Below, piece after piece: positions 1-57,215 of a DNA stretch of 57,215 nt. Each line of letters starts with the position of its first letter. The first letter of the stretch is position 1. The notes under the pieces are model-generated. The model was not told the origin of the DNA. It searched no databases and worked only from the letters and a program-made list of their open reading frames with translations. The DNA lies in the NCBI GenBank assembly GCA_021787335.1, contig JAJYMC010000060.1:1-57215 (forward strand), read 5' to 3'. The position numbers were made by a program, and so were the translations under genes. The DNA comes from Bacillota bacterium. Its GTDB lineage: Bacteria > Bacillota > Sulfobacillia > JAJYWN01 > JAJZPE01.

Positions 1-2
1 TC

Positions 3-383
3 GCCGACCGGCGCAGGGACTGGCTTCACAAGCTGACGACCCGGCTCATCCGCGAAAACCAAGTGGTGTGCGCGGAGTCGCTGGCGGTGAAGAACATGGT
101 CCGTAACCGTGCGTTGGCGAAGGCGATCCACGACGCGGGATGGGGCGAACTCATCCGGCAGCTATCCTACAAGGCGAGCTGGTACGGCCGGACACTGGTG
201 GAAATCGACCAGTGGTTCCCGTCGAGCAAGCTCTGCCATGCCTGCGGCCACAGGATGGACCGGATGCCGCTCTCCGTCCGCCGGTGGACCTGCCCCGAAT
301 GCGGCGCGGTCCACGACCGGGACCAAAACGCCGCCCGGAACATCGAGACGGAGGGGCTCCGGCTCCTGAGAGTTTCAGCCTGA
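3..383 (+). CDS. tnpB: RNA-guided nuclease TnpB, C-terminal part (5' truncated by the window)
   Basis: The reading frame is open from the window edge, so this is the last 126 or so codons of a larger gene (usual TnpB length is about 370-450 aa). Visible parts are the RuvC-II region with its acidic residue (VCAESLAVKNM), the zinc ribbon (CHACGH ... CPECG), and the RuvC-III motif (HDRDQNAARNI). All key residues in this part are present, so this end of the gene is intact. TnpB is an omega-RNA-guided DNA nuclease that helps retain its transposon. An internal ATG-like start at 63 is not the real start, because homology continues upstream of it. Confidence 0.9.
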   Translation, partial: ADRRRDWLHKLTTRLIRENQVVCAESLAVKNMVRNRALAKAIHDAGWGELIRQLSYKASWYGRTLVEIDQWFPSSKLCHACGHRMDRMPLSVRRWTCPECGAVHDRDQNAARNIETEGLRLLRVSA

Positions 384-536
384 GAGACCCTGCACCGCGG
401 GACACGCGGGAAGCGCCTGTGGAGCCCCGGTAAGACCAAAGCCCGTTCTAGCGGGCACGGCGCGGGACGACGAAGCAGGAACCGGAAAGCGCGAGCTTCC
501 GGGAATCCCCGGACTTCAGTCCGGGGGATGTCAAAG
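384..536 (+). ncRNA. putative omega-RNA / right-end RNA of the TnpB element
   Basis: No ORF of its own fills the stretch between the tnpB stop and the element end. It ends in the stable hairpin at 507-526. In characterised TnpB systems the guide scaffold is encoded by the 3' end of tnpB and the right end of the element, with the guide lying just beyond the boundary; here the guide would start near 537. The 5' limit is a guess, since the scaffold may begin inside tnpB. Assignment rests on position and hairpin only. Confidence 0.4.
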
Positions 537-663
537 CCTGTCCATTGTATCGGCGTAAAGCGGGCCCGGAGTTAGCCGCGGGACGGCGTGCGCGGCGCTT
601 CGGAGGGCCCTCCGCGGCAGGAAACGCCGCTTGCCGGCCGAAAACTGAGACGGGGTGACGGTC

Positions 664-1695
664 ATGGCTCGGCGCAAAAAGCCCTCCTTAACTTGTTCGT
701 TGTCGGTCCTTGCGATTCTGGGCGTCCTCGTCTTGACGGCCTGGGCCGGCTGGCGCGCGGCCGCGGCGGCCGACCAGCGGCGCCAGGAAGAGGCCCGGCG
801 CGAGGCCGAAGCGGCGGCGGCGGAGGCCGCGCGACCGTCGTTCACCGCCCGGCTCGAGCCGGCGACGTCCGTGGACCAGGGCGACTATGTCGTCGTCGCC
901 ATCGAGTCGACCGCCAAGCGGGTCATCACCGGGGTCGAGGCCAGCGTCTTCGACGCCAAGCTCCCGCTTTATCAGTTCGCCGAGCCCGTGGGGTCCGAGA
1001 CGGCTCAGGTCTACTATTCCTCATTCGCCGTCGGCAGCGCCCGAAAGGCCGGCGACTACGTCGTGTCGCTGCGGGTGACGGACAGCCGCGGGGTCGAGAA
1101 GACCGAGACCCTCCCCTTCACCGTCAGGGAGAAGAAGTTCGAGGTGCAGCGGATGACCGTCACCGGTCAGAACGCCGCCCTGGCCTCAGACGATAGCGCC
1201 TGGGCCTATGACCGTGACCTGGTCAACGCGGCCAAGGCCCATCCGACGGCCAAACCGCTCTGGGATGGCGACTTCATCAAGCCCTTGGAGGGCGAGATCT
1301 CCACGGAGTTCGGGCAGATCCGCTACGTGAACGGGGTCTTGACGAGTCGGCATTCGGGCCTCGACCTGGAAGCCCCGATGGGGGCCGTCATCCACGCCGT
1401 CAACAGCGGCCTGGTGGTCTTCGTCGGGCCACTGAAGATCAGCGGCAACACGGTCATCATCGACCACGGCCTCGGTTACTTCTCATCATACAACCACATG
1501 TCAAAGTTCAGCGTCAAGGTCGGCGACTCAGTGACCAAGGGCCAGGAGATCGGGCGCGTCGGCTCGACCGGCTTCTCGACGTCAGCCCACCTCCACTGGA
1601 CGATGACCGTCGGCCTGACCGGGGTCAGCCCGTGGCTATTCATCGGAAAACAGCCGCCGCTGCCGTTCGCGAGTTACGTCGACACGCGCAAATAG
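664..1695 (+). CDS. membrane-anchored M23 family metallopeptidase (LytM domain)
   Basis: A 343-aa protein with one N-terminal transmembrane segment (about residues 10-30), an Ala/Glu/Arg-rich stretch (36-57) likely to be helical, a beta-rich Ig-like region (about 60-140), and a C-terminal LytM/M23 zinc peptidase domain. The zinc motif H230-x3-D234 (HSGLD), H278 (NHM) and H309-L-H311 are all present, so it should be active as a peptidoglycan endopeptidase outside the membrane. The ATG at 664 is preceded by GGGGTGA at good spacing; a GTG at 655 in the same frame is the alternative start. Single gene, closed by a terminator at 1762-1790. Confidence 0.9.
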   Translation: MARRKKPSLTCSLSVLAILGVLVLTAWAGWRAAAAADQRRQEEARREAEAAAAEAARPSFTARLEPATSVDQGDYVVVAIESTAKRVITGVEASVFDAKLPLYQFAEPVGSETAQVYYSSFAVGSARKAGDYVVSLRVTDSRGVEKTETLPFTVREKKFEVQRMTVTGQNAALASDDSAWAYDRDLVNAAKAHPTAKPLWDGDFIKPLEGEISTEFGQIRYVNGVLTSRHSGLDLEAPMGAVIHAVNSGLVVFVGPLKISGNTVIIDHGLGYFSSYNHMSKFSVKVGDSVTKGQEIGRVGSTGFSTSAHLHWTMTVGLTGVSPWLFIGKQPPLPFASYVDTRK

Positions 1696-1761
1696 CCTAC
1701 GGCATTAACTCCTTGTCAACCAAGGATTCGGGGTTCGAGTGCCGACATGAAACGTCCGAAG

Positions 1762-1790
1762 GCCCGGCGCCCGCGCGCGCCGGGCTTTTT
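1762..1790 (+). terminator. rho-independent terminator
   Basis: Perfect 9-bp stem GCCCGGCGC (1762-1770) with GCGCCGGGC (1777-1785), 6-nt loop, then TTTTT. It closes the M23 peptidase gene. Confidence 0.9.
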
Positions 1791-1903
1791 GTCGCCCAAC
1801 CAGATATTGGCGATGCTCAGGCAATAGGTCTTGACCACACCGCAATAACTGCGAGCTAGACTTGCTTCGAAAGGCGAAATTACGCGGAAGGGGATGATCG
1901 ACG

Positions 1904-3103
1904 ATGAGCGAGCGAACCCAGCGACTGACCGAAGTGGATCTGGTCAGGTCCCTCACCGCCGCCGGCGTCGTTCTTCTTCATGTCCTCGGCTTTTTCATCG
2001 GCGTCGACGTGGTGGGCGGCGGCGCCTACCGGCTGGACCAACTCCTCATCGAGCTGACGCGCTTCTCGCGGCAGGTCTTCATGCTCGTGACCGGGCTCAT
2101 CCTGGCCTATTCTTATCGCGCCAAGACGGTCGAGCCGGAGACCTTCTGGCGCAAGCGGGCCCGCAGCGTGGCCTTACCGTACGTCGTGTGGACCTTCATC
2201 TACCTCGGGTTGACCTGGGCCTACGGCATGGCACCCCTGAACGGCTCGGCCCCCGTGGTCGTCCTCCGTTCCCTCCTGACCGGGGATGGCTACTATCATC
2301 TGTACTACATCGTCGTCAGCCTGCAATTCTACTTGGTCTTCCCCTGGCTCCTCCCTTGGCTGCGCCGCCTGGATGTCCGGCGGGCAGGGCGATTAGGCGT
2401 CGCGCTCGGAGCGGCCTACCTGGGGCTCCTGGCCCTCCTGGCGCGGTACCCGTACGCCCTGCCCCTGCCGGCCGGCGGCCTCTTCGCCGGGCGTCTCGGG
2501 GACGTCCTCCAGACCCTCTACGTCTATCGCGACCGCCTTCTCCTGACCTACGCTCCGTATTTCCTCATCGGCGCCCTGTTGGGGTTGCACCTCGATGAGG
2601 TCCGGGCCTTCGTGGAACGCAACCGTCGCGCGGTGCTCGGCGCGACCACGCTGGTCGTGGTCTACCTGACCGCCGACTGGTATCTGAGGGTCGTGGCCGC
2701 CGGGCAAGACTTCAACGTCTTCGACACGGTCTTCCGCCCGGCCATGCTGGTCTATAGCCTGCTCGCCCTCGGGAGCCTGTATCTCGTCGCGAAGGTCCTG
2801 GCCAGGTCGGGCGGCCGAGTCGCCGGGGCCTTGCGGGCGATGGCGCCGCACACCTTCGGCATCTACCTCATCCACCCGCTGGTCCTCTTCCTCCTCGAGC
2901 AGTATGTCTTCGTCGACTTCTCGAAGCTGCACCCGCTCTTCATCATCCCGCTCTGGCTGTTGGGCGTGGGGCTGTCGTACGAGGCCGCGCGGCTGCTGGC
3001 TGCGACGCCGCTCGGCGAGGCGCTCTTCGGGACCACGGGCCATCAGCGACCAGCCACAAGCCGGCCATCCGGTGCGCCGGTGGCCCATGAAGCCCGGGTG
3101 TGA
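1904..3103 (+). CDS. acyltransferase 3 family integral membrane protein
   Basis: A 399-aa polytopic membrane protein with about ten hydrophobic segments. The first helix has the family's character (VDLVRSLTAAGVVLLHVLG, with the conserved Arg and His), and the C-terminal part (TFGIYLIHPLVLF) matches the end of acyltransferase-3 proteins. Members transfer acyl groups to sugars or polymers at the cytoplasmic membrane, for example O-acetylation of surface polysaccharide; the substrate here is unknown. The start is supported by GGAAGGGG about 10 nt upstream. It stands alone between two terminators. The last 30 or so residues are Pro/Ser/Ala-rich and probably disordered. Confidence 0.85.
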   Translation: MSERTQRLTEVDLVRSLTAAGVVLLHVLGFFIGVDVVGGGAYRLDQLLIELTRFSRQVFMLVTGLILAYSYRAKTVEPETFWRKRARSVALPYVVWTFIYLGLTWAYGMAPLNGSAPVVVLRSLLTGDGYYHLYYIVVSLQFYLVFPWLLPWLRRLDVRRAGRLGVALGAAYLGLLALLARYPYALPLPAGGLFAGRLGDVLQTLYVYRDRLLLTYAPYFLIGALLGLHLDEVRAFVERNRRAVLGATTLVVVYLTADWYLRVVAAGQDFNVFDTVFRPAMLVYSLLALGSLYLVAKVLARSGGRVAGALRAMAPHTFGIYLIHPLVLFLLEQYVFVDFSKLHPLFIIPLWLLGVGLSYEAARLLAATPLGEALFGTTGHQRPATSRPSGAPVAHEARV

Positions 3104-3111
3104 AGGAGAAC

Positions 3112-3143
3112 GGCCCGCCGCATCACGCGGCGGGCCTCTTTGT
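3112..3143 (+). terminator. rho-independent terminator
   Basis: Perfect 10-bp stem GGCCCGCCGC (3112-3121) with GCGGCGGGCC (3127-3136), 5-nt loop, followed by TCTTTGT. It separates the acyltransferase from the convergent MFS gene. Confidence 0.85.
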
Positions 3144-3189
3144 CATCGGGAAGGGTCTCCGTGCCTGCAGGGGTCCTGGGCGCTGGCCG

Positions 3190-4473
3190 TCAGGCGGCCA
3201 CCTGCGCCGCGGTCCTCATCTCGCGCCTGTAAAGAACGGCACCGGCCAGACGGACGACCGCGGCGATGATGAAGACCGAGGCCAGGCCGACGCGGTCGAG
3301 GAGGAAGACGCCGGCGAGCGGGCTCAGGAAGCCGGTTACCCCCATCAGCGTGTTGAAGACGGCGACGTAGGTGGCCCGGCCCTCCTGGGGAGTGACGTCG
3401 AGGAGTCCGTTGAAGAGGGCGAGGTTGAACCCGGCCGCGCAGACCCCGCCGACCAGCATCAGCAGCGAGAGGAAGAGGGGCGACCCGGACACCACATAAA
3501 GCAGGATGCTGGCGCCGAAACCGCCGGTCGAGGCGACCAGCACCCACAGGTTGCCGCGCCGGTCGGCGACGCGGCCCCAGGCCTGGTAGGTCAGGACCGA
3601 GGTGACCCCGTTCAGGGCGGAAAAGGCGCCGATCCACACCTGCGGCAGGTGGAGGATGCGGACGAAGAGGATGGTGAAGACCGCCACCGTCAGGTTGAGG
3701 CCTAGGTGGAAGACGAACGACGTGATGGTGAAGGAGACGAAGCGCGGGTGGTTGTGCAGGGCCAGACGGCTGAGGCCGCCGGCGGGCTTGTGGACGGCGG
3801 GTGCGCGGACGGAGGACGGCGCCGTCGTGGGTGCGCGAAGAGCGGGCGCCGACGGCTCTTCGCGGAGCTTCGTCAGGTAGTACAGCGAGGCCATCAGAGC
3901 GCCGAACGAGATGACGTAGAGCGATGAGTAGTTATAGGGGAAACGGACGACATCGAGCCAGACCCCGGCGATGGCCGTGGCCACCAGGGTCACCAGGCCC
4001 GCGGCCATGTTCCGCTCGCCGAAGATGACGCCCCGGATATTGCCCGGGAAGAGCTTGCCCATAAGGGCCGTCCAGGCCACGCCGCTGGCCGTGCCGGGCA
4101 GGTTCGAGACGGCCAGGAGGGTGACGAAGAGCCAGGCCCGGGAGGCGCCGGGGAGCTTGATGAACGGGATGACCGCGAAGACGAGGTAGAAGACGCGGTA
4201 GGCCCAGGCCGAGCGGATGACCGGGTCGAGGTGCCGGGCGAAGCGGTTGGTGTAGGCCGCCCCCGGCAATTGCGACAGCATGGCCACCAGCGCCGGCAAC
4301 GAGGCGAGCAGGCCGACAAGATAGTCGGTCGCGCCCAGCTTCATGGCCAAGACGCCGAAGAACGGGTTGGTCAGCCCGACCATGACGGAATACCACATCC
4401 CGTCGATGAGGCTGGCTCGGGCGTTGCGTCGGACGATCGCGTCTTCGATGTAGGACTGGTCCAGCAGCGGCAT
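3190..4473 (-). CDS. MFS transporter (leaderless)
   Basis: A 427-aa protein with about twelve hydrophobic segments and the MFS cytoplasmic-loop signature after TM8 (GRVADRRGN). Substrate unknown. The frame is open upstream to 4602, but the ATG at 4473 is the likely start: a consensus extended -10 (TGCTATAAT) ends 6 nt before it, which puts the transcription start on or next to the A of the ATG. There is therefore no room for a Shine-Dalgarno sequence and the mRNA would be leaderless. The extra upstream codons (GERREDARRATQN...) do not look like an MFS N-terminus. Converges on the acyltransferase gene. Confidence 0.85.
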   Translation of the reverse strand: MPLLDQSYIEDAIVRRNARASLIDGMWYSVMVGLTNPFFGVLAMKLGATDYLVGLLASLPALVAMLSQLPGAAYTNRFARHLDPVIRSAWAYRVFYLVFAVIPFIKLPGASRAWLFVTLLAVSNLPGTASGVAWTALMGKLFPGNIRGVIFGERNMAAGLVTLVATAIAGVWLDVVRFPYNYSSLYVISFGALMASLYYLTKLREEPSAPALRAPTTAPSSVRAPAVHKPAGGLSRLALHNHPRFVSFTITSFVFHLGLNLTVAVFTILFVRILHLPQVWIGAFSALNGVTSVLTYQAWGRVADRRGNLWVLVASTGGFGASILLYVVSGSPLFLSLLMLVGGVCAAGFNLALFNGLLDVTPQEGRATYVAVFNTLMGVTGFLSPLAGVFLLDRVGLASVFIIAAVVRLAGAVLYRREMRTAAQVAA

Positions 4474-4488
4474 AAAACCATTATAGCA
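4474..4488 (-). promoter_or_regulatory. extended -10 promoter element giving a leaderless mRNA
   Basis: On the minus strand TGCTATAAT (plus 4480-4488) is a perfect extended -10 hexamer. Only six bases (GGTTTT) separate it from the ATG at 4473. No good -35 is evident at 16-18 bp, which is normal for extended -10 promoters. Confidence 0.65.
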
Positions 4489-4619
4489 CGGCTTCAAGGC
4501 GGGCGGCGCGGTGTTCTGCGTCGCCCGTCGAGCGTCTTCGCGCCGCTCGCCCAGCGTTCTAAGCGGCCGGTGGGCCTCATAGAACGGAGATGTGGCAGGC
4601 ATAGCCAGGGGGTGAGTCC

Positions 4620-5405
4620 TTGGAAAGGGCCATCTTCGTCAATGGGCTGGCGGCCCAGTTCATCCTCGTCGCCCTGTTCGGCCTGGCCGTCTGGGCGATG
4701 ATCGGTCGCGCCCGCGGCGGGCGGCGCCTGCCGCGCATCCGCAAGATCCCCGGCCTCGAGGCGGTCGAAGAGGCCGTCGGACGAGCGACCGAGATGGGCC
4801 GGCCGGTGCACATGACCTACGGCCTCGGGGACATCGACGACGCGCCGACCTTCGCCTTCTGGGGGATGCTCGGCCACGTCGCCCAGCTGTGCGCGCGTTA
4901 TGAGACGCGCCTCATCCAGACCAACAACAACTACCTGGTGATGGCGATCAACGAGGAGGTCATCCGGCAGGCTTACGCCGAGACCGGTCGGCCGGACCGC
5001 TACGAAGCCGACGACGTCCGCTTCCTGTCGCCCTGGCAGTTCGGTTACGCCTCGGCCGTCCTCGGCCTGTTCCAGCGGGAGCGGCCGGCCGCCAACATCA
5101 TGATCGGCACCTTCATGGCCGAATCGCTCATCTTCGCCGAGGCCGGGCACGCCGTCGGGGCGGTCCAGATCGCCGGCACCGCCAACACCTCGCAGTTGCC
5201 GTTCTTCATGGCCGCCTGCGACTTCTGCCTCTTGGGCGAAGAGATCTACGCGGCCAGCGCCTACCTGTCGCGCGACCCGGTCCTGACCGGCTCCGTCGTC
5301 GGGCAAGACTTCGCCAAGATGGTCATCTTCGCCCTCATCATCGTCGGCACGGTCGTCGAGAACCTGTGGCCGCACAACTGGTTCTGGGACCTGCTGAGCC
5401 GGTGA
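4620..5405 (+). CDS. DUF6754-like membrane protein (first gene of a four-gene cassette)
   Basis: 261 aa. It starts with one N-terminal transmembrane helix (LAAQFILVALFGLAVWAMIG). A soluble alpha/beta-like domain follows, with conserved-looking blocks (HMTYGLGDID, ETRLIQTNNN, IMIGTFMAESL, GTANTSQLPFF). A C-terminal hydrophobic helix comes last. The pattern matches the uncharacterised DUF6754 family as I recall it; no function is known. The start is TTG 4620 after AGGGGGTGA. It begins a run of four same-strand genes (4620-7665) with gaps of 78, 42 and 7 bp, ended by one terminator. The topology suggests a membrane assembly with a cytoplasmic or extracytoplasmic globular face. Confidence 0.65.
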   Translation: MERAIFVNGLAAQFILVALFGLAVWAMIGRARGGRRLPRIRKIPGLEAVEEAVGRATEMGRPVHMTYGLGDIDDAPTFAFWGMLGHVAQLCARYETRLIQTNNNYLVMAINEEVIRQAYAETGRPDRYEADDVRFLSPWQFGYASAVLGLFQRERPAANIMIGTFMAESLIFAEAGHAVGAVQIAGTANTSQLPFFMAACDFCLLGEEIYAASAYLSRDPVLTGSVVGQDFAKMVIFALIIVGTVVENLWPHNWFWDLLSR

Positions 5406-5483
5406 GCGCGGCGGCGTCCGCGGCGCTGACGGCGCGCCAGCGGCGGCGGCGGCGCGCCGACCCGCCGGAGGAGGTGAGCCCGC

Positions 5484-6098
5484 TTGACCCGTGAGATCCC
5501 GGCAACCATCACCGTCCTGGCCGTGCTGGTGGTGGTCTTCTCGCGCTACTTCTCGGTCGGGACGGCCCTCGACCTGACCCGGGTCACCGACCACTGGCTG
5601 ATGCTGACCTACGCGGCCTCGGTCCTCGTCGGCGTGCTCAACCTGACCCGCCTGCACCTCGACCGGCTTCGGCGGGGCAAGGACACCTGGTTCTACGACC
5701 TCGTCCTCCTCGGCGTGATGTACGGCTACATCGCCCTCGGCCTGGTCGAGACCAACGCCGGGACGACCTTCCGCTGGGTCTACAACGCCGTCCTCGTGCC
5801 CCTCGACTCGACGATGTACTCGCTCCTGGCCTTCTACATCGCCTCGGCGTCCTTCCGGGCCTTCCGCGTCCGCAGCTTCGAGGCCGCCCTGATGATGGTC
5901 GCGGCGGCCCTGGTGATGCTCGGCAGCGTCCCCCTGGGCGACGCCCTCTCCCCCTTCTTCCCCGCGGCCCGGGCCTGGCTGATGCGCGTCGCCCAGACGG
6001 CCGGCTTCCGCGGCATCCAGATCGGGGCCGGGCTCGGCGGCCTGGCCACCGCTTTCCGCATCTTCCTCGGGATCGAGCGCGCCCATCTGCGGGCTTGA
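5484..6098 (+). CDS. uncharacterised polytopic membrane protein (cassette gene 2)
   Basis: 204 aa with about seven hydrophobic segments and a short charged loop (LDRLRRGKDTW) after the second. Not recognised as a named family. The TTG start at 5484 is supported by a very strong GGAGGAGGTGA 6-7 nt upstream. The last gene of the cassette has nearly the same initiation region (GAGGTGA, then CCCGCTTGAC), suggesting similar translation rates for the two membrane subunits. Likely a membrane partner of the DUF6754-like protein. Confidence 0.7.
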   Translation: MTREIPATITVLAVLVVVFSRYFSVGTALDLTRVTDHWLMLTYAASVLVGVLNLTRLHLDRLRRGKDTWFYDLVLLGVMYGYIALGLVETNAGTTFRWVYNAVLVPLDSTMYSLLAFYIASASFRAFRVRSFEAALMMVAAALVMLGSVPLGDALSPFFPAARAWLMRVAQTAGFRGIQIGAGLGGLATAFRIFLGIERAHLRA

Positions 6099-6140
6099 CG
6101 GCGTGGTGTTGAGCCCCCGCGATGGCATGGTGGTGAAAGG

Positions 6141-6956
6141 ATGAAGAACCGCTGGATCTATGTCCTCCTGGTGGTGGCCATCATCGTGCCCCTGGCCAGG
6201 CCCATCGGCCTGCCGGTCAACCCGACCCGCGAGACGGAGGACCTCTTCGAGCTGATCGAGGGCCTGCCCGCGGGTTCCCTGGTCTACCTGGCCATGGACT
6301 TCGACGCCGGGGCCATCCCGGAGCTCCTTCCGCAGGCCGAGGCGGTCTTCGCCCATGCCCTTCTGCGGGACCTCAAGGTCGTCATCCACGGGCTGTCCGA
6401 CCAGGGGGTGCTCATCGCCCGCGACAGCCTCCACCCCATCGCCTGGTCGCTGGGCAAGGAGTATGGGGTCGACTTCGTCAACTTGGGCTTCAAGCCCGGC
6501 GGCGGCATCGTCCTCCGGGGCATGACGGCCGACCTGTGGCAGACCATGGGCGGCGTGGACATCGACGGGACGCGGCTCTCCAAACTCCCGATGATGGAGA
6601 GGTTGAAGCGCCTGGACCGGAAGTCGGTGGCCCTCATCGTCGACTTCAACTCCGGCGGCTCGGCCGCGGCCTACCGGAACTATGTCACCGAGCCGACCGG
6701 CATCCCGCTGGCCCTCGGGTCGTGCGCGGTCAACTTCAACGTCCAGATGCCGTTCTACCGGTCGGGCCAGTATAAGGCCATCCTGAACGGGCTCCGCGGG
6801 GCGGCCGAGTATGAGCGACTGCTCAACCGGCCGGGCAAGGCCACCTCGGCCATGGACGCCCAGTCGACGTCGCACGCCCTGATCATCGTCCTGATCATCT
6901 TCGGCAACGTGCTCCACCTGCTTGGCGGCCGGCGCTTGGGCCGGGAGAAGAGGTGA
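6141..6956 (+). CDS. uncharacterised protein with membrane anchors at both ends (cassette gene 3)
   Basis: 271 aa. A hydrophobic N-terminal segment (residues 5-22) is either a signal anchor or signal peptide, and a second transmembrane helix lies near the C-terminus (about 243-262). In between is a globular alpha/beta-looking domain of about 210 residues. Segments such as SLVYLAMDFDAGAIPELLPQ, a Gly-rich strand-turn (FKPGGGIVL) and FNSGGSAAAYRN can be seen. I do not recognise the family. Start ATG 6141 after GAAAGG. Part of the 4620-7665 cassette, 7 bp upstream of gene 4. Confidence 0.7.
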   Translation: MKNRWIYVLLVVAIIVPLARPIGLPVNPTRETEDLFELIEGLPAGSLVYLAMDFDAGAIPELLPQAEAVFAHALLRDLKVVIHGLSDQGVLIARDSLHPIAWSLGKEYGVDFVNLGFKPGGGIVLRGMTADLWQTMGGVDIDGTRLSKLPMMERLKRLDRKSVALIVDFNSGGSAAAYRNYVTEPTGIPLALGSCAVNFNVQMPFYRSGQYKAILNGLRGAAEYERLLNRPGKATSAMDAQSTSHALIIVLIIFGNVLHLLGGRRLGREKR

Positions 6957-6963
6957 CGCCCGC

Positions 6964-7665
6964 TTGACGCCGTCCGACGCCCTCGAGGTCCTCTCCAACC
7001 ACCTGGTGCCGATGGCCATGACCCGCGCTCAGATCTGGGTGGCGGCCATGGCCACCCTGGCCATCTTCAGCTACGTCTGGCGCGAGAACCCTGTCTTCCG
7101 CCTGGCCGAATACGTCTTCGTCGCCCTGGCCACGGCCAACGGGGTGGTCATGGTCTACGATAGTTACCTGAAACCTTTCTTTGTCCTGGACGTCGGGCAG
7201 CAAGGGCGTTACGCGCTGCTTATCCCGTTCGCGGTCGGGCTGCTCATCTACGCGCGGAGCATCCGCGGGCTCGGCTGGCTGAGCCGCCTGCCGATGTCGC
7301 TGTGGGTCGGCTACGGCGCGGGCTACGTCCTGGCGTGGTCGCCACAGCCCCTCTTCGTGCAACTCCGGGACACCTTCGTCCGCTTCTACCAGACCTATCC
7401 GGACGGGCCCTTGGCCGGCCGGTTCTGGCCCGGGGGGACGGTCAACAGCGTCCTCTTCTTTGTCGGGGTCATCACGACGCTGATGTACTTTTTCTTCACC
7501 GTGGAACGCCGCGGGCCGGCCATGCGCTGGTCGTCGGCGGTCGGGCGCTGGACCATCATGCTGGCTTTGGGGGCGGCCTTCGGGACGGCCGTGCAGGGGC
7601 GGATGTCCTTGCTCATCGGGCGGATCCAGTTCCTTCTCGGGACGTGGTTGGGATGGCTGCGGTAG
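6964..7665 (+). CDS. uncharacterised polytopic membrane protein (cassette gene 4)
   Basis: 233 aa with about seven hydrophobic segments. Hydropathy and length resemble cassette gene 2, although no clear sequence match between them is visible by eye. The TTG at 6964, seven bases after the upstream stop and preceded by AGAGGTGA, is preferred over an in-frame codon at 6922 that would overlap gene 3. The family is not recognised. The cassette ends here and is followed by a strong hairpin terminator. Confidence 0.7.
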   Translation: MTPSDALEVLSNHLVPMAMTRAQIWVAAMATLAIFSYVWRENPVFRLAEYVFVALATANGVVMVYDSYLKPFFVLDVGQQGRYALLIPFAVGLLIYARSIRGLGWLSRLPMSLWVGYGAGYVLAWSPQPLFVQLRDTFVRFYQTYPDGPLAGRFWPGGTVNSVLFFVGVITTLMYFFFTVERRGPAMRWSSAVGRWTIMLALGAAFGTAVQGRMSLLIGRIQFLLGTWLGWLR

Positions 7666-7710
7666 GAACACAGAGGTCTGGTCGTCGCGGCCCGCGAAAC
7701 GCTGACAGCA

Positions 7711-7755
7711 AGCGGTCCCCTCAGGGTTCAAGCCCTCGAGGGGACCGCTCTCTTT
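7711..7755. terminator. bidirectional terminator hairpin
   Basis: Near-perfect long stem: AGCGGTCCCCTC (7711-7722) pairs with GAGGGGACCGCT (7738-7749), and an inner AGGG/CCCT pair closes the loop. TCTCTTT follows on the plus strand. It lies between the convergent cassette and the threonine-synthase-like gene and could serve both. Confidence 0.85.
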
Positions 7756-7798
7756 GTGTCCTGCTTTGGTCCTGCCGATTCGGCCCGGCCGGGGCCGC

Positions 7799-9007
7799 CT
7801 ACGGCGTCGCGGCAACGACCGGCCAGTCCCGGAACTTGAGTCCGGAGCCGGTCAGGGTGACGACCACGTCGGCCGGGTCGGGGAAACGGCCGGTCGTGGC
7901 CAGCCGGGTGCAGCCCGCCCAGGCGGCGACGCTGGTCGGCTCGACGAAGAAGCCGAGCCGGGCGAGTTCGCCGGCGGCCGGGAGGACGTCACCCTCGGGG
8001 ACGGTCACCGCCCCGCCCCCGGTCTCGCGGATGGCCGCGAGGATCTTGGCGCCGCGCGGCGGCTGGACGAGGGCGATGCCCTCGGCCACGGTCGGACGCT
8101 TATCGACGGGCGGTAGGTGATCCAGGCCTTCGGCGATGGCCCGCGCGACCGGGTCGCAGCTGTCGGTCTGGGCCGCCCACAGGCGTGGCAGGCGGCTGAT
8201 GAGCCCGGCCGCGAGGAGGTCCCTGAAGCCGCGGTGGGCGCCGATGAGCATGCTGCCGCCGCCCACCGGGAAGACGCAGTCGCCCGGGGCTCGGCCGCCC
8301 AGTTGCTCGTAGACCTCATAGGCCCAGGTCTTCATCCCGGCCAGGAAGAACGGGTTGCGGTTGTGGCCGGCATAGTAGGCGCCGGCCTTGGCCGCCTCCT
8401 CGGCCTCCTCGGTGGCCTTCTCGCGCGGGCCGGGGACGGCCACGAGCCTGGCCCCAGCCTGCGCGACCTGGGCCAGCTTGCCGCGGGACGCTGAGGCCGG
8501 GGCGAAGATGGCGCAGCGGAGCCCGTTCCTGGCGCTGTAGGTGGCGACCGAAGCCCCGGCGTTGCCGGAGGAGTCCTCGACGAGGTCGGTCACGTCGAGC
8601 TCGCGCAACCGGTTGAGCATGACGGCGCTGCCGCGGTCCTTGAAAGAGCCCGACGGGAAGAGGTAGTCGAGCTTCAGGAGGGGCCCCAGGGCGGCGGAAC
8701 CCTTGGCCGCGCGGGCAGCATGCCCCGCCGCGCGGGCGCGGGTCAAGGGGGTGAGCCCCTCACCGTAGGCCCTGACCTCGTCCGGGTGGGCGATGGGCAG
8801 AAGCGGGGCGTAGCGCCAGAGGCCGTGGGCTTCCCGGCGGGCGCCGGTCGAACGTAGCGCCGTGAAGGTGTCGCGGACCAACTGCGGGGCCGGCGGGTTC
8901 AGATCCAACAGGCCCCCGCACTCACAACGCCAGACCCGCTTCCGCGGCCCGTAGGTACGGCCGCAGGCGGCGCAGGTGAGTGAGAACCGATTCTCATCGA
9001 CGCCCAT
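7799..9007 (-). CDS. threonine synthase-like PLP-dependent enzyme
   Basis: 402 aa. An N-terminal zinc-ribbon-like segment (CAACGR ... CECGG) is followed by the fold-type II PLP domain. This carries the lysine motif SGSFKDRG, the SSGNAG loop and the phosphate-binding glycine motif (PVGGGS). Threonine synthase makes threonine from phosphohomoserine; paralogues of this family include cysteate synthase. It lies 3 bp after the methyltransferase gene, in an operon that begins with a phosphosulfolactate-phosphatase homologue. A role in sulfonate metabolism is therefore a real alternative to thrC, and the sequence alone does not decide. Confidence 0.8.
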   Translation of the reverse strand: MGVDENRFSLTCAACGRTYGPRKRVWRCECGGLLDLNPPAPQLVRDTFTALRSTGARREAHGLWRYAPLLPIAHPDEVRAYGEGLTPLTRARAAGHAARAAKGSAALGPLLKLDYLFPSGSFKDRGSAVMLNRLRELDVTDLVEDSSGNAGASVATYSARNGLRCAIFAPASASRGKLAQVAQAGARLVAVPGPREKATEEAEEAAKAGAYYAGHNRNPFFLAGMKTWAYEVYEQLGGRAPGDCVFPVGGGSMLIGAHRGFRDLLAAGLISRLPRLWAAQTDSCDPVARAIAEGLDHLPPVDKRPTVAEGIALVQPPRGAKILAAIRETGGGAVTVPEGDVLPAAGELARLGFFVEPTSVAAWAGCTRLATTGRFPDPADVVVTLTGSGLKFRDWPVVAATP

Positions 9008-9010
9008 GAC

Positions 9011-9790
9011 TTACCCCTCCCTGTCGCCGTCGCTGTCCAGCCCGTTGCCGTCTCCGTCCGGCCACCAACGCGGCCAAGGAGCCGGCGGTCTGACGGACCC
9101 CGGTCTGGCCGCCACCTCCCAGACGATGCCGTGCCACAGGTCTCTCGCCCGCATGACCTCGAGGCCTGCCGGGCCGAGGAAAGTGCCGGTGCGGCGGGCC
9201 GGGTGGTCGCCGGCGGCCAGGTAGAACAAGGGGTCGAGGGCCCGGATGAGCGCCGCGGCCAGGGGACGCGGGCTCTGCATGTGCTCCAGGAGGAGAACGC
9301 GGCCCCCGGGACGGCAGACCCTGGCCGCCTCGGCCAGACCCTTATGCGGGTCCGGCACGGTGCAGAAGACGAACGTGGCGACGACCGTATCGAACGAGGC
9401 GTCCCCGAAGGGCAATTCCTCGACGTTGGCCTCGATGAGGCGGACGGGCACGCGTTCGCGGTCGGCACGCTCGGCGGCCTTGCTGAGCATGCCCGGGCTG
9501 AGGTCGACCGCGGTGACGACGGCGCCCGCCGGGTAATGGGGGAAGTTGGCCCCGGCCCCCACGCCGAGTTCCAGCACTTCGCCGGCGGCCTGGCTCCAGA
9601 GCCCGCGTCGCCAGCGCTCGAAGGTCGTCTCAGGTTGGCCGCCGGCGGTCTGATGTCGGCCGGTCGCGGCCCCCTCCGGCCTCTTCGGGGCTTGTCCCTC
9701 GAAGAGCCGTGCCCAGAGGTCATACCGTCGCCGGACGCGCTCCAGGTCCGGACGCCGGCTCGCTTCGGCCGATCTGGTGGTTCGGCTCAA
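9011..9790 (-). CDS. class I SAM-dependent methyltransferase
   Basis: 259 aa. Motif I (VLELGVGAGANFPHY), the acidic residue ending motif II (VTAVDLSPGML), motif III/IV (SFDTVVATFVFCTVPD) and a post-IV Gly turn (RPGGRVLLLEHM) mark a Methyltransf_11/UbiE-like protein. The substrate is unknown. The frame is open further upstream, but the TTG at 9790 overlaps the comB stop (TTGA) and has GGGGGAGGG at ideal spacing, so it is chosen. Translation is thus coupled to comB. The C-terminal tail is rich in Asp and Gly (DGDGNGLDSDGDREG) and looks like a low-complexity extension. Confidence 0.85.
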   Translation of the reverse strand: MSRTTRSAEASRRPDLERVRRRYDLWARLFEGQAPKRPEGAATGRHQTAGGQPETTFERWRRGLWSQAAGEVLELGVGAGANFPHYPAGAVVTAVDLSPGMLSKAAERADRERVPVRLIEANVEELPFGDASFDTVVATFVFCTVPDPHKGLAEAARVCRPGGRVLLLEHMQSPRPLAAALIRALDPLFYLAAGDHPARRTGTFLGPAGLEVMRARDLWHGIVWEVAARPGSVRPPAPWPRWWPDGDGNGLDSDGDREG

Positions 9791-10641
9791 TCGGCGCCCT
9801 CCCCCATCCTCAGCCGGATGACCCCATCGCTCCAGACCGGGACCACCGGGACGGCGTCGAGCCGGGCGCAGTAGTCGAGGTCGGCCGCGAAGCCCAGGGC
9901 CTCGAGGTCCATCCCGTGGTGGGTCCACCGGAGGGCTTCGTCGAAGCGCCCGGCGTAATGCCCGGCGATGGCCAGGGCGGCCAGGCTCAGGTCGTCGTAA
10001 TCGGCCTCGAGGTCGTAGCCCTCGGCGTCGGCCGCCCCGGGTAGGGCCTCCAGGATGACCCCCGCCGCCAGCGTGTCTTCGAGGGAAAAACTGCCGCGGG
10101 TGCCGGCGCAGACGATGACTACGTCGCGGCCCTCGCGGATGACCGCCCGGGCCACGGCCGAAGCGTTAAGGATCGCCCCCATCAACACCCGGGCGGCCGC
10201 CGAGGCCGCGTGGACGGCCCGCGTGCCGTTGGTCGTCGTCAGGATGATGGTCTTTCCCCCGACCTCCTCGGCGCGGTACTCGCGGGGCGAGTTGCCGAGG
10301 TCGAAGCCCGGGATGCGGACGGCCTTTCGCTCCCCGCCAAGGATAACGTGGCCGCCGGGCATGGTCCGAGCGAGGGCCCGGGCCTCCTCCGGGGTGAGCA
10401 CGGGAATGACCCCGGCCGCCCCGGCCGCCAGCGCGGCGACGATGGTGCTGGTGGCCCGGAGGACGTCGATGACCACGGCGCACTGGCTGGGCAGGGTCGG
10501 GTCGCCCGCCCGGTCGGCGGCCTCCTCGGCGGTGGCCCAGACGGCGACCTTCAGTTGCAGGCGTCGACGCTCGCCCTCCCGTTTGGCGCCGGGTCTCTGC
10601 TTCGCGCCGGGGCTCTGCTTCCCGCCGGGGGTCTCGCGCAT
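9787..10641 (-). CDS. comB: 2-phosphosulfolactate phosphatase family protein (ComB)
   Basis: 284 aa. The family blocks are all visible: VVIDVLRATSTIVAAL, LGGERKAVRIPGFDLGNSP, LTTTNGTRAVH and CAGTRGSFSLEDTLAAG. ComB is a Mg-dependent phosphatase that dephosphorylates 2-phosphosulfolactate in coenzyme M synthesis. Many bacterial homologues occur without the rest of that pathway and their role is open. The N-terminus is about 30 residues longer than usual and holds a short degenerate repeat (PGGKQSPGAKQRPGAK); the chosen ATG 10641 follows GGGGTGAAGG. First gene of the comB-methyltransferase-PLP enzyme operon. Confidence 0.85.
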   Translation of the reverse strand: MRETPGGKQSPGAKQRPGAKREGERRRLQLKVAVWATAEEAADRAGDPTLPSQCAVVIDVLRATSTIVAALAAGAAGVIPVLTPEEARALARTMPGGHVILGGERKAVRIPGFDLGNSPREYRAEEVGGKTIILTTTNGTRAVHAASAAARVLMGAILNASAVARAVIREGRDVVIVCAGTRGSFSLEDTLAAGVILEALPGAADAEGYDLEADYDDLSLAALAIAGHYAGRFDEALRWTHHGMDLEALGFAADLDYCARLDAVPVVPVWSDGVIRLRMGEGAD

Positions 10642-10788
10642 AGCCTTCACCCCAAGTTCGATAGGATAGAGCGTGGCCGGGGACGGTACCGGCGCCCCAG
10701 CCCAGGCAGGACTCCGCGGGTACCTGGGCGAATGCTGCCTGGTAGAACGGTGACTGCGCGGAGGCCGTGGGGCGAGAGGGGCGAGGCC

Positions 10789-11514
10789 ATGCGGGGTCGG
10801 CGCTACCTGCATCTTCTGACCAAGCTGAACGACGTCGACTTCTCCCGGCTCGAGCCGGGGGACATCGTTCTGTGCGCCAACCCCCACGACGTCTCGGCCC
10901 TGCGGGCCGCCCTCTTCTGGTCCCACGCTGGGATGTACACCGGGCTCCCGGACGAGACCCGAGCCTTTGTCGACGCCGTCGACCTCCCGGTCCGGCGGCG
11001 GACCGAACGCAAGCTGCTCTGGCAGCGGGTCCGCTTCACAAGCAAGCGTATGTACCTTTCCTATGTCGATATTCTGGTCCTCCGGCCGAAGTGCTCCCGC
11101 GAAAAGCGGGAAGCGGCCGCGGCCTACGCCGTGTCCAAGGCCGGCCGGCCCTTCCCGCGTCACTTCTGGCTCAGCTTCCTCCGGCGCAACGACCAGGAGG
11201 CCTTCACCTGCACGTCCCTGGTCTACCACGCCTACCGCGCCCAGGGCGTGGACCTGGCCCCACGCCTGCTCTTCAGGCGGGTCGTCCCGTGGCCGTCGGC
11301 CCTGGCGAAACACCCGCTCGTGGCGGTCGTCGCCCTGGGCACGCGGTGGCGCCCCATCCCCCTGACCTGGGCCAACTGGCGCCTCATCGTCCAACGGCTG
11401 TGGTTCCGCCACGTGGCCAGGGCCCGGATCATCGTCCGCTTCGAGCGGGCCCGGAGCGGGTCTAGGGCCGGCCGACCGGGCCCGGAGGGAGGCGACGGAA
11501 CGGCCACAGCGTGA
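10789..11514 (+). CDS. YiiX/YebB-like (NlpC/P60-superfamily) cysteine hydrolase
   Basis: 241 aa. The opening strand LEPGDIVLCAN, the His motif (FWSHAGMYTG) and the Cys motif (AFTCTSLVYHAYRAQG) are those of the permuted NlpC/P60-like YiiX family. These are thiol hydrolases thought to act on peptides or lipids. The catalytic His and Cys are both present. No signal peptide is seen. The long upstream extension of the frame is GC-skewed noise; ATG 10789 follows GAGAGGGGCGAGG. The 3' end overlaps the tail of the convergent GPH symporter by 53 bp, and the last 25 residues (Arg/Gly/Ser-rich) look like a read-through tail. Confidence 0.8.
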   Translation: MRGRRYLHLLTKLNDVDFSRLEPGDIVLCANPHDVSALRAALFWSHAGMYTGLPDETRAFVDAVDLPVRRRTERKLLWQRVRFTSKRMYLSYVDILVLRPKCSREKREAAAAYAVSKAGRPFPRHFWLSFLRRNDQEAFTCTSLVYHAYRAQGVDLAPRLLFRRVVPWPSALAKHPLVAVVALGTRWRPIPLTWANWRLIVQRLWFRHVARARIIVRFERARSGSRAGRPGPEGGDGTATA

Positions 11515-12898
11515 AGCGAGGCCATTCGCCCACCGCCAGGGCGTCCGGCGGGTATTTCAAGAAGATGAGACCGGCGAGCAAGAAACAGAGCCCGGCCGCG
11601 GGACCCATGAGGTAGATCCCGGCCGGGTTTTTCGCGCTGTATCCGAAGAAGTTAAAGAGCCCGCCGAGGGCCGCGGCGGACAGGGCCATCGCCGCGTTCT
11701 GGAGGATGTTCTGGACCCCGTAGTACATGGCTTCCCGGCGCTTGCCGGTGAGCAGTTCATCGTAGTCCACGCAGTCCGAGATGAGCGGGTTGGGCAGCAT
11801 GTAGAGGGCCGACAGCGGGATGCCGACGAGGGCCATCAGGGCGATGCCCTGGACCTGCGGGGAGATGGGTAGCGCCACCTTCCCGATGAAGAAGAACAGC
11901 GGGAAGAGGGCGGCGACGGTGAAGATACCCCACATGTACAGGCGTCGCTTCCCGATCCGCGGGGCGATCCTGGCCATCACCGGGAAGAAGGCCACCGCGG
12001 CGGCCAGGTGGGCCCCCATGTACAGCCCGACCGACGCCTTGGAGGACTTGAGGATGACCGTCACGTAATACGGTAGGCCGCTGATGACCGTGTTGAACCC
12101 GATGTAGAATAGGGCCATGTTGACCACATAGGCCAGGAACGGCCCGTTGGTGAAGGTCCGGAGGAGCATGTCCCAGAAGCCTATGGTCACGGCCTCGCGG
12201 GCGGTCTTGGGGGTCTCCCGGATGGTCAGGAAGGGTAGATAGGTAAGCACGAGGGCCAGCCCGCCGAGGACATAGGCCATGCCTCGGTAGCCCATGCGGT
12301 CGAGGAGCAGCCCCGACCCGACCGAGGCGATGGCCGTCGTGGCCAGGGTGAAGAAGGCCCCCCAGGTGGAGATACCTATCCGCTCCGGGTTGGTCCGGGC
12401 GATCTCCGGCAGGAGGGCCATCATTGGTGTGTAGACAGCAGTATAGATGACGAAGAAGAGATTTATCGACACAGCGAAGTAGATGACGTTGAGAATGCTC
12501 AGACCGGCCGCTGGCGGCGACCACAGTAGCCAATAAACAACAACCGTCGGCAGGCCGAGGGCGACGATATACGGCATCCGCCGCCCGAAGCGGCTGTGGG
12601 TCCGGTCGCTGAAGTAGGCCACCGGCAGGTCGGCCAGGGCGTCGACGATCCGGCCGAGCAGCATGATCCAGGTGAAGGCCACGATAGGTATCAACGGAAC
12701 GCCGTCCTCACCCGGGGGTGGGACGTAGAAATACATCACCCAGGTGACGACGGTCGTGTTGAGGAGCAGCCCCGCGCTGGTCCCGGCAGCGTAGGTGATC
12801 ATCTGCACCGGGCGGAGGGGCTTGTGACCGGGAGGTCCGGACGGTACGGGCCCGGACGGCACGGGCGTGACGCTCGGCGGCTGGCCTTCTCGGGCCAT
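11462..12898 (-). CDS. GPH-family sugar:cation symporter (MFS)
   Basis: 478 aa, about twelve transmembrane segments. The family features are visible: a loop SDRTHSRFGRRMPYI after TM2, the DALADLPVAY region before it, and a motif PNPLISDCVDYDELLTGKRR late in the protein, typical of MelB/GPH-type glycoside-pentoside-hexuronide symporters. Substrate unknown. The frame is open further upstream, but ATG 12898 with GAGAGGTAGAG just upstream is the natural start. It follows a small membrane protein gene by 14 bp, so the two are likely cotranscribed. Confidence 0.85.
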   Translation of the reverse strand: MAREGQPPSVTPVPSGPVPSGPPGHKPLRPVQMITYAAGTSAGLLLNTTVVTWVMYFYVPPPGEDGVPLIPIVAFTWIMLLGRIVDALADLPVAYFSDRTHSRFGRRMPYIVALGLPTVVVYWLLWSPPAAGLSILNVIYFAVSINLFFVIYTAVYTPMMALLPEIARTNPERIGISTWGAFFTLATTAIASVGSGLLLDRMGYRGMAYVLGGLALVLTYLPFLTIRETPKTAREAVTIGFWDMLLRTFTNGPFLAYVVNMALFYIGFNTVISGLPYYVTVILKSSKASVGLYMGAHLAAAVAFFPVMARIAPRIGKRRLYMWGIFTVAALFPLFFFIGKVALPISPQVQGIALMALVGIPLSALYMLPNPLISDCVDYDELLTGKRREAMYYGVQNILQNAAMALSAAALGGLFNFFGYSAKNPAGIYLMGPAAGLCFLLAGLIFLKYPPDALAVGEWPRFTLWPFRRLPPGPVGRP

Positions 12899-12912
12899 CG
12901 TCTCTACCTCTC

Positions 12913-13209
12913 TTACCTGGCCGACTTGGGCTTGAACAGCTTGTCCAGGCCGATGTCCACGCCCAGCCCGGCGAAGATCCCCAGGAGCACGCAGAGGACG
13001 ATGGCCAAGGCGAAGTAGACTGACGGGATGCGGGCCAGGGGCGACAGGACCAGTTGGGTCACCGTTCCCGGCAGCCATAGCAGGACCGAGCCCCAGTTGA
13101 TGCTGCCGTCCACCCGATGAAGGCTGGTCCGGATGGAGGACAGGGCGAGGATGCCCCAGACCCCTCCGAGGACGACCAGGATGTTCGTGCGCAGTGCTTT
13201 GATGAGGAT
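12913..13209 (-). CDS. small membrane protein, start uncertain
   Basis: About 98 aa with two to three hydrophobic helices (ILVVLGGVWGILALSS; SVYFALAIVLCVLLGIFAGL), ending in a short basic tail (KLFKPKSAR). No family recognised. The coding frame is clear up to about 13209, but there is no ATG, GTG or TTG near the point where protein-like sequence begins. An ATC at 13209 or 13203 downstream of a GGGGGGA stretch, or a small sequence error, would explain this. It lies 14 bp upstream of the GPH symporter and may assist or be co-regulated with it. Confidence 0.5.
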   Translation of the reverse strand: MLIKALRTNILVVLGGVWGILALSSIRTSLHRVDGSINWGSVLLWLPGTVTQLVLSPLARIPSVYFALAIVLCVLLGIFAGLGVDIGLDKLFKPKSAR

Positions 13210-13326
13210 TCCCCCCGTCCGTGGTGCTTGTCTGCCTAGGCCTATTCTGCGCGGGAAGCGTGGTCCCCTGCATCCGCGGTGGCGTCCGGGGTGCCGGTCT
13301 CGTCTCGCAGCCAGGGGCTCAACCCG

Positions 13327-13361
13327 AAAAAAAGAAGCGGGAGTCCGAAAGGACCCCGCCC
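13327..13361 (-). terminator. rho-independent terminator
   Basis: On the minus strand a GCGGGGTCC/GGAC-CCGC stem with a TTTC loop and one bulge is followed by TTCTTTTTTT. It ends the XRE-membrane-protein operon. Confidence 0.8.
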
Positions 13362-13388
13362 GTCCGCCAATCCGTTCGCCGAAATGGG

Positions 13389-13746
13389 CTATTGACGCCC
13401 CATCAACCAAAAGATGGCCAGGGTCACCAGGGCACCCACCAACACGTATACCGCAGCGATCAGGGGTCCGGTAAGGAGGACGGCAAGGTAGATGATGGTC
13501 ACCGCCAAGACGGCCCAGGGCCGCTCGCCGAGAATATCGCCTCCTCCTAGCCGCCAGGCAAAGTAGAAGCGGCTGCCGAACCAGGCCAGGGCAACAACGG
13601 CGAGCAACGGAGTCATCGGAGACCGCCAGACGCTGGTTTCAAGGGAGGCTCCTTCCCATGGGCGGAGGTCGCGAATCCAGAGCCCCAAGGCTACGCCGGT
13701 CGTGATCCAGAGTGTGGTGTCGGAACTCCCAGCCGTGCGGTTCCAT
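13389..13746 (-). CDS. membrane protein, paralogue of its upstream neighbour; probable frameshift near the start
   Basis: The C-terminal ~110 residues are clearly homologous to the neighbouring gene: both share SP(L/M)TPL...F.(Y/A)WRLGGGD and three following hydrophobic helices. The only good start, ATG 13746 after GGGGGGAGA, is in another frame and runs into MEPHGW before diverging; the conserved frame has no start codon until a TTG inside the first helix. Removing one G from the GGG at about 13729-13731 would join them as MEPHGWSSDTTLW. Either a sequence error or a real mutation. It also lacks the N-terminal helix of the neighbour. Function unknown. Confidence 0.5.
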
Positions 13747-13768
13747 GATTCTCCCCCCTTCCGGCTCG

Positions 13769-14257
13769 TCAGGGCTTGGCCGCCGGCCTGAGCAGCACGG
13801 CCAGGACATAGACGGCCATGATGACCACGGCTCCGATGAGCATGCCCCACCCGCCAAGGTAAGGCCCCACCAGCAACAGGGCGATGGCCGCCGCCGTCAT
13901 GATTCCGTTCACCCTGAAGTCCACGCCGCCAAGGTCGCCTCCGCCGAGTCGCCACAGGTAGTAAAACTGGATCAGGTAGCGCCCGACGACGAGGGCGATG
14001 ACCAATGGGGTCAGCGGAGAGGCCCAGAAGTCACCCTTCCTCACTCCCAAAGCGTCCCACAGCCATAGGCCGACGGCAACGAAGGAGATCATCGTCAGGG
14101 TCGTCGCCGCGCTCAGCCGCTCCACCTCACGGGTCCGCTCGTCAGTCCCCGAGGCACCGCGTCTTGCGGCGGCGAACTTCTCCAACGCCCAGGCGACGCC
14201 GACGGCCAATACCGCTGAAGCGACCGCCAAGACGTATGACCAGGTGACCTCGTTCAT
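13769..14257 (-). CDS. uncharacterised membrane protein, second gene of an XRE operon
   Basis: 162 aa with an N-terminal helix (YVLAVASAVLAVGVAWAL), a charged linker (residues about 25-50), and four more hydrophobic segments. The conserved element FYYLWRLGGGDL is shared with the downstream paralogue. No named family recognised. The ATG at 14257 overlaps the stop of the XRE gene (ATGA), so translation is coupled to the regulator. Small XRE regulators of this size are often paired with such membrane proteins in Bacillota. Confidence 0.75.
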   Translation of the reverse strand: MNEVTWSYVLAVASAVLAVGVAWALEKFAAARRGASGTDERTREVERLSAATTLTMISFVAVGLWLWDALGVRKGDFWASPLTPLVIALVVGRYLIQFYYLWRLGGGDLGGVDFRVNGIMTAAAIALLLVGPYLGGWGMLIGAVVIMAVYVLAVLLRPAAKP

Positions 14258-14463
14258 TGGTCTTTCCCCCTTTGAGAGTACTGAAAGACGTCTTCGATCG
14301 GGCAACCGAAGAAGCGTGCCAGGCGGAAGGCGAGTTCGAGGGTGGGGTTGTACTTGTCGTTCTCGATGGCGTTTACCGTTTGCCTGGTGACCCGCAGCTG
14401 GGCGGCCAATTGATCCTGGGTCAACCCCGCTCCCTCGCGCAGTTCCCGAATTCGATTGCGCAA
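14254..14463 (-). CDS. small XRE-family HTH transcriptional regulator
   Basis: 69 aa, essentially one HTH_3 domain: NRIRELREGAGLTQDQLA, VTRQTVNAIENDKYNPTLEL and a C-terminal FGCPIEDVFQ. This is the size and pattern of compact Bacillota and archaeal regulators that bind one operator as a dimer. The frame is open to 14499, but TTG 14463 after GAGGTGAT gives the usual N-terminus. It is the first gene of a three-gene operon with two membrane paralogues, and its promoter carries two matching sites (14494-14511 and 14540-14557), so it probably represses itself. Confidence 0.9.
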   Translation of the reverse strand: MRNRIRELREGAGLTQDQLAAQLRVTRQTVNAIENDKYNPTLELAFRLARFFGCPIEDVFQYSQRGKDQ

Positions 14464-14493
14464 TCCCCCATCACCTCGTGGCCGATTGCCGAG

Positions 14494-14557
14494 TGTCAAG
14501 ACTTCTTTACACCCTCAGGATACACCTCAGTTCCGTGAATGTCAATAGTTCTTTACA
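14494..14557. promoter_or_regulatory. promoter with twin operator repeats for the XRE operon
   Basis: Minus-strand promoter: -35 TTGACA (plus 14540-14545), 17-bp spacer, -10 TATCCT (plus 14517-14522). Two direct repeats of TGTCAA-N3-TTCTTTACA lie at 14494-14511 and 14540-14557 (16 of 18 bases identical), 46 bp apart. One covers the -35 and the other lies just downstream of the -10, at the transcription start. This arrangement fits repression by the XRE protein encoded next to it. Confidence 0.7.
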
Positions 14558-14668
14558 TCCGGGTTCGGTGCCGGGGCAAGAGAGCCAGTTGACGCCCTCC
14601 GGGGCAAGGGGCTATGCTTCAATCGTTGGCCGTGAAGGCCAAGCCTGTGCGAAAGGGAGCAGTGGCGG

Positions 14669-15655
14669 ATGGACATTAGGACATACGACCAGGTCGACCC
14701 GGAACAGGTTTTACGGCTGAACCTCATGGCCCTCAACTACCCACTGACCCCGGAGGTGGCGGCCGAGGGGCGGCGGCTCGACCCGCGGGTGACGCCCGAG
14801 TTCGCGCTCTACGCGGTCGAGGGCGGCCTGGTCGTCGGCCAGGTCGGGATGTTCGAGGCGCCCGTGATGACTCGGGAAGGGCCGGCCCGGGCCGGCGCTC
14901 TTTGGGCCGTCGCCACTCACCCGGAGCATGGGCGAGGCGGCGTCGCCCGGGCGCTCATCGTTGAAGCCCACCGCCGGATGAGGGAGCGCGGAGCCCGCTT
15001 CGTCACCCTGGGGACGAGCCGGTACCGGGTGGCCCATTCCCTCTATCTAAGTCTGGGCTACTCGGACCTGCGCCTCCTCGCCACCGCCTTCTCGCCGATT
15101 GGCGGTCCGGCCCGTCCCGGCCCAGCCTCCGCGCGTCCCGGCCTGACCGCCTCTCCCCTGCCGTCGGCCGAAGAGCACCTCCTGGGTGTCGTCCATGACC
15201 AGGCGGCGGCCGGGTGGCTCGGCTTCACTAGCCGCCCGCCACACTTCGCCAATATCCTCAGGGCCTGGGGCGAGTCCATCAGCGCGTTCATCATCACCGA
15301 TGAAGACGAAGAAGGCGCGGCCGACCGCGCGGCCTCGCGCGCCGTCGGCTACGCCCTGACTTCCTCCACGGAACCCGTGGTGACCGTCGCCGAGTTCGAG
15401 GTCGTCCCGAGCACGGACCCGGGTCGGGCGGCGGTCGCCATCGCCCGGGCCTTCCCCGATAAGCGGCTGCGCATCCGCGCTGTCATGCGCGACGCCTACC
15501 GCCAGTCGATGCCCGCGGCCGGCTTCGAGGTCGTCCATCCCGATTGGGGGACCCTGATGGCCGCCTCGCTCGATGGGACCCCGCCCGACGAGGTGCGCCG
15601 GCTCCTGGGAGTCGACGAGAACCTCTTCAATTGCGGCTTCTTCGATATCACCTGA
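14669..15655 (+). CDS. GNAT family N-acetyltransferase, Eis-like
   Basis: 328 aa. The N-terminal GNAT domain carries the acetyl-CoA loop (VATHPEHGRGGVARALI; compare Q/RxxGxG/A) and beta4 (AGALWAVATHPE). A second GNAT-like half follows (about residues 165-325), joined by a Pro/Ala-rich linker at about 148-165. The overall plan resembles Eis-type enhanced-intracellular-survival acetyltransferases, but the SCP-type C-terminus is not obvious. Substrate unknown. ATG 14669 follows GGGAG. It is transcribed divergently from the XRE operon and ends at a strong terminator. Confidence 0.8.
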   Translation: MDIRTYDQVDPEQVLRLNLMALNYPLTPEVAAEGRRLDPRVTPEFALYAVEGGLVVGQVGMFEAPVMTREGPARAGALWAVATHPEHGRGGVARALIVEAHRRMRERGARFVTLGTSRYRVAHSLYLSLGYSDLRLLATAFSPIGGPARPGPASARPGLTASPLPSAEEHLLGVVHDQAAAGWLGFTSRPPHFANILRAWGESISAFIITDEDEEGAADRAASRAVGYALTSSTEPVVTVAEFEVVPSTDPGRAAVAIARAFPDKRLRIRAVMRDAYRQSMPAAGFEVVHPDWGTLMAASLDGTPPDEVRRLLGVDENLFNCGFFDIT

Positions 15656-15671
15656 GTTCGCGCCGATACGA

Positions 15672-15710
15672 AAAGCCCGGACCCGCCGAAGCGGGCCCGG
15701 GCTTTATAGT
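15672..15710 (+). terminator. rho-independent terminator
   Basis: AAAGCCCGG-A-CCCGC pairs with GCGGG-C-CCGGGCTTT around a CGAA tetraloop, followed by ATAGTCT. It lies between convergent genes. Confidence 0.85.
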
Positions 15711-15728
15711 CTCTGTGGATCCGGAATC

Positions 15729-17198
15729 TCAATTCGGCCCCAGGGGCAGCCGGCCGGCCACGCGGTTCCGCGCCGCCACCTCACGCATGGCCCGGTCAAT
15801 CTGGTCCATGACGCCGGGGGCCGGCGGTGTGCCGGGATGCTTGGCCAGGATGTCGCGGGCGATGGCCCGCGCCTGGGCGTAGGTGTCCAGGCCGCCGGCC
15901 TCCTGCCAGCCGCGACGGTCGCGACGGTCGAAGGCGGCGCTGGGGAGGTCGACCTCCTTGCGGTACCAGCGGCGGGTGTGGGACAGGCTGAGGAAATGGC
16001 CGCCCGGCCCGGCCTCGTGGATGACGTCGACGGCGAGGGTCTCCGGCGTGACCTCGATCCCCCGCAGGACGCGGAAGATCTGGCCGCAGATGTCGTTGTC
16101 GATGACCAGCTTGGCCAGGCTGACGGTGTTGACGAAGTCGATGAGCCCGGCCCCGGAGATGATGTTGACCCCAGCCATGGCGGCCATGAGGCCGGACAAC
16201 GCGGTCTCCGCGCCAGCCTGCGCGTCGACCAGCTTGCTGTCGGAGAGGGCGGCATAGGTGTGGGTTGGGAGGCCGTAGTACTTGCCCATCTGGGCCGAGG
16301 CCATGCCGATCATGGCCGCCTCGACGGCGGAGAGCGGGGTCGTCCCGTAACGCATGTCGAAGACGACCGGGGCCCCGCCCCAGACGACCTTCGCCCCTTC
16401 CTGGGCGCATTCGGTGAGGACCACCCCGGCCAGGGTCTCGGCGGTGTGCTGGACGACGGAGCCGGCGATGGTCGCCGGCGAGGCCGCGCCGGGCATGGGC
16501 ATCGAGACGAACTCGATGGGCAGGCCGGCCCGGGCTCCGTCGATGATGTTGTGGGCGGCCAGGTTGGCGAACTTCAGCGGGGGCGACGGGCAGACGTCAA
16601 AGACGGCGCGCGGCTTCGCGGCCAGGGCCGCTTCCCCGCCGGAGGCCGCGGCCAGGACGTCCTTCATGTCATGGAGCCCCTGGACCGAGAAAGCCCCGGT
16701 GACGATGGGCTTCTTCGAGGCCCTAAGGATGGCGTAGAGGCGATAGGTGTCGGCGATCTCGTTGGGGGCGTCGTGGCAGACGATGGCCGTCGATTGCGTC
16801 CCCAGGTGCGGCAGGGCGTCGGTGAGCCGGACGACCTGGTCGAGGTCGGCGGCCATCGAATCGCGGGCGGTGACCCCGTCGTCGTCGAGGATGCGGACGG
16901 CGCACGAGCCCGGGTCGAAGTGGACGGCGTCGCCGCCGATGAGCTCGGCCGGCTGGCCCTCCGCGTCGTACAGATGGAACTGCTCCGGGGCGGCGCGGAC
17001 GGCCCTATCGATGAGCGCCTCGGGGAGCTTGGCCAGGCGGTGTTCGAGGTCGATCATGGCGCCGTGGGCGGCCAATAGGTCCAGGGCGGTCTTCGAGTCG
17101 ACGAAGACGCCCGTCTCAGCCAGGACCTTCAGCGCGGCCGCGTGGACCTGCTCGACCTGGGCGTGGTTGAACGGACCGACGAGGGGGACTTGTTTCAA
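15729..17198 (-). CDS. trimethylamine methyltransferase family (MttB superfamily) protein, non-pyrrolysine type
   Basis: 489 aa matching the MttB superfamily along its length (PLVGPFNHAQVEQVHAAALK at the start; RVLRGIEVTPETLAVDVIH and HEAGPGGHFLSLSHTRRWYR near the end). Members transfer a methyl group from quaternary or tertiary amines to a corrinoid protein. The frame is uninterrupted, with no in-frame TAG, so this is the non-pyrrolysine branch that includes glycine betaine and carnitine demethylases. No corrinoid protein gene is in the window. The TTG start at 17198 lacks a close ribosome binding site; a GGGAGG lies about 24 nt upstream, so the real start could be slightly upstream. It follows the aminotransferase gene by 45 bp. 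Confidence 0.85.
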   Translation of the reverse strand: MKQVPLVGPFNHAQVEQVHAAALKVLAETGVFVDSKTALDLLAAHGAMIDLEHRLAKLPEALIDRAVRAAPEQFHLYDAEGQPAELIGGDAVHFDPGSCAVRILDDDGVTARDSMAADLDQVVRLTDALPHLGTQSTAIVCHDAPNEIADTYRLYAILRASKKPIVTGAFSVQGLHDMKDVLAAASGGEAALAAKPRAVFDVCPSPPLKFANLAAHNIIDGARAGLPIEFVSMPMPGAASPATIAGSVVQHTAETLAGVVLTECAQEGAKVVWGGAPVVFDMRYGTTPLSAVEAAMIGMASAQMGKYYGLPTHTYAALSDSKLVDAQAGAETALSGLMAAMAGVNIISGAGLIDFVNTVSLAKLVIDNDICGQIFRVLRGIEVTPETLAVDVIHEAGPGGHFLSLSHTRRWYRKEVDLPSAAFDRRDRRGWQEAGGLDTYAQARAIARDILAKHPGTPPAPGVMDQIDRAMREVAARNRVAGRLPLGPN

Positions 17199-17243
17199 AG
17201 CGAACTTGGCCGTGGTCGGGGCCTCCCTTCAGTGGGGCTTAGC

Positions 17244-18521
17244 TTAGGCCGGCAGGGCGGCGAAGGCCTTATCGAGCAAGCCGACGGCCTCGTCGGCGTC
17301 GGTGGCCGTGATGTTCAACGGCGGGGTTATCCGGAGGACGTTCCCGTAAAGGCCGCCCTTACCGATGAGCAGCCCGAGTTCCTTGGTCTTCTCGAAGATC
17401 TGGGCGACGATGTCGGCGGCCGGCTCCTTGTGCTCGTGGACGATCTCCATCCCGAGCATCAGGCCCATCCCGCGGACGTCGCCGATGCAGCTGTACTTCT
17501 GCTGCAGGCCGAGCAACCCTTGCTTGAGGCGGTTGCCGACGACCTCGGCGTTGTACGGCAGGTTCTCCTTCTCGATGACGCCGAGGGTGGCCAGGGCGGC
17601 GGCCATGGACACCGGGTTGCCGCCGAAGGTCGAGATGGTCGGGCCCTTCCAGGCATCGGCGATCTCCGCGCGGGCGATGGTCGCGCCGATGGGTGACCCG
17701 TTGGCGAGTCCCTTGGCGAAGGTCATGATGTCAGGCTCGACCCCGTAGTGCTCGATGCCGAACATCTTGCCGCCGGTGCGGCCCCAGCCGGTCTGGACCT
17801 CGTCGCAGATGAAGAGACCGCCATACTTGCGGATGATCGGCACGGCCACCTTGAAGTACTCCTTGGGCGCGGTGATGAAGCCGCCGACGCCCTGGATCGG
17901 CTCGGCCAGGAAGGCGGCGATGCTGCCGGAGGTCTCGGTCTTGATGAGCTCCTCCAGGTCGCGGGCGCAGTCGAGGTCGCAGTTCGGGTAGGTGTGGCCG
18001 AAGGCGCACCGGTAGCAGTACGGGGTGTGGGCGTGCTTGATGCCGAGGATGTGCGTGCCGCCGGAACGCCAGGAGGCGTGGCCGGTGAGCGACATGGCCA
18101 GCATCGACCGCCCGCTGTAGCCGTGGCGGAGGGCGACGATCTCCTGCCGGTCGGTGAAGATCTTGGCCAGGAGGACCGCGGTCTCGTTGGCCTCGGTGCC
18201 GCTGTTGGTGAAGAAGCTCTTCTGGAGCGAGCCAGGGGTCAGCTTGGCCAGACGCTCGGCCAACTCGACCATGGGCGGGATGACGTAGCAGGTCGAGGCA
18301 TGCTGCAGTTGGGTGGCCTGTTCGACGATGCGCTTGGTGACCTCGGGGTGGCAGTGGCCGACGCTGACGGTCAGGATGCCGCCGAAGAAGTCGAGGTACT
18401 GCCGACCGGCGTCATCGTAGAGGTACTTGCCCTCGCCCTTCACCGCGACCAGCGGTTCCTTGTAGTAGTTGCCGAGGGCCTGAAAGATGTACTGCTTGTG
18501 CTTCTGGACCGTCGGGTTCAT
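17244..18521 (-). CDS. class III (omega-type) PLP aminotransferase
   Basis: 425 aa. Class III hallmarks: DFFGGILTVSVGHCHPEV, FFTNSGTEANE (cofactor phosphate), the Asp of the PLP-binding motif (FICDEVQTGWGRTG) and the lysine region (DIMTFAKGLANGSPIGA). It is closest in character to alanine-glyoxylate/beta-amino-acid transaminases (AGXT2-like) and 4-aminobutyrate transaminases. An unusual Cys cluster (CYRCAFGHTYPNCDLDC) in the middle might bind metal. The ATG at 18521 follows GGGGAGG. It is cotranscribed with the MttB-like gene, which hints at catabolism of an amino or betaine compound. Confidence 0.9.
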   Translation of the reverse strand: MNPTVQKHKQYIFQALGNYYKEPLVAVKGEGKYLYDDAGRQYLDFFGGILTVSVGHCHPEVTKRIVEQATQLQHASTCYVIPPMVELAERLAKLTPGSLQKSFFTNSGTEANETAVLLAKIFTDRQEIVALRHGYSGRSMLAMSLTGHASWRSGGTHILGIKHAHTPYCYRCAFGHTYPNCDLDCARDLEELIKTETSGSIAAFLAEPIQGVGGFITAPKEYFKVAVPIIRKYGGLFICDEVQTGWGRTGGKMFGIEHYGVEPDIMTFAKGLANGSPIGATIARAEIADAWKGPTISTFGGNPVSMAAALATLGVIEKENLPYNAEVVGNRLKQGLLGLQQKYSCIGDVRGMGLMLGMEIVHEHKEPAADIVAQIFEKTKELGLLIGKGGLYGNVLRITPPLNITATDADEAVGLLDKAFAALPA

Positions 18522-18639
18522 GCCACGACCTCCCCATTCAGATGCTTCGACATATTCGCTGTCAGGCGGCCGTTTCCCCTGCAACGAGCAGGGCCGGACT
18601 TTCGGCGGCGCGTCGGAGCGTCAGCCGTGGGCCTGATGG

Positions 18640-19110
18640 TCAATCGCGGCCCCGGACCTTAGCCGTGATGACCTCCGGTTCGATGACCACGACGGCGGTG
18701 CGATCAGCCTCGCGCGGCGAGACCTCGCCGCCCTGCCCGGCCTGCCTTGCCACCGCCGTCAGGGCCGCCAGCTTTTCGGCGGAGTCCTGGACCAGCCGCG
18801 CCCGGCCGAAGATGATGACGCTTCGATAGGCGACGCCGGCGTCGAAAGGGCGGTCCGCCCGGATGAGCCCTTCGTCGAGGTCGACGGCGAAGCAGACCCG
18901 CGGGTCGCGCTCGATGTTGTCGAGCTTGTCCCCCCGCGTGGCGCCGTGGAAGTAGACGCGGCCGCCGGACCATCCGTAGTTGACGGCCACCACGTATGGC
19001 GTCCCGTCGGCGTAGGTCGTGGCCAGGTGACCCACGGTGGCCGTCCTGAGGATTTCCTCGGCCTGTTCACGACCGGCGGCGCGGTTCGCCCGCCGGATGA
19101 CTCCCTTCAT
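18640..19110 (-). CDS. pyridoxamine 5'-phosphate oxidase-fold (NimA-like) flavoprotein
   Basis: 156 aa. The pattern GHLATTYADGTPYVVAVNYGW, then YFHGATRGDKLDNI and DPRVCFAVD is that of the FMN-binding split-barrel family related to NimA and PNPOx. Such proteins bind FMN, F420 or heme and act as reductases; the exact substrate is not predictable. The ATG at 19110 follows GGGGGGA. It stands alone, divergent from the Nramp transporter. The 243-bp divergent region (19111-19353) presumably holds both promoters, but no clear -35/-10 pair was found. Confidence 0.85.
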   Translation of the reverse strand: MKGVIRRANRAAGREQAEEILRTATVGHLATTYADGTPYVVAVNYGWSGGRVYFHGATRGDKLDNIERDPRVCFAVDLDEGLIRADRPFDAGVAYRSVIIFGRARLVQDSAEKLAALTAVARQAGQGGEVSPREADRTAVVVIEPEVITAKVRGRD

Positions 19111-19353
19111 GTCGATCCCCCCCATTCCGCAATGCCGCAGGGTTTCGACGCGGACGGGCGAGTTCCCGCGCGGGCGCACCGGAAAATGCGGGCCCGCGGA
19201 AAAGGCGGGCGCGCCAGCCCAGATAATGGAGATGCCGCCGGGTTACTGGCATGGTGGCACCCCCATCCGGGCAGCCATATCCTGTTAAGAGCAGCCTTTG
19301 GCGGGGACGTCTGGCTGGGCGCACCGTCGTCGCCGCTCTCTGGGGGGATTGGC

Positions 19354-20754
19354 GTGCCCTCGCCGCAGGCTTTTGACGCTATACAGACCATCGCTGCCGA
19401 TCAGGTCGAGCAGGCTTCACCGATAGCGGTATCGGTGGCGGCCTCATCGGCGGTGGCCTCATCGGCGGCGGCCTCATCGGTGGCGGCCTCATCGGCGGTG
19501 GCGGTCCCGGCCTGGGTGATCTCCCCACCTCGCGGGCGGGTCTCCGTCCGCCTCTCGAGGCTGGCCGCCTTCCTCGGCCCGGCCTTCGTCGTCAGCGTGG
19601 CCTACGTGGACCCCGGCAACTTCGCCACCAACCTGAGCGCCGGCTCCAACTTCAGTTATGGTCTGGTCTGGGTGGTCCTCTGGAGCAACCTGATGGCCAT
19701 CTTCCTCCAGACCCTCTCGGCCAAGCTCGGCATCGCCACCGGCAAGACCCTGCCCCAACTCTGCACCGAGCAATTCTCATCAGCGGCGAACTGGTTTCTG
19801 TGGGGCGTGGCCGAACTTGCCGCCATGGCCACCAACGTGGCCGAGTTTCTGGGCGGGGCGCTAGGGTTCTACCTGCTCTTCCACATTCCGCTCGTCTGGG
19901 CCGGCCTCTTGACCGGCGTGTGCAGCCTGATCATCATCGGCCTCGACCGCTACGGCCAGAAGGCCGTTGAATGGGCCATCACCGCTCTGGTCGGGGTGAT
20001 CAGCCTCTCCTACGTCCTCGAGATCTTCCTGGCCGGACCGGACTGGGGCCAGGTGGCCTTGCACACATTGGTCCCAAGCCTTGGCCGTGACAGTATCCTG
20101 GTCGCCGTGGGCATGCTCGGCGCCACCGTCATGCCTCACGTCATCTTCCTCCACTCACAGCTGGTGCTGTCTCGCCGGGACGCGTCCGGCGGGCTCGCCG
20201 GTCTCCGTCGCCACCTGCGGATGGAGAAGATCGACGTGGCCGTGGCCATGAACGTGGCCTTCCTCATCAACGCCTCGATGGTCGTCGTGGCCGCCGCCGT
20301 CTTCCACACCCGGGGGATGTCGGTGACGTCAATCGAACAGGCCCATATGTCCCTGGCCCCGCTCCTCGGAGCCTTCTCCGGGACCGCCTTCGCCATCGCC
20401 CTCCTGGCCTCGGGCCTCTCCTCATCGGCTGTCGGGACGATGGCCGGGCAGTGCGTCATGCAAGGGTTCGGCCGCGTCCGCCTGGGACCGTTTTGGGAGC
20501 GCCTCCTGGCCATGATCCCGGCGATGGGCATCATCGCTTCCGGCTTCGACCCGGTGCGGTCGCTCATCCTCAGCCAGGTGTCGCTGAGTTTCGCCCTCCC
20601 CTTCGCCATCATCCCTCTGCTCATCATCACTGGGCGGCGCCGGGTCATGGGGCCGTTCACCAACACCCGCCTGACCTCCGTCGCCGGCTGCGTCGTCGCC
20701 GGCGCCATCATCGGCATCAACCTGCTCCTGCTGTACCTGACCATCTTCGCCTGA
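19354..20754 (+). CDS. mntH: Nramp-family divalent metal (Mn/Fe) transporter
   Basis: 466 aa. The two metal-binding signatures are intact: DPGNFATN in TM1 and MPHVIFLHS in TM6. About eleven transmembrane segments follow the Nramp pattern. It imports Mn2+ or Fe2+ with protons. Start GTG 19354 after GGGGGGAT. Odd feature: before TM1 there is a roughly 65-residue N-terminal extension that includes a perfect 15-bp tandem repeat (19441-19500) encoding ASSAVASSAAASSVAASSAV. This extension is absent from ordinary MntH proteins and should be disordered in the cytoplasm. A terminator-like hairpin follows. Confidence 0.92.
   Translation: MPSPQAFDAIQTIAADQVEQASPIAVSVAASSAVASSAAASSVAASSAVAVPAWVISPPRGRVSVRLSRLAAFLGPAFVVSVAYVDPGNFATNLSAGSNFSYGLVWVVLWSNLMAIFLQTLSAKLGIATGKTLPQLCTEQFSSAANWFLWGVAELAAMATNVAEFLGGALGFYLLFHIPLVWAGLLTGVCSLIIIGLDRYGQKAVEWAITALVGVISLSYVLEIFLAGPDWGQVALHTLVPSLGRDSILVAVGMLGATVMPHVIFLHSQLVLSRRDASGGLAGLRRHLRMEKIDVAVAMNVAFLINASMVVVAAAVFHTRGMSVTSIEQAHMSLAPLLGAFSGTAFAIALLASGLSSSAVGTMAGQCVMQGFGRVRLGPFWERLLAMIPAMGIIASGFDPVRSLILSQVSLSFALPFAIIPLLIITGRRRVMGPFTNTRLTSVAGCVVAGAIIGINLLLLYLTIFA
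19426..19500 (+). repeat. 15-bp minisatellite inside the Nramp gene
   Basis: Four units of GCCTCATCGGYGGYG lie head to tail at 19441-19500, preceded by one degenerate unit (19426-19440). The unit length keeps the frame, so copy-number change would alter only the length of an Ala/Ser-rich N-terminal tail. Confidence 0.9.
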
Positions 20755-20775
20755 GTTCGTTGGTTCGCTCACGGA

Positions 20776-20804
20776 GGGGCCGAGTCGCTGACGCGGCCCC
20801 TTCT
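20776..20804 (+). terminator. terminator-like hairpin
   Basis: GGGGCCG (20776-20782) pairs with CGGCCCC (20794-20800), followed by only a short TTCT. Likely ends mntH transcription. Confidence 0.5.
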
Positions 20805-20992
20805 CAATGAAAAGACCCTTACAGAGTCACGGCGACAAAGCCCATCCCTTGGCAGGGGTGGGAGGCATCGTTATGGCCCTTGCGGCGGCCGCTATCAATA
20901 TTCTGCGAAGAGCCACGGCGTAGAACAATACACTTGGGGCTCGGACGGAGCCTTCGGGGATGCGGGAGGGCTAATCGTTGACCTCCTCCCCC

Positions 20993-21746
20993 TTACATGA
21001 AATGATGGTTTTGCGACTGAGCCGAGGGCGGGGTCGGCGGGTTGACCAAGGTGTAGATGAGGCCGAGGGCGATGGCCGACCAAGCGTTGAGAAAGAGCTC
21101 ATAGACGAAGCCGATGGCGGCCCTCGCCTCCGGTGGGCTGAAAAGGGCCACAGTGCCGAGGACTCGGCCGGTGGCCATCACCAGGACGAGGTAGACGATG
21201 ACCGGCAGGTAACCCCGGACTGAGGTCCTGGCCCCCTCGGACAACGCCGCCAATGGGTTCTTGCGGTGCAGCACGACGGACTGGTTGACGATGGCGAACA
21301 GGAACCTGAGGGCTAGCGAGACCGCGCCCGACAGGAAGCTGATCAACCCCACCGTCGTGACCGCGATGGGCAGGCGCATCATGGGAGACGACTGGGCCAA
21401 GCGGAGAAAGAGAAGTGTGAACGGGGCCGTCACGAAGAAGGTCAGGACCGCAGTGAGCAGGTTGGCCAGGGCGGTCGGAACGATGAAGGGCAACCCCTGG
21501 CGGATGCCCGCCGTCCACCGCGGCGTCTCACCGGCCGCCTGTGCCCTGAACAGGTTGAGCAGAGCGGCGATCTGCAGGGCGGCTACGGCGAACCCGAGCA
21601 AGGTCAAGATGATCAGGGCCGGCGGCAGCCTCGAGAGATTGCCCAAGCCCCCTGGAAAGTAGAAGCTGACCCCCAGGGGAGGCCGCTTTGAACATTGCCC
21701 ATGAGCGGGCGAGAAACTCGCCGACCCAGTCAAACTGCCTATCCAA
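20993..21746 (-). CDS. polytopic membrane protein, frameshifted
   Basis: About 250 aa if repaired, with five to six hydrophobic segments (PPALIILTLLGFAVAALQI; VLTFFVTAPFTLLFL; GYLPVIVYLVLVMATGRVLG). The start region (LDRQFDWVGEFLARSWAMFK) begins at TTG 21746 after GGGGAGGTG, but in a different frame from the rest. The two frames join as MFKAASPGVSFYF if one G is removed from a run of five (plus strand CCCCC, 21670-21674). This is either a homopolymer sequencing error or a real frameshift. It resembles DUF4013/GDPD-type membrane domains loosely, but I cannot name the family. Last gene of the minus-strand block from 26217. Confidence 0.6.
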
Positions 21747-21856
21747 GACCGCCACCTCCCCAACCCGGCCGTCAGGAAACGAGCCGCACCCCGGTAGGAT
21801 GCGGCCAGCTACAGGCCTGTTTGAGAGTTCATCGCCGGGTCGGTTAATCCTTTCGC

Positions 21857-22321
21857 CTACTTCCAAAGCCTGAAGATCCGGAAGAAGAGGGCCGTGACGC
21901 CGGCCGCCGCCAACGGGCCCATGGGCACGCCGCGCAAGAGGTAGCAACCGATGATTGTCCCGACCATCAGCCCGACGTTGACGTCGGGCTTGTCTTTGAG
22001 AAGCTCGATGCCCTGGGCGCCGAGGTAGGCGGCGATGGCCCCGCCGGCCAGGGCTAGGAAGCCGCCCCAGGAGATCATCATCTTGAGGGCCTCGACCAGC
22101 TTCACGCGCCCGTATGCGAAGGGCACGAAGATGGCGATGACCAAGAAGAGCAGACCGAGGTCGAGCCCATGCTCGTCCAGGAACGGGAAGACGTCGCCGA
22201 GTCCGATGACCTTGAGGACCAGGAGGATGACCGAGGCCTCGATGATCAGGTGGTTGTGCCCCAGGATGCCGAGCCCGAGGATGATGAGGAGGAACAGGTA
22301 TTCCTGGTTAACCGGGCCCAC
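21857..22321 (-). CDS. DUF441 family membrane protein
   Basis: 154 aa with four hydrophobic segments; the start EYLFLLIILGLGILGHNHLI and the segment IGCYLLRGVPMGPLAAAGVTAL are characteristic of DUF441 (YtwI/YeaL type). These are small inner-membrane proteins of unknown function. GTG 22321 is the likely start. It lies 116 bp after the DUF4932-like gene. A perfect CGTGGGG/CCCCACG hairpin at about 22339-22358 sits in the gap and could attenuate read-through, although no U-run follows. Confidence 0.85.
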   Translation of the reverse strand: MGPVNQEYLFLLIILGLGILGHNHLIIEASVILLVLKVIGLGDVFPFLDEHGLDLGLLFLVIAIFVPFAYGRVKLVEALKMMISWGGFLALAGGAIAAYLGAQGIELLKDKPDVNVGLMVGTIIGCYLLRGVPMGPLAAAGVTALFFRIFRLWK

Positions 22322-22437
22322 CCCCCTACGTGCCCAGAGGGCCGTGGGGTTTGGGCCCCACGCCTCGTTGAAGTATATGGGCGCGAGGGGGCCGGCATGT
22401 TGGGGACTATGAACCGCGGGAGTTAGGGGCCTCCTTG

Positions 22438-23673
22438 TCAGGCGTGGGGTTTGGCGAGGCCCGCCTTCCCCTTTTTCACCTCACGGATGACCGCCGTGGC
22501 AAACACACCGAGGGTGATGAGCACCGCTCCGAATTTCAGCCAGCTTCGTACTATCCTATCAGTTTTTGACGGGAGGGCCGACATTCGCTCGAGCAGCCGC
22601 GGCACGAAACTCTCGAAGTCTGGGTACTTGTCGCGGTTCTGCGTGTATTCGCGGAGGATCTTTATCACATCGCTCGTCAGGTAGAATCCCTCCCGTTCCT
22701 GTTGGAGGGCCGTCCGATCGGCCATCCGGCCCAAGAGGTCCTGGGCCGCAAGACAATTCGTCGCCCTGAGGACCTGCTCGTTCAGGAAGATGGGAAGGGC
22801 CCCATAGGCCATCGAGGTCATCCGCTTGGCCACTGGACGGTAAAGACGCTCGAGTGCGGACGCTTCCTCGCCATGCTTCTCCAGGGCCGGATTGACGAAT
22901 GAGTGCCCCCATTCGTGCAACGACAATCCTTTGAGGTTGGCGCTCGGCGGAAATGACGGGATGGTCTCGCTCTGGCCGTTTTCGCGGACTATCTGGTAAA
23001 CGATCTTCTCGCCACCCGGTCCGCTGATCATGGCTCCGTAGCCGCCCTGGGGAAACATCGCCGGAGCGAGGATGACATGATATTCCCCGGCCTTGGACCC
23101 GAAGAATGCTTCGAGCCAGTCGAGGACGACGTCACCATCGAAGGACGAGGCGGCCACCCACTCGTCGAAGGAGCCCTGCCGATTAGTGATGAACTCGCCA
23201 AAATGTGATTCTGAGGCCAGATCCCGCAGGGCCAGTCGGAAGTCCTCCAGCTTCTCTCGGCCATGAGCCCGGCCGACAAGGTAGTCACTATATTCGTATT
23301 TCACTTCGAGGTCTGGCAGCGGCCCCAGGTGGGCAATGAAGGCCGGGGGCGCGTCGTAGACGAAACCGGCCCGGGTCAGGTCCTCAGCTATTTTCACCGC
23401 ACGATGCCCTTTGAAGGGGGCAAAAAAGTCTTTCAGGGCCCGGAAATACTCGTTGCCCTGGCCGGACGGTCCCCGCTCGTTAATCCAACTGGTTTGAGCC
23501 AGGACCCCGGCGAGCAGTTCCATCTCCGGGCGGATCTCGATGGTGAACCGGGGGGACTTGGCCGGAGCGGCCGGGGCTGCCGCCGCCGCGCTCACGGAAA
23601 GGGGCGAGAACCCCAGGAACGTCAGAGCGAGAATCCCGGCAAGGAGAGACCTTACCGTCCCCTTGGCCCGCAT
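22438..23673 (-). CDS. secreted/membrane-anchored DUF4932-like putative zinc metallopeptidase
   Basis: 411 aa. It begins with a signal peptide (residues 1-30, ending LSVSAAAAA). A large ectodomain follows, carrying HEWGHSFVNP, which fits an HExxH zinc site, with possible Glu ligands downstream. A C-terminal transmembrane helix and basic tail (LKFGAVLITLGVFATAVIREVKKGK) complete it. The pattern matches DUF4932, a family of predicted metalloproteases. The protein should be exported and held at the outer face of the membrane. It follows the two subtilase paralogues at 52 bp, so the three may form a protease operon. Confidence 0.75.
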   Translation of the reverse strand: MRAKGTVRSLLAGILALTFLGFSPLSVSAAAAAPAAPAKSPRFTIEIRPEMELLAGVLAQTSWINERGPSGQGNEYFRALKDFFAPFKGHRAVKIAEDLTRAGFVYDAPPAFIAHLGPLPDLEVKYEYSDYLVGRAHGREKLEDFRLALRDLASESHFGEFITNRQGSFDEWVAASSFDGDVVLDWLEAFFGSKAGEYHVILAPAMFPQGGYGAMISGPGGEKIVYQIVRENGQSETIPSFPPSANLKGLSLHEWGHSFVNPALEKHGEEASALERLYRPVAKRMTSMAYGALPIFLNEQVLRATNCLAAQDLLGRMADRTALQQEREGFYLTSDVIKILREYTQNRDKYPDFESFVPRLLERMSALPSKTDRIVRSWLKFGAVLITLGVFATAVIREVKKGKAGLAKPHA

Positions 23674-23725
23674 GATCCCACCTCCAATAACGAATAACGG
23701 TCGGGGCCGCCGTGACTCGCACCGG

Positions 23726-24967
23726 TTACCGCTTCAGCGAGTCGATGAGTTTCACCGGGTTCACGACCCGGCCGAGCCTGAAGGTCTTGCCGTCCTTGGT
23801 CACCTCCAACGGGTCGGCGGTCGCCAGGGCCGCCTTCCAGAAGGTCTCCGGGGTGATTGACGGCTTGACCTGACAGGCCAGGGCATAGACCCCGGCGATG
23901 TAGGGGATGGACCAGCTCCAACCGCCGCTACGATAGAACACGTAGTCCTCGGCACCGGTGGGACTGGCCGTCGTCCGGGAGTCCATCGGGACAAGGAGGA
24001 TCTGATCCTCGCCAAAGCCGGCCTCGTTGAGCCTGGAACTCCAGGTCCCGGAATATGCGGTGTTCGCCCACCAAAGTCCCGCCTCGTATGACGCGGCCTT
24101 CTCGGGGTCTGCCCCGGGGTCGCGTCCAAGACCATGGAAGTAGAATCCGTAGGTCTGGTACAGGCTCGAGGAGACGACGAAGAGCCCGGCTTCCCGAGCC
24201 CGGTTGACGGCCTCGACCACTTCGGCATACCCCTTGGCCTCGGGGCTCCAACCGACGGAGATCGAGATGACCCGGATTTTGCGCTTCACGGGTAAGGTCT
24301 TGTTGACCTCGAGGATGCGGTCGATGGACTTGGCCAGCCAGGTGAAGTCCCAGTTGAAGCCACTCTTGACGAAGTCGCCGTGATACTCGGCGATATAGTA
24401 GAGGTCGGCCCCTGGAGCGACCCCGACGGTCTTCCCCACCGCGATCGAGGCCACGGCCGGCCCGTGCATCTGGGCGGCGGAATATGCGGGGATGTGAATC
24501 TCCTCATAGAGCTTCAACCTGTCCTTGTACTCAACGTGCTCGGTGAGCAGCGGCTGGTCGATGACAGCCAGACCAACCCCGCGGCCGGTGATTCCTTTGA
24601 TGTGAAGGGAGTTAACCCCAAGGCCGGGATTCTTGCCGACCTGCATGATGAGGTCGGGATTGAACCCCTCTGGCAGGGCGGCCGGCCACTTGGTGCCAGC
24701 GTCAAAGGTGGCATACGTCAGGTCCTTGAGGCGCTCCCGCACGTCGAGTGAGCTGAGGTCGTAGCCGCGAAGGTCCACCTGCCAAGGGTCAGCGGCGTTG
24801 GCTGGGTCGTAGCTCTTGAGAACCCGCAGGGTGCCCCGATTTATGCTGGCAGCAATGGGACGTCTCTCGATCTTGGCCGACCGCCCGAACTGGAAACAAC
24901 CGGCCACAAGGACCGCCAGGGCGAGGACCAGGGCCGCGAGAGTTCGAAACTTCCTCAAGTGAGTCAC
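23726..24967 (-). CDS. atypical subtilisin-like (S8) lipoprotein, paralogue 2
   Basis: 413 aa. A lipobox (VLVAGC) ends the signal peptide, so the protein is predicted to be lipid-anchored. Subtilase motifs are present in order: Asp in GVGLAVIDQPLL, His in MHGPAVASIAVG, and Ser in GWSWSIPYIAGVYALA (aligning with GTSMATPHVAG). The oxyanion-hole Asn region reads LFVVSSSLYQT, with no Asn where most subtilases have GN. It may be active with altered specificity or be a binding protein. Closely related to the next upstream gene (25006-26217), from which it is separated by 38 bp. Confidence 0.8.
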   Translation of the reverse strand: MTHLRKFRTLAALVLALAVLVAGCFQFGRSAKIERRPIAASINRGTLRVLKSYDPANAADPWQVDLRGYDLSSLDVRERLKDLTYATFDAGTKWPAALPEGFNPDLIMQVGKNPGLGVNSLHIKGITGRGVGLAVIDQPLLTEHVEYKDRLKLYEEIHIPAYSAAQMHGPAVASIAVGKTVGVAPGADLYYIAEYHGDFVKSGFNWDFTWLAKSIDRILEVNKTLPVKRKIRVISISVGWSPEAKGYAEVVEAVNRAREAGLFVVSSSLYQTYGFYFHGLGRDPGADPEKAASYEAGLWWANTAYSGTWSSRLNEAGFGEDQILLVPMDSRTTASPTGAEDYVFYRSGGWSWSIPYIAGVYALACQVKPSITPETFWKAALATADPLEVTKDGKTFRLGRVVNPVKLIDSLKR

Positions 24968-25005
24968 CCTTTCATCCCGCTGTTGTCAGGACAAGGCCGT
25001 ATTGC

Positions 25006-26217
25006 CTATCGGATGGCCTCGATCAGCTTCACCGGATTGACGATCTTCCCCAGCCGATGAAAGCTCAGCCCTTTTCGAACGGTGACCGTGTCGCCGGTCT
25101 TGAGGGCGACCGACCAGAACTTCTCAGACGTGATGTCCGGGTCGACCTGGCAGGCCAGGGCGTAGAGTCCAGCGATGTAAGGGATGGACCAGCTCCATCC
25201 GCCCACTCGGTAGAAGACGTAGTCGTTTGGACCGGTCGGGCTGGCGGTGGTCCGGGAGTCCATCGGCACCAGAAGGTAAGTGCCCGCCGGGCCGTGCTGG
25301 GCCCCCGGCTGGAAGTAGGCGCTGGCCCAGAACAAACCCGGCCGGTAGGACCGGTAGGCATCGGGATTGGCCTTCGGATCACGGCCCAGGCCCTGGAACT
25401 GCAACCCGAAAGTCTGGTCGAGCGAGGAGGAGACCACGAACATCCCTGCCCGCTTGGCCCGTTCGACCGCCGCCATGACCTGCGCATACCCCTTCTGGCT
25501 TGGAGCCCAGCCGACGGAGATGGAGATGACTCGGATCTTCCTGTCCGCCGGCAGCTCTTGGTTGATCTCAATGACCCGGTCGATCGATTGGGCCAGGTAC
25601 GTGAAGTCCCAGTCGAAAGTGCCGTGGCTGTAGGTTCCGTGCTGCTCGGCGATGTAGTAGAGGTCCGCCTCCGGGGCCACGCCCACGGTGCTTCCGACGG
25701 CGATGGAGGCCACCGCCGAGCCGTGCATCTGGGCCACGTTGCCCGGCCAATGGATTTCCTCATAGTGCTTGAGACGGTCCTTGTATTCGACGTGGTCGAC
25801 CAGGAGGGCCTGGTCGATGATGGCTATGCCGATACCCTTGCCGGTGATGCCGGCGCTGTGTAGCGACCGGACTCCGAGGCCGGGATTCCGGCTAGTCTCC
25901 ATTGTCTTGTCGGGATCGAAGCCCGTCGGGAGCTGGGCCGGCCACTTGGTCCGGGAATCGAAGTTGGCGAAGGACAAGTCCCTGGCTCGACCGGTGAGGT
26001 CCGCATCGGTCAGGTCCCAGCTCCTAAGGTCGACCGGGGTGGCGGGGTCTTTGGGGTCATATTTCGGTAGGGCATACATGCCGCTACGCCCGAAGTTCGT
26101 GGCGGAAGGATGCTTGGAAACGCCGATGTCCGATCCTGAGCCGGCGCCGGCCGAGGCCGGGCTGAAGCTCGCGGCAAGGACTGCCGCCATGATGAGAATC
26201 CCGATGAACCTCTTCAC
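25006..26217 (-). CDS. atypical subtilisin-like (S8) secreted protein, paralogue 1
   Basis: 403 aa. Signal peptide (residues 1-24, ending FSPASA) with no lipobox, so secreted rather than lipid-anchored, unlike its paralogue. The triad regions match the paralogue: Asp in GIGIAIIDQALL, His in MHGSAVASIAVG, Ser in GWSWSIPYIAGLYALA, and again no Asn in FVVSSSLDQT. The frame is open to 26292, but GTG 26217 after GGGGAGGGG starts directly at the signal peptide. Roughly half of the residues are shared with paralogue 2, indicating a tandem duplication with a change of anchoring mode. Confidence 0.82.
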   Translation of the reverse strand: MKRFIGILIMAAVLAASFSPASAGAGSGSDIGVSKHPSATNFGRSGMYALPKYDPKDPATPVDLRSWDLTDADLTGRARDLSFANFDSRTKWPAQLPTGFDPDKTMETSRNPGLGVRSLHSAGITGKGIGIAIIDQALLVDHVEYKDRLKHYEEIHWPGNVAQMHGSAVASIAVGSTVGVAPEADLYYIAEQHGTYSHGTFDWDFTYLAQSIDRVIEINQELPADRKIRVISISVGWAPSQKGYAQVMAAVERAKRAGMFVVSSSLDQTFGLQFQGLGRDPKANPDAYRSYRPGLFWASAYFQPGAQHGPAGTYLLVPMDSRTTASPTGPNDYVFYRVGGWSWSIPYIAGLYALACQVDPDITSEKFWSVALKTGDTVTVRKGLSFHRLGKIVNPVKLIEAIR

Positions 26218-26281
26218 GTTGACCCCTCCCCAAAGGGCGAGTAGACGAAGGGCGATTCGGTGCGGGCCACGAGACAAAGCA

Positions 26282-26320
26282 AAGGGAGGCAACCCAAAGA
26301 GCTGCCTCCCTTGCTACGTC
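26282..26320 (-). terminator. terminator after the PspA gene (conserved hairpin)
   Basis: AAGGGAGGCA pairs with TGCCTCCCTT (plus 26282-26291 with 26303-26312); on the minus strand a TTTGCTTTGT tail follows. The 19-bp right arm and flank, CTGCCTCCCTTGCTACGTC (26302-26320), recurs exactly at 57033-57051. Confidence 0.75.
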
Positions 26321-26386
26321 CTAGCTACATTGATTCCCGGTTTAACTTACGCCGGGCGGCCCCGTTTTGTTTCAGGACTGACCTCT

Positions 26387-27061
26387 CTACGCCTCCGGCT
26401 TGGCCGCGTCCCGCTTGGCCTTGAGTTCGGCCAGCTGGTGGTCGAGGAGATCGTCCTTCTCGAGCTTCGCGAACTTCTCCTCCAGGGTATCCTGGTGGAG
26501 TTCCTCGGTGGCCTTGGCCCGCAGCTCGATATCGGTGATCTTGTCTTCCATCCGCCGGAACGTGTTCAACGGGTTGGTGCTGGACACCTTGGCCCGGCTT
26601 TCGGCCACGCGCTTGCCGGCGATGGCCCGCCGGTTCTGGGCGATGAGGAGGTCCTTCTTCGCGTGGGCCTCGCCGATCTTGGCCTCGAGGCTCGTCAGGG
26701 CCTGCTTTAACAGCTGGACCTGTTGCTTCTGCTCTTCCCACTGCTGCTTGAAGCCGTCAGCGATGGACAGATGCGAGTTGCGCCGCTCGAGGGCCCCCTT
26801 GGCCAAGTCGTCCTGGGCCTTGTCGACGGCCAGCCCGGCCTTGTCCTCCCACTCCTTCGCCGCGTCCTGGTTCTCGTGATAGCGCTTCTCGAGCTTCCGT
26901 TCGTCGGCGATGGCGATGGCGACCTGGGTCTTGACCTGGATGAGCTGGTTCTCCATGTCCAGGAGGACCTGCTTGATCATCTTCTCTGGGTCTTCGGCCC
27001 GGTCGATGAGGTCGTTGAGGTTGGCGCGGATGAGCGTGCTGACCCTTTCCAAGAGGTTCAC
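26387..27061 (-). CDS. PspA/IM30 family membrane-stress protein
   Basis: 224 aa, almost entirely coiled coil. N-terminus VNLLERVSTLIRANLNDLID plus AEDPEKMIKQVLLDME is the PspA/Vipp1 signature (amphipathic helix and first hairpin). These proteins form ESCRT-III-like assemblies that protect the cytoplasmic membrane. The frame is open upstream, but GTG 27061 with GGAGGGAAGAAGG in front gives the standard start. It follows the flotillin gene by 109 bp. Flotillin, NfeD-like and PspA proteins are a well-known functional set in Bacillota. Confidence 0.92.
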   Translation of the reverse strand: MNLLERVSTLIRANLNDLIDRAEDPEKMIKQVLLDMENQLIQVKTQVAIAIADERKLEKRYHENQDAAKEWEDKAGLAVDKAQDDLAKGALERRNSHLSIADGFKQQWEEQKQQVQLLKQALTSLEAKIGEAHAKKDLLIAQNRRAIAGKRVAESRAKVSSTNPLNTFRRMEDKITDIELRAKATEELHQDTLEEKFAKLEKDDLLDHQLAELKAKRDAAKPEA

Positions 27062-27170
27062 CCTTCTTCCCTCCTTCTCATCGAGATAGAGGTCCACTCG
27101 ACCTGTGGCGTCGGCCTGCTACAATCGGTTGGTTGGTGGCTTCCCTGCGGAACTGGCTGCGGTAACGGAT

Positions 27171-28670
27171 TCACTCCGCTGGCGACGACGGCTTCTGCTT
27201 GGTCGCCGCCACCTGGTCCCTGGCCGCCCCGGCCTTCTTGTCGGTGAGGGCGGCGCCAAGGGCCGGCACCTGGCTCATGAGGTCGCCGATCTTGACCCCG
27301 GCGAGGGCCTCGAAGAGCGTCGGAACCTGCGCTATCATCTTGGCGATGTCGCCGGTGACCTTGTTCGCGCCGGCCGCCTCGCCGTCGCTGGAGACGATGA
27401 CGATCTTCTCCGTCTTGGACAGCGGCTCGGCCATGTTCTTGACCACCTCGGGGAAGCCCGTGAGGAGCTTGTCGAGGACGGCCGCCTGGTTGTAGTGCTG
27501 GAACGCGGCCGCCTTGACCTGCATCGCGTCGGCCTCGGCCTCACCCTTGGCCCGGATGATCTCGGCCTCGGCGTTACCCTTCAAGCGGATGACATCGGCG
27601 TCGGCCTGGCCCTGTATCTTGACGGCTTCCGCCTGGCCCTCGGCCTCGGTGATGGCCCGCTTGGCGGTGGCCTGGGCGATGGTCTCGACCCGTTGCCGCT
27701 CGATCTCGGCCGACTTCAGGACGGTGGCGATGAGCTCGCGCTCACGGCGCTGGATTTCAGCCTCCTGGACCTTGATCTGCTCTTCTTTTTGAACCCGCTC
27801 GACCCGGACCTGCTCGGCCATGACCTGCTGCTGCATGATGTTGGCCTGGATGTCATAGGCCTTGTCGGCCTGGGCCTGCTGCTTGCGGACGGACGCGTCG
27901 TACTCGGCCTTCTTCAGGGCCAGGTCCTTCTGCGCCTCGGCCTGGCGGGTCTGCGAAGCGTTTTCGATGATCGCCCGCTCCTGGTCGGCCTTGGCCTTGG
28001 CGGTGGCCGCCTCGAGGGCCGTCTCGGCCCGCCGGACGGCGGTGTCCCGCTCGGCCTCGGCGATGGCGATGTCGGCCGCCTTCTTGATCCGGGCCACGTC
28101 CGGCTTGCCCATGTTGATGATGTACTCGTTCTTGTCACGGACCTCTTTGATGGTGAAGGAGATGACCTCGAGGCCCATCTTGTTGAGGTCCTCGGCGCAG
28201 GTGGTGCGCATCTTCTCGCCGACCATCTCCGGTTCCTTGACGATCTCCTCCACCGAGAGCTGGCCGACGATGCCGCGCAGGTGGCCCTCCATGACCAGCC
28301 GGATCAGGGCTTCACGATCCTCCGGGGGCTTGGTGAGGAACTGCTCGGCGGCCGTCCGGATGCTCTCGGGGTCGGACCTCACCTTGATCTGGGTGACCGA
28401 CTCGACGTTGACGGCGACGCCCTGGACGGTGAACAGGTCCTGCTGCGGCGCCACGTCGAAGGACATGAGCTCGAGCGACAGCTCGCGGCAGCTCTGGATC
28501 ATCGGCCAGACGATGGCCCCACCGCCCTGGACGATACGGGTCCCCCCGAAGCCGTAGACGATGAGGGCCTGGTTCGGCCCGACCTTCCGGAACATGCTCG
28601 ACAGTAAGGCCAAAAGGAACAGCGAACAAATGACGATCAATCCAGCGATTATCAGCACGGTCGTCATCAT
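27171..28670 (-). CDS. floT: flotillin-like protein (FloT/YuaG)
   Basis: 499 aa. One N-terminal hydrophobic hairpin (residues 3-25), a PHB/SPFH domain (about 30-210, with VGPNQALIVYG and VTQIKVRSDPESI), and a long Glu/Ala-rich flotillin coiled coil (about 210-400). A C-terminal region with FPEVVKNMAEPLSKTEKIVI, conserved in flotillins, follows. It organises membrane microdomains. It is 6 bp downstream of the YuaF-like gene, as in the Bacillus yuaF-floT order. The final Lys/Ala/Ser-rich tail is low complexity. Confidence 0.93.
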   Translation of the reverse strand: MMTTVLIIAGLIVICSLFLLALLSSMFRKVGPNQALIVYGFGGTRIVQGGGAIVWPMIQSCRELSLELMSFDVAPQQDLFTVQGVAVNVESVTQIKVRSDPESIRTAAEQFLTKPPEDREALIRLVMEGHLRGIVGQLSVEEIVKEPEMVGEKMRTTCAEDLNKMGLEVISFTIKEVRDKNEYIINMGKPDVARIKKAADIAIAEAERDTAVRRAETALEAATAKAKADQERAIIENASQTRQAEAQKDLALKKAEYDASVRKQQAQADKAYDIQANIMQQQVMAEQVRVERVQKEEQIKVQEAEIQRRERELIATVLKSAEIERQRVETIAQATAKRAITEAEGQAEAVKIQGQADADVIRLKGNAEAEIIRAKGEAEADAMQVKAAAFQHYNQAAVLDKLLTGFPEVVKNMAEPLSKTEKIVIVSSDGEAAGANKVTGDIAKMIAQVPTLFEALAGVKIGDLMSQVPALGAALTDKKAGAARDQVAATKQKPSSPAE

Positions 28671-28676
28671 GCCCCG

Positions 28677-29414
28677 TCACTCCCCTCTCTGGGTATCTTT
28701 GAGTTTCTTTGTGCTTTCGCCGTTCTTGATGAACTCTGCCCAGGGCTGGACGTAGGCCAGGCCGTGCTCGTAGTTGACGATGACGACCTCCTCGCCCCGC
28801 CGGATGGCCCGCCCGGTGTCGCTGCGGGCTCCCGCGGTGTGTCGCCCGCCGCCCATGGAGTAGACGATCTCGCCGGTCCCACCCTCGCGGATGCCCGACG
28901 TGACCCTGGCGATGGTCCCCGGCAGGCTGTAGTCGTCCGGGTCCATCACCCGCTGCCCGGGGATGAGCAGCTTGGCCAGAAAGAAGAAGACGATGCTCGC
29001 TCCGACCAGGCCGGCGCCGACGGCGATCAGGGCCACGAAGATGGCCATGAGACCGGAGTACATCCGCAGAAGGTAGCCGATCCCGCCGAACCAGGTGATG
29101 AAGGACATCATGGTGCCGAAGTTGAATGGGGAGATCGATGTCTCCGCGCCGTGGACCAGATCCCCGTGACCACCGGGGCCGTCGCCCGGCGCGCCATCAC
29201 CAATGTGGACCCCATGCCCTCCCACGTGACCGACGTCGCCCACGTGCCCGACGTGCCCGCCGACTTGGCCGCCCAGGTCGTGGCCTCCGAGGTCAACGTG
29301 GGGGGCATGGGGAAGATGGAGACTCAGGTCGAAGAAGCCGAACAGGAACGAGATGGCCGATAGGCCGAACCCGACCAGGAAACAGACGAGGTAAAAGGCG
29401 CTTAGGGAGTCCAT
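28677..29414 (-). CDS. NfeD-like / YuaF-type protein with a His-rich loop
   Basis: 245 aa. A first transmembrane helix (8-28) is followed by a roughly 60-residue loop very rich in His, Gly and Asp (e.g. GGHVGHVGDVGHVGGHG). Two further transmembrane helices come next (about 110-150), then a C-terminal OB-fold NfeD domain (GTIARVTSGIREGGTGEIVY). NfeD proteins partner with flotillin in the same operon. The His cluster holds about 15 His in 60 residues and could bind zinc, nickel or copper; YuaF proteins often have a short His patch here, but this one is longer than I would expect. Confidence 0.88.
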   Translation of the reverse strand: MDSLSAFYLVCFLVGFGLSAISFLFGFFDLSLHLPHAPHVDLGGHDLGGQVGGHVGHVGDVGHVGGHGVHIGDGAPGDGPGGHGDLVHGAETSISPFNFGTMMSFITWFGGIGYLLRMYSGLMAIFVALIAVGAGLVGASIVFFFLAKLLIPGQRVMDPDDYSLPGTIARVTSGIREGGTGEIVYSMGGGRHTAGARSDTGRAIRRGEEVVIVNYEHGLAYVQPWAEFIKNGESTKKLKDTQRGE

Positions 29415-29462
29415 GCTCTCACTCCTTCCACCAAGGCGCCGAGAAGGTCGCCTCGATCGCGT

Positions 29463-30020
29463 CTACCCCTTCAGCACCTCCAACAGGTCCCGGGCCACCT
29501 CGGGCAGTTCGGTCAGCTTGAGGAGCAGCCGGATGTAGTCCGCGGGGTCCGGCACCTCGGCCAGTTTCACCAGGGCCGCCTGGACCTCCGCCCCGAACTC
29601 GGGGTGCTGGCCGGCAGCCTTCAGCCAGTTCCGAAGGGCCTCCTCGGCATCCCCCGGATCGGCCACCGGTCCGCCCTCCCCCGCGGTCGCGGGTTGGGCG
29701 GCCGCCCCGCCCAATAACTCCCCGGTCCGCAGCTCCTCCTCGTACTCGTCGGGGTCACTGACCAGATACCCGGGATGGACCTTGAAGAACTGGGAGAGCA
29801 ACATCCTGGTGGTCATGGTCATGTGCTCTCTGGCTCCTGATTCGAGTTGCGAGAGGTAGGCCTGACTGATCGTCTTGCCCAGCTCCTCTTTCATCAGCCG
29901 GACCACTTCGGCTTGGGTCAGGGCCCTGTCCTTATCCCGCACCAAGCCTTCCACCAGCCGCAGATGCTTGAGCTTGTCGGCGAGCCGCATCGCGGTTTTC
30001 CACTTCCTGTCTACGTTCAT
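29463..30020 (-). CDS. XRE-family regulator, first gene of the flotillin operon
   Basis: 185 aa. The N-terminal HTH is split by a longer loop (LKHLRLVEGL ... ALTQAEVVRLM ... ISQAYLSQLESGAR), typical of a subset of XRE regulators; an acidic linker (about 100-130) and a helical C-terminal domain follow. The gene ends 48 bp before the YuaF-like gene with no terminator between, so it probably leads the operon regulator-NfeD-flotillin-PspA. Its promoter carries two identical palindromes (30055-30071, 30088-30104). The start is uncertain: ATG 30020 fits the leader length, ATG 29990 (MRLADKLKHL) is the alternative. Confidence 0.82.
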   Translation of the reverse strand: MNVDRKWKTAMRLADKLKHLRLVEGLVRDKDRALTQAEVVRLMKEELGKTISQAYLSQLESGAREHMTMTTRMLLSQFFKVHPGYLVSDPDEYEEELRTGELLGGAAAQPATAGEGGPVADPGDAEEALRNWLKAAGQHPEFGAEVQAALVKLAEVPDPADYIRLLLKLTELPEVARDLLEVLKG

Positions 30021-30052
30021 TGCGAGGTTTCCGGAATCACGCCTCCGGTCCA

Positions 30053-30104
30053 AGTATAGCAGATTGCTATATGGCGTGTCAAGGATTTATAGCAATCTGC
30101 TATA
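30053..30104. promoter_or_regulatory. promoter with two palindromic operators
   Basis: Minus-strand promoter: -35 TTGACA (plus 30077-30082), 18-bp spacer, -10 TATACT (plus 30053-30058). The 17-bp palindrome TATAGCAGATTGCTATA (30055-30071) covers spacer and -10. The same palindrome in reverse orientation, TATAGCAATCTGCTATA, lies at 30088-30104 just upstream of the -35; centres are 33 bp apart, about three helical turns. The second copy also sits in front of the divergent GNAT gene. Most likely the binding sites of the XRE protein at 29463. Confidence 0.85.
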
Positions 30105-30131
30105 TACCAGGGCGAACGGGTGGTGGTGGCG

Positions 30132-30599
30132 ATGAACTTCTTCTTTCGGACAATGACCGATGAGGACGCGCGGGAGGTCGCCGGGTGGCATTACGAAAGC
30201 CCGTACTCCTTCTATGACATGGACCATGACCCGGACGACCAGCGCGAGCTCCTCGACCCGAGAAGCCGCGGCGACGCCTACTTCACCGCGCTGGACGAGA
30301 AGGGTGGGGTGGTCGGGTTCTTCTCCTTCCGGTGGACCGGCGCGGTCATTGATGTGGGCCTGGGCCTCAGGCCCGACCTCACCGGTCGGGGGATCGGGCT
30401 CTCCTTCGTCGTCGCCGGGCTGGCCTTCGCCGAAGGCCGGTTCGGCCGCGAGTGTCCGCTTAGGCTGGCGGTCGCGACCTTCAACACGCGGGCCATCCGA
30501 GTCTACGAGCAGGCCGGCTTCAGCATTCGAAGCCGGTTCATGCAGGCGACCAACGGCGGGCTCCACGAGTTCGTGGAGATGATTAAAGACGACGGGTAG
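30132..30599 (+). CDS. GNAT family N-acetyltransferase
   Basis: 155 aa, a single GNAT domain: FFRTMTDEDAREVAGWHYE at the start, acetyl-CoA loop RPDLTGRGIGLSFV, and the C-terminal motif TRAIRVYEQAGF. It is closest in style to RimI/RimJ-like enzymes acting on proteins or small amines. ATG 30132 is used; upstream GTG codons at 30120 and 30123 are less likely. It is transcribed divergently from the flotillin-operon regulator and shares its operator region, so it may be under the same control. Confidence 0.85.
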   Translation: MNFFFRTMTDEDAREVAGWHYESPYSFYDMDHDPDDQRELLDPRSRGDAYFTALDEKGGVVGFFSFRWTGAVIDVGLGLRPDLTGRGIGLSFVVAGLAFAEGRFGRECPLRLAVATFNTRAIRVYEQAGFSIRSRFMQATNGGLHEFVEMIKDDG

Positions 30600-30657
30600 T
30601 CCCTGACCCATCCGGAATCTGTGCGGCATCCGAAGCGGACTCTTGGAGGTGCTCGCG

Positions 30658-31504
30658 TTGAACGGCCAGAGCTCGGTCGACTGGGGAGTCATGGGTGGAC
30701 CCGGCCAGTACGCTGAGGTCAACGACGGGATAAGGCTGCACTACGACGTCTATGGGGACGGCCCACCGCTGCTCTTGATCATGGGCCTGGGCACGCCGAT
30801 GTGGGCTTGGGAGCCGCAGGTCCGCGCATTCTCCAAGCATTTCACGACCATCGCCTATGACAACCGCGGGGTGGGCCGCACGCCCCTCCCCGCCGCGCCG
30901 CTCAGCATCGACGTCATGGCCGCCGACGCCGTCGGACTCCTCGACCATCTGGGCATCAGGAAGGCCCACGTGATGGGCGCTTCCATGGGCGGCTTCATCT
31001 CGCAGACGGTCGCCCTCGACCACCCCGATCCGCGTCGATCGCCTGGTATTGGCCTGTACCTCCTTTGGCGGGACCGAGCAGCTCGCCGCCGAGCCGTGGG
31101 TGTACCAAGAGCTGGTCAAGATGCGGGATTACACATCCATCGAGGATGTCAAGCAAGGGGCGAAGATCCTTTTCAGCGAGAAGGCCATCGCCGAGGACTT
31201 CGACCGGCTGATGGCCTGGATGGGGCGGCAGGCCGCCGACCTCGTCGCGCCGGAGGCCGTCATGGCCCACTTCGGGGCCTGCATGAACTTCGACCGCTCG
31301 CGGGACGTGGGTGATATCAAGGCCCGCACGCTGGTCATCGGGGGCGACGCCGACATCCTCATCCCGACCGAGAACTTCCGCCGGCTGGCCGCCCGGATCC
31401 CCGGGGCCAAGCTCATCCTCTACCCCGGCTGCGGTCACGGCTTCACGGTCGAGGTCGCGGACGCCGTCAACCGCGACGTGCTGGCCTTTCTTACCGCGCC
31501 CTGA
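30658..31504 (+). CDS. alpha/beta hydrolase, frameshifted
   Basis: About 281 aa if repaired. First part: HYDVYGDGPPLLLIMGLG (oxyanion region), YDNRGVGRT, and the nucleophile elbow GASMGG. Second part, in another frame: LVLACTSFGG, the acid-region strand TLVIGGDADILIPTEN and catalytic His in PGCGHGF. The frames join as HPDRVDRLVLAC if one C is removed at 31030-31031. All three catalytic positions exist, so a working enzyme is one base away. The TTG start at 30658 follows GGAGGTG. Either an assembly error or a recent pseudogene. Substrate unknown. Confidence 0.75.
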
Positions 31505-31592
31505 GAGTCGAATGGTTTTTTGCGGTCACCGGCAGGAGTCTCGTGAGGCTACGGCGAACACTCGTTCGACCAAAGAACAGGGGGAAATCGTC

Positions 31593-32051
31593 ATGACCTC
31601 GAAAGAGCTCCTTCACGAATGGGAACAATGCCGGGCCGGGCTCCGCAAATTGGCTGAGGCCATTCCACCGGGGAAAGAAAGCTTAGCGCCGGTCCCTGGG
31701 GCCATGTCCCTGGGCGACCACGTCCTCCACATCGCCTCAAGCGACAAGACGGCCGCCGATGCCCTGACCACCACCCCGGGCAAGTGGGATTGGGACACCG
31801 GCCTCGACACGAAGCGCTATCCGAAGCTCCAGGACATCCTGACCGTCCTCGACGAGCAGTCGGCCAGGATCCGTGCCTATCTCTCTTCACTCACCGACGC
31901 CGCGTTGGCCTCGAAGATCAAGACGCCCTGGGGCGAGACGACGGTCGAGTTGTTCTTCTTCAGCTGGATCACCCACGAGGCCCATCATCGTGGCAGCCTC
32001 GTGACGAGCCTTAGAGTGGCCGGGGTGACCCCGCCGAACATCTGGGGCTGA
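31593..32051 (+). CDS. DinB family protein
   Basis: 152 aa four-helix bundle. The metal-site His residues are present: one in MSLGDHVLHIA and two in THEAHHRGSL, the DinB/YfiT pattern. DinB-like proteins bind Ni, Zn or Fe; many act as thiol-dependent transferases, others have no known role. ATG 31593 follows GGGGGAAA. Likely a separate unit behind the hydrolase gene; closed by the terminator at 32124-32156. Confidence 0.85.
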   Translation: MTSKELLHEWEQCRAGLRKLAEAIPPGKESLAPVPGAMSLGDHVLHIASSDKTAADALTTTPGKWDWDTGLDTKRYPKLQDILTVLDEQSARIRAYLSSLTDAALASKIKTPWGETTVELFFFSWITHEAHHRGSLVTSLRVAGVTPPNIWG

Positions 32052-32123
32052 GGCCGGTCCCCTCCTAACCTGAGTTAGCGACTGCCCGCCGAGTATCACG
32101 GCCGGGTATCCGCAAAGCAAGGA

Positions 32124-32156
32124 GCAGGCGCCTAACCTGAGGCGCCTGCTTCTTCT
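32124..32156 (+). terminator. rho-independent terminator
   Basis: Perfect 9-bp stem GCAGGCGCC (32124-32132) with GGCGCCTGC (32141-32149), 8-nt loop, followed by TTCTTCT. Confidence 0.8.
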
Positions 32157-32244
32157 GCTCTCAGCCCGTTCGCTGCACGTCAATCTCTACTTCAGCAGGT
32201 GAAGGAGATTCACGCTCCCTTTACGAAATGTCGGTCTGTAAAGG

Positions 32245-33879
32245 ATGGTGTGGGCCTTGGCCGTTTCCATCAGGAAGGCGACGGGTAGCTACTATACGAA
32301 CCCGGCAGTGGCCAGATTCCTGGCCAGATGGGCAATAAACCGTCCAGGAGAGAGGGTCCTCGAACCGTCTTTCGGCGAAGGCGTCTTCCTGTCGGCCGCG
32401 CGCGAGCGCCTGGCCGACCTGGGCGGGGTTGGGCAAGTGGTCGGGGTTGATATCGACCAGACGGCTTGGACAAACGCCAATGGCGCTTTTCCGCACTTCG
32501 AACTCATATTGGATGACTTCTTCAAGATAAGCCCGGGAGCCCTTGGTCTGTTTGACGCGGTCATCGGGAACCCGCCCTTCATCCGCTATCACTGCTTCAC
32601 CGGGGAGGCCCGAGCCAGGGCGCTTGCCCTCGCCGCGGCCAAGGGCGTTGATATCCCCGCCCTGGCGAGTGCATGGGCTCCGTTTCTCGTCCATTCAGTG
32701 AGCCACCTCGTTCCAGGCGGACGGCTAGGTATGGTGGCTCCATACGAAGTCACCTACGCCAATTACGCCCGCCCGGTCGTCGCCTATTTGGCCAAGTCTT
32801 TTGGAGACGTGCGATGCCTGACTTTCGATACTCCGCTGTTCCCCGCCCTCAATGAGAAGACCGTTCTCCTTCTATGCTCCGGTTTTGGCCAGTCGACTCG
32901 GCAGGTTGCCTTCCACCGCTATGAGTCATCAAGCGTCCTCGGAAACTCCCTGGGAGAGTCGGACTACACTGTTTCGGTTGAGGATTGGGGCGGGGGCTCA
33001 GCCAAGGCTGGTCTCCTGACCCTTCCGGCTGAAATCCGCCAGCTGTACTTAAACCTGACGACCCATGCGGGAGCTTCCCGGCTAGGCCAATTGATGGACC
33101 TGACGATCGGCTACGTTACCGGGGCAAATGACTTCTTCCATCTCAATCGGACGGAGGTTGAGCGGAACGGCTTGGCCTCGAACTACCTAAGGCTCGCCGT
33201 TAGGCGGAGTTCCGATTTCGGTTCCGTGGGCCTGGCCATCAGGGGCCAGGACGCCGAAGCGCTCGCCGATTCCGATTCGCATTGGCTGTTCCTGCCCGCG
33301 GGAAGGCTTGACCCAAGCGCTCAGCGCTATATCGAGGCTGGCGAGAAGACGGGGGTCCACACCAATTACAAATGTCGGACGCGAAAACCATGGTACGTCG
33401 TCCCCGGAATCCGGGTCCCTGAGATGATGATGAGCGTATTCTCAACCTCCACTCCTCGCCTCGTGGCTAACGAGGCCGGCTTGGTCGCCTCGAACAGCGT
33501 CCTCGTCTTGACCAAGAGCCGCCCCGGTGTAAACCGCTTGGCCGTGGCCGCCTCCGCTCTAACAAACTTGGCCCAACTTAGCGCCGAGATCGAGGGCCAT
33601 GCTCTGGGAGGGGGAGCGCTCAAGTTCGAGCCGGCAGAGGCCCGCAATTGGTTGTTGCCCTATCGGCCCGGTTCAGGCCCTCTTGCCCAGCCGAGCCCGC
33701 AAGTCCTTGATAGGCTTGACCAGTTATGCCGGACTCAGCCCAAGAGTGCGCAGATCATGGCGGACGAAGTGTTCCTGCGTGACGGCTTGGAACTGAAGCC
33801 GGCCGATATAGACGCGCTGCGTGACGGGACAGCTATACTTCGTGCGTGGCGACAACATCGGAGGGTCGAGGAGGCTTGA
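32245..33879 (+). CDS. adenine-specific DNA methyltransferase (R-M system)
   Basis: 544 aa. The N-terminal half is a gamma-type N6-adenine methyltransferase: opening RKATGSYYTNPAVARFLARW, SAM motif LEPSFGEGVFL, acidic motif GVDIDQ, and catalytic NPPF (residues 109-112). The C-terminal half (about 270-540) would be the target-recognition part of an Eco57I/TaqI-like enzyme. The start is unclear: ATG 32245, GTG 32248 and TTG 32257 are in frame, and a 7-bp inverted repeat CCTTTAC/GTAAAGG (32218-32244) lies directly upstream. The next gene overlaps by 59 bp. Codon use is visibly more A/T-rich than around it, which fits horizontal transfer. Confidence 0.87.
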   Translation: MVWALAVSIRKATGSYYTNPAVARFLARWAINRPGERVLEPSFGEGVFLSAARERLADLGGVGQVVGVDIDQTAWTNANGAFPHFELILDDFFKISPGALGLFDAVIGNPPFIRYHCFTGEARARALALAAAKGVDIPALASAWAPFLVHSVSHLVPGGRLGMVAPYEVTYANYARPVVAYLAKSFGDVRCLTFDTPLFPALNEKTVLLLCSGFGQSTRQVAFHRYESSSVLGNSLGESDYTVSVEDWGGGSAKAGLLTLPAEIRQLYLNLTTHAGASRLGQLMDLTIGYVTGANDFFHLNRTEVERNGLASNYLRLAVRRSSDFGSVGLAIRGQDAEALADSDSHWLFLPAGRLDPSAQRYIEAGEKTGVHTNYKCRTRKPWYVVPGIRVPEMMMSVFSTSTPRLVANEAGLVASNSVLVLTKSRPGVNRLAVAASALTNLAQLSAEIEGHALGGGALKFEPAEARNWLLPYRPGSGPLAQPSPQVLDRLDQLCRTQPKSAQIMADEVFLRDGLELKPADIDALRDGTAILRAWRQHRRVEEA

Positions 33880-34567
33880 GAGCGCTGTCCTGAAAGCCCA
33901 ACCAAGGCCGGCCTCAAACGCAACCCGAGTTGATAAACAGAAATATGCCCAGAGGTTGTCGAGCGAGGTTGCCGTGCTCATTGCCGAGGATTTACGGTCG
34001 CATGGTCTGACTGGGTGCCTCCCCGACCCGCCCCGGGGCGTTGAAAGGGAATTCGCCGGTGGCATTGGCGCAAAGAAAGTCGACGTTTCATGGTCTACCG
34101 AGGAGGCTGGGCTACTATTGGCCATTTCCGTTAAGACCGTGAACTTCGCCGACAGAAAGACGGGTAACTACCAGAAAAATCTCACCAACAGACGTGGGGA
34201 TATGCTGTTTGAGGCGGTGACTCTGCATCGGCGTTTTCCTTATGCGGTCATAGGTGGGCTTCTGTTGCTTCACCAGGGAGCCAGGTCAGATGACCAGGGA
34301 AGGCAGCGCCGCTCCACGTTTGAAAATGCCCATGACAGGTTTAGAATCTTCACGGGCCGGGCCGATCCCGGAGGTCGCGAGGAGCAGTTCGAACGCGCAT
34401 GGATTAGCCTTTATGACGACAACCCCGCTTCGCTGAAGATCTACCGGGCTGGCGAGCCCCAGACGGCGCTGACGTGGGACCAAGCGAGAGATGAGCTCTT
34501 ACAGATCTTGGCCGAGAGAAACCCAGACCATTTCGTTTTAACAGGCGGCAGGCTTGAGCGTCTCTGA
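33821..34567 (+). CDS. putative type II restriction endonuclease, partner of the methyltransferase
   Basis: 248 aa, starting at GTG 33821 inside the methyltransferase gene, an overlap common in R-M pairs. No named restriction family is recognised. A plausible PD-(D/E)xK core is K-V-D88, then strand GLLLAISVK with Ser103 in place of Glu and Lys105; flanking helices and a basic patch (NYQKNLTNRRGD) follow. Function is inferred mainly from position behind a solitary adenine methyltransferase. It could also be a specificity or accessory protein. Same A/T-richer composition as its partner. Confidence 0.65.
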   Translation: MTGQLYFVRGDNIGGSRRLESAVLKAQPRPASNATRVDKQKYAQRLSSEVAVLIAEDLRSHGLTGCLPDPPRGVEREFAGGIGAKKVDVSWSTEEAGLLLAISVKTVNFADRKTGNYQKNLTNRRGDMLFEAVTLHRRFPYAVIGGLLLLHQGARSDDQGRQRRSTFENAHDRFRIFTGRADPGGREEQFERAWISLYDDNPASLKIYRAGEPQTALTWDQARDELLQILAERNPDHFVLTGGRLERL

Positions 34568-34595
34568 CCCGTAACCCCCAGGAAGGGGACGAGCC

Positions 34596-36200
34596 ATGGA
34601 GGCCGAGTGCGTTATCCTGATTCCAGTTCTCGCTGAGGGGCAGCCCGTCCGGCAACCCGGCCCGGACGGTCGGTCTTATCCCGTCCTTCGCGAGACGGAG
34701 GACTCGCCGCTGGTCGGAAAGGTCAAGGAGACGCTTGCCCAGACCTTCTGCTCGCAAGCTTTGCGGCTGAACCGCCGCGCCAGAGCGATGGTTCTGTGGG
34801 ACCTACCAGAGAGCACGCCACACGCAGTAGTCGAGCGGAAACGGCTGAGCCAACCGGCCTATCTCCTACTGTCACAGGACGAAGGCGGGTATGCGAGGCG
34901 CGGCTTCTGGCTGGAGGAATCGGGCCGTGGAGCTGACGGCCCGGCTCGGCGCTTCATCCCCGGGGATTTCGTCGACCTGGTGGTCGGCGAGACCGCGGTC
35001 GCCCGAGGTTTTCTCGAGGAAGTCTTCCCGCACGAACTTGGCCATGTGACCATGAGTCAGGTCCTCGGCAAACTGCCACCGGGCCAGGCCCGCAACATGC
35101 ACATGAGCATGGCCGTCACCGACTACCCGACCGCCTTCGTAGAGGGCTGGGCTGAGCACTTCCAGACCATGGCCGTGGATGCCACGATCAACCCATACCT
35201 GAGGGGGCTGGCCCGCCCGGATGGGGCCGACCTCATGGCCTCGTGGCACAGCCGCGTTGACGGATGGCTTCGGACTGCCGGCGTCCGGCGGAACCTGCTG
35301 GCTCACCGGAAGACGTTGCCGGCCGAGGCCATGCGGGGCGCCGATCCCTATGACATCTATCTCGACTATGAGACCTCGGCCTCGTTCGCCGTCGACGAAC
35401 TCAAGGGCGGCCAGGAGATGCTGGCTTGCGAGGGATTCATAGCCACTCTCTTCTATCGCCTGGCCACAAGTGAACGGCTCGGCAGGACGTACCGAGAGCC
35501 GTCCTTCTATGCCCGGTTCCGGCTACCAGATGAATCGCGGGAAGGCATTTCCCCAGAGGCGACCTTCGGGCCCATCGAGAACGCCTATCTCAAGCTCATC
35601 GCGGCCATGCGCGAGTTGGGCCGAACGCCTCTGTCGCCGGAACGCCCATACGCCCTGCAACTCGTGGCCGCCTATGCCCGTCTTTTCCCCGACGAGGCCG
35701 AGGCCGTCTACGGTGAGTTCGTCCAAGCCACCTGGGGCGCCACCGTCTCCCAAGCGTTGGCAGCCCAGCTAGAGGAGACCGCCAAGATCGCCAGGCGAGG
35801 GGCTTACGCCCAGTTCCGGGACTGCCTTCCCAAGGACCTGGCCGCGATGCGGGATCTGGTCGCCGACCTCGTCGCCGGGCGGGTCTCCCTCGACGCCGGC
35901 CTGGGCCCCGAGCTGTGGCTGTTGAACTCGGGTTTCCTCATCGCCAGCCCGGTCTTCTTCCCCGAACGCCGGGTGCCTCTAGCCATCAACCTTAACGCCG
36001 CCTCGGAGGCCCACCTGATGACCATTCCGGGCATCGACTTCAGCCTGGCCGGTGGCATCGTCGCGGCCAGGCGGCGGGCCGGCTTCTTCACTGACCTTGC
36101 CGAGATCGGCCGGGTCCCCGGGGTCTCCCCTGCCCTCGTGGACGCGCTGGGCAAGATGCAGGCCGATATGGCTCAGGCGGGCCTGTTCGAGCGGGAATGA
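34596..36200 (+). CDS. putative HExxH zinc protease fused to a ComEA-type helix-hairpin-helix domain
   Basis: 534 aa, no signal peptide or membrane segment, so probably cytoplasmic. Residues 146-150 are HELGH, and E183 in EGWAEHF, 33 residues later, is a likely third zinc ligand, as in gluzincins. The C-terminus (about 464-525) is a double helix-hairpin-helix of the ComEA/UvrC-like kind (INLNAASEAHLMTIPGID; FFTDLAEIGRVPGVSPALVDAL), expected to bind DNA. I know of no named family with this fusion. The gene starts 28 bp behind the restriction gene on the same strand, so it may belong to the same mobile or defence unit, though its codon use is GC-rich like the chromosome. Confidence 0.75.
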   Translation: MEAECVILIPVLAEGQPVRQPGPDGRSYPVLRETEDSPLVGKVKETLAQTFCSQALRLNRRARAMVLWDLPESTPHAVVERKRLSQPAYLLLSQDEGGYARRGFWLEESGRGADGPARRFIPGDFVDLVVGETAVARGFLEEVFPHELGHVTMSQVLGKLPPGQARNMHMSMAVTDYPTAFVEGWAEHFQTMAVDATINPYLRGLARPDGADLMASWHSRVDGWLRTAGVRRNLLAHRKTLPAEAMRGADPYDIYLDYETSASFAVDELKGGQEMLACEGFIATLFYRLATSERLGRTYREPSFYARFRLPDESREGISPEATFGPIENAYLKLIAAMRELGRTPLSPERPYALQLVAAYARLFPDEAEAVYGEFVQATWGATVSQALAAQLEETAKIARRGAYAQFRDCLPKDLAAMRDLVADLVAGRVSLDAGLGPELWLLNSGFLIASPVFFPERRVPLAINLNAASEAHLMTIPGIDFSLAGGIVAARRRAGFFTDLAEIGRVPGVSPALVDALGKMQADMAQAGLFERE

Positions 36201-36240
36201 GGGTTCCAGCCTGAACCTCTAGGCCAGAGCACACCAAGCA

Positions 36241-36278
36241 AAGTGAGGGCCGCGCCAAACGGCGCGGCCCTCACTTTG
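36241..36278. terminator. bidirectional terminator hairpin
   Basis: Perfect 16-bp stem, AAGTGAGGGCCGCGCC (36241-36256) with GGCGCGGCCCTCACTT (36261-36276), and an AAAC loop, between convergent genes. The U-run is short on both strands. Confidence 0.8.
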
Positions 36279-36317
36279 CGTGGAGGGGAGGGTTGCGGGA
36301 GGGGCCCGGGGCTCGGA

Positions 36318-36986
36318 CTAGTTCTGGTCCCTCAGCCCAATGACGCTCAGCAGTTCCGACATCGCCGAGATGACGGCGTCGGGCGCGGCGGCGACGATGG
36401 TCTCCGGGGCGAGGCGGCTCCAGCCGACGGCCACGCTCCTGACCCCGGCCGCCCTGGCGGCCAGGATGTCGGCCGGGCTGTCGCCGACCATGACCGCGCT
36501 CGCCGGCCCAACCTCCAGCCGGCGCAGGGCCTCCAGCAACGGGCCGGGGTCGGGTTTGTGCGCGGGGCAATCCTCGAGGCCGATGACCGCGTCGAAGAAC
36601 GTGGCCAGTCGGAAGAGGTTGAGCCCCTTCTCCACCGTGTGACGGATCTTCGACGAGACGACCGCCAGGCGCAGGCCCCTGTTCCTCAAGGCTTGCAGCG
36701 TGTCGGGTACCCCGGGGACGAGCTTGACCAACCGGTCATGTTCGGCCAGGTTGAACCGGCGGTAGGCGTCGACGAGCTCATCGGCCTTCTCCGGGCACAG
36801 CTCACGCATGGTCACCAGGAGGGGCTCGCCGAGCCTGGGCAAGATCTCCGCTTCCGTCATCGGCCGGCCAAGGCAAGTCCGAGTGGCGTACTCGAAAGAC
36901 GCGATGATGAGGTTCGTGGTGTCGAGGAGGGTCCCGTCGAGGTCGAAGAGGACGGCCCTGGGCCTCGTCCCTTCACTTGCCCTCAT
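36318..36986 (-). CDS. HAD superfamily phosphatase (PpaX/Gph-like)
   Basis: 222 aa. HAD motifs I (VLFDLDGTLLDT), II (LAVVSSK), III (KPDPGPL) and IV (MVGDSPADI) are all present with a helical cap after motif I. This is the size and order of pyrophosphatase PpaX or phosphoglycolate phosphatase. The ATG at 36986 overlaps the DppA stop (ATGA), so it is translated together with the upstream peptidase gene. Last gene of the minus-strand operon from 39967. Confidence 0.88.
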   Translation of the reverse strand: MRASEGTRPRAVLFDLDGTLLDTTNLIIASFEYATRTCLGRPMTEAEILPRLGEPLLVTMRELCPEKADELVDAYRRFNLAEHDRLVKLVPGVPDTLQALRNRGLRLAVVSSKIRHTVEKGLNLFRLATFFDAVIGLEDCPAHKPDPGPLLEALRRLEVGPASAVMVGDSPADILAARAAGVRSVAVGWSRLAPETIVAAAPDAVISAMSELLSVIGLRDQN

Positions 36987-37825
36987 TCCGAACCGCGCCC
37001 GCCAAGGAGCAAGGCCCCCCAGAACTGCTTGAAAGCATCGACATAGTCGTCGCTGGTGATGGCCACGCTCTTCGGGCCGATGCGCTTGACGGTCGGGAAC
37101 AGGGTGGCGGTGGCCACCGCCCCGCTGACCTTGAAATCGACCTCGAAGGTGAACGGTGGCTTCAGCCCGAGGTCCGCCAGGCTGACCCGGGGCCGCTCCT
37201 TCTTGAGCCGCTCGACCGCCAGGCGCGCCGCCTCGCGGATGAGTTCGGCCGTCTTCTTCGGCGGGTAGACGTCGGAAACGTGGCGGTTGATCGAGGTCTT
37301 GACGGTCACCGTCTGGACCCCCGGGATGCAATCGCGGGCCTCGACCCCGACCTTGTCATCGCCCGTGACCACTAGAACAGGCACGCCGTGGGCCGCGGCG
37401 AGGCCGGCGTTGACCCCGCTCTCGCCCAAAGCCCGGCCGTTGACCCGGAGTTCCTCGACGAAGCGGCTCATGAAGCTGTGGTTCAACGTGCCGTCAAGCC
37501 CGCCTTCGCGGGAGTGGTAGGCGACAAAGAAGGCCCCGTCGAAGCCGCGGTCCACGCCCTCCATCTGAACGAGTTGCTTATTATCGCCGGAGATGAGGTG
37601 GGCGCGGGCGTCAAGCTCTTCGACGAGGATGTTGGTCATCGGGCCGTGCCCGTCATTGACCAGGACCTCGGTCGCCCCGCCGGCGAAAGCCCCGTCGACC
37701 GCGGCGTTGACGTCGCCGGTCATCAACCGGCGGAACCGGGTGTACTCGTTCGACGACGGGTCGACGTGCTTCCGCACGGCCACCCCGGTCGCGCCCTCCA
37801 TGTCACACGAGATGTAGATTCGCAA
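36983..37825 (-). CDS. dppA: M55 family D-aminopeptidase (DppA)
   Basis: 280 aa. The N-terminal IYISCDMEGATGV holds the Asp and Glu metal ligands of family M55; further His/Asp ligands are in VNDGHGPMTN and in the VAYHSREG segment. DppA is a self-compartmentalising zinc D-aminopeptidase that releases D-alanine from D-Ala peptides, often linked to recycling of cell-wall peptides. TTG 37825 with AAGGGGGCGC upstream is preferred to longer frames. The dipeptide ABC operon at 40741-46458 lies nearby but is transcribed divergently. Confidence 0.92.
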   Translation of the reverse strand: MRIYISCDMEGATGVAVRKHVDPSSNEYTRFRRLMTGDVNAAVDGAFAGGATEVLVNDGHGPMTNILVEELDARAHLISGDNKQLVQMEGVDRGFDGAFFVAYHSREGGLDGTLNHSFMSRFVEELRVNGRALGESGVNAGLAAAHGVPVLVVTGDDKVGVEARDCIPGVQTVTVKTSINRHVSDVYPPKKTAELIREAARLAVERLKKERPRVSLADLGLKPPFTFEVDFKVSGAVATATLFPTVKRIGPKSVAITSDDYVDAFKQFWGALLLGGRGSE

Positions 37826-37859
37826 GATTAGCGCCCCCTTATGTTTTGGGCCGGCGGCG

Positions 37860-39500
37860 TCAGCCGACCAACCTGCCGTTCCTGAACTCGTAGGTCTTCC
37901 CCGCCTCTGGCCAGACGACCTCGGGCCAACCCCGCTCGCCATCGCGGACAAAGAAGTCACGGCTCTCCGTGTGCACGGGGATGAGGTAGCGTGGGGCGAT
38001 GGCTTTGATGAGGCCCTCAAGACCCGGGCCGTGGATGTGCCCGGAGGCGTGGAAGCCGCGTTCGTGGTCCGGATCGCCGGCCATCGTGAGCCCGAAGTGG
38101 CCGACCCAGTTACGGAGACGGGCGAGGTCGATGGCCATCTCCTCACTGTAGGCCTCGCTGGAGGAGTAAATGTAAGTCCCACCGGCCGGCCGGATGTCGA
38201 CCAACTCGCCCAGGTCGAAGAAGCTGAAGCACAGGATGTAGGCGTCCGGGTCGGCGGCCACGTCGCGGGCCACCCGGACCTTGTCGCCGTAACGTTCCAG
38301 AAGGACGCGCTCCCACGTCTCGCGGCTCAGCCTGGCCTCGCCGTAGATGACGAAGGCGTCGTCGGTCAGCGGGTTGGGGGTCAGCGGGTTGGGGGTCGCC
38401 GGGTCGGCGGCGGCCATCGCCTCCAGAAGGAAGGCGTCCTTAGCCGTGACCGCCAGCCGACGGCCGGTCTCTCGGGCGATCTCCAGGAAGGTCAACAGGC
38501 GCTCGACGTTGCGCGGGCCGAAGTCGGCCAGGACCAGACCGCGCTCGGCACGGACGGCCGCCCTGGCCCGCTCGTGGACCTCTTCCTCGGCCACCGGTTG
38601 GGTCGTTCCCGGGTGGGTCCCCTCGGAGATGAGGACCAGCGGTCGTAGTTTGGCACATTCGTCGCGGAAGAGTTCGGTCTGCCCGCGGCCGCGCCCGTGC
38701 AGGCGGATGTCCCCGGTGTAGACGACCCAACCCTCGGCCGTCTCGATGGCGAAGGCCCCCGCCCCCGGGACCGAGTGGTCGACCGGAAACCACTTTATGT
38801 TAAGCTCTCCCACCCTGAAGGGGTTGGGGGTGGGGCCGCCCTCCGCCCCGCGCAGCTCCTGAGGCTCCATGGCCCGAGTGCTCCCGCCCTGGCCCCAGAA
38901 GGGCTTGAGGGCATCCGGCACCGGTCGGTCGACCACCCGGAAAGGCCGCTGTTTGTACGGCACCTTCTTGAAGTTGGTCGCCGTCAGCAGCCCCTGCTTT
39001 GGCTCACGCAAAGTCGCGTAGCACACCTCGCGCTCGATGTCGCTGGGAGCCGAGTCCTGTGAGGCCTTGGCGACGACCGCCGTGACCAGGCCGGTGTAGA
39101 CGGGTATCGCCGGGTCCAGGAAAGAGATGTAGGCCGAATGGTCGAGGTGAGCGTGGGTCAACAGGACCGCGTCGGCCCGGACCTCACGGAAGCCGGGGGC
39201 GTTCCGATAACGGTCCCACAGTCGCCATTCAGGCAGGTCCAGGTCGCGCCGGTAGATACCGGCCAACGGCGGCAGAAGCCCGAACTCGAGCAGATCGGTC
39301 AGGCCAAGCGCCGACCGGGGTTTGAGGAACTCCTCGAAGAACCGGCCGCGCCCGCCGAAGCTCATGCCGAAGTCGAGGAACACGGCGGCGCCGCCGGCCG
39401 CGCCCCGGGTCGCGCCGTCGGCCACGGCGTCCGACTCGAGCAGGATCTTGTTGCCGCCGATGACCCCCGCACCGTCATAGACCGTGATCTTCAGGGCCAT
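37860..39500 (-). CDS. RNase J-like metallo-beta-lactamase-fold hydrolase
   Basis: 546 aa. MBL metal motifs: THAHLDH, then the His of FPVDHSVPGAGAF and the Asp of VYTGDIRLHG. A beta-CASP-like insertion (about 270-430) and the C-terminal SGHIHGPGLEG plus PVHTES segment match the RNA-specificity region of RNase J. So it is probably an RNA exo/endonuclease or a close relative, with a longer N-terminal segment between strands than RNase J. A short PNPLT repeat from a 15-bp duplication (38365-38394) sits in the middle. It overlaps the upstream membrane-protein gene by 10 bp and is followed by dppA after 34 bp. Confidence 0.87.
   Translation of the reverse strand: MALKITVYDGAGVIGGNKILLESDAVADGATRGAAGGAAVFLDFGMSFGGRGRFFEEFLKPRSALGLTDLLEFGLLPPLAGIYRRDLDLPEWRLWDRYRNAPGFREVRADAVLLTHAHLDHSAYISFLDPAIPVYTGLVTAVVAKASQDSAPSDIEREVCYATLREPKQGLLTATNFKKVPYKQRPFRVVDRPVPDALKPFWGQGGSTRAMEPQELRGAEGGPTPNPFRVGELNIKWFPVDHSVPGAGAFAIETAEGWVVYTGDIRLHGRGRGQTELFRDECAKLRPLVLISEGTHPGTTQPVAEEEVHERARAAVRAERGLVLADFGPRNVERLLTFLEIARETGRRLAVTAKDAFLLEAMAAADPATPNPLTPNPLTDDAFVIYGEARLSRETWERVLLERYGDKVRVARDVAADPDAYILCFSFFDLGELVDIRPAGGTYIYSSSEAYSEEMAIDLARLRNWVGHFGLTMAGDPDHERGFHASGHIHGPGLEGLIKAIAPRYLIPVHTESRDFFVRDGERGWPEVVWPEAGKTYEFRNGRLVG
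38365..38409 (-). repeat. 15-bp tandem duplication inside the MBL gene
   Basis: Two identical units GTCAGCGGGTTGGGG at 38365-38379 and 38380-38394, followed by a degenerate third unit. They encode the repeated pentapeptide PNPLT. The frame is preserved. Confidence 0.85.
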
Positions 39501-39967
39501 GCTCCCACCTCCGAGCGCGTCCGACCTCCGGAACGTCTGAAAGTGCGCCGCCCTAGGCGGTCAGCTTCACCCGCTCGGCCGTCAGCGGGGCCGCCTCTTC
39601 CATGGCCTCGCTCGTAGATGACCACCGGGAAGCGGTTGTGCAACGGGCTCAGGCACCCGCCGAGCCGGGACATGAAAGCCATCAGGGCCCCCACCGGACG
39701 TCCGAACGAGGCGATCTCCGAGGCCCGCCGGAACTCCTTCAGACCGTTCTCGTCCCACCCGCCGAAGAGCCCATAGAAGAACATGTAGCTGACCAACGAC
39801 AGGACGCACCCGACGAAGAGGAGGACCAGGCTGGTGACGATGTCGCGGTGCCAGATCAGGCCGCCAATGACTCGGACCAGCGCGTAGTTGGCCACGCCGG
39901 CCAGGACCGGGGCGACGAACGATTGGCAGACGACGAACGATTGCCAGACGTTGATGGACAAACGCAT
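39491..39967 (-). CDS. small membrane protein, possible C-terminal frameshift
   Basis: 158 aa as read. Two or three hydrophobic segments (APVLAGVANYALVRVIGGLI; IVTSLVLLFVGCVLSLVSYMFFYGLF) followed by a soluble part. After FPVVIYERG the composition changes to Gly/Arg-rich shadow-like sequence; another frame there gives AMEEAAPLTAERVKLTA and a stop at about 39555, which looks more natural. A one-base error near 39595-39605 is therefore possible. No family recognised. First gene of the minus-strand MBL-DppA-HAD operon. Confidence 0.55.
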   Translation of the reverse strand: MRLSINVWQSFVVCQSFVAPVLAGVANYALVRVIGGLIWHRDIVTSLVLLFVGCVLSLVSYMFFYGLFGGWDENGLKEFRRASEIASFGRPVGALMAFMSRLGGCLSPLHNRFPVVIYERGHGRGGPADGRAGEADRLGRRTFRRSGGRTRSEVGAWP

Positions 39968-40268
39968 GGTGAACTCTCATATGACCCCTCCGCCGGAGGA
40001 TTCTCGTCGTGATCGCCGTTTCCTTTCGCCGCCAATTCCGTGGCGCATCTCTCCATCTTTCCCGGATGTTTCTGCCTCCGTCGATTAAGACCAATACGGT
40101 CACAGAACCAAAACTGTGCTATAATGAAGCACGTGTGGCTTACCCGCAAATGCCTGAGGCTCGTGAATCTTCTGAACTCTGACCTCCGCCTTCTCTTTAA
40201 CCACGCGGGTCCGGCGGGTCGCCCCGCCGTCGCGCCCGTCCATACGCAAGCCCTTGGAGGCTCCTCAA
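39968..40268. other. 301-bp divergent intergenic region
   Basis: No convincing ORF. It holds the promoters of the MBL operon (minus) and of the small DUF2292-like gene (plus). The plus promoter is clear at 40098-40125; from there a leader of about 135 nt runs to the start at 40269. Part of the leader (CGGCGGGTCGCCCCGCCG) can fold, but no known riboswitch was recognised. Confidence 0.6.
40098..40125 (+). promoter_or_regulatory. extended -10 promoter for the DUF2292-like gene
   Basis: TGCTATAAT at 40117-40125 is the same perfect extended -10 seen at 4480-4488; a weak -35 (GGTCAC, 40098-40103) lies 16 bp upstream of the hexamer. Confidence 0.65.
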
Positions 40269-40475
40269 ATGAATGTCGTCAGCAATAAGGAGACCACGTT
40301 CGCCGTTGACCGAGCCCTCCTTCGCCAGTTGATGGGTCAGGAATGGTTCGCCGAGATGCTTCGCTTCCTCCGCGACGCCCGCTTCGGCAGTTTCACGGTC
40401 GTCCTTCAGGACGGCAAGGTCATCGGCTACGATGAACTGGTCAAGCGGCGCACCACCCCTGGCAAGCCTGCCTGA
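40269..40475 (+). CDS. small DUF2292-like protein
   Basis: 68 aa. The C-terminal half (FLRDARFGSFTVVLQDGKVI) matches the short beta-hairpin pattern of DUF2292 proteins (I.YG.l.v.vqdGkpv), small Bacillota proteins of unknown role. The N-terminal half (VDRALLRQLMGQEWFAEML) is probably helical. ATG 40269 follows GGAGG at 40256-40260; an in-frame TTG at 40254 is less likely. It stands alone with its own promoter and a long leader, and is followed by a possible terminator at 40608-40637. Confidence 0.7.
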   Translation: MNVVSNKETTFAVDRALLRQLMGQEWFAEMLRFLRDARFGSFTVVLQDGKVIGYDELVKRRTTPGKPA

Positions 40476-40740
40476 GACGGCTTCACGCTGCGCGCGCGGG
40501 CTTCAATCCGCGCCCAGAAGACCCACAAGTGCAAAGGGATCAACGGGCCGACCGAAAAACGGAGGCCGGAATTCGCCCCTGTCTTCCTGACCAAGGTCAG
40601 GGCGGCAAGGGAGGGTTTCGTGCCTCCGCTTTTTTTGTGCGGCCCGACATCCAGAGGGTCCCCGACTCCCAGGTGTCAGGACCCCGAGGTTCAGTTCCCG
40701 CCCCAGGCGGGGAAATTTCCAGTCGAAGGGAGAGCGAGCC
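40476..40740 (+). other. structured intergenic region upstream of the peptide ABC operon
   Basis: Several stems can be drawn: GCGCGG/CCGCGC (about 40495-40513), GGCC-CCG/CGG-GGCC (about 40545-40569), and a perfect CCTGACC/GGTCAGG palindrome (about 40586-40601). A terminator-like GGAGG/CCTCC stem with T8 ends this part at 40637. About 100 nt then remain to the operon start. It may be a 3' UTR, a small RNA, or an attenuator for the ABC operon. No known riboswitch consensus was recognised. Confidence 0.4.
40608..40637 (+). terminator. terminator with T8 tract
   Basis: GGAGG (40610-40614) pairs with CCTCC (40623-40627) around an 8-nt loop, extendable by GC pairs with a bulge, followed closely by eight T residues (40630-40637). 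Confidence 0.65.
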
Positions 40741-42357
40741 TTGAAACTCAAGAGGTTCACCGTAGTTGGCCTGCTGATCGCCGCCATGATTCTCACCACC
40801 GCGCTGGCCGGCTGCTCATCCAGTTCCAGCAAGAACAAGCTGGTCATCGGCGAGACCCAGGAACCGAAGGACATCAACCCGTTGACGAGCGACATGGTCG
40901 CCGCCTCGGAGGTCGAGACCCTTATCTACGAGCCCCTGGTCCAGATCAATGACAAGCTCGAGTTCATCCCGGCCCTCGCCAAGGAAGTGCCGACCACCGC
41001 TAACGGCGGCGTTTCCGCCGACGGCAAGACCATCACCTACCACCTCCGCAACGACGTGAAGTGGACTGACGGCCAGAAGTTCACGGCCAAGGACGTCAAG
41101 TTCACCTTTGACGCTATCATGGACCCGAAGACCAACGTCGTCTCCCGTTCCGGCTATGAACTCATCGATAAGCTCGACACCCCGGACGACTACACCGTCG
41201 TCCTGCACTTCAAGGACGTCTACGCTGACTACCTCGAACTGTTCAGCTCGATCGTTCCCCAGCACCTGCTGGCCGGCAAGGACCTGAACAACGACCCGTT
41301 CTTCAAGAACCCGGTCGGCGACGGCCCGTACAAGCTGACCAAGGTCGAGGAAGGCAGCTACCTCGAGTTCACCGCCAACGATAGCTACTATCGCGGCAAG
41401 CCGAAGGTCAAGACCCTCATCTACAAGATCGTCCCGGACTACAACGTCCTCTTCACCCAGCTCCAGACGGGCGAAGCCGACGCCTTCTTCGACTTCAACT
41501 GGAACCAGCTCCAGCAGGTCCAGGGCCTGAAGAACATGAGCGTCGCCATCACCCCCGCCTTCCTCTGGGAGCACATCGATCTCAACGAGAACGACCCGAA
41601 GGACCTCTCGAAGCCCAGCCCGTTCTTCGCCGATGCCAGCGTCCGCCAGGCCATCATGTACGCCTTTGACCGGCAGGCCGTGGTCGACACCGTCTTCTAC
41701 GGCAAGGTGAAGATCGCCAACGCCGACCAGGTCCCCATCTCCCCCTACTACAACGACAACGTCCCCAAGTACAGCCGCAACGTCAACAAGGCCAAGGAAC
41801 TCCTGGCCGCCGCGGGCTGGAAGGCCGGTTCTGACGGCACCCTCGTCAAGAACGGCAAGAAGTTCGAGTTCACCCTCGGCACCACGGCCGGCAACCCGGC
41901 CCGTGAGAAGATCGAGCAGATCTTCCAGCAGAACCTGGCCGAGGTCGGTATCAAGGTCGACATCAAGAACTCCGAGGCTTCCTCCTTCTTCGACGCGGTC
42001 GGGAAGCGGAACTTCGAGGCCGCCTTGTTCGCCTGGCAGTCGGGCGTCGACCCCGATGACCTGACCCTGTGGCACTCCAAGCAGATCCCGCCCAACGGCC
42101 AGAACTTCATCGGCTACGTCAACCCACAGATGGACCAGCTCCTCGAGGCCGGCCAGAAGACCCTGGACATCGCCCAGAGGAAGCAGATCTACGCGCAGAC
42201 CCAGCAGATCCTGGCCACCGATCTCCCGATCCTCCCCGTTTACTACCGCGCCCGCCTCGATGCGACCAACTCCGGCCTGAAGAACTTCAAGCCCAACCCG
42301 ACGGTCCGGACCAACTTCTGGAACGCCTATGAGTGGGAGTTCAGCCGGGTCAAGTAA
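40741..42357 (+). CDS. dipeptide/oligopeptide ABC transporter substrate-binding lipoprotein
   Basis: 538 aa, SBP_bac_5 family. Signal peptide with lipobox LAGC, followed by a Ser/Lys linker and the binding protein proper (KLVIGETQEPKDINPLTS; DVKWTDGQKFTAKDVKFTFD; VRQAIMYAFDRQAVVD; LPILPVYYRARLD). It captures peptides (or nickel or sugars in some relatives) outside the membrane and delivers them to the permeases encoded downstream. The TTG start at 40741 is near GGGAGAGCGAG. Lysines and AAG codons are strikingly more frequent here than in neighbouring genes, as expected for a highly expressed surface protein. Confidence 0.93.
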   Translation: MKLKRFTVVGLLIAAMILTTALAGCSSSSSKNKLVIGETQEPKDINPLTSDMVAASEVETLIYEPLVQINDKLEFIPALAKEVPTTANGGVSADGKTITYHLRNDVKWTDGQKFTAKDVKFTFDAIMDPKTNVVSRSGYELIDKLDTPDDYTVVLHFKDVYADYLELFSSIVPQHLLAGKDLNNDPFFKNPVGDGPYKLTKVEEGSYLEFTANDSYYRGKPKVKTLIYKIVPDYNVLFTQLQTGEADAFFDFNWNQLQQVQGLKNMSVAITPAFLWEHIDLNENDPKDLSKPSPFFADASVRQAIMYAFDRQAVVDTVFYGKVKIANADQVPISPYYNDNVPKYSRNVNKAKELLAAAGWKAGSDGTLVKNGKKFEFTLGTTAGNPAREKIEQIFQQNLAEVGIKVDIKNSEASSFFDAVGKRNFEAALFAWQSGVDPDDLTLWHSKQIPPNGQNFIGYVNPQMDQLLEAGQKTLDIAQRKQIYAQTQQILATDLPILPVYYRARLDATNSGLKNFKPNPTVRTNFWNAYEWEFSRVK

Positions 42358-42388
42358 CAACCGTCCATCGACGTTTGAAAGGTTCCGC

Positions 42389-42420
42389 GCGCGGCCGCCC
42401 GCCTGGGACGGGCGGTCGCG
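42389..42420 (+). other. intercistronic hairpin after the binding-protein gene
   Basis: CGCGGCCGCCCG (42390-42401) pairs with CGGGCGGTCGCG (42409-42420), one G-U pair, no U-run. Hairpins here often stabilise the abundant binding-protein mRNA and limit read-through into the permease genes. Confidence 0.6.
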
Positions 42421-42510
42421 CCGGGACCAGCATCCGTTCATTGGCATCCGGATTCCGAAGGTGGCCGCGCCAGCGGGGTGCGGCCATCCCCGTCGAAGGG
42501 GGTTTACTCA

Positions 42511-43467
42511 TTGCGGACCTACGTGATCCGCCGAACGCTGCAGGCCATCCCCTTGCTCCTGGGGATAACGGTCATCTCCTTCCTCATCATGAAACTCACG
42601 CCCGGCGACCCTGTCTCGCTGATGTCGATGAGCCCCCACATCACGCCGGCCGACCTCGCGCGAATGCGCCACAACTTCGGCTTCGACCAGCCCGTGTACA
42701 TTCAGTACTTCAAGTGGCTGTCGGCGCTGATCCGTGGCGATTGGGGAATCTCCCTCGAGCGTGGCCGCCCGGTCATCGACATCATCGCCAACCGGCTGCC
42801 GAACACGCTGCAGCTCATGGCGGTGTCGTTCGTCATCTCCGTCGCCCTGGCCATCCCCATCGGCATCCTCTCAGCCACCAAGCGTTACTCGTGGTTCGAC
42901 TACAGCGCCACGACCCTCTCCTTCTTCGGAGTCTCGATGCCGGTCTTCTGGTTCGGTCTCATCCTCATCGTCGTCTTCTCGGTCAAGCTGCACCTCCTGC
43001 CGTCGGCCGGGATGATGTCGGTCGGGGCCGACAGCACGGACATCTTCGACCGGTTGAGACATATCATCCTGCCGGCCGTGGTCCTGTCGCTCAGCGGCAT
43101 CGCCGGGTGGAGCCGCTACATGCGCTCGTCCATGCTCGAAGTCGTCCGCCAGGACTACATCCGGACGGCCCGCGCCAAGGGCCTCGCCGAGAAGGTCGTC
43201 ATCTACAAGCACGCCCTGAAGAACGCGATGATCCCGGTCATCACGGTCATGGCCCTGGAGATCCCGGGCTTCTTCACGGGGGCCGTGATCACCGAGACCA
43301 TCTTCGCCTGGCCGGGCATGGGGCGCCTCTACTACGACTCGGTCATGTCGCGTGACTACACGATGCTCATGGCCATCCTGACCATCGGCGCCGGCCTGGT
43401 CGTCATCTTCAACCTGATCGCGGATATCGCTTACGCCTTCTTCGATCCGCGGATCAAGTACGACTGA
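42511..43467 (+). CDS. peptide ABC transporter permease (DppB/OppB type)
   Basis: 318 aa, six transmembrane segments. N-terminus YVIRRTLQAIPLLLGITVIS with PGDP after TM1 is diagnostic for DppB/OppB. The cytoplasmic EAA loop is visible as RTARAKGLAEKVVIYKHALKN in two parts. It forms the channel with the next gene product. TTG 42511 follows GAAGGGGG; the frame extends upstream to 42478 without a ribosome binding site. The 153-bp gap to the binding-protein gene holds a hairpin, and the next gene follows after 15 bp. Confidence 0.93.
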   Translation: MRTYVIRRTLQAIPLLLGITVISFLIMKLTPGDPVSLMSMSPHITPADLARMRHNFGFDQPVYIQYFKWLSALIRGDWGISLERGRPVIDIIANRLPNTLQLMAVSFVISVALAIPIGILSATKRYSWFDYSATTLSFFGVSMPVFWFGLILIVVFSVKLHLLPSAGMMSVGADSTDIFDRLRHIILPAVVLSLSGIAGWSRYMRSSMLEVVRQDYIRTARAKGLAEKVVIYKHALKNAMIPVITVMALEIPGFFTGAVITETIFAWPGMGRLYYDSVMSRDYTMLMAILTIGAGLVVIFNLIADIAYAFFDPRIKYD

Positions 43468-43482
43468 GGGAGGAGGAGAGCC

Positions 43483-44403
43483 ATGGCGAAGTCCAAGCAC
43501 CCTGACCCTGCCGCCAACGAGGTCGCCAACGGAGCCGTCAACACGGCGCCGGTACAGTCCCCGGGCCGAATCATCTGGAAGCGCTTCAGGAAGCATCACC
43601 TGGCGGTGATCTCGGCGGTCTTCCTCATCCTCCTCGGCCTGGTCGCCATCCTCGCCCCGATGGTCGCCCCCTATGACTACAAGACGCAGGACCTCGGAAT
43701 CGGGCGCCAGCTCCTCCCCGTCGGCACCACCGGGCACATCCTGGGCACCGACGAACTCGGCCGGGACATCCTCTCGCGCCTCATCTACGGGTCGCGTGTG
43801 TCCCTGGGCGTCGGCTTCGCGTCGATGGCCGTCTCGGTCATCATCGGCATGGTCGTCGGAGCCCTGGCCGGGTACTACGGGGGGGTCATCGACAACCTCC
43901 TGATGCGCTTCACCGATATGATCCTGGCCTTCCCCGCCCTCTTCCTGCTCATCGTCCTGGCCGCCTTCATCGGCCCCTCGCCGACGACGATCATCCTCAT
44001 CATCGGCGGGCTGTCCTGGATGGGCGTGGCCAGGCTCGTCCGCAGCTCCTTCCTGTCCCTCAAGCAGCAGGAGTTCTCCGAGGCGGCCCGGGCCCTCGGC
44101 CTGCAGGACTACCGGATCATCGTCGGCCACATCATGCCGAACGCCATCGCCCCGGTCATCGTCGCCGCGACCCTCGGCGTGGCCTACGCCATCCTCTACG
44201 AGTCGGCCCTTTCGTACCTGGGGCTCGGCGTCCAGCCGCCCCTGCCGACCTGGGGCAACATGCTCTCGCAGGCCCAGGCCTACCTGCTCAACGCCCCCAT
44301 GCTGGTGCTCTTCCCCGGCCTGGCCATCTTCCTGACCGTGCTGGCCATCAACTTCCTGGGTGACGGGCTGCGCGACGCCCTCGACCCAAGGCTGAAGGAG
44401 TGA
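43483..44403 (+). CDS. peptide ABC transporter permease (DppC/OppC type)
   Basis: 306 aa, six transmembrane segments. An N-terminal cytoplasmic stretch precedes TM1 ([20 protein letters not shown]), then [21 protein letters not shown], the classic DppC motif, and the EAA loop ([21 protein letters not shown]). It pairs with DppB in the membrane. ATG 43483 follows GGGAGGAGGAG. The ATPase gene starts 5 bp after its stop. Confidence 0.93.
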
Positions 44404-44408
44404 CTTCG

Positions 44409-45423
<1,015 letters not shown>

Positions 45424-45431
<8 letters not shown>

Positions 45432-46458
45432 CACCGTGCCGATGACTGGTACCTCGCGAGCGCCTGACGACATCCTGGTCCGTGTGGAGGGCCTGAAGAA
45501 GCACTTCCCCGTGATGGGCGGGGTCTTCAGCCGGCCGGTCGGCTACGTCCGCTCGGTCGACGGCGTCAGCTTCGACATCCCCCGCGGGAAGTCGTTCGGC
45601 CTCGTCGGCGAGTCCGGCTGCGGCAAGACGACCACGGCCCGACTGGTCCTGCGGCTCCTCGAACCCACGGCCGGCCGAGTCCTCTTCGAGGGCAAGGACC
45701 TGAACAAGATGGGCCGCGAGGAACTGCGCAAGATGCGCCGCCAGATGCAGATCATCTTCCAGGACCCCTACGCCTCGTTGAACCCCCGCATGCCCGTGGA
45801 ACAGATCGTCGGCGAATCCCTGGAGGTCCACGGCATCGCCACCGGCAAGGCCAAGCACGACCGGGTCCTCGAGCTCCTCAAGATGGTCGGGCTGCGGCCC
45901 GAGCAGGCCCGCCGCTACCCGCACGAGTTCTCGGGCGGACAGCGCCAGCGTATCGGCGTGGCCCGGGCCCTGGCCCTCAACCCCAAGCTCATCGTGGCCG
46001 ACGAGCCGGTCTCGGCCCTCGACGTCTCCATCCAGTCGCAGATCATCAACCTCCTCGAGGACCTGCAGAAGAAGCTCGGCCTGACCTATCTCTTCATCGC
46101 CCACGACCTCTCGGTGGTCCGGCACATCTCGGACATCGTCGGGGTCATGTACCTCGGCAAGCTGGTCGAGATGGCGTCGGAGAAGGACCTCTACGACCGG
46201 CCGCTGCACCCCTACAGCCGGGCCCTCCTGTCGGCGGTCCCCATCCCCGACCCGGACCACCCCCGGGAGCGCATCGTCCTCGAGGGCGACGTGCCGAGCC
46301 CGGTCAACCCGCCGTCCGGTTGCCGCTTTCACACCCGCTGCCCCATCGCCGTCGACCGCTGCAAGACCGAGGAGCCGGAGTTCCGCGACCTCGGCGGCGG
46401 TCACCGGGTGGCCTGCCACCTGGCGACGAACCCGACCGCGGCGCGGGCCGCTAACTGA
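45424..46458 (+). CDS. peptide ABC transporter ATP-binding protein (DppF/OppF type)
   Basis: 344 aa. Walker [10 protein letters not shown]-loop ([13 protein letters not shown]), signature FSGGQRQRI, Walker [13 protein letters not shown] and switch His (FIAHDLSVV) are present, with the same C-terminal Cys-containing extension ([15 protein letters not shown]). The linker [15 protein letters not shown] is characteristic of the DppF/OppF branch. ATG 45424 lies inside the end of the upstream ATPase gene, after AAAGGGGG. Last gene of the five-gene operon; a hairpin at 46480-46509 follows. Confidence 0.94.
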
Positions 46459-46479
46459 GCCCTCGCCGAAAGCATTGAA

Positions 46480-46509
46480 AGACCCTCGTCCGAAGGCGGA
46501 CGGGGGTCT
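46480..46509 (+). terminator. terminator hairpin of the peptide ABC operon
   Basis: AGACCCTCGTCCG (46480-46492) pairs with CGGACGGGGGTCT (46497-46509) with one G-T pair, then CTCGTTCTC; the U-run is weak. Confidence 0.65.
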
Positions 46510-46584
46510 CTCGTTCTCACCGACCCTCACGGGGGATGGGGGGTAGCCCGCGAGGGTCGAAGGATGAGGGCTTGGACTCAAGAC

Positions 46585-48444
46585 CTAGAGCCTGAACTTG
46601 CCGACCATTTCCTGCAGGCGCGTCGACAGGTCGGCGAGGGATTGCGAAGAGGCGACGATCTCCTCGACAGCGGCGCTCATCTCCTCCGAGGAAGCGGAGA
46701 CCTCCTCGGACGAGGCCGCGTTCTCCTGAGCCACGGCGGCGGCCTTTTCCACCGATTCAGCCACCTGATTCGAGGAGGCGGCCATCTGCTCGGTGGCGGC
46801 CGTGTTCTCCTCGGTCACCGCGGCGGCCGCGTCCACCGACCCGACCACCGAGTTGCTGGATGCGGCGGCCTGGCCGGCCGCGCTGGTGATGGCCTTGATC
46901 CGGGAGACGGTGTCGTCGAGGGCGACGAAGATGCCCTCGAGGGCCTGCCCGGCCTGGGCGGCGAGGCTCGACCCCTGGTCGACCTCCTGCTGGCCGCTTT
47001 CCATGGCCCTGACCGCGTCGCTCGTGCCCTGCTGCATGCTGGTGATGAGTTCGGTGATCTCCTTGGTCGCCCGTGAGGAGCGCTCGGCCAGCTTGCGCAC
47101 TTCCTCGGCGACGACCGCGAAGCCCCGGCCGGCCTCTCCGGCGCGGGCGGCCTCGATAGCCGCGTTAAGGGCCAGAAGGTTGGTCTGCCCGGCGATCTCG
47201 TCGATGACCTGGACGATCTGCCCGACCTTGGCGGAATTCCCGTTAAGGTCGGCGATCTTCTGACCGACCACGGCCGATGAAGTGCGAATCCGCTCGATGC
47301 TCTCGATGGCCGCCTTGACCGTCTTGCCGCCGTTCTGGGCGGACTCGGCGGTGGTCCTGGCCGACTGCTCGAGCTCGGTGGCGACCTGGCCGATCTGAGC
47401 CACGGCGTCGGCCATGTGCTGCACGTCGGAGGTCGAGGAGCTTATTGAACTGGCCTGAGCCTGCGAACCGCGGGCGATCTGGTCGATGACCCGCTTGAGT
47501 TCGGTCACGCCGGCGGCCGTTTCTCCGAGGTTGCGCGACTGTTCGGCCGCTCCGGAGGCGATGCCGCTGACCGCCGTGCTGACCTGGGTCACCGACTGGC
47601 CGACCTGGTTGCTGGTCTGCGAGAGCCCCTCGGCGGTCGCCGCGAGCTGCTGCGCGCCGCCGGTTATCTGCCCGATGATCTCCTTCAGGTTGCGGAGCAT
47701 GCCGTTGAAGGCATCGGCCATCTCCTGGATCTCGTCACGGCTCTTTACGTTGAGTTCGCGAACGGTCAGGTCGCCGCCGGCGACACGCTTGGCCGCCTCA
47801 GCGGCCTGACGGATGGGGCTCGAGATGGCCTTGCTGAGCAGCAAGCCTACGGCCACGGTGAGCAGTGAGGCCACGACCATCAGGCCGATGATGATGTACT
47901 GGCCTTGGGCGGCCTGCGCGCGGGCCTGCGCCGCGTCCGTAGCCGCGCTGGCGCGGCGAAGCTTGAGGAGGCCGGCGGCCGAAGTCTCGATGGTCTTCCG
48001 CTGGTTCCTCAGGTCACCCATGATCAGGGCCTGACCTTCGGCCAGCTTACCCTGATTGATGGTCTGGATGGTGTTGGCGTAGATGGTCTTGTAATCATTG
48101 GTGGCCTGTTCGAGCTTGTCTGACAGGAGACGCCCTTCCTCGGTCGTGGTCGTGGCCTTGACCTTGGAGACCGCGGCGTCCAACAGCTGCATTCGGCTGT
48201 CGGCCTCCTTGAGGAAGTTCGGGTCCTTCCTGACCAGGTAGCCCCGGAGGTCGTTGGACTGCGCCGCCAAAGCGTACTTCAGCGAGCTCTCGGCATCACT
48301 CAGGGACAGGCTGACGGAATCCTGGGTCCGGCTGGAAAGGATGTTCAGGGCCACCAGCGCCACGAGGGCGAAGGCCACGAAGACGGCGGCGTACCCACCC
48401 AGGATCTTGACGGCGATGGTGAGCTTGGTTCTCATCTTCTTCAC
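46585..48444 (-). CDS. methyl-accepting chemotaxis protein
   Basis: 619 aa. A first transmembrane helix (about 10-33) leads into a roughly 150-residue extracellular four-helix-bundle sensor (4HB_MCP type, about 36-185). A second transmembrane helix (about 188-210) and a HAMP domain (about 210-265) follow, then the signalling hairpin, whose tip reads [20 protein letters not shown]. The C-terminus repeats Ala/Ser/Glu-rich heptads and ends without a CheR-tethering pentapeptide. GTG 48444 with AAGGAGGAT is the start. Ligand unknown. No other chemotaxis genes are in the window. A sigma-D-like promoter lies upstream. Confidence 0.93.
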
Positions 48445-48550
48445 GGCGAGATCCTCCTTGTCTTTCGTTCGTTTCGGCCTGCGCTCTGGCGGCGTGGGGC
48501 GTCCGTTTGTGACTTGCTAGACTACGACACCTTTCGACACTCTACTTTAT

Positions 48551-48578
48551 ACATCGACGTTTCGCTGCCGAAATTTTA
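48551..48578 (-). promoter_or_regulatory. candidate sigma-D (motility) promoter
   Basis: Minus strand: TAAA (plus 48575-48578), 16-bp spacer, then GTCGATGT (plus 48551-48558), compared with the consensus TAAA-N15-GCCGATAA. The match is partial, but the position in front of a chemoreceptor gene is as expected for the flagellar sigma factor. Confidence 0.45.
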
Positions 48579-48665
48579 GCAACGAGAACCTTCCTTGATC
48601 ATACCCCCCACCGGTCACCGTGCCGCGGAAACAGAATGCCCCCGTCGTTAGGAAGGGTGAATGAT

Positions 48666-49586
48666 TTGGGCTTCGTGGCCCCCATCGGCGGCGGAACCAT
48701 TCCGCCGGACATCATCGACAGGCTGCTGACCTTCGGCGGCGGCCCGCGCGCGCGGGTCGTCATCCTGCCGACCGCCTCGTCCGACCCGGCCGAGTCCGGT
48801 GAGCGGTCGGCGGCCCTCTTCGCCCGACCAGGCGTCGACGTCCACGTCGCCGGCCTCCTGACCTGTGAGCACTCGTCCGACCCGGCGGTTCTGGACGCCC
48901 TGGAGCAGGCGACCATGGTCTTTTTCACCGGCGGGCATCAGGCCCGGATCACCGCGGCCGTGGCCGGCACGCCGGCCCACGAGTTGCTCCGGCGCCGCCT
49001 GGCCGGGGACCTCCTCCTCGCCGGGACCAGCGCCGGCGCGGTGGTGATGGGCGAGGTGATGCCGTCCGACGGGACCGGTTGGGGGGCCCTCCTCAAGGGA
49101 GAGGCCATCCCATCGGACGCGGGCGGCGAAGACCCGGGCAAGGGCGCGGTCGACGAGCGGCGCCGCCCCATCCTCCTCCTCCCCGGCCTCGGCTTCCTCC
49201 CTGGCGTGGCCGTGGACCAGCATTTCAACGCCAGGGGACGGATGGGCCGCCTCCTCTATACGATAACGAAACACCGCCGTCAGGGCCTCGTCGGGCTGGG
49301 CCTCGACGAGTCGACGGCGGCGCTCATCCAATTGAAGACCGGTCTCATGGAAGTCGTCGGCGAGGGGACGGTCTTCGTGGTCCGGGCGGCGGCCGAGGGC
49401 CACGACAACCTGGCCGCCCGGAATGCCGGGCCTGGTGTCAGCGCCGGCTCGCCGGGCGCCCTGGCCACGTTCGGCCTATCCCTCGATGTCCTGCCCACGG
49501 GGTACGGCTATGACCTGGCCGGTCGCCGTCCCCTGGCCCCGCGTGAAGCTGGCCTCCAGCGGGCGGCCGCCGGCGACCAGGACTAG
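48666..49586 (+). CDS. cyanophycinase-like serine peptidase (S51 family)
   Basis: 306 aa. The nucleophile Ser is in LAGTSAGAVVMG, and VDQHFNARGRMGRLLY is the cyanophycinase-specific His/Arg motif; FFTGGHQARI precedes. Cyanophycinase cleaves the arginine-aspartate polymer cyanophycin to dipeptides; relatives cleave other Asp peptides. No cyanophycin synthetase is in the window. TTG 48666 with GGAAGGGTGA 5 nt upstream gives the normal N-terminus (GFVAPIGGG); a longer in-frame start, ATG 48636, is possible. Transcribed divergently from the chemoreceptor. Confidence 0.87.
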   Translation: MGFVAPIGGGTIPPDIIDRLLTFGGGPRARVVILPTASSDPAESGERSAALFARPGVDVHVAGLLTCEHSSDPAVLDALEQATMVFFTGGHQARITAAVAGTPAHELLRRRLAGDLLLAGTSAGAVVMGEVMPSDGTGWGALLKGEAIPSDAGGEDPGKGAVDERRRPILLLPGLGFLPGVAVDQHFNARGRMGRLLYTITKHRRQGLVGLGLDESTAALIQLKTGLMEVVGEGTVFVVRAAAEGHDNLAARNAGPGVSAGSPGALATFGLSLDVLPTGYGYDLAGRRPLAPREAGLQRAAAGDQD

Positions 49587-49623
49587 GCGAAGGGGTGGGC
49601 TGGACTGGCCCGCCTGACCCCTT

Positions 49624-50583
49624 CTAAGCCTGGCCGTACATCTCGCCCGGGCCCAGGAGGTCCAGCCGCTTCGCGCGAGCCTCGGCCACCCGGCCAGGCT
49701 CCCCGCCGGTCCCCTGACCGGCCCCCCACTCCCGCAGCTTCCTGCGGGCCACATAGCACAGGTGACAGGCGTCGGCGTACTTCCCAGGGCCGGCGCCGAT
49801 TTCTTCTTCCAGGCCGAAGGCCCGGACCAGCGCGGCCGGACCACCGCCGAGGAGGGCGGCGATGACCGGGTGGTCCTCGGGCCGGTAGCCGGTGAGGATC
49901 TCGGCCAGGGGCCGCACCGTGGCCCGACCGATGGCCAGACCCTGACAGGCGTGGACGAAGCCATGGGCGTCGAGGTGGACCCGGCCGGGAGCCCCCAGGT
50001 CCTCGTGCGGGCACTTGCCGAACTCGCGCCAGTCGCGGTGGGGCGCGGCCGAGGCAGAGGCCAGCCGGTCCGCGGCCCGTCCTCTGAACATGACCCCCGC
50101 CAGCTTGGTCCGCGACAGGTAGGCTTCGAGGCCGACCGCCTTGCCGGCGGCGAGCGCGTTCTCGGCCCGCTCGGCCTCGACCAGGCCGCCGTGGTAGTCG
50201 TCGGTGCTTATCATCAGGCTCGACGCGCCGGCCTCGGCCACCGCCTTGGTGTAGATCCGGGCCGCTTCGGGCGACACCGCCCAGTAACCGTTGGTGACCA
50301 GGCCCACGCCGAGCCCCTTCGACCGGGCCTCTCGGATCGCGTCAAGCAGCAGCCCGAAGTGGAGGAACGGCTCGCCGCCCTCAAAGGCCACCCGGCCGAC
50401 GCCGGCCTTAACGGCCTCCTCGAGCCAGCGGCTGATGTCCTCGCGAGATATGGTCGCCGTGTGTCCCGGGCTTCCCCAGACGAAACAGTGCGGGCATGAC
50501 CTGGAGCACTGGTAGGTCAACAGGAAATGGAGACCGGCGATCTTCTTGGGCTCAACGACCTTGTTTGGCTCGACGGCGGCCAT
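49624..50583 (-). CDS. radical SAM protein with C-terminal Cys cluster
   Basis: 319 aa. The radical SAM cluster motif CSRSCPHC sits near residue 30, followed by the GGEP motif (FEGGEPFLHF) and a Thr-Asn strand (GLVTNGYW). The C-terminal part has further Cys in KCPHEDLG, HACQGLA and CHLCYVARRK, which probably bind an auxiliary Fe-S cluster (SPASM/twitch-like). Such proteins often modify peptides or proteins, but no precursor peptide gene is evident nearby. ATG 50583 follows GGAGGAGCGAG. The longer frame upstream is a shadow of the GNAT gene. Confidence 0.88.
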   Translation of the reverse strand: MAAVEPNKVVEPKKIAGLHFLLTYQCSRSCPHCFVWGSPGHTATISREDISRWLEEAVKAGVGRVAFEGGEPFLHFGLLLDAIREARSKGLGVGLVTNGYWAVSPEAARIYTKAVAEAGASSLMISTDDYHGGLVEAERAENALAAGKAVGLEAYLSRTKLAGVMFRGRAADRLASASAAPHRDWREFGKCPHEDLGAPGRVHLDAHGFVHACQGLAIGRATVRPLAEILTGYRPEDHPVIAALLGGGPAALVRAFGLEEEIGAGPGKYADACHLCYVARRKLREWGAGQGTGGEPGRVAEARAKRLDLLGPGEMYGQA

Positions 50584-50703
50584 TGATCTCGCTCCTCCCC
50601 CGGGCTCAGGGCCCTTATCAAGGACTTCGCCGCCGCCCCCGAAACCCTTTCGTAGATTGGGAATTGACGCCCGGCCCAGATTGTGGTAGTCTGAGACCAG
50701 GCT

Positions 50704-50727
50704 ACCACCATCCCACGGGATGGTGGT
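50704..50727. other. perfect hairpin in a divergent intergenic region
   Basis: ACCACCATCC pairs with GGATGGTGGT around a short CACG loop, between the radical SAM gene (minus) and the two-domain GNAT gene (plus). It could be part of the GNAT leader or an operator. Confidence 0.45.
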
Positions 50728-50781
50728 GGGATTCCGGCGGACAGCCGGGCCGGAAAAGGCCCAGTCTGAAAGGGGTTGGCC

Positions 50782-51774
50782 TTGGTGCGGGTGACCGAGT
50801 TCAAGGAGAAGCACATCGAGGCCGCGGCCGCCCTCTTCGTGGCCGCCTACGGCGACGAACGGCGCCACGTGGACCTGTTGCCGGCCAGGCACGAAGACCC
50901 TTCGGCCATCGTCACGCGGCTGGCCAGGTTGACGGCGAAGGCCCCGGCCGTCGCCGCCGAGGACGGCGGGCGCCTTGTGGGGTTCCTGGCGGCCATCCCG
51001 GCTGAGGGAAGCAAGGTGATTCGCAGGGGTGTCTTCAGCCCGGAGTTCGCCCACGCCGCGGTAGGGCCCGACCGGGCCGGTGTCTACCGGGCCATGTATG
51101 AGCGGCCCGCCGCCTGGGCCGCCGACGACCGCCTGGTGCATGCCCTGGCCATCCTCGCCCACGATGATGAGGCCGTCCGGGCCTGGTTCTGGACGGGCTT
51201 CGGGCTGCAGTGTGTGGACGCCGTGCGGCCGCTGACGCCCGTCGCCGGCGACGGGCCTGCCGCCACCGGGTTCGAGGTCAGGGAGGCCCGCCCCGAGGAC
51301 ATCCCCGCCCTCATGCCCCTGTCCCGCGAACACGAGCTGTACTACCAGGGCTCGCCCATCTTCTTCCCCAAGGCCGAGCCGGAGGACGACGAGGCTTTCT
51401 GGGCCGCCTAGCTGGCCGGGCCAGCCAACCACCTGTGGCTGGCGCTCGAAGGCGTCGAGATGATTGGGATGATGAAGAGCGGCCCGGCCAACCCGGGGGC
51501 CTCCTTCATCGCCTTGGACCCCGGCACCTGCAGCATCAGCGGCGCCTACGTGCGGCCGGACCGCCAGCGCATCGGGGTCGGGGCGGCCCTCCTGTCGTGG
51601 GTCGTCAGCCGCGCCCGCGAGGAGGGCTTCGTCCGCTGCTGCGTGGACTTCGAGGCCTATAACGTCCGCGGCGGCGCCTTCTGGCTCAAGCACTTCGCCC
51701 CGTTCAGTTACTCGGTCATCCGCCGCCTCGACGAACGGGTCATGTTTACCGAAAGGAGTCCAAGAGATGCCTGA
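50782..51774 (+). CDS. two-domain GNAT acetyltransferase interrupted by an in-frame TAG
   Basis: The frame runs from about 50782 to 51774 (330 codons) with one TAG at 51409-51411 (codon 210). Protein-like sequence continues in the same frame on both sides: ...PEDDEAFWAA, stop, LAGPANHLWLALEGVEMIG... . The N-terminal half is a degenerate GNAT domain. The C-terminal half is a better one, with the acetyl-CoA loop YVRPDRQRIGVGAALL and FEAYNVRGGAFWLKHF. So either a nonsense mutation, a sequence error (TGG, CAG or TAC to TAG), or read-through. The stop overlaps the next gene by 8 bp, a sign of an intact operon. The TTG at 50782 has GAAAGGGG at good spacing. Confidence 0.7.
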
Positions 51775-52201
51775 GATCACCGAGAAGATCACCATCAACC
51801 TGAGCGTCGTCGACCTGGGGAAGGTGGACTTCCTCGTGGAGCAAGGGTTCTACGCCAACCGGACCGACTTCGTCAAGGACGCCGTCCGGCGGGCCCTCGA
51901 CTCGCACGAGGACGCCGTTCGGCGGGCCTTGGACGCGCATCAGAACGCCATCGGTGAGAAGCTCTCCCGGACGTCGACGACCATGGGCATCCTCTTCCTC
52001 GGCAAGGGTGACCTTGAAGCCGTCCGCCGCAAGGGGCAGCGGCTCAATCTCAACGTCATCGGGCTGGTGAGCTTCGGCGCGGATGTCACCCCTGAATTGG
52101 CCGACAAAACCATCGCGACTCTTCGGGTCTACGGGTCGCTCCGGGCCTCGCCGGAGGTCAAGAGGGTATTGACAGGGAAAATGCCGCCACGAGAGAATTG
52201 A
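51767..52201 (+). CDS. CopG/ribbon-helix-helix-like DNA-binding protein
   Basis: 144 aa. The N-terminus KITINLSVVDLGKVDFLVEQ and YANRTDFVKDAVRRAL is a ribbon-helix-helix fold (strand, helix, N-R-T-D turn, helix). A helical stretch with an exact internal duplication (DAVRRALD twice, 51878-51943) follows. A C-terminal domain of about 80 residues (MGILFLGKGDLEAVRRKGQ...) is not recognised by name but recurs with this type of RHH regulator. It overlaps the GNAT gene by 8 bp and is probably cotranscribed with it. ATG 51767 follows AAAGGAG. Confidence 0.75.
   Translation: MPEITEKITINLSVVDLGKVDFLVEQGFYANRTDFVKDAVRRALDSHEDAVRRALDAHQNAIGEKLSRTSTTMGILFLGKGDLEAVRRKGQRLNLNVIGLVSFGADVTPELADKTIATLRVYGSLRASPEVKRVLTGKMPPREN
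51878..51943 (+). repeat. 33-bp tandem duplication in the RHH gene
   Basis: Units at 51878-51910 and 51911-51943 are close to identical at the DNA level and encode DAVRRALDSHE and DAVRRALDAHQ. The duplication extends a helix by eleven residues, exactly three heptad-like turns. Confidence 0.85.
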
Positions 52202-52252
52202 TGGTAGGTCCCAGAACCTTGTTCCCAACACCGACCGCCGGGAGGGTAACCT

Positions 52253-53545
52253 TTGACCGACGAAGTGAAAGCCGAGCGTCCCCGCACGCGGGGGCTGTTG
52301 ACCAATCACAATTTCCTCATCATCTGGGCGGCCCAGTTCGTCAGCCGCTTCGGCGATTCCCTGGCCTACATGGGGTTTGTTTTCTTCATCCTATACCGGC
52401 TCAACGGTTCGGCCCTGGCCGTCGGCCAGATGATGCTGGCCGCCTCCATCCCCAGCCTGTTCCTGGGCCCCGTGGCCGGGGTCTTCGTCGACCGCTGGCC
52501 CCGGCGCCTGGTGATGATCGTCTCCGACGTCCTGCGGGGGATTCTCTTCCTTATCGCCCCCTTCCTCACCGCCCTCTGGCAGATCTACCTCCTGGTCTTC
52601 GCGGCCACCATCGTTTCACGATTCTTCGCCCCGGCCCGTCAGGCCCTGATGCCCGACATCGTTCACCGGGACGACCTCCTGCAGGCCAACTCCTTCTCCG
52701 AGACGACCTATCAGTTCCTTGGGGTTCTGGCCCCGGCCGCCGGGGCGGCCCTGGTCGCCGCCGTCGGCTACCAGTTGGCCTTCATCGGCAACGCCATCTC
52801 GTTCTTCGTCTCGGCCGCGGCCATCCTCTTCGTCCGGGCCCATGAGTCCGGCCTCAAGGCCGGCAAGACCTCGGTCCGCGACGTGGTCGACGGCCTCAAG
52901 TCAGGGATGGCCTTCATCGCCAAGGAGCCCCTGGTCCGCTATGTCGCGGGGGCCGGTTTCTTCATCATGCTCGGCGCCGGTAGCGTCAACATCCTCTTCC
53001 TCCCCTTCTTCCGCGACGTCCTCGGCTGGGACATCAAACAGCTCGGCTTGGCCGAGAGCGTCATCGCCGTGGGGGCCATCATGGGGGCCATGTTGGCGGG
53101 CATCCTCGGCCGGCGCCTCTCCAGCCGGACCATCTCCTTCGGGTCAGTCGCCTACGTGGGGGTGGTCATCTTCCTCCTCGGACTCAACCGTTCCATGTTT
53201 TGGGCCTTCGTCATCCTACTCTTCATCGGCCTGACCAATCCGCTCCTGAGCATCCCGCTGGTGACCGCCCTGCAGAAGAAGGTCCCCGCCGAGATGCGCG
53301 GCCGCGTCTTCAGCACCTTCGGTTCGCTGACCGAGTCGGCCGCCGTCCTGTCGATGGCCGCCGGCCCGTCCCTGGCCGAACTGGTCGGCGTGCGCGCGGT
53401 GATGATGGGCGTGGGCGTCTACGAGATGATCACCGGGCCCATCGCCTGGGCCTTCGCCGGTAAGCTGGACTTCGGGGACCGCCCGGCGGTGACCCCCACC
53501 GCCGCGGACCCCGGTGCTCCCGCCGGGCAGGGAAAGGCTGGATGA
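52253..53545 (+). CDS. MFS transporter (MFS_3, drug/siderophore exporter-like)
   Basis: 430 aa, about twelve transmembrane segments. The pattern FLIIWAAQFVSRFGDSLAYM, then VAGVFVDRWPRRLVMI after TM2 and RQALMPDIVHRDDLLQANS is that of the EntS/MFS_3 exporter group. Substrate unknown. TTG 52253 after GGGAGG is the start. The C-terminus ends in a Pro/Ala/Thr-rich tail. A terminator at 53573-53597 closes it. Confidence 0.88.
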   Translation: MTDEVKAERPRTRGLLTNHNFLIIWAAQFVSRFGDSLAYMGFVFFILYRLNGSALAVGQMMLAASIPSLFLGPVAGVFVDRWPRRLVMIVSDVLRGILFLIAPFLTALWQIYLLVFAATIVSRFFAPARQALMPDIVHRDDLLQANSFSETTYQFLGVLAPAAGAALVAAVGYQLAFIGNAISFFVSAAAILFVRAHESGLKAGKTSVRDVVDGLKSGMAFIAKEPLVRYVAGAGFFIMLGAGSVNILFLPFFRDVLGWDIKQLGLAESVIAVGAIMGAMLAGILGRRLSSRTISFGSVAYVGVVIFLLGLNRSMFWAFVILLFIGLTNPLLSIPLVTALQKKVPAEMRGRVFSTFGSLTESAAVLSMAAGPSLAELVGVRAVMMGVGVYEMITGPIAWAFAGKLDFGDRPAVTPTAADPGAPAGQGKAG

Positions 53546-53572
53546 GCGCCGAAAGCTGAATGGGGGTCATTG

Positions 53573-53597
53573 AAGCCCACCCTCGGGTGGGCTTTGG
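53573..53597 (+). terminator. rho-independent terminator
   Basis: AAGCCCACC pairs with GGTGGGCTT around a CTCG loop, then TGGTGT; short but perfect stem. Confidence 0.7.
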
Positions 53598-53640
53598 TGT
53601 CTGAACCGCCGTGAACCAAGGATCAGAGGAGGGATTCTAA

Positions 53641-54252
53641 GTGTCCCGACAGCCTCGCCCAGAGCGCAAGGCGCCAAACGTCGTCGTCATCGGGCTTGTC
53701 TCGATGGTCTTCTTCATCCTCGTCGGCGTGCTTCTGGCCAACATCCTGAGGCACGAGAGCCTCCTTCCCCGCCTCGCCCTCAACGGCGTTGGCGTGGCCC
53801 TTGGGCTAGCCGGGGCCGTCGTCTGCTTCGTCCTGGCGGCCGCGATGTACCTGTCCTGGCCGGCCCTGCGGGCGGTCTCCGACGCCACCGCCGCCAAGGC
53901 CGTGCAGGTCAGTCTGGCCCAGTTCGGCTGGCTCGGGCTCATCTTCAGCGTCACCCTGCCGCCCATCGGCGAGGAGGTATTCTTCCGCGGTGCCCTCCAA
54001 CCGAGCATCGGCCTCGTCCCCGCGGCCCTGCTCTTCGGCCTGTCCCACGGGGGTTGGGGCAAGTCCTCCTGGCCCTACGCCGTCTCGGCGGCCGTCTCCG
54101 GCCTCGTCATCGGATGGGTATTCCAGCAGACCGGGTCGCTGTCCGCGTCGATGATCAGCCATCTGGTCTTCAACATCGGCGTCTCGGCGTGTATGGCCAA
54201 GGGCTGGTGGCCGTTCAAGACCGGGGCCGCCTCGGTCGGGACCGATTCGTGA
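53641..54252 (+). CDS. CPBP family intramembrane metalloprotease
   Basis: 203 aa, about six transmembrane helices. The CPBP/Abi motif 1 EExxxR appears as GEEVFFRGAL, motif 2 as FGLSHGGWG (His ligand), and motif 3 as ISHLVFNIG. CPBP proteins (CaaX protease and bacteriocin-processing) cut or bind substrates in the membrane; the family serves prenyl-protein processing in eukaryotes and bacteriocin immunity in Bacillota. GTG 53641 follows GAGGAGGGA. The next gene starts at or just after its stop. Confidence 0.9.
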   Translation: MSRQPRPERKAPNVVVIGLVSMVFFILVGVLLANILRHESLLPRLALNGVGVALGLAGAVVCFVLAAAMYLSWPALRAVSDATAAKAVQVSLAQFGWLGLIFSVTLPPIGEEVFFRGALQPSIGLVPAALLFGLSHGGWGKSSWPYAVSAAVSGLVIGWVFQQTGSLSASMISHLVFNIGVSACMAKGWWPFKTGAASVGTDS

Positions 54253-54263
54253 GGGATCGGCCC

Positions 54264-54827
54264 GTGAATGTTCGACTTGTGAAGGTCCGGCCCGTCAGCC
54301 GACCCGCTGACACCGCGTCGATCCTCCGATTGGACGACTCCTTCACCACAACACGCGTCTACCGGGTGGCCACGGGTAACCTGTCATTCGACCTCGTCGA
54401 GACAGCGGTAGACCCTCCCCTCCACAAGGACTTCGCCCCCCTTCCCCCCGGGCCCAGGCCCGGTCGCGCCGTGGAGTACGCCGCCGTGGACGGGGTCGAC
54501 GCCCTCATCGGTTACGCTTCAGCCGTCTACGAGGAGTGGAACCGGCGGGTCATCCTGTGGGACCTCTGCGTCGCCTCACGGAGCCGCCGGCAGGGCGCCG
54601 GGCGGGCCCTCATCGACTCGGTCGTCCGGTTCGCGGGCACGGTCGGGGCGCGTCAGGTCCTGGCCGAGACGCAGAACGTCAATTACCCGGCCGTTCAGTT
54701 CTACCTGCGCTGTGGCTTTCGCTTGGCCGGCCTAGACATGGACTATTACGATCCCAAGGGTCCCGGCCGCGGCGAGGTCGCTCTATTTATGGCCCTAGAC
54801 GTCCCGGACACCCTGCTGCCGAAGTGA
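54264..54827 (+). CDS. GNAT family N-acetyltransferase (streptothricin acetyltransferase-like)
   Basis: 187 aa. The central motif VILWDLCVASRSRRQGAGRA has the acetyl-CoA loop R-R-Q-G-A-G, and NYPAVQFYLRCGFRLAGLD is the usual C-terminal motif. The layout with a long N-terminal beta part and EEWNRR before beta4 resembles SatA-type enzymes, but resistance function is only a guess. GTG 54264 with GAGGGAT upstream is used; a GTG at 54249 overlapping the CPBP stop is an alternative. Cotranscribed with the CPBP gene and ended by a strong terminator. Confidence 0.82.
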   Translation: MNVRLVKVRPVSRPADTASILRLDDSFTTTRVYRVATGNLSFDLVETAVDPPLHKDFAPLPPGPRPGRAVEYAAVDGVDALIGYASAVYEEWNRRVILWDLCVASRSRRQGAGRALIDSVVRFAGTVGARQVLAETQNVNYPAVQFYLRCGFRLAGLDMDYYDPKGPGRGEVALFMALDVPDTLLPK

Positions 54828-54854
54828 GGACTAGGCCGAACGCCAGAGAAAGCG

Positions 54855-54886
54855 GAGCCCGGGCGCGCTGCCCGGGCTCTCTTTTT
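54855..54886 (+). terminator. rho-independent terminator
   Basis: Perfect 10-bp stem GAGCCCGGGC (54855-54864) with GCCCGGGCTC (54870-54879), 5-nt loop, then TCTTTTT. Confidence 0.92.
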
Positions 54887-55228
54887 GTTTCATATAAATC
54901 TGGGTGAACCGCTGCCGTGGTCTCTCCGGCCATTCGTTGACCACAATCCCAGGCTGGGTGTCAACAGTGACGACGGGCCATACCGTCGGGGCCAAAGTCG
55001 TGGACCCACATCTCGAGACCCTGATCCTGGATCACCTTTTCGAGGGGCGCGCACGGGTCGGCTTGGTCGCGGGGAGAGAACGGAATGCTCTCCTGGGCAG
55101 CCAGGCGACACGAGGTGAGTGGGCTCCAGGCAGAAGAGGCCCTACCCATCGAGCGGCTATTCGCCAGCATTCTGTTACGGATTTTGTCAGAAAGGGAAGG
55201 CCTGGGTTCCAGGCAGGAGCCTCAGATG
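54887..55228. other. gene-poor stretch, possibly degraded coding sequence
   Basis: No complete gene. Two short segments look protein-like: on the minus strand, before a stop at 54961, APLEKVIQDQGLEMWVHDFG; on the plus strand at about 55140-55240, PIERLFASILLRILSEREG. Neither has a family match I recognise, and neither has a credible start. The stretch lies at the border between GC-rich chromosome and the more A/T-rich HipA-DUF3037 cassette, so remnants of an insertion event are likely. Confidence 0.4.
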
Positions 55229-56092
55229 CTATTGAAGAAGGCCTTCTGGGGCTTGGGGAGGCTGGTCCAGCTGCACAGCAGCCCTCATTCGAGCAGCTAG
55301 GTCGAGGAGGTCGCGCTGTTGGGCTGAATCGACATAGGTACATTTCACGCCCTCTAGGACTCTTCGTGATCGGTCGACTAGATATTGTTTCCCCTCTTTG
55401 GGTGGTTGAACCACCGCACTTATGCTCGACCCTTGGGGAAGGATGGTCCATAGGTCTTCAAAGCGGAAGCCCCAAGCATCAATCTCTTGCTTGATCTCGT
55501 CCTCGTCCCCAGTGTCCAGAGTGAAGCCCTGGATGACGTGCACCTTCGTCTGGCCTTTATAGCCTAGATCGAGGCTTACGACGTCCTCGCTTTTCGAAAG
55601 GCGAACCGGCAGCGGGCTAAAGAACTTCTCTACCCGAACCGTTCGTAGGGCGTTCTTAACTCTAGAGACCACCTGGCTCCGCGTGAACACCGTCTTAAGC
55701 TCGTGAGCCGGCCTAAGGCTTACAAACGACTCGAAGGTGGCTTTGGCATCTTCCGCGAGATCTCGAACAGCTATTGGGCGGAGAGCGCTGACTTGAAGCT
55801 CATGTGCGAGCTCGTTTCTCAGCCGGACGAGATAGTTCGGATCAGAACGCCACTCCGCGTCCAGCCCTGAGCCGATACCACTCTTCAGGTTCTCAAGGGC
55901 GACCTTGAGAAACCCGCGGTCTGCTTCCGCCATTGGCCTCGCCAATTCGAGGGGGTCATCAATGGTCTTGACTATGAGGTCATCGCCGACCCAGATGACG
56001 ACCCCTACATTAACGGGCTCATCCCGCCCGAGGTCGGGTATGAAGCGAATGACTCCGTATTTACCGACTCGCTCAATGGTGCTGGTGCTCAT
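55229..56092 (-). CDS. DUF3037 protein, partner of the HipA-like kinase
   Basis: 287 aa. The N-terminus YGVIRFIPDLGRDEPVNVGV is the DUF3037 signature. The C-terminal half (about 170-280) is an uncharacterised alpha/beta region. Its ATG at 56092 shares one base with the stop of the kinase gene (TAATG), so translation is coupled and stoichiometry fixed. DUF3037 and HipA-like (HipA_2) genes are repeatedly adjacent in bacteria, but no function has been shown that I know of. Composition is clearly richer in A/T than the flanking genes. Confidence 0.85.
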   Translation of the reverse strand: MSTSTIERVGKYGVIRFIPDLGRDEPVNVGVVIWVGDDLIVKTIDDPLELARPMAEADRGFLKVALENLKSGIGSGLDAEWRSDPNYLVRLRNELAHELQVSALRPIAVRDLAEDAKATFESFVSLRPAHELKTVFTRSQVVSRVKNALRTVRVEKFFSPLPVRLSKSEDVVSLDLGYKGQTKVHVIQGFTLDTGDEDEIKQEIDAWGFRFEDLWTILPQGSSISAVVQPPKEGKQYLVDRSRRVLEGVKCTYVDSAQQRDLLDLAARMRAAVQLDQPPQAPEGLLQ

Positions 56093-56994
56093 TAAATCGC
56101 CCCCAGCTTATTGCCGTTTGGTAAGTTCTCATCCGGCCTAACCCATTCCCTGTAATGGTTCCGGTTCGACATGATTATATCCCGAACCATGGCCCTTCGA
56201 AAAGCCAAAAATGAAACCAGGGCATCCGCAGTTTCCTTCTCAAGCCCCCATGATTCGGGGATGTCGCTCACGGCTGAGACCAGATCGGCTGCCGAGTATC
56301 CCTCTATCTTACGCAGTATGCCTTCGAACGGCGCGTAACCCTTTACGTGCCGCGAGAAGTGGTCGTAGATTGGTCCCCACGGATGGTTGGTGCTGACCTT
56401 TCTTTCGTTGAGGTCTTTTGCTGTCCACCCTGGGCCAAAGAACAGGTGGCCGTGGTCGATCATATGGAAAGAGGTTGCTCTGTCCGGGCCGACACAAATC
56501 AGGAAGTTCCCAGGGTTTGCGCACCTATCTTCGTTGCCGGTCCAAAGGTCAAAAGCAATGCAGTCAGCCAAGGGGAACCCGGTGTCGGCTTTCTGTTGAA
56601 GGTAACTCTGGGCTACGACGCTGTCCATGGACCGCCCAAGGGCTTTCGAGCCAAACTGTACTCCGGTGGCAGGCGGTTGGCCATTGATGGTTATCTTCTC
56701 CGCGGTGCCATCCTCAGGATCCCAGAATCCTGCCGGGACGTCTACCAAGTCGCATTCAGGGACGGGCAGCCCGAGCCCCCGCGCGAGTCGATAGCCAACC
56801 AATTCTGCCACTAATGCCGTGGGGCCTGTCTGGTTGTTGGTAAACTTCACGTAATACTCATTGCCATCACGGCACTTTAGCACTAAGCTCTCGGACACCC
56901 CAACCTTACTCTTCCTTGCGAACTCAAATGCAGCAACTATCCTGGTTTCCCTCCCCCCTTTGAGCCACCCGCGGTCAGGGGCCCATAATAACAA
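56092..56994 (-). CDS. HipA-like kinase (HipA_2 type)
   Basis: 300 aa. Kinase features: Lys in YYVKFTNNQTG (ATP strand), catalytic Asp156 in GNEDRCANPGN (HRD-like with the downstream Asn) and Asp180 in MIDHGHLFF (DFG-like). ELVGYRLARGLGLPVPE is the usual helix and strand after the Lys. These shorter HipA-like proteins lack the N-terminal domain of HipA toxins, whose known targets are glutamyl- and tryptophanyl-tRNA synthetases. The first gene of the pair. The start is uncertain: TTG 56994 is used; GGGGGGAGGG lies downstream of it, in front of RIVAAFEF, where no standard start codon exists. Confidence 0.85.
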   Translation of the reverse strand: MLLWAPDRGWLKGGRETRIVAAFEFARKSKVGVSESLVLKCRDGNEYYVKFTNNQTGPTALVAELVGYRLARGLGLPVPECDLVDVPAGFWDPEDGTAEKITINGQPPATGVQFGSKALGRSMDSVVAQSYLQQKADTGFPLADCIAFDLWTGNEDRCANPGNFLICVGPDRATSFHMIDHGHLFFGPGWTAKDLNERKVSTNHPWGPIYDHFSRHVKGYAPFEGILRKIEGYSAADLVSAVSDIPESWGLEKETADALVSFLAFRRAMVRDIIMSNRNHYREWVRPDENLPNGNKLGAI

Positions 56995-57215
56995 CCGTAG
57001 AAAAGGGAGACCGCCTGTTTCTTTTCTTTGGGCTGCCTCCCTTGCTACGTCTTTGCTGAATTACGAACTGGATGAAGTTGCAGACCTGTTGATTATCCGC
57101 CTTGGTGAGCGGCACCTTGGTCCGCAGGAAGACCCCGCGTTCCTAGAGCACCCGATCCAACTCTGCCTCCTGTGGGTCAGCAGCCTTGGTTGGGGGGCCG
57201 GGGGGGGGGCCGGGG
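56975..57215 (-). pseudogene. partial ORF at the right edge with an in-frame TAG
   Basis: Reading inward from the edge on the minus strand, PTKAADPQEAELDRVL is followed by TAG (plus 57143-57145) and then, in the same frame, ERGVFLRTKVPLTKADNQQ, continuing with CNFIQFVIQQRR. Both sides look like real protein. The end to 56975 is low complexity and overlaps the start of the HipA-like gene. No family recognised. Beyond the ORF the window ends in a G-run (about 57194-57215), which may be a poor-quality or repetitive stretch. Could be a decayed gene of the same cassette. Confidence 0.35.
56997..57051 (-). repeat. second copy of the GCCTCCCTTGCTACGTC hairpin element
   Basis: The 19-bp sequence CTGCCTCCCTTGCTACGTC at 57033-57051 is identical to 26302-26320. 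Here too the arm pairs with an upstream partner: GTAG-AA-AAGGGAG (56997-57009) with CTCCCTT-G-CTAC. The internal loop differs. On the minus strand it ends CTCCCTTTTCTAC, a weak terminator or leader hairpin in front of the HipA-like gene. Confidence 0.6.

What the first reader, a model, noticed from the sequence alone, without database searches (positions are those of the whole stretch)
55229..56994. HipA-like kinase and DUF3037 translationally coupled pair in an A/T-richer cassette
The kinase has all catalytic residues (Lys, D156, D180) but lacks the HipA N-terminal domain. The partner starts on the stop codon of the kinase (TAATG). Recurrent pairing, foreign-looking composition and flanking debris suggest a mobile two-gene system, possibly a toxin-antitoxin or phage-defence unit with an unknown target.
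Basis: partly seen in the sequence, partly recalled or inferred. Interest (0 to 1): 0.62.

Follow-up and report, generated by a model that had tools for sequence, protein, structure and literature searches.

The report
HipA kinase–DUF3037 toxin-antitoxin defence cassette
This is a horizontally acquired two-gene cassette, a HipA-like kinase toxin and its DUF3037 partner, and it belongs to an anti-phage toxin-antitoxin family already shown to work in E. coli, so it is a real but distant new member of a known kind.

Summary
A HipA_2 kinase (56994..56092, minus) and a DUF3037 protein (56092..55229, minus) overlap at TAATG, at 55-56% GC in a 65.8% GC window. They are a divergent pair of the family PADLOC calls PDC-M66. 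Published members are DS-6/HipAD and the HipA-DUF3037 module of Retron-Sda1, where kinase loss abolishes phage defence and DUF3037 deletion is toxic. Mobility is supported by an empty site: in the same-genus and same-family genomes the CAAX protease gene runs straight into etfA-etfB. Here the cassette follows CAAX, an acetyltransferase gene and a terminator, and the etfA orthologue (92%) starts another contig. DUF3037 is rare in the class (3 of 154 genomes), always beside a HipA_2 kinase; in viral contigs 78 of 81 DUF3037 genes are. In prophages the pair often follows the CI-type repressor, the rexAB position of lambda. Most likely it is a toxin-antitoxin abortive-infection module; target and trigger are unknown. 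New here: a predicted nuclease-like (PD-(D/E)XK) C-terminal fold in DUF3037 without the catalytic triad, and a likely ATA start for the kinase.

The parts
56092..56994 (-). HipA_2-family Ser/Thr kinase, predicted toxin/effector; TTG start as listed, more likely ATA at 56940
   Evidence: ORF; PF20613 64.2 bits; PDC-M66A E 4e-13; NxDR and DHG motifs; start analysis
55229..56092 (-). DUF3037 protein, predicted antitoxin: N-terminal DUF3037 domain (residues 12-123) plus C-terminal alpha/beta domain (about 133-279)
   Evidence: PF11236 25.1 bits; PDC-M66B E 2.4e-6; AF2 model; full-length profile match to phage-borne DUF3037, prob 97%, E 3e-11
56090..56094 (-). TAATG stop/start overlap, translational coupling
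   Evidence: sequence; relatives also have overlapping ends
56938..56960 (-). SD-like GGGGGGAGGG followed 8 nt later by in-frame ATA (56940-56938), probable kinase start
54854..54880 (+). native intrinsic terminator shared with the empty site of relatives; left limit of the insertion
54889..55228 (.). left foreign flank without recognisable genes; terminator-like stem 55214-55200 after DUF3037
   Evidence: no Pfam match; no match at the site in relatives
56995..57215 (.). right foreign flank up to the contig end (G-rich tail)
53641..54252 (+). CAAX protease gene, conserved left neighbour of the insertion site
   Evidence: PF02517; synteny

Best explanation
A two-gene toxin-antitoxin-type anti-phage cassette of the HipA_2-DUF3037 family (PDC-M66; DS-6/HipAD). 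The kinase is the toxin: when freed it phosphorylates a Ser/Thr of an unknown host or phage protein and stops growth, aborting infection. DUF3037, translated from the kinase stop codon in a coupled ratio, binds the kinase and keeps it silent until infection. Its N-terminal DUF3037 domain and its C-terminal nuclease-like but catalytically incomplete domain would share the inhibitor and the sensor (or nucleic-acid-binding) roles; which does which is not known. The cassette entered this genome by horizontal transfer between the CAAX-protease/acetyltransferase genes and etfA. Shown here: homology, intact motifs, coupling, pairing, empty site. Shown elsewhere for relatives: kinase-dependent defence, toxicity when DUF3037 is removed. 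Inferred: kinase substrate, trigger, activity in this host.
For: Family models. Published genetics of relatives: kinase deletion abolishes defence and DUF3037 deletion is toxic (PMC12548924); a catalytic mutant loses defence (PMC13092281). Catalytic residues conserved; the profile also finds the structure 4kqa (C. elegans H03A11.1) through the same NxDR/DHG motifs. Pairing 3/3 in the class, 78/81 in viral contigs. Full-length homology of this DUF3037 to the phage-borne ones. Sporadic distribution, GC/GC3 shift and empty site. Prophage copies lie next to the CI repressor (36 of 73 loci against 26 of 282 control ORFs; annotated E. coli example). Small 3.5-4.7 kb plasmids also carry the pair.
Against: Sequence divergence is high: kinase at most 31% identical to any relative found, DUF3037 about 15-24%. 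The nearest kinases by sequence are orphan HipA_2 genes of Bacillota without DUF3037, whose function is unknown. No experiment on this pair. The cassette is at a contig end, so a third gene upstream of the kinase cannot be excluded. The kinase start codon is uncertain.
Confidence: 0.77

Rival explanations
1. The pair is a plain addiction (stabilisation) module that rides on mobile DNA, with no real anti-phage role in this host.
For: Toxic kinase plus antitoxin is also what an addiction module looks like; relatives sit on 3.5-4.7 kb plasmids.
Against: Defence by relatives is shown against phages, and prophage copies sit in the immunity region beside CI.
Confidence: 0.12
2. The kinase is a regulatory or modifying protein kinase, as the orphan HipA_2 genes of Bacillota may be, and DUF3037 is its dedicated substrate or adaptor in a housekeeping pathway.
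For: Closest kinases are orphans next to unrelated genes; 21 of 24 HipA_2-bearing genomes of the class lack DUF3037.
Against: Absent from the same-genus and same-family genomes; foreign composition; DUF3037 deletion is toxic in a relative.
Confidence: 0.07
3. The cassette is a decaying or inactive remnant: the kinase has lost a normal start codon (ATA where a start is expected) and lies in gene-free debris at a contig end, possibly an assembly chimera. It would coexist with the family assignment above.
For: SD-like sequence is followed by ATA; flanks without recognisable genes; both contigs end in G-rich runs.
Against: Both frames are intact over about 590 codons with all family motifs; ATA and TTG are permitted starts in table 11.
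Confidence: 0.12

Closest known systems
DS-6 / HipAD (E. coli; DefensePredictor, PMC13092281)
   Same: HipA-related kinase plus DUF3037 partner; kinase activity needed for defence
   Different: DS-6B is reported with DUF3037 and DUF1829; no DUF1829 match was found in this protein. Sequence similarity to DS-6 itself was not measured
PDC-M66 (PADLOC) and the HipA-DUF3037 module of Retron-Sda1 (PMC12548924)
   Same: Both genes match PDC-M66A/B models; same gene content
   Different: No retron reverse transcriptase in the visible flanks; model matches are partial (B: residues 11-42 as best stretch)
Prophage HipA_2-DUF3037 pairs of enterobacteria (e.g. L025, L158)
   Same: Same two genes, same order, overlapping coding regions
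   Different: Those sit in prophages, often by the CI repressor; the window pair sits in a chromosomal intergenic site with no phage genes seen
HipBA and HipBST
   Same: Kinase core of the HipA superfamily; toxin held by a partner protein
   Different: No HipA N-terminal domain, no HipB seen; the DUF3037 domain did not match HipS in the PDB fold search, which is inconclusive

Membership tests
HipA_2-DUF3037 defence pair (PDC-M66; DS-6/HipAD) | HipA_2 kinase with intact Lys, catalytic Asp (NxDR) and metal Asp (DHG) | tested here: met
HipA_2-DUF3037 defence pair (PDC-M66; DS-6/HipAD) | DUF3037 gene directly downstream, same strand, overlapping or adjacent | tested here: met
   TAATG overlap
HipA_2-DUF3037 defence pair (PDC-M66; DS-6/HipAD) | matches PADLOC PDC-M66A and PDC-M66B | tested here: met
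   E 4.1e-13 and 2.4e-6; the B match is short
HipA_2-DUF3037 defence pair (PDC-M66; DS-6/HipAD) | DUF1829 domain in the partner (reported for DS-6B only) | tested here: inconclusive
   no Pfam match, no profile match to three DUF1829 proteins; thin profiles
HipA_2-DUF3037 defence pair (PDC-M66; DS-6/HipAD) | kinase-dependent anti-phage activity; DUF3037 neutralises the kinase | not testable with these tools
   shown for relatives only
HipBA | HipA N-terminal domain (Couple_hipA) in the kinase | tested here: not met
HipBST | HipS-like antitoxin (HipA N-subdomain 1 fold) | tested here: inconclusive
   element order of the DUF3037 N-domain resembles the published description of HipS, but no HipA/HipS row in the fold search
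HipBA / HipBST | HipB-type HTH regulator gene in the operon | tested here: inconclusive
   none in the visible cassette, but the contig ends about 220-275 bp upstream of the kinase
PD-(D/E)XK nucleases (C-terminal domain of DUF3037) | catalytic D ... E-x-K triad | tested here: not met
   by inspection of alignment and model: D175 at the second strand, VIQ where E-x-K is expected; fold similarity Z about 10

The most novel reading that the evidence does not exclude
DUF3037 antitoxins of this family are two-domain sensors whose C-terminal half is a dead PD-(D/E)XK nuclease that recognises phage nucleic acid and thereby releases the kinase; the N-terminal DUF3037 domain would be the kinase inhibitor, with no clear relative among solved structures.
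Probability: 0.2. Interest if true: 0.55.

Novelty: new member of a known kind. Interest (0 to 1): 0.32.

Why it matters
It extends an experimentally supported kinase-based phage-defence family, described in E. coli and in an environmental retron host, to a deep high-GC Bacillota lineage, with a clean empty site that points to recent gain. The prophage copies beside the CI repressor, the position of lambda rexAB, point to superinfection exclusion as a common role. The nuclease-like fold of the antitoxin gives a testable idea for how infection is sensed, which is open for this family.

Tried and rejected
HipS idea: the element order of the DUF3037 N-domain (strands, helices 47-94, strands 99-109) resembles the published description of HipS, but the PDB fold search of that domain found nothing above Z 3.5 and no HipA/HipS chain; not supported, not excluded. 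DUF1829 in the C-terminal domain: not found by Pfam or hhalign. Close relatives of the exact window proteins in viral contigs, plasmids and phages: none close. The first alignment was too diverse for a genome-contig scan; a closer one returned mostly orphan HipA_2 kinases. Debris flanks: no Pfam family; the 3.6-kb stretch carrying the cassette has no second copy in the genome. Inverted repeats at the cassette ends: only weak arms (19 nt, 74%), not taken as transposon ends.

Full report
What is there. On the minus strand of the window, at the end of its 57,215-base contig (C56 of G000, 3.55 Mb in 65 contigs), two genes lie head to tail: a kinase (56994..56092) and a DUF3037 protein (56092..55229), sharing one base in TAATG. 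Pfam calls the first HipA_2 (PF20613, 64.2 bits) and the second DUF3037 (PF11236, 25.1 bits, just above the cut-off of 22.6). PADLOC matches the pair to PDC-M66A (E 4e-13) and PDC-M66B (E 2e-6). The kinase keeps the nearly invariant Lys of the ATP site, the Asp of NxDR and the Asp of DHG. A profile of the family also finds the structure 4kqa (C. elegans H03A11.1, a Fam20-type kinase from general knowledge) through the same two motifs. There is no HipA N-terminal domain in the protein and none elsewhere in the genome.

Start of the kinase. The listed TTG (56994) has no good ribosome-binding site. An SD-like GGGGGGAGGG lies 8 bases before an in-frame ATA at 56940, near where several relatives start. 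ATA is a rare start; either it is used, or TTG is, or the start has been damaged. This is open.

Foreign origin. The two genes are 55-56% GC with GC3 0.62-0.64, against 66-68% and 0.82-0.90 for the three genes to the left. The same-genus genome G001 and the same-family genome G002 have the CAAX protease gene followed, after a terminator-like stem, by etfA-etfB (named from their sequences) and no cassette. In G000 the CAAX gene is followed by a GNAT acetyltransferase gene and a similar terminator (54854-54880), and then by unrelated sequence with the cassette. The orthologue of G001's etfA (92% identical) sits at the very start of contig C10 in the expected orientation. Both contig ends carry G-rich runs, which may be why the assembly broke there. 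The join is inferred, not seen. The GNAT gene has no close copy in G001, G002 or G003, so it may be a separate gain. HipA_2 is absent from G001, G002 and G003. DUF3037 occurs in 3 of 154 genomes of the class, from three families, each time beside a HipA_2 kinase. One of these lies near a TnpB-like gene (by sequence) in G461, and a same-phylum pair lies among genes that look like polymorphic toxins in G365.

Recurrent pairing. A scan of viral contigs with phage-borne DUF3037 gave 79 loci. Of 81 DUF3037 hits in them, 78 lie directly behind a HipA_2 kinase, nearly all with overlapping ends; of the three exceptions, one has the kinase about 1.4 kb away, one is broken and one has no kinase found. 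From the kinase side, pairing is not the rule: 21 of the 24 HipA_2-bearing genomes in the class have no DUF3037, and a tree of 59 kinases needs at least three changes of partner state even on well-supported branches (one Bacteroidota row, L036, was scored as unpaired although a weak DUF3037-like gene follows it). The window kinase is deep in that tree; its highest identity is 31% to orphan kinases of same-phylum genomes, and it groups weakly with the kinase of small Klebsiella plasmids. This DUF3037 protein and its nearest relatives match the phage-borne ones along nearly the whole length in a profile comparison (probability 97%, E 3e-11).

Context in other hosts. The pair is on 3.5-4.7 kb plasmids of Klebsiella, in a phage-like region of a Pantoea plasmid, in a Klebsiella phage genome and in 286 of 5,426 complete E. 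coli genomes, always on the chromosome. In the E. coli example it lies between the S24-type repressor and the gam-bet-exo genes of a lambdoid prophage. In 36 of 73 viral loci with enough upstream sequence a CI-like repressor lies just upstream, against 26 of 282 other long ORFs in the same loci; the count is probably a lower bound because only two repressors were used as queries. In lambda this is the place of rexAB, known for excluding other phages (general knowledge).

What is known. In Retron-Sda1, deletion of the HipA kinase abolished defence against Bas51, deletion of DUF3037 was toxic, and the retron parts were not needed (PMC12548924). DS-6, renamed HipAD, was validated in E. coli; a catalytic mutant lost defence and AlphaFold3 predicted a kinase-partner complex (PMC13092281). 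The kind of system is therefore known. The window pair is a distant member. Its phylum is Bacillota by the names of same-phylum records (contig G135:C45 of 36,007 bases); the class was not named by any tool.

Structure of the partner. An AlphaFold2 model of this DUF3037 protein (pLDDT 75.7, pTM 0.53, 23 sequences) has two domains. The C-terminal one (about 133-279) resembles PD-(D/E)XK nucleases: Cdn1, VC1899, BstEII, Can2 and BsoBI at Z 9.6-10.1, rmsd 3.1-3.9, 125-135 residues aligned (Foldseek E about 1e-3 to 1e-2). This is above the usual background of 7-8 but not proof. The catalytic triad is incomplete: D175 is in place, E-x-K is VIQ (by inspection). The N-terminal domain modelled alone (pLDDT 75.9) has no clear PDB match (best Z 3.5).

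Mechanism, with what is shown. Most likely the kinase is a growth-stopping toxin and DUF3037 its inhibitor and sensor. The coupling and gene order would keep the inhibitor in step with the toxin. Kinase need and antitoxin role are shown in relatives. Target, trigger and activity in this host are inferred or unknown.

Verdict. The system is a distant new member of a known, experimentally supported kind. The added value is the empty-site evidence, the immunity-region position in prophages, and the nuclease-like fold of the partner.

Noticed in passing
L158 5192-7577; viral loci L056-L134: Prophage HipA_2-DUF3037 pairs often sit directly downstream of the CI/S24 repressor, the rexAB position of lambda, which suggests superinfection exclusion.
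   Followed up: partly
window 55256-55696: The C-terminal half of DUF3037 is predicted to have a PD-(D/E)XK nuclease-like fold without the catalytic triad.
   Followed up: partly
window 56938-56960: SD-like GGGGGGAGGG ahead of an in-frame ATA: possible ATA start of the kinase or a lost start codon.
   Followed up: partly
window 57190-57215 and L152 1-90: Contigs C56 and C10 both end in G-rich runs where synteny says they should join; looks like an assembly artefact of poly-G.
   Followed up: partly
L004, L009, L040-L055: A large clade of HipA_2 kinases, mostly from one family of the same class, has no DUF3037 partner; function unknown.
   Followed up: no
L010, L011: Orphan HipA_2 kinases of Syntrophomonadaceae lie just behind a gene for a PHP-like metal-dependent hydrolase (by sequence).
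   Followed up: no
L141 2663-3034: The CAAX protease gene of the same-genus genome is cut short at its 3' end (about 124 of 203 residues match).
   Followed up: no
window 54237-54827: The GNAT gene between CAAX and the terminator is absent at this site in G001 and G002, so it may be an earlier separate gain.
   Followed up: partly
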